From Paralichthys olivaceus (lineage: Eukaryota > Chordata > Actinopteri > Pleuronectiformes > Paralichthyidae): 64,000 nucleotides of DNA. Below the pieces are notes generated by a model that was not told the DNA's origin, searched no databases, and saw only the letters and a list, made by a program, of their open reading frames with translations. The stretch lies in NCBI RefSeq assembly GCF_024713975.1, contig NC_091096.1:21698458-21762457 (forward strand). Direction: 5' to 3'. A program made the position numbers and the translations under genes. Of the stretch, positions 1 through 64,000 are shown in pieces; positions within the stretch are counted from its first letter, which is position 1; every line of letters begins with the position of its first letter.

Positions 1-214
1 GCTGCAGCTTTCGCGCGCCGATTTTCCTACGTATGCGGACGGTCGGAGCGCGCGCCGCCTCTCTCTCCAGACTGGGACTGCGTCACAGACAAAACAATTT
101 ATACTTAAGAAGACTTCAGATGAGAGCAAATGTCAATGCTAGCGTTACATTTAACTCTACAGAGGATGATTCCAACTGATTTCATTATAAACCTATTGAT
201 TCTATGGGACATTT

Positions 215-341
215 CACATCCGTCAATGTAGAATCTATTGTATTTTTGTTGTATCCAAATACCGGACTGCTATGACAAACTAATTTCCCTTTGGGGATGA
301 ATAAAGTAATCTATCTATCAATCTATCTATCTATCTATCTA
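215..341 (+). mobile_element. 3' tail of a non-LTR retrotransposon (LINE/SINE-type) with ATCT repeats
   Basis: The stretch TTTCCCTTTGGGGATGAATA followed by AAGTA and then ATCT repeats matches the typical 3' end of fish L2/Rex-like LINEs and their SINE partners, which finish in short tandem repeats instead of poly(A). The 5' part is not recognisable, so this is a truncated insertion. The exact family cannot be given without a repeat library. Confidence 0.6.
309..341. repeat. (ATCT)n microsatellite
   Basis: About eight ATCT units with one interruption (ATCA). They form the tail of the retroelement fragment just upstream. Confidence 0.9.
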
Positions 342-1377
342 GAATGGTATTTATTAACAACAGTACCTCTAATTTCACAGGATTTATATGTGGATATAAA
401 TATAGACAGTGAAAAAGCAACCAATGACAATGTCAGTGAACAATAAAAAACTATTGTGGGGAAAACTATTTTTTATTATTTGCGTACTGTTTTTCTAACT
501 AATCTGCAATGTTGCTATACATTCAAGTTCGTAAATAAGGTTGTTATATAATACTGGACAAAATATTCAGTTCCAGGATGAAAGATCATTTATTTATGTA
601 AGGTTGATCAATATCATTATATTATTTGTGCAATTGATTTGACATTACTGACAAATTCCACATTCACAAAAGAAAGTGGTCTGACTCCAAACCAACATTT
701 TAACTTCTCTATCAAGAGCTGCATCGATGTGGCACCACATGAAGAAGGCAATTAAAAATAACTTTGTGTTTGACAAAGTCTGAATTTTTACTGTTTTCTT
801 TCCTTTTTTATTTTGTTATCCATTTATTTTTTGTTTTTTAAATTACTTGTTTTCTTGCTTTATTTTTATTTTAGAAAAATGTCACAACTTCAGTTACTGC
901 AACGACTCAATGTTACTGAAATATACGCTTTAAATACAGCTTTATGAATAACTCGATCAGGATAATGAAGAAAAGTGAAGAAACACTGTCAGACAATAAA
1001 AATATGAGTTTCAATATTAAAATGAACTGTGGGCCTCTATGGATCTTGTATACCACCTTCTCCTCAACATGCACTGTAGATATTAGTTTGTAATTAGTTA
1101 ATGATGTTGACTTTTATTCCAATGAATACATAATTGTACAATACTGGTCATGTTTCAACCACACTGAACCTGATTACACTTCATTTAGTTTAGTTGTATG
1201 ACTTTATTTGATAAAAACAGAGAGAAAGTTGGGTCAATAATATAATACATATATATAATAATATAATTCATATTTTATGTTTGCATATGCATCTGTAATT
1301 ACACGCTTGAATATGTAGTCCCAGAAAGTGACCACTACCACTTTAAGAAAGTTGAAAGGTCACGCAGCACGTGGTGA

Positions 1378-1389
1378 ACAACATGGCGG
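1378..1389 (+). promoter_or_regulatory. YY1/TISU promoter element of trmt2a
   Basis: CAACATGGCGGC is a perfect match to SAASATGGCGGC at the presumed start of exon 1. The nearby CACGTG at 1369-1374 is an E-box. No TATA box is visible. Confidence 0.65.
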
Positions 1390-1409
1390 CGCCCTGTTTG
1401 TTTCAGTGA
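1383..1409 (+). CDS. Upstream ORF (8 aa) in trmt2a exon 1
   Basis: The ATG sits inside a perfect TISU consensus (CAACATGGCGGC) and reads MAAPCLFQ before TGA. It cannot extend into the main protein through the donor at 1439. It could be a regulatory uORF, or it may not be in the mRNA if transcription begins within the motif, as is common for YY1/TISU promoters. Confidence 0.4.
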   Translation: MAAPCLFQ

Positions 1410-2037
1410 GAGCTGCAGCTGCATGTAACTGAGAGGAGGTAAGACACATGTTGACTGTGGCTGATGTGAAACAGGAGGGGAAACTGTCACGTGTCACATA
1501 TTAACCTTAGATCCTGGAGAGCCGTTGGTTTAAATAAGAAAGAGTGAGTTCAGTAAATCTTCACTTTAGCCTGCAGCTAACGATGTATTACTGTGTGCAG
1601 GCTTTTATTGTGACATGCACACACAACTCACGTCGTTAAAGGCAACCAGTGCATGTGCATGTCCCTGTTTTAAAGTGCGGCTGTTTTGTTTTTTTTTCAA
1701 CGTCACATCTAAACGCATTAGGGTTTTACAGACGTGACGTCACGTAAACCATGACGTTTGAGCAAACTCTGAGCAGGTATCAAGCTGTTTTATTGTGAAA
1801 AGCTGTTATAAACAAACAAACCTCCTCTAAACTGTACAGTAGTTTACAAAAACGACATGTTATAAACTTACATTGAAGTGGGAGAAGTAGTTCAATATTA
1901 AAGATGTGTGTAGTCCTTGTTCAAACCACAGACAAATACCAAGATGGAGAGATGAAGGAGTGTAATTAGATTTTTATTACACCTCTTGTAAAAACTAACA
2001 AAATAGGTTCACAGTAGTTGACTGGAGGCAGTGTGTG

Positions 2038-2066
2038 CATCCATCCATCTACACCGCTTATCCTAT
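2038..2066. repeat. Fragment resembling a common teleost interspersed repeat
   Basis: CATCCATCCATCTACACCGC followed by TTATCC is a phrase found at the start of a very abundant fish interspersed repeat. Only this short piece is present, inside trmt2a intron 1. Its class is uncertain. Confidence 0.35.
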
Positions 2067-2337
2067 TTCTGCTCATGCATAAAAGATTATCGTAAAATGT
2101 ATCTTTCTATTATTAATTTGCCAGGCAGTTTTTTATTTCTAACGCACATTTCATACACAGAGGTAGATTAAACATTCTGTACAGGGACTTAAATACAACA
2201 CAGAGACAAAAAAACACAAAAGCACACAAATGTCTGGTCACGTTGGCTTAACTTTTTTTTCTTCTCACACATACTCTTGAGCATATGTGACATTCTGCCT
2301 GCTTATGGTGTTTTTTATGTGTCCACCAAGCAGAGTG

Positions 2338-5300
2338 ATGGCTGATGTTAGTGACAGCCCACCGGCTGATACGGCCCCCCCAAAGGAGGAGACACCTGAC
2401 GCCCTCCCCCAGGACTCCAGCACCGATGGTGTAAAGTCTGACGTCAAAGCTGGAGAAGATGAGAGCGAAGCGGCCTCTGACCAGAATGTGTACCGCTACA
2501 TCAAAGAGGACCTCTTCACATCCGAGATCTACAAAGTGGAGATCAGGAATCTGCCCAAGTTCATCGGCTTCAACGACCTGAAGAAGTTCCTGGCCAAGCA
2601 CGGCCTCAACCCGCACAAGATCAAGCTGTTTGGCAAGCACCTGTTTGCCTTCGTCACCTTTAAGAACGAGGAGGAGCGCGACAAGGCCATGAAGATGGTG
2701 CACGGCATGCAGTGGAAGGGCCAGGTCCTGAGCGTCAGGCTGGCCAAACCCAAAGCTGACCCCATCCAGAGGAAGAGGAGGCAGGAGGAGGAGGGAGAGG
2801 GCGCGGGAGGGCAGCCCCCGTCCAAGCGGGCAGAGGGCGACCAGGAAGAGGAGCCGCTCAGCGTCCAGATCGCCAACGTGGTGACTCCTCTGTGGAATGT
2901 GCCATATGAGGAGCAGCTGAAGAGGAAGGAGCAGGAGGTGGTGGGGGTTCTGCAGAGGCTGGCAAAGTAGGTGGTGTCACTGGCCCTGTTCAGACCTGAT
3001 ATTATCTGGTGATATCATCTGTCCTGAGAGATCTGATCATAAGTGTCTCCTGTGACCAGTTGTGATCTCACTTCCTTCTCTATATGCAAATAATCATGTG
3101 TGTCGTTTGCGTTGGTGAAGATCTGAGTGATCAGATCTCAGGAAGCCTTTGCAAGTGTTCACACCTGAACTTAGTGCTGACCACTAGGGTCTGGTCTGTT
3201 CAGCAGCAACACTAGATCTGTACCAGTGAGGATTATTGAAGGTCAGCACCATGGTAGTTCATAGAAGCTTTATCAACATGTAATAGCTTCAAAGTTAACC
3301 ATGTTTATAATGATATGTTAAAAAAACTGCCCATACAAGTGGTTGTTCTCACAGTTGTATTGATGGATTAATCAATTGCTCAAGTCGATTCTGCAAAAGC
3401 GTGATGGAGGTGAAAAAGCTCTGTGTCTGCATCATACAGTTAATAACTTCAAGATGTCCCACTGTCTCTTTTTCAGAGAGATTGGAAGCACCAACAAAGC
3501 CATGCTGCCCTGGCTGTTTGCACAGAAAGGGAAATACAACAAAATGTGTTGTCCCCTGGAAGCTATTCAACCATCTCCTACACAGGTGCACTCACACACT
3601 GGGTCTAACTTGGGTCTTACTGAACATCAGCCACTGCACAGCTATATGTACAACTACTTTCACGATCTCACTGAATCATATAATCAACAAAATATAAGAA
3701 AATGTTCCCAAGGTGACGTCTCCAAATGACCGACAGCCCAAACAGTACAAAACCCAAATATTGTTGATTTCTAATGACATAACACTTAAAAAGCAGCACA
3801 TTATCCCAGCTGCTGGGAGTCTGACGTCACACACACTCTCACACTGTTTGCACCTTCTGAGCCGCAGCAGCAGCAGCAGTCCATATACCTTTGTGTCTTT
3901 TGAACACAACTTCAACATTTAAAATGCTCATTCTTACTTCTCATGTTGTTGCAATGAAGCGTATACAAATGTTTTCAAAGTATTGGAGGAGATTTCAAAC
4001 TTTTGGAACACTTGAAGTATTCAAAAGTTTCCCAAAGTCAAAGTGCTGTCAGTGGCTTTGTTCACTTTTACCGTTTCATTATATTTCAGTATTATTACAT
4101 TTTAGTAGTCTAACACTTGTAATCCCGTCCACATTTCCCTGACATGTCCTGGCAGACCGACTACAGAAACAAGTGTGAGTTCCTCATCTCAGTCGGGGCA
4201 GACGGTGAAGACAAGACCATCGGTTTCCGGTTGGGGAAATACAAAGGAGGCTCGTGTGCTGTGGTGGGGCCAGCAGAGACGTGTCATGTCTCTGCCGAGG
4301 CCAAGAGAGTGGTCTGCGAGTTTCAAAAGTTTATCAGGTAGTTAAAAATGTGTTTTAAGAACACTAAATCTTTACAAAATGTTTCCTCTGTTGCATCAAA
4401 TCTTGATATCATTTTGCCAACAGGACAACCCCGTACTCTGTGTACAGTCCTGAGACGTATGAAGGACACTGGAAGCAGCTGACTGTACGAACGACAAGGA
4501 CCAAACAAGCCATGGCTGTAGTGTTCTTCAACCCACAGGTGATCACATGTTCTCAGGTCGAACTGTCTGATTAAATAAAATACAATTTAACATCAGGCAG
4601 ATTGTTAGATTTCACCCTTTGACCTCTTTTACTTGTTCAACGATTCCAAGAAAATTGAAGAAGAGGAGCTCAACGCTCTGAAGAGCTCCATGAAGGAGCA
4701 CTTCACAGAGGGAGAGGGGAAAGCCAGCGGCGTGACCTCTCTTTACTTTGTTAGAGAGGGTCAAAGGTGAGGAGGGGGAAGCATTTAAAGACTTGCAGAC
4801 ATCAGAATAATAAGATCCATTCCACTGAACCTGTTTTGTTGTTGGCTGTGAAGGAAGTCCCCTAACCCAGAGGACTTGCCCTGTGAGCTGGTAGCTGGAG
4901 AGAGCTGCATCCATGAAGAGCTGCTGGGTCTAAGATTCAGAATATCCCCTCACTCCTTCTTCCAGGTAAGATTCCCCTCAAAGATGTTCTCAACCTCATG
5001 CTCTTTTTGTAGTTGTGTAAATGATGTAAAGCCTCCCTAAACAAAGTGCACAGGCGATAAGTGTGTGTCTGTGACCTGGCAGGTGAACACTGGAGCTGCA
5101 GAGGTGCTGTACTCGGCCGTGGGGGAGTGGGCCCAGCTGGACCAGGACAGCACCGTCCTGGACGTGTGCTGTGGCACAGGAACCATTGGCATCTCCCTTG
5201 CGAAGGTAAAGTTTGACGCCTGCGTCACTCACATGAGAATATGCTGTGAAACCCAAAGCTTGAAGTGATTCTCTGAAATTTGAGATGATGGAAGATGAAT

Positions 5301-6766
5301 GACCCTTTTAATGGTCATGACTGAATATAAACCGTCTGATTTGTGTCTCCAGAGGGTAAAGAGGGTGATTGGGATCGAGCTGTGCCAGGAAGCAGTGGAG
5401 GATGCTAAAGTTAATGCCAAGCTCAATGGTAGGACACCAGATACCACATCACAGTGATGGCACTTATATGCTGTTTGAAATGTCAGAATTGAAAGTATCA
5501 ATAGATTATATTTTAGAATTATGGCATCTGGTAGATGTTTAACAGAATACCATTTGAAAGAGATTGTATTCTGTCTAACAGTTAAACATATTTACTGTAA
5601 AACAACTTTAGGTGAATGACAACATATTATTAACAGTATATATAAATAGAAGTTAGTCATTGTAGAGAAATGGTATGCTGCTACTGTTTCACAAATGAAC
5701 CTTTGAACCAAATGAATCACTGACCTAACTGTGGAACACATATATCGATGACTCATCGTATCAGCTTCACTCTTTACATGTGTATTGTTTATGGTCCGGG
5801 GAAGTGCAGCGTTTAATTTGATGTGATTTGAACACATAATGCAAATCCTGTTACATTTTATTAAAAACATTCACTTTAAAATCGGTGCAAAAAACAGAAT
5901 CTAATTTATCATGGACGCATAACAGCTTCACTGCAGATAAACCAGGTATGATGAACAAAGTTTTGTAACACCACAGACTCTTTATTAGAAGCTCTGCACA
6001 CAACATCCAGCACACAAACAATAACAATTGAGAGTATATTGTAGAACTGTTTGAAGAGGACTCACTAATGACAAGGGATAATTCTGAAGTAGCTCCACTG
6101 CATTAACACAGGAAACAGTCCAACACAATTAACTCATGACCTGTTTGTATTTTCAGGACTAAGTAATGTTGAATTTCACTGTGGTAAAGCTGAGGACGTG
6201 TTCCCCAACATTCTCAACGCTCTCGTCTCACCCAGTGTCACGGCCATCGTGGATCCACCGAGGGCGGGGCTACGTGAGTAAACGACCACAAATTCAAAAC
6301 GGATTCCACCCACTTTTAGTGTGTCGCATGTTAAAACTATTTGTTTTAAACAAAACACAGATTCCAAGGTGATACTTGCCATCCGTAGAGCTCAGCACCT
6401 GAAGAGGCTGATTTACGTCGCATGTAATGCAAAGGCAGCCATGGCTAACTTCATCGAGTGAGTTGTAACATTGTTAATTTCTGTGTTTAGAGCAGCTTTA
6501 TGTAAGAAAACAAAGACATCACTGAGACAGTGACTAGTTCTACAATGTAACGACTCTTATGTTGGAACTTTCTTTTTTTTAGTCTGTGCAGAGCACCGTC
6601 CAACAGAGTTCATGGAGCTCCGTTCCGTCCGGTGCGAGCCTTGGCCGTGGACCTGTTCCCTCAGACCATGCACGTGGAGATGATTCTGCTGCTGGAGAGA
6701 GTGGACTACGAATCCCAGAAGCAGCAGCAGCAGAGCAGCAGCGAACAGGAACAGACTGCTTCTTAG
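2338..6766 (+). CDS. trmt2a: tRNA (uracil-5-)-methyltransferase homolog A, 11 coding exons
   Basis: SAM-dependent enzyme of the TrmA/RumA family that makes m5U (m5U54 in tRNA). Coding exons: 2338-2966, 3477-3585, 4156-4337, 4424-4538, 4651-4766, 4854-4965, 5083-5205, 5353-5428, 6157-6273, 6361-6457, 6583-6766. All have GT-AG borders and compatible phases, totalling 1860 nt and 619 aa (human about 625). The N-terminus is acidic and low complexity. An RRM spans ~65-136 (VEIRNL; FAFVTF). The methyltransferase fold has the SAM motif VLDVCCGTGTIG at 446-457, DPPRAG at 520-525, the catalytic cysteine Cys548 in YVACN, and the likely general base Glu591 in HVEM. The start is the first ATG after the 2333 acceptor. 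The C-terminus ends in a Q/S-rich tail (QQQQSSS). The chain aligns end to end with human TRMT2A. Confidence 0.97.
2982..3180. repeat. Possible MITE remnant in trmt2a intron 2
   Basis: The phrases CCCTGTTCAGACCTGATATT at the left and GTTCACACCTGAACTTAG at the right, with GATC-rich inner sequence (AGATCTGATCA, TGATCAGATCT), resemble a foldback fish repeat. The inverted arrangement is seen by eye only, and no target-site duplication was found. Confidence 0.3.
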
Positions 6767-6955
6767 TCTTACAAACAGACCCTGTGCAGTTAAGGTAGCA
6801 CAGGCTGTCCTTCAAAATTGATGCTAACATCATTTTGTTTAAATGTCTGTATGGTCTTATTCTTTAAGAGTCAATGTATCCATCATTTAACACTCACCAG
6901 TGTCTCGTACAGTAAAGTCTACTTATGTTACAACAAGGAATTGTTTAGAGCTTCA

Positions 6956-6961
6956 AATAAA
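6956..6961 (+). terminator. trmt2a: Poly(A) signal of trmt2a (proximal)
   Basis: AATAAA lies 190 bases after the stop codon. A second AATAAA at 7555-7560 could give a longer 3'UTR of about 0.8 kb. Confidence 0.65.
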
Positions 6962-7554
6962 CACTTAAGTTTTCTTACAGTATGTATTGTACTGTATTTG
7001 CTTTCATGAGCATCATGAGTCTCTTTGCCTGCATTTCAGTTTAAGAACTTATTTTTATTGTTGGATGTCTTAATATGAATGAGTTTTAGGGCCAATTAAG
7101 AGAGAAGTCATGATTCTAGGCAATATTGAAGAGGGGAAATATCAGATCAGTCACCTGCATTCAAATGAGTATTGTGGAGCATCTTGTTTAGTTATTCTTT
7201 AAGTTTCACAAATAATGAAGCACTTTTATCACATCTGCACATTATCATTAGTATCAGGACTTTGACAAGATTGAAAAAGAAACTGTCTATTATGTGGAAG
7301 GAACCACAAACTTAAGGTACAGTGTTTCTTGTGGAGGAGTAAATGTTTGGTAATGATCGACTGAGGTTATCATTGGCTACATCTGTGTTATATTCAAAGG
7401 GGTTTCACAGAGCATGGGGTTTTCTTGCTGCTTAATCCTACATTTTTCCCCTTTATTTTCATAAGGATTCATTAAATTACTTGTAAAATGTAAACCTAAT
7501 CCTTGAATTTTAAGACCATTGTAAATGTCCTGTTTTCTCATCATTTAGTGACTG

Positions 7555-7560
7555 AATAAA
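7555..7560 (+). terminator. trmt2a: Alternative distal poly(A) signal of trmt2a
   Basis: AATAAA on the + strand, 29 bases from the opposing dgcr8 signal. Cleavage 10-30 bases downstream would place the trmt2a end inside the dgcr8 tail region. Confidence 0.45.
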
Positions 7561-7569
7561 AAGCCTCTT

Positions 7570-9533
7570 TAGTCATTAGTCAAGATATTTTATTTTTGCA
7601 TAACAAATATCACTGAAGTCATGGAGCTCAGATTGCAATACATACTTCATTCTTCTAGGCAACATCTCAAACAATTCATTGGTACAACTCAACGGCAACA
7701 CATATAAAAGCATTATTTTTTTCCTGTCTTCTCACACTGACATACACATGGCAAGACTACACACGCACAGAGGAGAAAGCACATTCTTAAAGCAAACTAC
7801 AATATCACAACAGCCTTGTTTTTAAACTGATGTTGGGGGAAAAAAAAGCACAGACCCAATATTGGACAGAATAAACAGCAGTTTCTATTTTGATCCAGCA
7901 ACTTATGTATTTGTGTATTATCCTGTGTTATAAATGATTCTGATGTAGTTTGCAGCAACATGAACTCTATAAAATGCAGCATGTAAGCTTTGGTATACAC
8001 AGTTCTCATCAGCTCCTGTTGGACTCAACGACTTGATCGCATTTTGTTCATGTCAATGTGCCGACTACTTTTTACGAGGCTGTCTTTTGGGGGGGGGGGC
8101 GGTCTTATTTTTCTCATGGTTAGAAAAGCATGATCTGTTGTCATGACAATAGCAGACGTATACAAACATAATAACACAATCCATTGAAATGAGTCTTAAA
8201 GAGAATCTGCACATACTTGTATAGGCTGTCTTCTTTAAAAATACTACCTGGCTAAACAATAAATGCTTCATCAAGTTAAGGGGGCTTGGTCTTTCCACTC
8301 CCTGTTGAAGGGTGTTTTAGGTCCAATGTACTGTATATACTCTAAACCCTTCATGAAATGGATTAACTAAGGCAACATGTAGCCAACTGGACTTTCTTTT
8401 TAATGAACAGCAACGTGTTGTATTGCGTGCATGGCATTAGTTCAAGAAAAGCTAGCAAGAACTTAAGAGCATAAAATGTCTTTCACCTTTTCAGTAACAA
8501 CACTGTGGCCCTGTACTTGGGTTTACTGCAGTGTTCGGGCACCATCACACAATGTGAACGCTAAGCAAATATCGCAGGTCAAATTTCCACGCAAATCCAA
8601 GCTGCAATTTGCTTCGCCACAAGTAGTGAGTGTTTTATTTGCTCCCTCACTCTTACAGACTGGACGTAAACAGGAAGCGTTCACCACTGAAACATTCCTG
8701 TATGTGTGACCGGGGAGCAGGACGTCAGTTTGTTGCATTACCAAAGCAAAAAAAGGCAACAAATACAAGGAGTCATCTCCAGACATTCCAAAACGCAGTT
8801 ATTTCTGTACCGACAGCATGATCAACGAAAATATCCGACAGGAAACGAGTGCATGACAATAGCTCTGAAAAGTGATCACTTCAACGTTTTTTTTTTTTAA
8901 TCGTGCAAACCAAGACATCAACTGTCCGTTCTGAGAAGAAACTAATTTTTTTTGTAGTTCAGCAAAAAATATCCAGAACACCTAGAGTTAAAATACAGTA
9001 TAAACAAGTAACTTTGTTTCCCAATTAAATGAATGGTATAAATACACTAATATTAGTAGTCCTTTTCAAATACTTGAAGCACAAACAAAACTGATAAGAG
9101 GTGCTGGTACGATAAGGTTTGCCGACTGTTTTAAAAACAACACTTCAAAACAAAACCAACGGAGTAGTGGTTTTTGCAGTCAAAGAAGCATGCAGTTTTA
9201 TTTTGATGTGTCTCATCTGTTGTCAAGTCGTGTTAACGTCTTTGCACCCTGGGTGATTTTTCTTTTTCTCCTAATGCCATAGCAAGGGTGCATCTTAAGA
9301 GGTAGATGATATTTGCTCTACGGTCTGTTGTGTGCACTTAGTCCTACCCTTACATCTACCAGCTGATCCAAAACAACGTGAACAAAGGAAGCAAAGCAGT
9401 TCTACAACCTGCTCTATGTGGAACTATATTGCCATTAGATCTCAGTGATGCATAATTAAGTAATGGGTGGTGGTGTTTTGTAAGTCTGACAGTGACCGGG
9501 GTTTTCATTGCCGTGGCTCAGTGATTCCGAGAC
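7570..9533 (-). other. dgcr8: dgcr8 3'UTR
   Basis: About 1.96 kb between the dgcr8 stop codon (9534-9536) and its putative poly(A) signal. It is AT-rich, with homopolymer runs (a G10 run near 8090 and T runs near 8890), and has no conserved ORF. Small ORFs here are chance. Confidence 0.6.
7589..7594 (-). terminator. dgcr8: Poly(A) signal of dgcr8
   Basis: TTTATT on the + strand is AATAAA on the minus strand. It is the last good signal before the trmt2a tail and implies a dgcr8 3'UTR of about 1.9 kb (roughly 7570-9533). Confidence 0.6.
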
Positions 9534-12500
9534 TCAGACGTCCACGGTGCAGAGAGGTTCGCTCCCTGGCTGGGCGGACTCCATTATTGTCATCTTCGGT
9601 TTCTTTCTTGTCTCCTCCTGGAATTAAATTACAATAAAATAACAATTAAGAATTTTTTTTGTTGGCATTCTCAAATGTGCAAATCTGCTGGTGACAATGT
9701 CATTTTGTGAAGCTGGGACTGACAGCTACACCAGTCAAGATGTTTGTTGTAATGCACTCTCTTCACCTCAGGCATTAAGTAAAGCTGCAATAAGACAGAG
9801 TCCCACTAATTGAGACCCTTCAGATTTACAGTTTCCCCTGATAGAGTTCAGGGCTTCATTTGGATTAAAACTACCACCTCAACTTCCCTTCAATGAGCTC
9901 TCTGGTGAGAACATTTCCATTGACGTGCACAAAGTAAACCCTTCAGGTTCTTATTGATGGAAAAAAAGATCAACGTGTCAGAGACAAACGCACATTTTAA
10001 ATTACTTTATACGAGAAGGCCACCACTCACAAAAACAAAAGGATTTAAGTTTTACGCTTGACAGAATAACAATACATTAGACAATATTTTCGACACAACA
10101 GAACTCTGCTCACCCTCTGCGTGGCCAGTTTCGTCATTTCTTCTTGCAGTTTGTTCAAGATGTGAAGGTTTGGCTTGTTCTTTTTGGCAAACTGCTGCAG
10201 CTCGATCACACTCTTGTCAGAGCTCTCCTGCAACAAATGACTTCAATCTTCAAGAATTCTATCGGTTCATCTCTCATAATTCACTGGCTGTTCTGAAGTG
10301 AGCAATGTTCACAAGGCAATGTGGAATCAACATGCCAGTTATAAATAAAATACCACGCTGATTGATGCCATACAGATGTTTTTTCAAAGAGACAAGTAAC
10401 TTGAGTGAGGGGGGTTTATGTTGAAAAGACATCTTGACAGCTTGAAAACACCATCGTCATCACCCGAATCATCCGCTTAAGATACAAATAAAGTAAATGT
10501 TTTCCAACGACCTCAGAGGCTTAACACTTAGTGCTGAAGACAGTTCTTACCTTCTTGACCATCTTATTGCTCTCTCGGCCATACATGCGCAGCAGTGAAC
10601 CCCAGTTCTTGACGTGGGGATGAAGCATCTGCAAGATCTTCTGAGACGCTAGTTGTTTGCCAACCCTCTTGTTCTTGCCTGTTGACAATTACAATAAAAA
10701 ACGTATCATCATGCGTTGCTAATGTGTCTGTTTGGTCTGTGAAAGACTAGCAAGCATCAAAACATCAGTCGCGATAATTCAAATAAAAAGAGAAAACTTG
10801 ACCTGAATGAAATGGCTTCTATAATGATATGAATGTCAAGAGTAAAACTTAAAGGGATGTACATTAGCATCACTTTGTTGTAAAAATTGTGCATTGAGCA
10901 ATTTAAGCTATGTAATCATATATTTTCAAAGCTTAAAAAAATTATCAAAACAGTTTAAATTCTGCACAATTCATGAAAAAAATTAAATTTGAAGTAAGAA
11001 CTGTATGTAATAATATCAAAATGTGCATAGTGAGGTGCAAGGTGTCGTTTTCAATGGTGAACCCCCTCTGAACCCAACTCTCCAGATTTTACCGTGAGAT
11101 CATGTGTGAAAACGGCTTGAGTGGTTCATCATTAGAATGTGGTTAAATGAGGTTCAACTTACACCAGCCACGCACAGTGTGTTTCCCACATGTCATCACA
11201 TATTCACTCTTCTGGTTTTTTCCTGGGATCACCTCAAACTTAATGCTAGTGTCTCCCATCCCATGGTTTCTTCAGGAAAAACACAAAAAGGACAATTTTC
11301 TTAATCAATGTTTGCGACCTGACAGAGAACAGCTTTTAGTGGCCATTATGAAATTGGTAGATGATTACACTGGGTCAATATTTAGGTTTTTGTTGGTTTG
11401 TGTGTTTCAGCCCTTACCTTTTAAGGCACTCATGAAGAATCTGATATGGTGAAAGTAGTCCTGCTTTGTTGGTCAGCTCATACACCCTTGAGTCTTCTAT
11501 ACTGATATGATTAAAATACTGTGGGACAGAGCACATTGAATTATCGGTGAATTATCTCTAATTTAAAACAGTGTATTTACAAAGTTGAGCTTCATCATTC
11601 CATTTGACTGAATATGAAGAACAGGAAAAAGAAAGGTACCTCCAGTTCATCGCCCTCCACAGGCTTCTCCTCCGAGGTCTGCTTCACAAAGTCAGGGATG
11701 AGGATTTCCAGTGTGGCTCGAGCTGCAGTGTACATCATAACACCAGTGAGAACAGAAGTAGTATTACAACAAGTTACCAGTGCAACCATCTACTATTTAT
11801 AGTAAGAATTTGAAGGTATCACAAAGATAACTAGCTGTGAGGTGAGAGGAATATTATTATACATATGAATTAATAGTATTAAAGTATTATACACGTCTGA
11901 CACTGATCACATTGCTTAATACTGTAAATAATTAAAATTACCAGCTTTATTCTTGGCAAGTTTTTTACTGCTTGCTGTTCCTGTGCCGTACGTCACTCCA
12001 TCTATAATGACTGACGCTCCAAAGGGTTCACTTGGGTTCTCTGTGAAGCACAAAAATGTGGTTCATTTGATTTGAAAAGCTTGTAAAACTAAACATGTGA
12101 CCTGTCATTTATAAGAAACAACAGCCAGACTTATGTGTGTACACGTGCAAACATGTGAATGCTACAGGGGTAATGTAAATGTAGACTTGGTTGTAGATGA
12201 CAACAGAATGAACATGAGTAGATTTTCGGATGATATTCAACAGAGAACCTCGGCTGATGATACTTACCACATTCAAAAAAGTTGTAAACAGGTCGAACCT
12301 TGAGGACACGTTGCATATATTCGTGCAAGATGCAAACTTCAGATTTTCCATTGGGGTTGATGACAAATTCTGTTAAAAGAAAATGTATTGAAATTTGAAA
12401 AACCTTCATCAACATTACAGTTATCAGAGACTTGATTTCCGACCTTTCTTCAAAAAGATAAAAAGAGGTTAACTATTCTGTTAGTTTGCTTAAAGAATTT

Positions 12501-15500
12501 CAAAATGATTCTTGCCTATGTCATCATATATACATAATATGTCATGTATTGTTCTTCTGTGCTTTAACAGTTCGAGAGTTAACCATGGAGTTATGTGGTA
12601 GAGTCATTAGTCATATTAGATACTATGTGCAATAAAAGACTGGTAATAAAAAAAAACATGAATTGTGTTGTTACCTTTCTTAGTGGGAGCATCTTGGACT
12701 GACAGTGTGATGAGTTTCTGGTTGGCGGGAAGGATGGGCCTCTCTGACTCTGCCTGCTTCCTCTTCATGTCTCTGTTGAACTGCCTTCGCTCAGCCCATG
12801 TGCGAAACTTCTTGACAGTAACTTGTTCAAAGTCAAAGCATTTTTCCAGATACACACGAAACTCTTCAAGTTCTGTGAAGAGGTTTTATCAAGTAAGTTC
12901 ACTAAGTGCCAAAAAGCAACAAAAAAATAAGAACCTTTTTCAAAGTCTTTCACTGCCAATATACTACGACAAGCTCTTACCTACTGACTCGTCCTTGCAC
13001 ACTTCCACCTTGGCCTTGACTTGGCCTAAGGCTCCTTGGGCAGTGTCAAAAGCATGATTCACTTTAACCTGCAGGTTGTTGTCAGTGGTACTCTCTCCAT
13101 TTGGGCCACCGTCAGTCAAAATGGAGGGAGGGGCGTCTTCCTGCTCCTCGGCTGCAGCATCCGACTTGCCTGCTCCCTCTTCACCATTAGCCTCCTGCAT
13201 GGGCTTTACTGGAGACTCCACTGCATTAAGTGTCATCTCCCCGTTCAGCTCCCTTTCCTCATGTTCCTTCATTTTCTTGTAATGTAGGCAAGGGATACTG
13301 CTGGTGGGTGGGTCATGTTTCTGTATCAAAAAGAATGAAGAGTGAGACGAGAGAGAATATGTCAACAGTTCCACTACATACCTGACTTTAAGAGCTAAGC
13401 TGCAATGTTTAAAAAGTTAATGTTTCCAGGGGGGTAGACTATCTGCTGAACACAATTTCTTTCCCAGCAGCATTGCCTTATTTCACACAAGCACAAACCC
13501 CATTGAATCTAAAATTCCCCCTGAATGACAATGTAATGTCAAATATTAGAATCAGATTGGCAAACACATTTCTGAAGGAATAATACAGAGATCTTGATGA
13601 AAAACAGGAGGAATATTTATGGAACTTATGTCTTTAAGTGTGTGTACTTTGGTATGGCTGGATTGAATTTAAAGTTACTTAAAAACACATCAGATCTCAA
13701 AGTCCCAGTTCTAGTTTGCAGATGTGAAGCAGGATGTACAGTGAGGAGAACAGCTGGTGTGTGGTGTAGTAGCTGCTAACATGACGATTTATCACCACAT
13801 GATTACTTTTCTTTCGAAAGAGTTGGGTGGCCTCTACAAAACCATCGGAAAAAGATTTAAGAAATACAGACATGAATAGAACATAATTTTTTGGCACATC
13901 CTGGATGAGTCTCAGCACAAAGCCCATAATTTCAAGGTCTACATGCCACTTGAGTTCACCTAAACTGATTTAACTGGTATCAGGAGTAAAATATATTACC
14001 AACAATTTGGTTTAGAGAGCTGACATGGATGGGGACTCAATTAATACTATGAGAGTATGAGGTACTATGCAGAATACCACATCAGGATGATGTGGTATTA
14101 AGGAATACATTTGTGTTGCATCTTACCCTAATACTGCCAGTCCCGAGGAAATATGGTCTGGACCATGTGACCACTCTGGTTTCTCTGTGTAGGTAGACTG
14201 GAATGCCTGAGTTATGGAATGTCATGATCCATCCATCAGGTAGAGGCTCAGTGGGTGGACGCCCTCGACCTGGCATATGGATAAATGCAAATGCAGGCAC
14301 AGATTACAACATTGTTACATCATGTGGTTAAGTGATGCGGATTCAATGTTAAAACTGTTTTTTTTATGTTGGGTTTAAGTTTGACAATCTTGTATGGGAA
14401 GGTTAAAACCCACCTTGGAGATAAAAGTGCAATAAGTTATGAACTTCTGTTACCTGTGACTATCAACTTTAAACTAAAAATAACAAAGTACTTCACACTA
14501 CAAGCATATCAAAGGTGATAATTCGCCTGTAGTTTTATTTTTCTTTATACCATCACATTGAAAAATACAATTTGGATTCTCATGTTTTAAACAAGGTTTT
14601 TAGAATCAGGATCACTCGTACCAACTGATCATAGTTTGATACTCTTGAGCTTTTCAACTGTGATACTACATCTGAGCACTACAGCACAGAACAAAGGTTT
14701 ACCTACTTTCGTTGAGCAGGTCTTACCACCTCTGCAAACCAATATTCTGGGGGAAACCTTGGCTGATGTAATCTATATTGGCAGTGCACACAACCATACA
14801 CTATTGTTCTATTCAACTTGCTTCAAAATACACATATGTACCACATACTGAATAAATATGTTGTGCCCCTCAGAACTGAAGCTACTTTAAACTGCAAGTT
14901 TGCTAATGGAGCCCAACCCTAAAACAGACAGATCCACCACTCACTCTTCAGGACAGTCTTAATTTTGGTCATCATAGGCTGAACACCTCCTTCTTCACCA
15001 TCTGACTGATGATCACTGTCCCCACCATATTTGTCCTCAGATGGACGCATCTTTTTTGGCACTGGCATGCCCTCCTCCAGCAGAGCGTCAACATCGTTGT
15101 CAAACTCCTCCTGGAAGAGTTAGTGGTTAAGGCCGGGGGAGAAGGATGGGTCACAGGTTTACAGGAATTTTTTGTTTCACCTGAGAAGAGACTTCACCTG
15201 ATGTGATGAATAAACTGAGCATTGGAGAAAGAAAAAAACAAAACTACACTTCAACTACAGCAAAAATTACCAGTTCAACTTTTGAATTAGAAAACAAATG
15301 ATATGAATCTACAAACAATATATAACAATTAAATAATGCATTTGGCATTTCTAAGCCCTCAATTTTAATATTGATTAACTTGTCTATACAGGAAACCCAG
15401 CATTTACTTGGGAAAATAAAAAGGGCACTGACCTCCTGTAGTATCTCACTTGTTATTTTCAGAAATAAAAAAAACAAGAGATAAAGAAAAACTCAAATTT

Positions 15501-17768
15501 ATTTAAATGTATGTTACCTTATGGGACATTTGATCCTTATTTAATCTACTGATGCAGAAAAGTTCTTCAATGTTGCAACAGAAATCGTTGTGATCACTTT
15601 TTTTTTTTTACTGGCCAATTATGCTACATCCAATTTATAGTTTCTGTCATTTATCACTACTGCCAAAAGCTACACTATACACTACCAATTTCAAGAATAA
15701 ACCGTTCATGCTACTTGCCTCAAGTACGTCACCACAATATTATTCTGCACTTAGCATTTGGAAAAATCTGGCAGTTGCACTTTGGTTAATCTCTAGAAAC
15801 AGATTATGCGCCTGAATATGCAGTTTCTAATTCGATTAATCATGTTTGAGCAGGCTTTGGTTGCCTGCAGGTAAACAGTGTAGAGAGAAAAAGAGGCACA
15901 ACCCATGAACAGAAATGCATCAGCTATCTGCTTTTTAATGTATCTGTATTCATTTGCAGAAAGCTGTTAACAGAGATCAGCCAAAATGTCATCCAGACCA
16001 ATAACATCTAAAAAAAGTATTTCTGTTTTGAGTGGAGAAACATTCAACCTGTGAGATAAGTGGAACTAGTCGGACAGTAAACAGTACGGTGAACAGAAGA
16101 TAAGAGTCTTGGCCTGGATATCGGTTGCCTACACCAGAGGCCCCAAAATATCGGCTGTTGGTTCCAGAGGCTAATTCCTCGTCAGACGATAGCTGATGGG
16201 ATTGCAAAATATTTCTCTGTGTGTACACCAAGCATTACAGTGAGATGTGTAAATGTATCTATAGATACCACAACTTTGTGAACAAGAAAGTAGTGGCCAT
16301 TGAGATTTTTACCCAATGTAGTTTTTTTATGCTTTGATGGCCTCAATCTCAATGCCAATGGGTTACATCGTAACTGGTTAGTGGCATAAAGCTGCATGGA
16401 AGCAATTTCATCATCTTCATGCTACATACGGGTTGGGGTGCTTTTTTATCAAGAGTGACCTGTCATCACCAAAACATATTCGCTACAAGACACAAAGTTT
16501 ATGGAAGTCAATTTGGGAAACCCCAAAAAACCCACTTAAAAGAAATCAATGCCTCTAACATTATTCTTTGTCTCCCTCGGGTTGAAAACTCCACTGACTA
16601 AGAAACACTGGTTTGGAGCATTTTCTCCATGTATTAGTGAGAGGACATGTAATTCAATCTGAGTAATATAGGATTTATTTGTCAGTCAGTCTATAGTCAG
16701 TCAGTTTGTGAGAATGTTATCAAAGCAGCAATCATTTTCTCCATACACTAAAAACATTATAGACATAAAATGCCAAATAATTTTTTCATATGATCCGATA
16801 TCTGATTGGCCTAATATTGCAGCCAAAATGGAGCACGGTCAATCTTTGTTCCAGACATTCTTAATGTATATTTTTTGTCTGCCCCCCATTGTGCCAACAC
16901 AGTCCTCATATTGAGACGATAGGTGAGGCTGTGTAATAGAACAGGGCTATTGTACTCTATTGTACTGTACAAACTGTACATACTATATCATTATAATGTT
17001 ACTGTTTAATAGGGATGAAGAAATTGTGTGTGTAGCTGTCAATGAAAATGGATACTGCAAACACAAGAGCAGACGTACCTCATATGAGAAAGCCACGGCC
17101 TCGTCACCTGCTTGCTCCTGCTGAGCTATGACCTCAGACTTAAAGCCGCCATGCTCCCCATCGTCGTGATCCAGGAAGTTCTCGTAGAAGTCCTCCAACT
17201 CATCCAGAACAGCATACTCTACCTTGTTTTCCAGATCTACCTCAGTCTCCTCTGACCTCATGCATATGTTTCCTGCTCCAGAGCTTCCCTCAGCTGCCTC
17301 CTGCTCACTAGTCGAGTCATGCAACTCACCGTTCAGACCGTCTAAGCCATTATCACTCCCTCCCTCCTGCCCTTCACCTGTGTACAGAACCTTCCTGTCT
17401 TTACTATTGCTGCTGCTGCTTTCAGTGAAGCTCACACGGATCTTAACATCTCTGAGCAGCTTGAGGTCTGGTAGAAACTTGGTGACCGGGGGAGCGTGAC
17501 GGGCTGTTCTTGGGCACTGTGGGTTGGGACTGGCCTCATCTGAGAGGTGGCTACAGAAAGTGACTGAGCCCTTGCTGAGGGGCTGCTGTGGCTGGGCTTC
17601 CCCGTCCCCTGGGGTGTATATGTATCCATCACCACCAGAGCTAACGTCCATTACCTCTGCGTCACTGGACGTTTGCAGGGGAGGTGGTGGAGGTGCTCTG
17701 CCCTCATCTCGGCCAAAATCATCAGGTGGCTCCAAGGGGAGAGGGGGTAGAACATCATCTATCTCCAT
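9534..17768 (-). CDS. dgcr8: Microprocessor complex subunit DGCR8, 13 coding exons
   Basis: Nuclear double-stranded-RNA-binding partner of Drosha that recognises pri-miRNAs. Coding exons, in transcription order: 17768-17079, 15110-14945, 14269-14127, 13320-12981, 12872-12675, 12369-12268, 12040-11942, 11722-11640, 11518-11418, 11269-11163, 10678-10551, 10227-10114, 9617-9534. All have GT-AG borders and consistent phases, totalling 2355 nt and 784 aa (human 773). Parts: a proline/acidic N-terminus; a WW domain ~293-325 (W299, W321); a heme-binding IPCLHY motif with Cys344, equivalent to human Cys352; dsRBD1 ~513-588; dsRBD2 ~626-696; a C-terminal Drosha-binding tail ending LCTVDV. The ATG at 17768 is preceded by an in-frame TAG, and GTG/AAG codons just upstream are not used. 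The transcript carries two self-targeting hairpins in exon 2. Confidence 0.98.
17625..17695 (-). ncRNA. mir1306: miR-1306-type hairpin inside the dgcr8 coding sequence
   Basis: On the minus strand the 5' arm at 17666-17687 (CCACCTCCCCTGCAAACGTC plus CA) is identical to human miR-1306-5p as I recall it. The 3' arm at 17630-17647 (ACGTTAGCTCTGGTGGTG) differs at one base. The arms pair across the loop AGTGACGCAGAGGTAATGG. The same bases encode [19 protein letters not shown], which is nearly the human protein, so RNA structure and protein are selected together. Microprocessor is known to cleave this mammalian hairpin to repress DGCR8 mRNA. Whether a stable miRNA is made in this fish is not shown. 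Confidence 0.9.
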
Positions 17769-18032
17769 CTTAGCCACTACAACATATACTGACTAATAAT
17801 ATAGTAGAATAAAATCTGACCTGTAGAAACTTCTTTCTTAGCTAATTCCACAATTCATGCAGAAGCACATCCCTGTAAAGACCACGTACCAGAGGAGAAA
17901 ATGCTAAGCTGACTACATTGTTCTTTTCATTAATGTAGACAGCTTTCAGAATCACTGTCTCAATTATTGGAAATCACAATGCATTCAGCTTAATATGGGA
18001 TCTAGGCACTGATCATCCTCCACTGGGATCTT
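17769..18032 (-). other. dgcr8: dgcr8 exon 2, 5'UTR part
   Basis: The exon begins at an acceptor with a good pyrimidine tract (CTCCTCCAGCCCCTAG on the minus strand, AG at 18034-18033) and continues into the coding part without a break. It contains the miR-3618-like hairpin and, just before the start codon, a minimal uORF ATG-TTG-TAG at 17785-17777. Confidence 0.75.
17900..17950 (-). ncRNA. mir3618: miR-3618-type hairpin in the dgcr8 5'UTR
   Basis: The minus-strand segment 17920-17941 (TGTCTACATTAATGAAAAGA plus AC) matches human miR-3618 as recalled except for one base near its end. The stem is 14 bp with one mismatch: + strand AAGCTGACTACATT at 17906-17919 pairs with AATGTAGACAGCTT at 17932-17945. 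It lies in non-coding exon 2 sequence 140-180 bases upstream of the start codon. In mammals this 5'UTR hairpin is the main site of Drosha cleavage of DGCR8 mRNA, giving negative feedback. Confidence 0.88.
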
Positions 18033-18466
18033 CTAGGGGCTGGAGGAGAGGACCAGAGAGAATACATGTCAGTACAACTTTGTGACTAATGGCCTAATAA
18101 GACTGCGTATTGTACCTATTAATATTCTGACTTTAACATGGAGCTGCTGACAGACGACATTCATCTGGGTCTCTTAGCCTGGGTATAGGATTCATGTTAA
18201 CCCTGATCCATACCACAAGCTAATTTAATGTTTTATAATCACGAGACAGCTACTTGTTTTAGCGCATCTGTTCAGACTGCAGCTGCACAGCGGGGCCCTG
18301 GTGACGTTCACATCCACGATGATGTGCTAGCAAGCAACCACCGGGATGTCTACGTCCGCAGAAATGCTAAGCTAGGCTAAACTCAGACAGGTAAGGCATC
18401 GGATAAATACTCACCGATAAATATGGCACGACTGTCTCCTACTCGGCGCCTGACTACCTTTCTAAA

Positions 18467-18517
18467 TTATTGTATTTGCGACGAGCCGCCATAAGGACTC
18501 GACGGTAGCGCCGCCAT
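18467..18517 (-). CDS. Upstream ORF (16 aa) in dgcr8 exon 1
   Basis: The ATG of the TISU element opens MAALPSSPYGGSSQIQ before TAA, wholly within exon 1. It is included in the mRNA only if transcription starts upstream of the motif. No homologue is known to me. Confidence 0.35.
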   Translation of the reverse strand: MAALPSSPYGGSSQIQ

Positions 18518-18522
18518 CTTGG
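18511..18522 (-). promoter_or_regulatory. YY1/TISU promoter element of dgcr8
   Basis: CAAGATGGCGGC on the minus strand is a perfect match to the SAASATGGCGGC consensus, which acts as a YY1 site and as an initiator for short-5'UTR translation. No TATA box is visible. GC-rich DNA surrounds it. Confidence 0.7.
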
Positions 18523-20735
18523 AGGAAAAACACAGCGGAAAACCGACCCGGAGCCCGCCTTCCACTACCGGCTTTTTCATGACTGATGGGTCAGCGGTCC
18601 AATCACAGCGCCTCTCCGCGGCAGCTACCGGTATGGGTCTGCCGATTCAACCAATCAAGCGTTTGACGTTTTCTGAGACGAGCAGCGTGTTAAGCGCCAG
18701 AATTACTATTCAAGACATATAAAGGAGACCTCGAAGAATTCAGATATACTTTTAATTAACTAAAAATAATAGTTTTTGAAGTATTCACAATATTTTAAAC
18801 CAAATAAAAACAACATCACTTAAAGTTGCTATAAATGTGTGTATGTCATTTATTATTACACTGCATGTGAAATGTTTAAATCTTAAACTAATTTTCTTAG
18901 TCAGCCGTGTCATGTGTTTACATCTTTGAAATAATTAATTGAACTTGAGGGTACACTGAGGCTAAAGGTTAATCTGATGGACTTCTGGCGTGTATGGCAG
19001 GACTATGAAAGCCATGTGGCTGCTCACTAGATCAGACATCCTTAACTATATGCTTTTCTCTCTTTAGCTTTATCAACAGGACCCTCACAGGGTACTGTCA
19101 ATACGAAGTAGATGACGCACAGGGTGTTGGACCAGAGTATCAGGTCAGGTCTTAAGGTGATAGTGACAAAATGTGATGGACTAAGAGCTGCTGGTCAGTG
19201 GAGGAGGCCCTCTCAAATGTTGTCCTTTGAACTGCGCTTGATGTTTTCCATGGCAAGGCATTAGGTCTCTTTGTTTCAATTGTTGCTGAGAGGCATTTGA
19301 GTACCTGGTTGTGTCTATATATGTATACATGTGTATGCCTACCTTGGGAGAGACTTATTTTGCAACCAGTGAGGATGTGCCTGAGGGTAACTGGAGCTGA
19401 GCATAGTGGGTAGGATGGATCTTTGTTCGGCCACTGCGATACGTTTTGGGTGAGGGAAGACATCATATATGGCTCTAAGCAGGAAGCTAATCCTGCTGGC
19501 TTCCATTCCCCACATTCCAGCGGATCTTTATTTTCTCTATGCTCTTCCAATTCATCACTACCCATGTCTTGCTTGAGTGACAGCCTTTGCAAATCTTGCT
19601 GCCTCTTCCTGACGCCGGATTTCCAGGACTACCAATTTTCACTGCTCTTAAGGGGTTGCCTTGTTCCACAGGGGTCTACTCAGAGCTAGGCACAAACTTC
19701 CTTGTCCCTGGAGTTAAATAACTATCAGTGCAGTGATCATGTACATGGCCTGTTTCATGGTTGACTTTTGTTCATTGACCTGCTATTAATCAGATTCACT
19801 TATACATGTGTTGAAAAAATCGTAAAGTCCTGAGGTGTTGGAGCAGCAGATCGCTTCAGGATCAAGTAAAACACAATATCTCAATTTACCAGTTGGGGTC
19901 AGTAATAGTCTTTAGTCCGAAATAACACACAGTAGCTTCACTTCACTTCTCCCCTAATGTGGCCTAGTAGAACGAAGATAGAGATTTGTTTTTCTTTCTC
20001 TGCCATTTGTTTTTTTTGATACAATGCGTATAGTAACATTTTCTCAGCACACATTTTGAATTTTCATAAGAAAAAGAAGAGATGTTAAAAATCATATCAA
20101 GAATCATAGAATAAGTGGAATAGACTTAGTGACTTTTGATGAAAACAAAAGTCTGATGAGGTCTATACCTTCAACTGACTAGCACCTTATACGCTTCAAA
20201 ACGTGACAGATGACCAAAAAATATCAAGTGGCAACATTTTCTCACAAGTCACATAAACTATGGGTGGTTTTACATTCAGAGGAATCTGAAGCGTAACCTT
20301 AACCCAAGATAACCATTGATGAAGTGCATCCTCGCTGAAAAACTCCTTCATGCACAAGATGGAGGAAATGTCACTTCTAAATTGTAGAAGAACTATAGGT
20401 ATCTACATCTTTATATAGAGATGTATAGAAGACTACTATGAACTGATAACATATTACATACATTTGCACACAGCCTTCTCTTGTTTGAGTTTATCGTTAG
20501 TAGCTTTCTTCGGGAGGGTGAGTGGTTTTGTTCCTGTTGGTTTTGTGTCCAAACACCTGTGAGTGACATATTTGGGAAAGAAACAGGAAGCAGAAGTAAA
20601 ACATTTCTAGTAAAAGAATAGCCAGCTGTTTTAAGTCAAATGCAGAAATCCACAGACAGGTGCATGAACGTGTGTAGATACTAAAAAATGAGGTTCCTCA
20701 CATTTGCAACAATTCTTATACAACAAGACATGAGA
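18523..20735. other. Intergenic DNA between dgcr8 and tango2
   Basis: CpG-rich promoter flank to about 18700, then AT-rich sequence. The only recognisable content is the LINE remnant at 19150-19690. The rest, about 19700-20735, shows no gene or repeat I can name. Confidence 0.6.
19150..19690 (-). pseudogene. Decayed LINE ORF2 C-terminal fragment
   Basis: Minus-strand reading gives PLCSAPVTLRHILTGC, the cysteine/histidine motif (C-x-x-x-HIL-x-x-C type) that follows the reverse transcriptase of a widespread fish non-LTR element. It is then followed by a broken form of the usual GRYTWRHNQVLK segment, here GRHTHVYIYRHNQVLK, where a TA/TG-rich insertion has replaced part of the motif. An NALP-like stretch and VQRTTFERAS come next. 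Upstream residues including NPASGRGSKICKGC lie in another frame, so at least one frameshift is present. It is non-functional. Confidence 0.65.
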
Positions 20736-20750
20736 GTTTAAGGGAAGTCT

Positions 20751-20756
20751 TTTATT
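20751..20756 (-). terminator. tango2: Poly(A) signal of tango2
   Basis: TTTATT on the + strand (AATAAA on minus) is the first clear signal after the stop codon, giving a 3'UTR of about 750 bases (roughly 20735-21489). Confidence 0.55.
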
Positions 20757-21489
20757 GTCAAACAGCTGTAAAATGTTACACTTTACCATGAAACTATTTG
20801 CATTTCACAATGAAATCAATGCTGTTATCAATACTGAGACAATTGTGCAGGGATAAGGCAGGCAAAAGTTAGCTGTGACTCTAATCGATGGAAATTACTG
20901 AGATTTTAAACCTGAATAAACATTCTCCTGATAAAATGACAACCCTATGAAGGGTGTGGAAAATAATATGCATCATTGATATGCATATATCTTTTTACTG
21001 CTCTAGCTAAAGGAGGAAACTTCAAACAGCAGTCTGGAGATTGTGTATGTCATGGATTTAAAGGTAAAAAACTGACACTATCAATAATAAATTAGATTGC
21101 ATTCAAATAATCTTGTCAACAAAAGCATTGACTGGAGTTTTAAATGATATATGATAGAAACTACAATTTTTCAAGCAACCCCACCCTCCTGTTTTGAGAT
21201 GTATTTTCTAAATTATAAATGTTCTTTGGCAATTTTGCAAATTCATACATATGTTTCAGAAGATGCATTTTAAATTAAATTATGAATAAGAAATACATTT
21301 CATTAATGTTAATGAGGTGGATATTGCTGACCAGCTGAAGAAAAAAGTGCAGATGAGACTTCATGTTCGTATACAGTGGGTTTCAAAGTTCTTTTAACTG
21401 TGTTTTACTATTGGAGATAATGGGGACTGAGGGTCAGGAAAGTCAGGGTAATGCAAAAAGGCACACAGTGGGTCTCCTTCATCATGTCT

Positions 21490-40915
<19,426 letters not shown>

Positions 40916-42746
40916 CTGGCAAAGAGAAGCAATCAGAAAAGGAAAAGAGTAAAAACCTGTGTTCACTGGTGGTGGTGGTGATAGAAATGACATCGGATGT
41001 TAAACATGATCATGAGACCAAGTGGGTGGGTTCAAATTGTGCAATATACAGATGGCGATCCAATAGCTGTTGAAATATTTGTTAAATAGTTACAAAATGA
41101 TTTTCCTAAATGCTTGATTTGTTAAGAATAAGCAGTTTCACATTTGCTTTGCAGCTTGACTGGGACCAACTGAGACTGCAGTCAGTGTTCGTTTAGTTAG
41201 TTTTTTGTTGAAGCTACGATAAAGTGGAGAACACACGTCTTTGACTGTGCTCATATTCCCATCCACAGTCTTTGAGTATATTTCTCAACATATTCTGTTA
41301 TGTACTGTATTACAAGAAGGAAGTTTCAGTAACAATTCGAGGTAAAGTACCTGGTATGTGGAGTTCCTTTTGAAGTATGCGTCATTTATATGCTGGGACT
41401 CTATAGTTGCTTGAGTGGGCAAGAAATAAACAGAGCCACACTAACAACAGCAGCTAAAGGCTTTTCTCATTGCCTGCCTTAATAGTGGTGGTGGGCGATC
41501 TGACAGTTTTATAGTGTGATCAATCTTAAAGACATCCATGATTTACTGTTCAAGCAAACTACAGAGATTGTGGCATTTTATGATGTTAACTCTCGATCTA
41601 ACCTAATAACGTGGATCCACATTACAAGAGAGATGCTTACAACCTTTGGTCAATCAGCACAGCCATCTAGGCTATATGAAAAAAATGTGAGCTAGGAGAC
41701 CAAAGCTAACTACGTAGGTAGTGTAGTGGTTCTGCTATGCACAGTCAGATATTTCTCAAAACTGTAAACTTTGAGGACCAAATGAACAAATCTGTACACC
41801 TTAAAATGAAGCATGTGGAGGAAATGCAGTTTTTCACGCATGATGGTCATGAGTTCCCGAAACAGTTGTCACAGACCGACAAATTACAATGCAAATTAAA
41901 ATGTAACAATGTTAAGAGTGCATGAGGCTGTCACATTCTATCAGCTGAAGATACAGAACATTTGATGCTATCATGAGTTTTGAATGGTGGGAACAGATAC
42001 GTTCATTGGCTGTTTTGAGTCTGGATATTCTCAGGAGTACATTTTAAAACTGTGACGAAAGATTGCAATTCAGATCGTGGATCTTCACTGTGTTAAAAAC
42101 ATTTTGAACTATCGGGAAAGTCTGCCATCCAGTAAATCACGTAGGAAAATCCTTGGGGATTACATACATACATACAAACTATTAAACGCAGTGTATGTAC
42201 TTGGCTGTAGGGCAATCAAATGAATCATAAGGGTGTATGTTGTTTGAGAATAGGCTCAGAATGGCAGATGTTAAACAAATTATCACAATTAATTTTTTTT
42301 ATCTGAATCATTATTGTAACTGTGATGAGTACAAATATAGAAATGAATTAAAAGCATCTTAGGAGCTCAGTCATCGATCACCATGTCATTTCACGATGTG
42401 CTAGGCATTGACAATCATTATGTGATGGTGGCAGGCTGCTTGATTAGAACATTAACTGTTATAACACTGAGTTACACAATTGAGTAGCTTTGCAGCCAGC
42501 TATTATTAGATGCTAGCTAAAGAGCAAAACCACTGTTTGATATGTATGAGAATGACAGAGATGGGAGTTGACCTGCAGATCAATTATTAGGCAAAAAACA
42601 GGTTCACCGACAACTGGTTCCAAGTGTAACAGCCAACTTGTGTCACCAGATTTTGGTAACCTGCTCAATACCTAGCTATCGTTAGCATTGCTACAGTCAG
42701 TCATGTAGAGGTGAGCAAAAGACAAAGGAGACGTGGAGATTCTTAC
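40916..42746 (-). other. tango2: tango2 intron 1
   Basis: 1.8 kb of AT-rich intron with no recognisable element or ORF. Confidence 0.55.
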
Positions 42747-42950
42747 CTAGCTAGTTATGCCCGCCACATTAAACTGTAGATGATGTTAGACGAGCTGCTG
42801 GATCAGCTGTTCTCTGACTGACTGACTGAACTTCCTGTCTCTCTGCACTGTTGTTGACAGAGGAAGCGTTCAGACGCGGAGTCCTCTCGATTTGCAGCTC
42901 TGGTGCAGCCTCTGCAGAGCGTGTGCGCTTTATTTTCATTGCGTTGTCCT
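42747..42950 (-). other. tango2: tango2 non-coding exon 1 and promoter
   Basis: Bounded by a donor GTAAGA (GT at 42746-42745, minus strand). A GC box (CCCCGCCCACCCC) near 42953-42966 suggests the start lies near 42940-42960. No TATA box. The exact start is inferred. Confidence 0.5.
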
Positions 42951-42959
42951 GAACCCCGC

Positions 42960-43860
42960 CCACCCCTGCACAGCAAATACATAAACCGAGTGCACTTCCC
43001 ACCGAGCTCTGAGGTCCACTGTGATTGGTCGGTTTGTGGCACTGATAGTAACTGAGAACACTTTGACTTCCGGTTGATTGTTTGCTTTCACAATAAAAGC
43101 AGCAATAAACAAACGGGTTTTGAAAAAGACATATATTTCAACTCGCTGGTTTGTTGAGGCTAGATGATTAATCTCAGTGTCCAAGTCAGTGTTGTTTCTG
43201 TTAATGTGACTGCATTGACTTCCACTGACTGCAGCCCTGAGGTTGAAGCACCAGGTTCAATGTTGCATGATTAGCACAGTACTTATTCCGGGCCTAGATG
43301 ATAAGTAACGATCAAACCATTTGCTGTCTGAGTAAGTCTGCACAGAGAGTTGAATATATGTTTTATAATATTATATATATTTTATTTTGTATTTCTGTGT
43401 GGTCTGCTGGTGTTCGTGTAGCTTTTACTTTGAAAAACCAGAGGCTTCCTTTATGTTCATGGTGACTTGACAATGCACCTTACCGGTAAATTATTATAAC
43501 AATAGATGTGTTGAGACTAAACATATAAAGGGACGGAAGACAGTAAAATAAAATAAATACAATAAAATAATGTAACTTATTCATCTGAATAACAATCATA
43601 TCTCAGGTTTGTTGCATTTAATTAGCATTTCAAAAATAATTCTTGTACTTAGAATCCAGACATTAAATATTAACCACATTAGAACAAAACTAAAGTAATA
43701 CTTGTGAACTAAGAGTCCAGATAGACAATCATATAATCCTGTACCGGTTTCTTCCGGTGCTGTGTGTGGTGATGATGGGGCGGAGACGCCTGTGTGTGAC
43801 GGACAGCATCCAGCAGCACTGTGGTGGTGGATGAGAGAGATAAAGGCAGCTCTGCACCTC
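42960..43860. other. Intergenic region between divergent tango2 and arvcf promoters
   Basis: About 0.9 kb, GC-richer at both ends and AT-rich in the middle. It holds no ORF of note. The head-to-head arrangement matches human TANGO2/ARVCF. Confidence 0.5.
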
Positions 43861-43933
43861 ACACAGCAGCAGTCACTAACTAGTCACCACCACTAACTAA
43901 CCAACCACTGCAGCTCCCAGTGCACGTGGTAAC

Positions 43934-43950
43934 TTTTTTTTTTTTTTTTT
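43934..43950. repeat. Poly(T) run
   Basis: A T17 homopolymer in the promoter or 5'UTR region of the rightward gene. Confidence 0.9.
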
Positions 43951-44080
43951 AAATCAAATCACTTCAGGATACTTTGGGTTTTTGGCAGGTGGCGTGTACC
44001 GGAGGGAGCGCGAGCCCGAACAACTATCCAGTGTGAGCTCGTGGGTCGTGGAACAGTCCGGTGTCCCTGCGGCAGCCAAG

Positions 44081-44082
<2 letters not shown>

Positions 44083-44155
<73 letters not shown>
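44083..44155. repeat. (CA)n microsatellite, 73 bp
   Basis: An uninterrupted AC repeat of about 36 units within the probable first exon of the rightward gene. It is likely length-polymorphic. It makes false ORFs of HTHT or CVCV on the two strands. Confidence 0.95.
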
Positions 44156-44159
<4 letters not shown>

Positions 44160-44230
44160 CGTTGTACCGGACTACCGCCACAGCACCGCACACTCACACC
44201 GAGGGAGAGTCCTCGTCTGCGGGAACAAGG

Positions 44231-44248
44231 ATGAACCGGAGAGACTAA
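44231..44248 (+). CDS. Short uORF (5 aa) before the first-exon donor
   Basis: ATG AAC CGG AGA GAC TAA (MNRRD) ends two bases before the exon end. It would be an upstream ORF if this is a 5'UTR exon. Confidence 0.3.
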   Translation: MNRRD

Positions 44249-44430
44249 GGTAAATATCACGCTTTGCTTTGCAGCGGGAATCCATGCGGTGATTATCTAC
44301 GCCAAGTTTTAGCCTGTGCCATCACAACTCAGGTGGAGGAGGGGGGGAGGGTGTGACAGTAATCTAATAGCCGAACAACAGTGCACCTTTATAATAACAA
44401 TGCTAATGATAATAACTACCATAGCACCAA

Positions 44431-44459
44431 CAATAATAATAACAACAACAACAACAACA
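44431..44459. repeat. AAT/AAC trinucleotide repeats
   Basis: CAATAATAATAAC followed by about six AAC units. Confidence 0.85.
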
Positions 44460-45599
44460 GTGGAGGAGCTGACGAATAAAGCGCACTCTTTACTCGCACC
44501 GGAGCGCGCAGGTGAAACGTAATGATCAGGAGATGTTGAAGCCTTTGATTCAAAGCACGTTGGTGGATTTAAATGTGCTGTAGAGATTCTGCGGGATACG
44601 AAGCATTTAGCACCAGCTACGTTTGTAAACCAGCACATATACGCGTGCGTGGCTGCGTTGCTGGAGGCGCTCGTCGCTAATGGACGGTCAGAGGCGACTG
44701 AGCCGCAACGAGCTGTCAATCATCTCAATCCCGCACGTCCATTGTCTTCGCCCCGCCTGTTTGTGAGCGAGTTGCCATGGAGAGTCTTCCGGTTTCTCTG
44801 GCCTTATTTGGAGAAGGGGGTTGTCTGTGTGTCAGGGATCTGGACTGATTGTTTGGGTTAATAGTGTGATTGTTATACCACAGCTTGGTTGAATTTCTTT
44901 TTGTGATGTGTTCTTTAAAACTTGGAACAAACGCTCAACACTAAGTCCACTGTGTGAAAATGTGCCCATCCCAAATTTCTAATTGCCACCCCCCAATCTG
45001 AGCAGTCTACATCCAGGCCTGGTTAATAGTGTCTGTGTTCCACGTCCCATGTGATGAGCAGCCACCAGAATGACTAAGTGCCTCAAAACAACAACCTGAG
45101 CTCAGGCCATTAAAGAGGCCTCAGATGGAGTTATCTGGCTGGTCAGCATTTTCACACCCAGCTGGCTCTGTTAAGGTCTCTGGACATGGCCGCACGCAAT
45201 TAAAGCAATTAACTGCAAGCTTGTGCCAATAATTAGCATTTTCTTGGAAGGTGTTGTTGAACGTGATCCATTCAAAGCCACTGGAATCCCTCACTCACAC
45301 ACTTTTGCTTTTAGAGGCTTCTCATTACAGTACATTTAATTTAGTTTATGTATCCACTGTGGCAAATGTACTTTGCGGAGTGAAGCGGCACATACTGGGC
45401 AATAACCCAACTGTGCAGTAAACAACTTCAATGACATTAATGAGACAATATGTATTAAACATATTACTGTATTTAACAATTGTTTTTTTCGAAACCTGGT
45501 AACATGTCGTCTTGTGCCCTTTTTATAATAAAACATTTTGAGCGAAATAAGCCGTCAGCACCATGGCAGAGTCTTTCCACCTCAACACTGCAGTAACCA

Positions 45600-45910
45600 A
45601 ATGCCTGGGGAAAAAAACAGATTCTGGCAGCCAAGGTTTGTGATGTCACAAACCCAATAAACCAATTCTGTGGGTGAGGCTCAGTTGCTGGAAAAAGGCT
45701 CCTTCAATCTAGGTGAGCTGTTAGGGCGGGGAGATGGGAACAAGAGCGCAGCCATATTAGCATATTCGTAGGCCTAAATATCGAAAGGAGGAGCAGGTGA
45801 AGAGTTGCATTTAAGTAATTTAAAGGCTAAAAGTGTATTTTTTTTCATGACAAACCTTTGAATATGTTACTTTGAGGAACAAACAACAGTTTTAGAGGTA
45901 ATGAGCTGCT
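45600..45910. repeat. Possible interspersed fish repeat
   Basis: GTTTGTGATGTCACAAACCC, then GTGAGGCTCAGTTGCTGG and GCCATATTAGCATATTCG, are phrases of a common teleost repeat. Boundaries are not visible, so this is a low-certainty call. Confidence 0.3.
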
Positions 45911-46039
45911 GGAGTGGGACTTTTAAAACCCCAATAAAGAGGATATTGTCCTGATGTCACAGTCAGTGCATATAGCAGGTTAGCCCACAGTAGCTGCCGC
46001 ATGCTTTGTAGTAAAAATTGCAGACTTTTATATTGGCAC

Positions 46040-46404
46040 TTAAAGGTACAGTGTGTAGAATTTAGCGATATCTAATGTTGAAGTTGTATGTTGCAGCGGA
46101 CTACCCCTCACCTCACCCTCTCCTTCCAAACATGAAAAAGAAACTGTGATAGCTTCAGTTGTCATAAAAACTCAAAAGGTTTTAGTTTGTTCACTCTCGA
46201 CTACTGTAAAAAACATGGGGGCCTCAGTAGAGAGGGTCCCCTCAATGTAAATATAAAGTATTTGAATATAAAGGGCCTTTTCTGGGGTAAAGAAAACTAC
46301 AATTCATACAATTTAGATGAAACTAACTAGTGACTAACTAGTCTTCTGCATTAAATCCCGCCAATAGTTCTCTTTCACCTAATTCTTACACACTGGACCT
46401 TTAA
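46040..46404. mobile_element. MITE with TTAA target duplication (365 bp)
   Basis: It starts TTAA-AGGTACAGTGTGTAGAA and ends TTCTTACACACTGGACCT-TTAA. The ends are inverted repeats of about 18 bp with few mismatches, and TTAA flanks both sides, as in piggyBac-type and some other TTAA-specific transposons. It has no coding capacity. Confidence 0.8.
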
Positions 46405-47196
46405 GTAGTATATTAAGTAGTATATTCACATGTTATCTCAACCCTGCTTGTGAGGCCCTGCAATGCAAAAATGTATGTTTAAATGACATTTATACATGAA
46501 CATGGTGTAGTGTATCTGTGTGTATGTGCATGGTGTTGTGTGGCATGTTGTGAAGTACGGAACAAAGCAGCTAAGCAAACCTAGAAAAAATGGTGCAGGT
46601 GCAGGAAAAGGCAGAGATCCACATAAGTCACTGGGGGGCTATGTGGTACTGAACGTTTAGGCCAGGTGCTCCAGATTTTGTCGGCCAATCAAATGAGGGG
46701 ACTCCATGACATACATATGCATGATATAGTGTGGCCGTTTAATGAGGAAACAGTTCTGATGCCGAGATGTCAAGATATCTGCCAAGGATTTACACTCAGG
46801 ACCACACAGAAACCTTTAGCCATTCATGTACTTCAGACATTGTCAAAGAAAAACACTGAATCCTCATTACTTCATTGTGTTATCAATTGCCTTCGATGTT
46901 TTGTAATCAAATAACTTTCAGAAGCTGACGAGATGTTTAATGCATGTTTCAAGGTGTAAATGTAGCAAATGCTGAACTGCTCAAAATGGACAGTATTTTA
47001 AATTCCGTCTTGGCCACTGCAGAATAAATACTTCACTCTACCTGCAGCTTTCATCATGTTGTACACGTTTGTAGGATCTTGCTCATCTGAAAGACAAAAT
47101 ACTACAAAAATAATTCTAATGGTTTCCTGCATGAGTCAGATACGCTAAAGTATGCTGACATAATACAGTAGATCGGCTTTGTTGTCCCCTATAGAT

Positions 47197-47214
47197 TCTT
47201 TCTTTCTTTCTTTA
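47197..47214. repeat. (TTTC)n short microsatellite
   Basis: About four TTTC units followed by AAAAAAG, just upstream of a LINE tail. Confidence 0.75.
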
Positions 47215-47284
47215 AAAAAGCACAGTTTGATTGCACTGCCATTTAAAACAAATCCTTGCATTTATAAATATGCATGCTTACTTA

Positions 47285-47398
47285 TTACTTTACTGATGTC
47301 TACTTTTTAACTTTGCGCTATGTTGCTGTAATACAGCAAATGTCCCTGTTGTGGGACTAATAAAGGATTTTCTTCTCCTCTTCTTGTCTTATCATAAT
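47285..47398 (+). mobile_element. 3' tail of a non-LTR retrotransposon
   Basis: TGTTGCTGTAATACAGCAAA, then TGTCCCTGTTGTGGGACTAA and TAAAGGATTTTCTT, form the typical 3' hairpin-and-tail of fish CR1/L2-like LINEs. The GTCCC...GGGAC bases can fold as the stem recognised by the reverse transcriptase. Only the tail is kept. Confidence 0.65.
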
Positions 47399-49006
47399 TA
47401 TTAGTGAACAAGCAAATTAATGATAACATTTGCTTAACCTGGAGGATTTGGGGTGTATTTATTTACAGGTTGAAGGAGACAAAACCTCCTGCAGTATTGA
47501 CCCTGGCTGTAAAATAGAAAAAATTCTTGTAGCACCACCTGAAGATTTTAAAGGTTAAAATGAAATTTTGCTAATGGACTTGACAAGATCTGAGGTCAGC
47601 TTTGGACTCAGGAGCAGTTCATGCTCTGATGCACTAATCTATTAGGAAGTACGATGTCTGAAGAAGACATATTCCTCACTGCCTGCCCTGCAGCACGTTG
47701 GCTATTTGGATATATAAACGGAGATGGTGGTTACTGTCAGATCGTGACTTTGTCTCCAATCTCTTCACTGCACATGCATGGTACACAGCTTATTCAGGAT
47801 TGTCTGCAGATACTGGCCCTGCTCTCTTGTGTGAAATTTCCCTGACTGAGTCAGAGGGTCATTCAGACTAAGCAAGACAGAAACTGTAATTAGAAGGTTG
47901 TTAAATGTGATGAGGGTTAAAAAGCTCTGCATTTTTCACAGTTGTGTGTGTCTGAAGGCTGATATCTATATGTCTGTGTCTAAACCGCCAGTAGCTATAT
48001 TAGTATTTATTTCAGAAGTCGTCATGGTAATTAAAAAAGTAGGGTAAACAAGGAAACATGTCTGCATGGATTAATTGGGTTTGCAATACTCTGCAATATT
48101 TATTGCAATTTATTGCAACAGGGCATTTAAAGGCAGACACTTCCAGGGATTTATTATTTCGTTTTTCCCACATTATTTTAGTCTCTAGATCATAAAATGT
48201 AATACATGTGTCTCTGAACATTATGATGCTTAAGAGAGATTAAATCTAGCTGTTAATTTACATTTTATTTTGAAATAGAATATTTAAGACAAATAAATAT
48301 GTAGCTCAGTGATGTGGAGTCTCAAGTAATTTGGTGGTTTCCTCAGAAACAGAAGTTATGTTTTTACCCATGTTGGTTTGTTTGTTGTTACGGAAATAAT
48401 GCAACAACTACTGGAAAGAACCTGGTTGAATGATGCAGTATGAGTCAGGGAAGAATCCATTGGTGCAGATTTAGCATTTTATTCACTTTCTTTGACATTG
48501 TGAGAGAAGGTGTTTATCAACATTTTCCCAGAAAAAACTGTTGGGACTTTTGGGCCTTGGTGGAGGTTGGAACTCCACTGAGTGACATTCTAGTGTAATA
48601 TATCTCTGCTCCAAGTTTAAAAACATTTAATACAAAAAAAAGCCATGAGATACTTTCCCATTAATTAGTAAGCTTTAATACCTTGTCTCTGTGGTCCTCT
48701 TGCAGTACATGGGGGCAGGGTTATGGGACTTAAACTTTAAAATTGACCAACAACAAAAATGTGTTTTTTAGAGATTTTGATGAAGATTAACATGGAGTGT
48801 AGAAACATCATGATTCAGTTGGCCTGCTTCACAGTAGATCATCATGGTGGGAAAAGAACAGATGTAATTTGTTCCAGTAAACGTACAGGGAGAGTTAAAT
48901 TATATACATATCATTAATAACACCTGTCCTCGTCCTGTTATCACTTCAAAATGTGTGTTGTGAAGAAGGCCTGTTTGTAGGTTTTCAAGATTAATATTCA
49001 TGGAGG

Positions 49007-49008
<2 letters not shown>

Positions 49009-49060
<52 letters not shown>
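49009..49060. repeat. (CA)n microsatellite
   Basis: 52 bp of uninterrupted AC units in the long right-hand intron. Confidence 0.95.
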
Positions 49061-49063
<3 letters not shown>

Positions 49064-52000
49064 TTTACACATGTGTTTACACTTATCCTAGCTGATTAGA
49101 CCTCTGCTCAAGCTGAAGTTGGGATATAGCTCTGTTGGAGTTACACTGCCCTCACAGCGTTCATAAGAGATCTAATCAGCAGCGTAGTGAGAGAAAACAC
49201 CTGTGGGGCGATCAGTATTTCACACAGCTGCTGAATGGAAGTAGACTTTATAGATTTTTAAGCAGTTTAGAGGCACCCCCTCCTTCTACTACACCTTCAG
49301 AACCAAAAGTTAAGAGGATATTAGAGGTGTAATGTGTTTGTCAGGTCAGATCCTGCCTGGGAGAATTGATGCCAACACAATCTCAAGTCAGAATAGCTCA
49401 GAAAACCATAGGGAACATAATTTTACAATTACCTTTAATTAGTTTTAATTACTTTTAATGTGAACTTGTCAAATGTTACACACACCGAGCACCACTTTTT
49501 TTTAATGAAATCTTTATGATTAACGTGTGTACATTAAAAATGATTTATATTCCTGTCACACCTGATCCTTTGTCTTTGCTCTCGGTTATCATGTCAATGT
49601 TAGAAAGAGGTTAAGCTGTTGTTTACATGCCATAAACACAAATTCGATTGTCCATGTGCTTTTTTTCTACATTGCTACTTTAAAGCAAATCAATACACCA
49701 AAATCGGAACAATAATTTTAGAAACTTGGGACATAGGACCCTCAGAGGAGCACATGAATGCAAGAGTGCAACACACTCTTGGGCGCTTAATGCAAAGTTG
49801 TAGTCATGTTCAAAATGTATGCTGTTACTAAGTCAAATATAGTGACAAACTACCTAAATGTACATTAATTGTTACAAGTGACACAGGTGTATTTTTACCT
49901 ATTCTTGCAGAGACTGGTTGCGATTCAGTCCCTCTGCTGTGATGGATCATGCATGAGCTGTGTTTTGCAGCCGCTGTGAGCTGACTGAAGCGCTCTCTAA
50001 CAGCGAGTGGTCAGAGTAAAGCCAGTCTGGACCTAAAGTGAATGGTCCTTTGTGGGACAGACACCTGCAGAGCTCTGCCTCCTGCTCCTGAAGTGATTAA
50101 CATGCACCTCCAACCTCCCCGGCCTTCCCACTGCCCACTCCCTCCCTGCCCACCCATCCTGGCACTGCTCTGTTGCCTTGGCACCTGTTCTACATGGCCC
50201 ATCCTGCAAAGGCTATAACTCTTGTCTTTGTCTGGAATGAGATACACAGCGTGACTACAGAATTGTGTTTGGATTACCAATCGCCTCTGTCGATGGGTTA
50301 AAATGTTCAAGTTTGTGTGAGGTAGACAGTGTGGCTCTGTTTGAGCAGGGGATTTTACATGATGCATGCTATGACTCTCAATCAAACGTCCATATTAGGT
50401 TGTTCATAGTTGGGTTTTCAGTTTTGATAAAGAGCATGAATGTTGTTTTTATCAAGATTCAGTTAAACTCTTAGATTTTTAGGACTATCCTGCAGAACTT
50501 TAAAGAGCACCTGAAGTCCTCTACTTGTACAGAGTCAGCAACACAATACAGAACTGTGTAATCCCCATACATCTTCAGGCTGTCAATGATGGGACAGTAT
50601 TGATACGAATAGTGAAAACTGGACCTAAAATTGTTGAACGTGGTTATTGATAAAATCTTAGAATCTAATCTTCATAATTTAACAGATCATTTTCTCACTG
50701 ATTAGTATTTCCTCAACAAATTACATCTATTGATAGTAGATCCAATATTGGTCAGCCTCTGCAGGAGAAGTTTATTGTATTAGAAGTCAACACAAAGTGC
50801 TGCACAGTGTTTTTTTTTAATCTAAAGCTGATACAGGATTTTTAGTAACAGCAGGTGTGGTACTGTGCCCCAACCTCAAACCACTGAAATGATGTAAGAT
50901 GGAGGCTCTGGACAGAAATACCTTGAGTTTATCATGTGCATCAGACAGTGATTCAATAAAAGACATGTAGGTGACACTGACAACATTAGAATTTTATTTT
51001 ATTAATCAGTGTTTATAGTTTCTAAGATATATTTTAGCTTTTCCAACAGGGGGACATTACTTCCATGTTACCCAATGACAAGCAGGTTTGTGTATTTTTT
51101 TGGAGTCTGCATTCGCCTGTTTTTGTTCTCTGTTTTATTGCTGTCACCAAGACAACATAGGTTCTCAAACTTTTCAACGTAATTAGCTTATTCACTGTAC
51201 ATATTTTAACTTAAACCATGACCTTCCTCATTATATGTATAACAGTTTATCTTTGGCATGTTACCTGCAACTGTAGGGGCGCTATTACAAATCTCTCCTT
51301 TGAGTTGTATCAGAGGGTCTGGACACAAATGTACTTGGACCTATTTTATGTTGTCATTTTAACAATAATACAGTGAAAGTTAATTCTTAAGTGATGTTGA
51401 TTTTGAGCGACTCTCTCATCTCCAGGCTATAATGTATCATCTGATCATTTAGTTCTGTCTTTTTTTCATAACATTCCTGTTTTATTATTTGAACTGAGAG
51501 CTTAAATAATCATTTCCTGCTGAGGAAGCTGGGTACAGCTGGGAGATGCATTGTTATAATACTGATAACAAAGTGCAAGGATAGATTTTGTTGTTATAAT
51601 GACGCACAATATCGCCCACATGTGTTTTCCTGAAGAAGATTACATCACAGTTAAGTGATATGTTTGTCATTGTAATGAGTGGAATGGAGAATGAATGCCT
51701 CTACCTACTTGGCCTCTATAACTCCACCTTTATCACCCAACCATAGCTTTCACATCACATTATTATTTTGATTTGTTCAATACAAACCAATCTATAATTC
51801 TTCAGTTTTTTCGAGTCACAACCTTTTTAAAAATCCCAGCAGAGGTATTTTCAGTCAACAGAGATATTATTATGAGTCATACTATCCTCAGGTTCTATGT
51901 TTTCTGTCTGATGCTTTTTGTACTTTGTCCTTAAATGCCGGGGTCAGCACAGGTAGCTCAGTGCTGCTAGACACGATGACGCACGTGTCAAAATTGGTTT

Positions 52001-52279
52001 TAAATCAGATTTCCATGGCATCATCTCTTAACCCAATTGTTCGGACCTCGGTTGGCATTGTTATTAGAACATCAGCCGGCCTGTGCTCTGTAACATGTTG
52101 ACTCACTGATAATCCACTCCCCTGCCTCAAGCCGTCACTGTGTCGTGGGCTCTTCATTAACATAGAGCTCTGATTCAATTCCTTCTACCCCAAACCTGTC
52201 TACTTCCTTTATTCCAACCTCTCCCCCTCTGTCAGTGGATTAATGTGGCCATATATCTTTATTTTCCCTCTACACACAA

Positions 52280-52302
52280 ACACACACACACACACACACA
52301 CA
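52280..52302. repeat. (CA)n microsatellite, short
   Basis: About 11 CA units after CACAAA. Confidence 0.85.
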
Positions 52303-52421
52303 TAATGAAATACATAGATAAACAAAAAATACAGTTGGTGATAAAAAAGCTTGTTATGTAATTCTATATTTATTTATATTTTTGTATTCATTAATTACTA
52401 GTTTTTTTTATTTCTGTGTTG

Positions 52422-52580
52422 CTACATTTATTGATTAATTTATTTCTACATTTATTGATTAATTTATTTCTACATTTATTTATGTATTTATTTCATCCAT
52501 CATAAATGTAGACATGCATAAATAAATACATACATACATGTAGAAAAAAATTGATAAATGTAAATATAAATAGCCTTTTT
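52422..52580. repeat. AT-rich tandem and inverted repeat cluster
   Basis: A 24-bp unit (CTACATTTATTGATTAATTT plus ATTT) occurs at 52422 and 52446 and in part at 52470. It is followed by ATAAATAAATACATACATAC and ATGTAGAAA sequence that reads as the inverse of the unit. The cluster could fold back on itself. Confidence 0.7.
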
Positions 52581-54869
52581 CCTCACAAACTGTATTGATT
52601 TATTTACTTATTTATTTATTAACACTTAGGTTATTCTTTGTCCTCATACATACATACATACATCCATTCACCCGTGCTGAGTTGTGTAATGTGGTATTCA
52701 TGGTGACTTGAGATGGCGACCAAACAGAACTTGTATGTGTCTGTTTATCTTTACTCTGTACCCCCTCCTCTCTGCCCCAATCCCAGACTTGAGTCGCGGA
52801 GGATTAACTCCACCCTCCACATCCTGCCCTGCCTTGCTTATGTCCAGGGATAAGAGCTGCTTAATTGTAATCACTGGAGCCGTCCTGAGCAGCGTAAACA
52901 CAGGAATATACGGATCGGCTCACACCACACATTGAAGCTCAGGATACAGCAGAACGTGGTGAAGCAACATTAACATGCCTGCTCAATGTATTCAGACAGC
53001 ACCACGCTTTCTCACTAATTGACTGTCTCTGCAGAGGAGGCCATGTTTACAGTCAAAGTTGTCTCTTTGTTGTCAGTGAATTGGAAATTACGTGTCTCAA
53101 GATATGGAAATAAATTCATCACTTTGAACTTTATTATAGAAGCTGTTTATTCATGTAGGTACAACAATGTCAGTGTGACACAGAAGAGTCACAATTCATG
53201 CATTTAGTAAATAAAACCAAAGTTAGATGACACATTAACTCCAAATATAACTGCAATTTTCAAACAAAGGTTACTTTACAGCAACTTAATAAGCTGAACA
53301 AACATCACATCATTGGTGTTGATTAAGACTCAATTTTAGATTTAATATTCATAATTTTGCAAAACCTCTATGATAACAGAGATATTCTCCTAAACCTAAT
53401 GAATTGTTTATTATGTGTCTCGTGATAACACTTGTTAGTATTTTCTCTTGATAAAAACAAAGATTTGGAAAACATAACTTTTACTTTTACTTGCTAAAAC
53501 TAACTTTAACTTTATGTCTGATTTTATATACAGCAGTGCAACCACAGTCTAGGCAGCAGTTGATGGTTCAATGCCATGCCCATGAGCACCTCAGCAGGAG
53601 CTGTAGCGTGCTCAAATCATCTACATTTACTGAAATCTACTGTGCCAATGTCCCTTTAATACCCTAATAATCAAAGAAATCCACATTTACATATTTCTAG
53701 AACCAAAACCCTAATTTGCCTGCAGTCTTTCGCACTGATAATTTATGGGTTTGTTCTTATTTGATGTTTGCGATGGAGCTTGAAAGTGTGAAATGAAGTT
53801 GCCTCATCATTAGATGGTTCGGGGGGGTAAAGCACCTGAACAGTTGCTGCAAATGATTTGTTTTAGTGTGTAATTGCTTTCCAGGGAATAGGCCGTGGAA
53901 ATTATGAGATAGTATTAGTAGACATATTTCTCTGGAGCATTTGTAGTCAGATTTTACGTAATTTGGGGTCAACATGCCAAGGTTGCCAAACTGTTGGACA
54001 TTACACAAAGACATAAAGCCTATCATTTTAGGTGGTGAAGCTACACTGTGACAATCCCTTATTCCCCATGAGAGAACTTTTTTCACAAGCATTATTGAAT
54101 AATGAGAGTGGTTTCTTGGTTGGACTTTGCCAAAGCTCACTGCCAAAGCTCTGGGATTTACATGCTTAAAAACTCTAACTAATGTAAAGAGCTTTGAGTG
54201 GTCATCAAAACTAGAAAAGCGTTATATACATCCAGACAATTTACCATTTTACCATTTAACTTCAGCTAAGGGGTGTAAAGTGTCAGTTTAGGTGACCTGG
54301 GAATTACATCAATGTATTTTTTCTCCTGTTGGCTGCATTGGACTAGATTAACAGCAAAAACTAATCGTGGGTTAGTCTGTATGAGATGCAGTGTGGGAAA
54401 ACCCTGTCCTATAGAACTTTCCACTGAGCGAAGGCCCAATCCTCTGGTGAGTACAGCTTTAATGTCTGTACGCTGACAAGGACATCTTTATGCCAAAAAC
54501 GCCTCCAAATGAAGATTTTTAGCGGAACAAGTAAATTGAGGAAAGTCTCGTGTTAAAGGGGCTCTAGCGGAACAGGTGGCCATCTGGCACATGAGTCATG
54601 TCAGAGCTGAGGTCAAATCTCAGGCGACGTGTCCTTGGTGCAACAATAGCATCAGAGCCAATTACTGCCCTCACACAATCCCCCTTGAAAACACTTTGTC
54701 CCATAATCCACGACAGTGTGTGTTAATAGGGAAGAGGTTACAATGGCTAGAATATGATATGTATTGATTATGTTTGTTGTCAAGTTCAACATTTTGGGAA
54801 AAACTAGAAGAGAAGATTGGCACTAATCCCTGCCTCTGTCATGTTCGTGGATGGGACATTGAGCCAATT

Positions 54870-55030
54870 AAAAATCAAAATACATGTCAAATACATTTTC
54901 TCAAGGATGCTCTGACATTTTAGGTAGTTCTCTTCTCACGGATATTTGTTCTTTCTATGGTAAAGTTCGGTTTTAATCAGTTATTTGACGCTATGAAAAC
55001 GTGATGAACAGTCACGATTGACAGGATATT
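54870..55030. repeat. Dispersed repeat, copy 2
   Basis: Contains TACATTTTCTCAAGGATGCT followed by CATTTTAGGTAGTTCT, in the same orientation as copy 1 about 24 kb to the left. Probably a member of a fish interspersed repeat family. Confidence 0.5.
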
Positions 55031-58000
55031 TTGGCTTAATGTATCGATAGTGAGAGGAAGTGGATCTGTATTGTCCTTTTTGTGTCTTATGGTTTTAAAG
55101 GGTTAACATCTTGGAGTCAACTAATTTTTACACTGGTTTTTTTCTACACTATGGATTAAACAAATTAGATGTAATGTACCTTTTTAATTATATTGGACTG
55201 AACCATTTGACCTGTTTCTTGACTAACTAACTGACTAATCAAATAAACTTTTTGTCATACAAGTAAAATCCCAGAGCGTAATTTGCAGTTTGAACAAGAA
55301 ATGGATGACAACACAACTTTCACCACTAGTAACATTAATCTTTAAAGATGAACATTATGAATATGGTCAGTTGTAAAACATGCAGGCACAAAGCCCACTG
55401 ACAACATGGGATTCCTGTAACTAGATTGGAAGGATTCAGAGAAGCAGTCAGAAGCACTTTTAGTCTGAAGACCTCATTAGAGATTTAGATGTAGTTCTTT
55501 GCTCTGACTGCAGTAATGTTTGCTCTCCTGCTGTGCTGCTTAACTGCTCAGTTTTCCTGAGCATTCACACGACATGTAATTGTGCTGTGGAAGGTTCGAG
55601 TATATGCATTTTGAAGGGGTGTAATTGAAAATCATAGCAAGAATACGAGTACAGATTTAACAAAGTAATGAGTTTTAACGAAGCTTCAACAAAGTTATTA
55701 TTGACGTTCAGAATTTCATTTTCAAATGATTAATGAGTAGAGTCTGACTTGTAATCAGCTACATAGACAGCCATTTATTAAATGCCCTTGTTGTCTCACT
55801 GATTACATAAATGTTCACACAATGACAGTTTCTTTTGAATCAGGTTCATCACATTGATATTCATACCCATACACAATGAAAGATATGAATTTAAACTCTT
55901 TTTTAAGGATTGTTGAATTTTGGCGATATTTGATAATACCTCACAAAGTAGTTTATGGTTTTGGTCAATAAATTAATTCACTCTCTGTCTGAGAGTCAGA
56001 TGAGAGGATTCATATAATTCATGCTGGATTTGATGAAAAAAACAAGCATGTTTAGGGAACTGATATTCCTGAGTTTGTGTAATTTGGTTCACATCCAAAT
56101 AAAAATCTGAATATTGCCTGAAAAGAAATACAAAACTCAAATTAGACTACCTAAGAGTGTAATTTCATTTTAGCTTGCACAGTTGCCCATGGCATTTGGA
56201 ACAAAACTGAATTACATCTTGTCTTTGGATAAATGGAGAAGCCAGTGGAAGTAATATTTTTAGAAACACATTTGTCCTTCACCATGTTTGTTGCTCTGGC
56301 CGAGCAGCAGCTAATTTATGTGGAGGTCATGTGAGATGGCCCCATGAAGAGGCTGTCATATAAAGACAGGAAAATGTTTTTCTCCCCTACTTAAGAGCTG
56401 GCAGCCAATATAAAGAGACACTGTCAGAACATGAATGTAGCCGAGGAGATGCCAACGTATTCATCAATACCAGGCTTTATGTGTGGGAGGGTTTTTGATG
56501 TGCAGGGCTCGCGCTGTCCTCTGTGCAGGGTGGAAGCCAGGAGCTTTGCCCAGCTGGGAAGGCACGATGGTGGATGCGAGCTCTCTTTCCTGCCTCCTAA
56601 AGCGGAACAGTTCTCTCGGACTTGGAGAGAATGACTGCAGCATGGAGAGTAGAAGCATGCCATCCTGTAATGAAGAATTTTGGTGATTGGAATTGACTCG
56701 TCCAAGTTCATGACGGCTGGAGTGGGAACCTCTCTTAAGTGCTTTTTGGGTGCTGGCTCATTAATAAAGCATGTTTTCTCTCTTCATGTCTCTTCCTCCA
56801 CTTGAAGTGTAGAATTCTCAGATGCAGAGCTCTGTGTACCATGGAGGAGCACTGCAAATGAGTCTCTATGCCACCCAATGCTGTGGTGATGATGAAATCA
56901 ATTCTGGATGCTGCAGAGCTTTGCAGCAGAGAGGGCAGTGCTGCAGTGTGTATACGGCTCTTTCAACCATGGGAACCATACTACTGTATATGTACTGCAA
57001 TGTACATGCTACACACACCATACAGAGTGTATGTGCGAGTACAGGACAAAACAAGCTAACTCAGCACTAGAATCCACATAATTGGCCTAAATTCAATGGT
57101 TGATAATTCTTCAACAGGAAGAGCTGAGCCAAGCTTTTTTGTGCCCTACTTTGACAAGTGTGCTGAGTAAACCCAACCTCCTCTTATGTCCTCTGTTGTT
57201 GTTGTGGTGTCTACACTAACTTGTCATCATCATATTTGCGGGAAACACAGTAATCCTCTTATACAGCCTGTTACCCCATCACTAAACTAGAATTCTGTCA
57301 GACTCTGGCCACACTCCTGCTTCTCAAGCCTCTATTTGTGTTGAGGTGTTAGGCTTGCATTACCTCTGCGCTCAAGCAAGTTCACTGAAGTCATCCCGAG
57401 GCAGCACTACCACACAGCATCATGGGAGCCCGCAGGCAAGCACCGTGGCATGAAATGATGTGGATCGATCAGCGCAAGCCAAATGTGCATCTCCTTCATG
57501 CCTGCGTGGAAATCAGAGCCCAAGCAACTGAGCTGTTCCCGCAGACAGCCTCCTCTTCCATTTCAGCAGAGCCCTTTGATAGTGCTGCAGGCCCGCGGGT
57601 GGCTGCTGCTGGATGGGTGATGGGTGTTCACTCTGCAACTCCAAGCCAGCTGCATACAAACTCAGCAGGAGACCTCAGCTACATCAAGTCTATAGAGATG
57701 GAGGGAAAGAGTGGGGGAGCGGGAATGGAGACGAGTAGAGAGAATACTTGGCATCACTGGAGCTTGAATTGATTTAATCATTCAGAGCATTCATTGGAGT
57801 GTGTGTGTTTGTGCATGTGTGTGTATTGGATGGGTGCACAGGTGGGAGAGCTAGCTATGGGAAATATAGCCTCACTAATAATGATGAGAGAAGTGGTCAG
57901 CAGTCTCTGCCTCTGTGGTAATAAAACCATATAACCTTGGCAGAGTTAGTGCTGTGGTCTTTCTACTTCAATGCAACATGGCTTTATAAGCTTTAACTAT

Positions 58001-61000
58001 GACTGAGCCAGTGTTCTAGAGTGTCATGACCCACCATATTCTAATTTGTACTGCCACAGTTTTATTTTAAACCAAAAAATATTTCTCAAGTCTCTTAACA
58101 TAAGTTGTAGTTTTGCTCCGTTAGTTTCTTGTAGAGCTGTCTGCAGCGTTATTTAGTAAACAGTTTTTTATGTGTGTTTTTTAACCTATGTAGTGTGTGA
58201 AGAGTGTCTATGAATGTCAAATGTGTTATTATTTTCCTTATGCATACTTGGTTTCTCCCTCTCGCATGCTTGCATTACCGTCCATTAAGTTTTACAGTCT
58301 CGCAGACAGCTGTGTACGCAGGCACAAGTGACATGCAATGCAGTTCTCTCATGTCTGTGCACCTGTCACTCAGATTCTGTTGCATGAGAGTGAACTGTGT
58401 GCAGGTGAAGGTGCAGGTGCACCCTTGCTACTGCCACAGAGAAAATCAATTCTGTGAGAAACACTGACTGACCTCCAGTGTACACTCACATGATGTCTCG
58501 AAAAGAAACATTTCGTTCTTGTGAGACCTGAACAGGAAATCCATTGTACAATTCTCACATTCTTGAATTATCAAAGAGAGCAGAAGGAATTTTTTTGGTT
58601 CAATATCCATTTTTGTTCTTAAATTACACATACGATCATGTTACTGTGATGACCATACTCTACATACTGCACTAACAAAAAATATGGTTTATGTTCATTT
58701 AGGGGAAAGCAAAACAAACTGTTGCATTTTTATCAAAAGTCAGGCAATAACCGGCAACTGTCATCTGTTGCATCATTCTGTGAACAGCCGAACACAGTGA
58801 AAAGAGTTGGTTACCTCGCTGCAAAGTTGGAGGTGCGTAGCATATCTCCTGCAGCTCTTCAAACTATTCACTGTAACTGCTCCTTCTTGTTCCATTACTC
58901 CCTGGAATATTTTTTTTTCATACTGTTCGAAATGCAGTAAATAAGTATTGTCTGGTTTCATTGATGCAATTTTGATGAATGATGGTGGGTTTTACTTTGC
59001 TCAGTGACAGATATATTATATTTCCTGTGGCTATTTCATAATAAAAGTCTACTTTTCTTTTGCCAAATGCTTTTAATGTGAAGTTGCAGCTGTAGAAAAT
59101 GTTTGATTTGCATTAGCAGAAACAACTTTTAATCTAGAGATGCAGCTTTTTCTCTAGTTATGTCATCACACACATCATGTCTGTAATATTGCAAATATTT
59201 ACCCAGTTAGGGTTGTAGTAAACCAAAGAAAACCTTGGTTGACTGACTGCTACTCTTCAACCAATCAATTGGTTGCCGGGGGGAAAGCTTGGGGGGAAAA
59301 GTATGTTTTTTCTGTAGTTCATCAAAATTAATCAGAAATAAACAATTTGCAGCATAAGATGATGAAATGCGCCGATTATGAAATGTTCACAAAAAGCTTG
59401 AAGCATTAAACACAGAGGTTGATGTGGCATCCTAAACACATGAGCTAACCTACTGTTTGGACATCAAAATTCAAAGTTTCACAAAGAAATATTAGCGTTC
59501 ATTTAGAATTGTGTCTCTGTCAAAATCATGAAAGTGACCAGACGGAAACAGCGTGGCCAGCCAACTCTCTTTACATTGTTGACATGGCCATTTCAAGCAA
59601 AAATAGCATTTTCCACCACTGCTTGCAAACACACACAGAGAGACAGAGAGTAAGTTTATAAATGACCGACCATACACGTCTTTGTTCCACAAACTTTTGG
59701 GCGGCTGTAACAGTTTTTGGCTTTTACAACACACATCTGATGCATTGTCAATGCAGAATTATTGATTAGTGCCGGTTTAAAGACACAACTAATTTAAGTT
59801 TGTGTCTCATACAACTGTGGCATTATGAAAAAATGTGTAGCTAAAATGAATATTTCAGTACATGAGGCTGTATGAAAACAACCGTGCCTAGTAATGAGAT
59901 TGATTTCACAGCACTGACGTTCTCATCCTCTATACACTGATATCAATACACAATGTCACTCTGCCACAAACACCCTCTTCACCCCACCCCCCTGTCTCCA
60001 TCACTGAATCACTTCAAACACATGCATGCAACTGTGGATGGCAGCACAGCGAGTAAAGGAAGGAGTGGAGGCAGATGTGGGGGAGGGATGGATGGAGAGG
60101 CTGATGGGATTGAATGGTAACTGATCCCTCAGTGTTGCTGGCACGGCATTGCTAAGGACGAAGCCATCTCTCACAGGGACCCAGTTAGCCCAAAGCATTT
60201 GTCACGGTGAATGATGTAATGAGCTTTGTTAAAGGATTGAGTGTGTTGATTTATTTGTGAATGTGCACCGGCATACGGCATATGCCCAAGCTCCTTTCCT
60301 TTAGAATATGAGATCACATCACGGTGCGTGCTGGCTCTGGCTGAATTAATAATATATTTCGCTGTATCTACACTCTTGCTTCCATCTCTTTGCATTGCTT
60401 ATCACGTTACGAGCCAGATCTGCATATTTGGTCTATGAGAAGTCATCAAAATCTGTTCAGACCTGTCATTTAAATCCTCATGAACTGGATGGAAAGAATT
60501 GTGTGTAACCACAGCTTTTTTAGCCTTTAAAGATTACATTACATCATGAAAAAATCCTTTTTCTCATATTCACTGATTTTAATGAGATTTCCCTCCCTCT
60601 GTTTTTGTGTGCTTTGAGATTCACTAAAGTGCGATGAGCCGTCTGTGGCCACAAAATCTGTGTCAGGAATACATCATATTTTTAGGCTTCAAAATAAAAC
60701 ATAGGAGCTCAGAGAGTTACTCTTTGCTCCCATTAGACTTGATCACATGGTCAGCCTCAGTTAAGTGCTCAATATTACTGAATTAACACTGGTGCAAAAC
60801 ACAACAACTTAAAAAGACAGCAAGATTCAAGAGCTTTTAGCAATAAAGGCCGGTGCCTGTTTTAATTCACTAGCAACAAAACCATTGTACTTTTCCAACC
60901 TGTAATGCGAAAGGTGTAATTATCACCCAAATCTGAAGTTTTCCTCATCTCACATCAAGGATCACCTTTGGCTAATAGTTCTGGATTTATTGTGTCCAAC

Positions 61001-62844
61001 TTTACTGTTTTGGTATATTTCCATTCATATGTTCAACAGAAACAGACATAGACTCCAAATGAATATTAACGTTGCACTTTGTCTGCTGGATGTGTAAATA
61101 GACAACTGTTTGCTCACACATTAGCCATAAAAAACTTTGTACGGTCATAAAAAGCCAATTAAGTGTTTAACAAATTGGCTCATTAGCTCTTTTGGCTCAT
61201 TGTTTTACATTTGCAAACTGTAACTTGACTGTTTTGGTTCACTCTCACTGCTCTAATAAACCTTGTTTCCAGCTGTTGCAGGCAGCTGTTGTAGTTGTGA
61301 GTAAAGTGAGTGGAAAAGCTCTGATGTGCTCTACCTGCTCAGCATTAAACAGCAGACTGGAAATGTTTGCCAGTAGCTGGTAAAATTACAGCGTATTTAG
61401 GTTTCAAGTTTCAGTTAATAGAATTTGACAGGACAGAAAAAGATGACAGGTTAGAGCGTTGAATTCTGAGCTGCGACAAAACTAACAGTTCCTTACGATT
61501 TAAAAAATATAGAGTACAAAGGAATTCATATTTTTTTAAGCAGGAGCAGTTTAAAATATAATACTTTCAGGAGTTGAAGGAGTTTTGGGGAGTGAGTCTT
61601 CCACTGAAATATACTTGGTGGCAACAAATACAACTTTAAATTGACGCTAATACTGTTTTACATCTTCTAGATGTGTGAATACGATGTGTCACTGGTAGTG
61701 TTTACAGTAAACATTTCTTAATAACTTTATTCAGCTCTTTAATTTTTCTCCCTATTGGAGAGCTATCATAACTGAGATTTTTACTCCTGACCCTTTCAAT
61801 ACTTTGCAGAGTGTAGAGATTACAATAAAGACAAGAATTAAGATTATCATGCGAATGCACCCCTGATCGACCTTGGGGGCAGCATTCATTTAAACTCCAT
61901 GGCCCAAATGTAATAAGCCTTCCCCATATGCTGAAATCATACCAACCTCTAGCACAAACATACACTCACCTCGTCATGATTAAACCCCCAGATGTTCCTC
62001 TACCAGCTCTGTTTAATATGCAGAAAGAATCTGAAAATAATTAAACTCTACGACAAGTGGTATGACCTCAATTATCTCGCTCTAACTGTAGTAGCAGCGT
62101 GAACATGAGTACTGCATCGCACTGTAAGGTTTGAGCACAGCGAATGTCATGTTTGCAGAATCACAGCATGTTTTCTCTTATGAGGATTATATGCATTCTG
62201 GCACACAAGGTGTAAACAGCTCATTAGATAAAAGACAGTGAGTTTGCTCTTGTGATGCACTGCTGTGTGTCCATCTTTTATTGCCCTGCAGAGATTGTAT
62301 CTGGAGTGCAAGATGGTGTAGATTAAGTTAATTCTCTGAAATTACAGTGCAGTCAACTGTTGAAAAGAGTTTCTAAATAGAGAGTAATCCTGTCGACTGT
62401 GTCTGTGTGAAAAGGTTTCAGGCAAGAAAGGTCACAGCTTGAAGTGGCCTCAAATAATCTCCCGAACTAAATATAATGGCGTATGCTAATCTGTTGTTTC
62501 CCATCCCCTCTCTGTGTATATTAAACAGCTCACAAATAACCAACTCTGGTTTCCCTTGAGGGATTTCACAGCACTGCAAATCAATTGAATGTCCGCAGGC
62601 AACACAGACATCCAAGTGTAGTTTGACACCGATTCCAAATGCCATGCCATCTACTCGCACGTCTCTTCCCTTTTTGTAACTGTTCCCGCCGGGTGTGCAG
62701 TCGGCATTCAGCTGTTTGGGACAGGATATGAATATTCTGAGCAGGTCTTTTGCATACACAGCAGAGCGAAGGAAACCCTCCCCAAAAGATTTTTGTAAAT
62801 CGTGGCATTTGCTAAATTATGCCGAGAGGCAGCCAGTTGTCAGA

Positions 62845-62870
62845 GCCCACATTGCAAGGCCCACATTGCA
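62845..62870. repeat. 12-bp direct duplication
   Basis: GCCCACATTGCA occurs twice, separated by AG. It is a small local duplication. Confidence 0.8.
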
Positions 62871-64000
62871 TACCCATGTCGAATCCCCCACCAGGGACTG
62901 GTGTGTCTCTGCGCACGTTTGACTGACAGGGCTTCAGTTCTCTACCAGCTTTACAATGTTGCATATTTGTGTTGAAAAAATCGCCCCTGTCCTCCTCCCC
63001 GTCCTCTCCTCCTCCTTCCTGTTCCATCCTAATCTGCTCTTATGGGTCTCAGCCCGTGGCGTCTTAAACCCCTCCGTCTCCAACAGCTGCTGAGGACAGG
63101 GAGGTATAGAGAGATTAAATGAGTCTTTGCAGCCCCCTGAAGGACTCCCACATGCCTCTCTGCCTCCAGTCCCTGCTAGTGTCTTTGATCCGCTGTGTTT
63201 TCTAACCCAGTCAAGTCCCATTGGGTGCAGGAGGGTTCCTACACATGCCAGCCTACATACAGACCTCTTTAGACTCCATGGTGGCTGCTCAGCTTATCAG
63301 TGTTGTTTAGTTCAAGGCAGATAAAAGGCTTGGCTGCTTTAAAACTCATACTGCTGGAGGAAACCTGTGCACTGAGAGCTTCTCACTTGGGCTCCAAATG
63401 TAAGGAGAGTTTTGTCCTCCTTTTTCACCGAAGTACATGCTGGTGGTTATGGACGTACCACTCATGGATGGAATCCTATTTCTTTTTTTCTTTCATACAT
63501 AATCTTCCCTGCAGCCTTCAATACCCGTGACGGGTATGTGTGTAAAGCAGAAGAAATAAGTGAGATCCAGTGTCGTCCAGGATGGATCAGAAATGATGAG
63601 CAACCTCTAAGGACTCCCAGCCACTTCCTATTAGTCATTTCTAATTAATGGCTGTGATGGTCCTGGATGATGCACAGCCAAATAAATGAGTGTGGCAGTT
63701 TCGTGCGTCACCTTGTCGTACAAGGGGAAACCACGGACCTGTTAACAGAGCAGAGATAATTTAGCACTCTCATTTCTGTGGCTTCCCTCCTGCCTTTAAT
63801 CCAACCTTCATTCACTGTTGTCCGCACATGGCTGTATAAAAATTGAAAACCTAACTCATATAATCATGAAAATGAGCTTTAATGACACCAAACAAAAGTG
63901 AAACGTACTTCTACACTTGTGCCTCTTGATGACGTGATGTTAGCTTTAGCTAGCAGGTAATATTCTGCATTCACCTCTGTTTTGTGTAGACGATATTTAA

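Follow-up and report, generated by a model that had tools for sequence, protein, structure and literature searches.

The dgcr8 gene of Paralichthys olivaceus very probably carries the self-control cassette of vertebrate DGCR8 (we put the probability at about 0.87), with a mir-3618 hairpin in the 5'UTR and a mir-1306 hairpin in the coding part of one and the same exon, both of them presumptive Microprocessor substrates. As far as sequence comparison can tell, both hairpins are held as RNA structures: the 5'UTR hairpin (hairpin A) has undergone compensatory changes and the coding hairpin (hairpin B) has frozen silent sites. Element and circuit are both known already, and the fish adds a further vertebrate to them and not a new kind of system; what is added here is the partner hairpin with its compensatory changes, a codon-level test, a limit to the argument from stability, and, for a fish, a predicted firm-plus-weak architecture.

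The dgcr8 gene and its exon 2

The window (the whole stretch of DNA that was analysed, 64000 bases) holds the features listed in Table 1. Judged by its sequence, the gene that houses hairpin B is dgcr8 with an intact frame. Residues 34-773 of human DGCR8 (chain 6lxd_B) align with fish residues 25-784 in a single stretch (E 0), and the fish protein has a dsrm match over the Pfam cut-off (86.6 bits, in two stretches); the matches to WW (24.6 of 26.9 bits) and DSRM_2 (23.3 of 27) lie below theirs. The edges of exon 2 were taken from the sequence alone, as the AG just upstream and the GT just downstream. With these edges both hairpins share one exon, A before the start codon and B soon after it, which is the layout of the DGCR8 autoregulatory cassette. 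Hairpin A is separated from the ATG by 136 nt and from hairpin B by 210 nt, and hairpin B starts 74 nt downstream of the first base of the ATG. The 5'UTR part of the exon (17769-18039, minus strand) also contains seven upstream ATGs, three of which lie within hairpin A.

Table 1. Features of the dgcr8 locus, in window coordinates
Feature	Position	Strand	Remarks
dgcr8 coding sequence	9534..17768	-	13 coding exons that encode 784 aa; GT..AG introns; frame free of internal stops
dgcr8 exon 2, holding hairpin A in its 5'UTR part, the start codon, and hairpin B in its coding part	17079..18039	-	splice signals AG/GT
dgcr8 start codon	17768	-	in exon 2
Hairpin A, mir-3618 precursor (RF04152)	17905..17992	-	110.4 bits, E 1.2e-25; non-coding, 5'UTR, same exon as mir-1306
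Hairpin B, mir-1306 precursor (RF01014)	17623..17694	-	102 bits, E 3.8e-22; first coding exon, within codons 25-49
miR-1306-5p arm, 22 nt	17666..17687	-	same 22 bases as in the rat and pig miR-1306-5p of PMC3314633
miR-1306-3p arm (rat ends)	17627..17648	-	one base unlike the printed rat arm, G to A
Peptide 86-116, like the human DGCR8 fragment of PDB 7cnc	17421..17513	-	E 3.5e-9; 26/31 identical; same exon

Two Rfam matches

When all 64000 bases of the window were scanned with Rfam at the curated cut-offs (70 for RF01014, 99 for RF04152), two minus-strand matches reached the gathering score, and both lie in dgcr8 exon 2. Each covers its model completely, mir-1306 over positions 1-72 of 72 and mir-3618 over positions 1-88 of 88. 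The initial annotation had placed a miR-1306 hairpin inside the coding exon of a fish dgcr8, and the RF01014 match within the 784-residue frame bears this out; that picture of a lone coding hairpin was incomplete, since it missed the 5'UTR partner, mir-3618, which carries the compensatory changes. Matches on the opposite strand (36.9 bits for mir-1306, 56.5 bits for mir-3618) fall at the same places and below the cut-offs, and were set aside as mirror images of the stems. A chance origin of the hairpins was rejected on the strength of the Rfam scores over cut-off and of the fold z values relative to shuffled sequences.

A single copy of dgcr8 is suggested by the genome-wide counts of the two hairpins, its one line of support: across 588 Mb in 25 contigs, one locus lies above the cut-off for mir-1306 among the 60 of 130753 candidates that were scored, and one for mir-3618 among the 54 of 104616 that were scored. 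Exact searches with the 5' arm gave 0 matches in viral contigs (30-mer) and 0 in genome contigs (25-mer), and yielded no second fish dgcr8.

Conservation of the coding hairpin

Two further claims of the initial annotation, made relative to human miR-1306, are that the 5' arm is identical and that the 3' arm is one base off; both agree with the printed rat sequences. The fish 5p 22-mer, besides being identical to rat and pig (Table 1), apparently recurs in a review on human vesicles and is contained in the chicken mimic printed in PMC6628503; the single change of the 3p arm relative to rat replaces Gly with Ser and lies at an unpaired mismatch. Over the rat pre-mir-1306 printed in PMC3314633, 67 of 73 bases are identical to the window. 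The 72 model positions hold five rat-to-fish changes. A pair of them lies at the 5' end, a third is near the 3' end, a fourth is at a mismatch, and the fifth affects a base pair; this last change turns U-G into C-G and so keeps the pair, while the bases at the other four have no partner in the fish fold. Relative to the RF01014 consensus, four bases differ, all of them in unpaired columns.

The codons are conserved as well. Among the 20 silent-capable codons whose residue is shared by rat and fish, 19 are identical, and these lie in both arms and in the stretch between them. If fish-rat silent sites are assumed to be saturated, this comparison, which is made with one rat precursor, would be expected to give 5.8 identities with dgcr8's own codon usage (P about 6e-11) or 5.9 with equal codon usage (P about 3e-10). 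With a fixed chance of a match per codon, P is 0.008 at 70%, 0.07 at 80%, and 0.39 at 90%. Measured against rat, the comparison supports the view, already put forward in the initial annotation, that the silent sites of hairpin B are held.

Folding of the coding hairpin

The 72-nt hairpin B has a minimum free energy (MFE) of -31.0 kcal/mol and a z of -3.96, with 0 of 200 shuffles equalling it. The 88-nt stretch around it gives a z of -2.35 (5 of 200 shuffles equal), and the 121-nt stretch, 17600-17720 (minus strand), the folding of which had been proposed as a check, gives only -1.58 (16 of 200); in it the inner stem persists and the bases of the basal part pair elsewhere. Folding the opposite strand of these 121 nt gives a near-equal fold (z -1.68); because the stem is palindrome-like, both strands fold alike, and the strand is therefore set by the gene and not by folding. 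Among 511 segments of 75 nt, taken in steps of 5 across the exon-2 UTR and the coding sequence, the one with the lowest energy starts 73 nt into the coding sequence.

Taken by itself, stability says little in favour of hairpin B, since 240 of 5000 synonymous recodings of its peptide fold as well or better. The native pairs survive less often: in 149 of the 5000 recodings the MFE fold retains 80% or more of them, and none can form all 22. In these model folds, then, the specific structure of hairpin B is rarer among recodings than is its stability. The best fold of the rat precursor has the same inner stem, with a basal part that is paired differently from that of the fish. Over five sequence contexts the predicted pairing probabilities are 0.79-0.95 for the inner pairs of hairpin B and 0.12-0.35 for the outer ten (0.22-0.27 for the outer ten in a further, 541-nt context). 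The position rules for UG and CNNC place UG 14 nt ahead of the 5' cut and CNNC 16-18 nt beyond the 3' cut; relative to the predicted cuts, hairpin B lacks both motifs at these places and has them at 11 and 13, respectively.

Compensatory changes in the 5'UTR hairpin

Because hairpin A is non-coding, it is a cleaner witness of selection on RNA structure than hairpin B. It is identical to the Rfam consensus at 78 of 88 bases. Seven of the 10 differing bases are in paired columns, where they make up three double changes of C-G to U-A and one change of G-C to G-U, and all 31 of 31 pairs stay standard, as scored against one Rfam consensus rather than a set of species. When ten random transitions were made in each of 200000 draws, all pairs were kept in 5071, three or more double changes arose in 323, and both outcomes occurred together in 45; when seven transitions were forced into paired columns, all pairs were kept 4192 times and three or more doubles arose 113 times. 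The fold of hairpin A has a z of -6.18, although its energy of -32.8 kcal/mol falls short of the stability of the Rfam consensus (-38.3). Its predicted mean pairing probability in one 541-nt context is 0.96. By predicted pairing in the exon context, hairpin A is thus firm and hairpin B is weak at its base. The earlier proposal that selection acts on an RNA structure in addition to the protein draws support from the two hairpins together, through the codon test in B and the compensatory changes in A.

The peptide encoded by hairpin B and a possible ERH connection

The peptide encoded by hairpin B is identical to human DGCR8 at 20 of 24 residues; the next 37 fish residues have 8 identities, and the first 24 residues of fish dgcr8 are unaligned to the human chain. 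The peptide is a conserved island in a diverged N-terminus, an arrangement that fits selection on the RNA holding the protein sequence in place, and one that would clearly exemplify how the structure of an RNA can constrain a protein. The peptide may also be conserved for a function of its own.

Further along the same exon lies peptide 86-116 (Table 1), which resembles the DGCR8 fragment of 7cnc, the structure of the complex of this fragment with ERH. PF01133 (named ER), the ERH family, has matches at two places in the genome (C12 and C19), some of which run through stops at the edges of the match; the two are perhaps a teleost duplicate. Both parts that cluster assistance would use are therefore present, the PF01133 matches in the genome and, in fish DGCR8, the 7cnc-like peptide, to which ERH would bind.

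Alternative explanations

Could the protein account for the conservation by itself, with a functional peptide and an incidental hairpin? In favour of this, 240 of 5000 synonymous recodings fold as well, so that a stem is promoted by the Pro- and Gly-rich codons as such. It would, however, leave 19 of 20 codons equal to those of rat (P about 6e-11 under saturation, 0.008 at a 70% chance of a match), and it has no bearing on hairpin A, which is kept as well and is non-coding. Given the codon test, the recoding test of structure, and hairpin A, constraint by the protein only was rejected as very improbable. Some other constraint at the nucleotide level, exerted for instance through a splicing enhancer, the binding of a protein, or control of translation, might hold the sequence instead, and the position of the exon at the 5' end of the message, with its seven upstream ATGs in the 5'UTR, makes this conceivable; yet the changes track the hairpin, with four of the five rat-to-fish changes unpaired and the fifth keeping its pair (a weak argument, as the changes are so few), and we regard this explanation as extremely improbable.

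A different proposal accepts selection on the RNA and assigns it to the product: hairpin B would be held for mature miR-1306 acting on other mRNAs, and control of dgcr8 would be a side effect. The 5p arm is indeed identical to rat at 22 of 22 positions, Tollip is given as a target of miR-1306-5p in a chicken study (PMC6628503), and mature miR-1306 is described as the more abundant of the two microRNAs (PMC7160132). However, the codons of both arms and of the stretch between them are held, and not those of 5p alone; hairpin A is held by structure too, even though 166 of its 184 reads from HeLa and HepG2 were nuclear (PMC2736397); and PMC3314633 and PMC4855716 have few miR-1306 reads in rat kidney and tilapia gonad, respectively. 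This proposal is unlikely, and the self-control cassette is the reading that is followed below.

Proposed mechanism

If the fish cassette works as mammalian work would have it, abundant DROSHA-DGCR8 would bind hairpin A and would then be passed from A to B with the aid of ERH and/or SAFB2. Cutting of the dgcr8 message by DROSHA-DGCR8 would lower DGCR8 until balance returns, and miR-1306 would be a by-product of this cutting. For this fish we infer Microprocessor cleavage of the dgcr8 message by analogy, from the mammalian experiments together with the fish papers that name miR-1306.

A broader reading, which is tentative and to which we give a little less than even odds, takes the exon as a whole control unit made up of a strong hairpin, a weak hairpin that senses the level of DGCR8, and a peptide that binds ERH, the factor described as handing Microprocessor from one hairpin to the other; not the hairpins only but also the sensor would date back to the bony fishes, and a stretch of protein with little other need of conservation would have been fixed by the hairpin. 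As the hairpins are found in a ray-finned fish, they are expected to be older than the split from mammals, and the self-control circuit itself is probably old. Zebrafish or medaka would be a plain living-animal system for the mammalian model of cluster assistance.

Relation to known systems

The hairpins of the mammalian DGCR8 exon were reportedly found to be cleaved by Microprocessor in work by Han et al. in 2009. In mammals, Microprocessor cuts both DGCR8 hairpins and the message is destabilised, as Shenoy and Blelloch (2009, PMC2736397) describe. The fish exon is like the mammalian one in having a 5'UTR hairpin and a coding hairpin together, and it differs in being a fish case known through its sequence only. 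The initial annotation overstated surprise and novelty, given that the mammalian circuit dates from 2009 and that MIR-1306 is already known as a curated, DGCR8-exon-encoded family. PMC3675212 states that human DGCR8 houses both microRNAs and that mir-1306 occurs in the human, mouse, and chicken gene.

A 2026 commentary (PMC13041536) describes miR-3618 as the optimal hairpin and miR-1306 as a conserved suboptimal one, which is cut when DGCR8 is high in a manner that is SAFB2-dependent in one study and ERH-dependent in another. By predicted pairing, the firm A and weak B of the fish would match this optimal-plus-suboptimal description, and the likeness to ERH/SAFB2 cluster assistance lies in a firm hairpin beside one with a weak base, 210 nt apart. 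In mammals the strong-A and weak-B labels are not simple, because the abundance data conflict: mature miR-1306 is said to be much more abundant than miR-3618 (PMC7160132), whereas the HeLa and HepG2 libraries had 184 reads from the 5'UTR hairpin versus 4 from the coding hairpin (PMC2736397).

In fishes, published papers name miR-1306 in tilapia gonads (PMC4855716, where no sex-exclusive miRNA, miR-1306-5p included, was above 15 reads), yellowfin seabream (PMC7461063), medaka (PMC12896521), and bichir fins (PMC4927183). The Prost! paper on stickleback and zebrafish has no miR-1306 ('1306' occurs in it once, within a number in the reference list), and the review MicroRNA in Teleost Fish has 0 occurrences of '1306' at the start of a word. 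A literature search of mostly open papers found no account of the two-hairpin cassette in fish dgcr8, from which absence is not claimed.

Neighbouring loci

No Rfam match to mir-185 reached the gathering score in the window, and its mature sequence was unmatched there at up to 3 mismatches; in human, mir-185 lies in an intron of TANGO2. A Pfam match to TANGO2 lies at 23446-23808 on the minus strand, and an RRM-domain reading frame, which looks like trmt2a, lies at 2281-2970 on the plus strand. The order tango2-dgcr8-trmt2a would resemble that of human 22q11.2.
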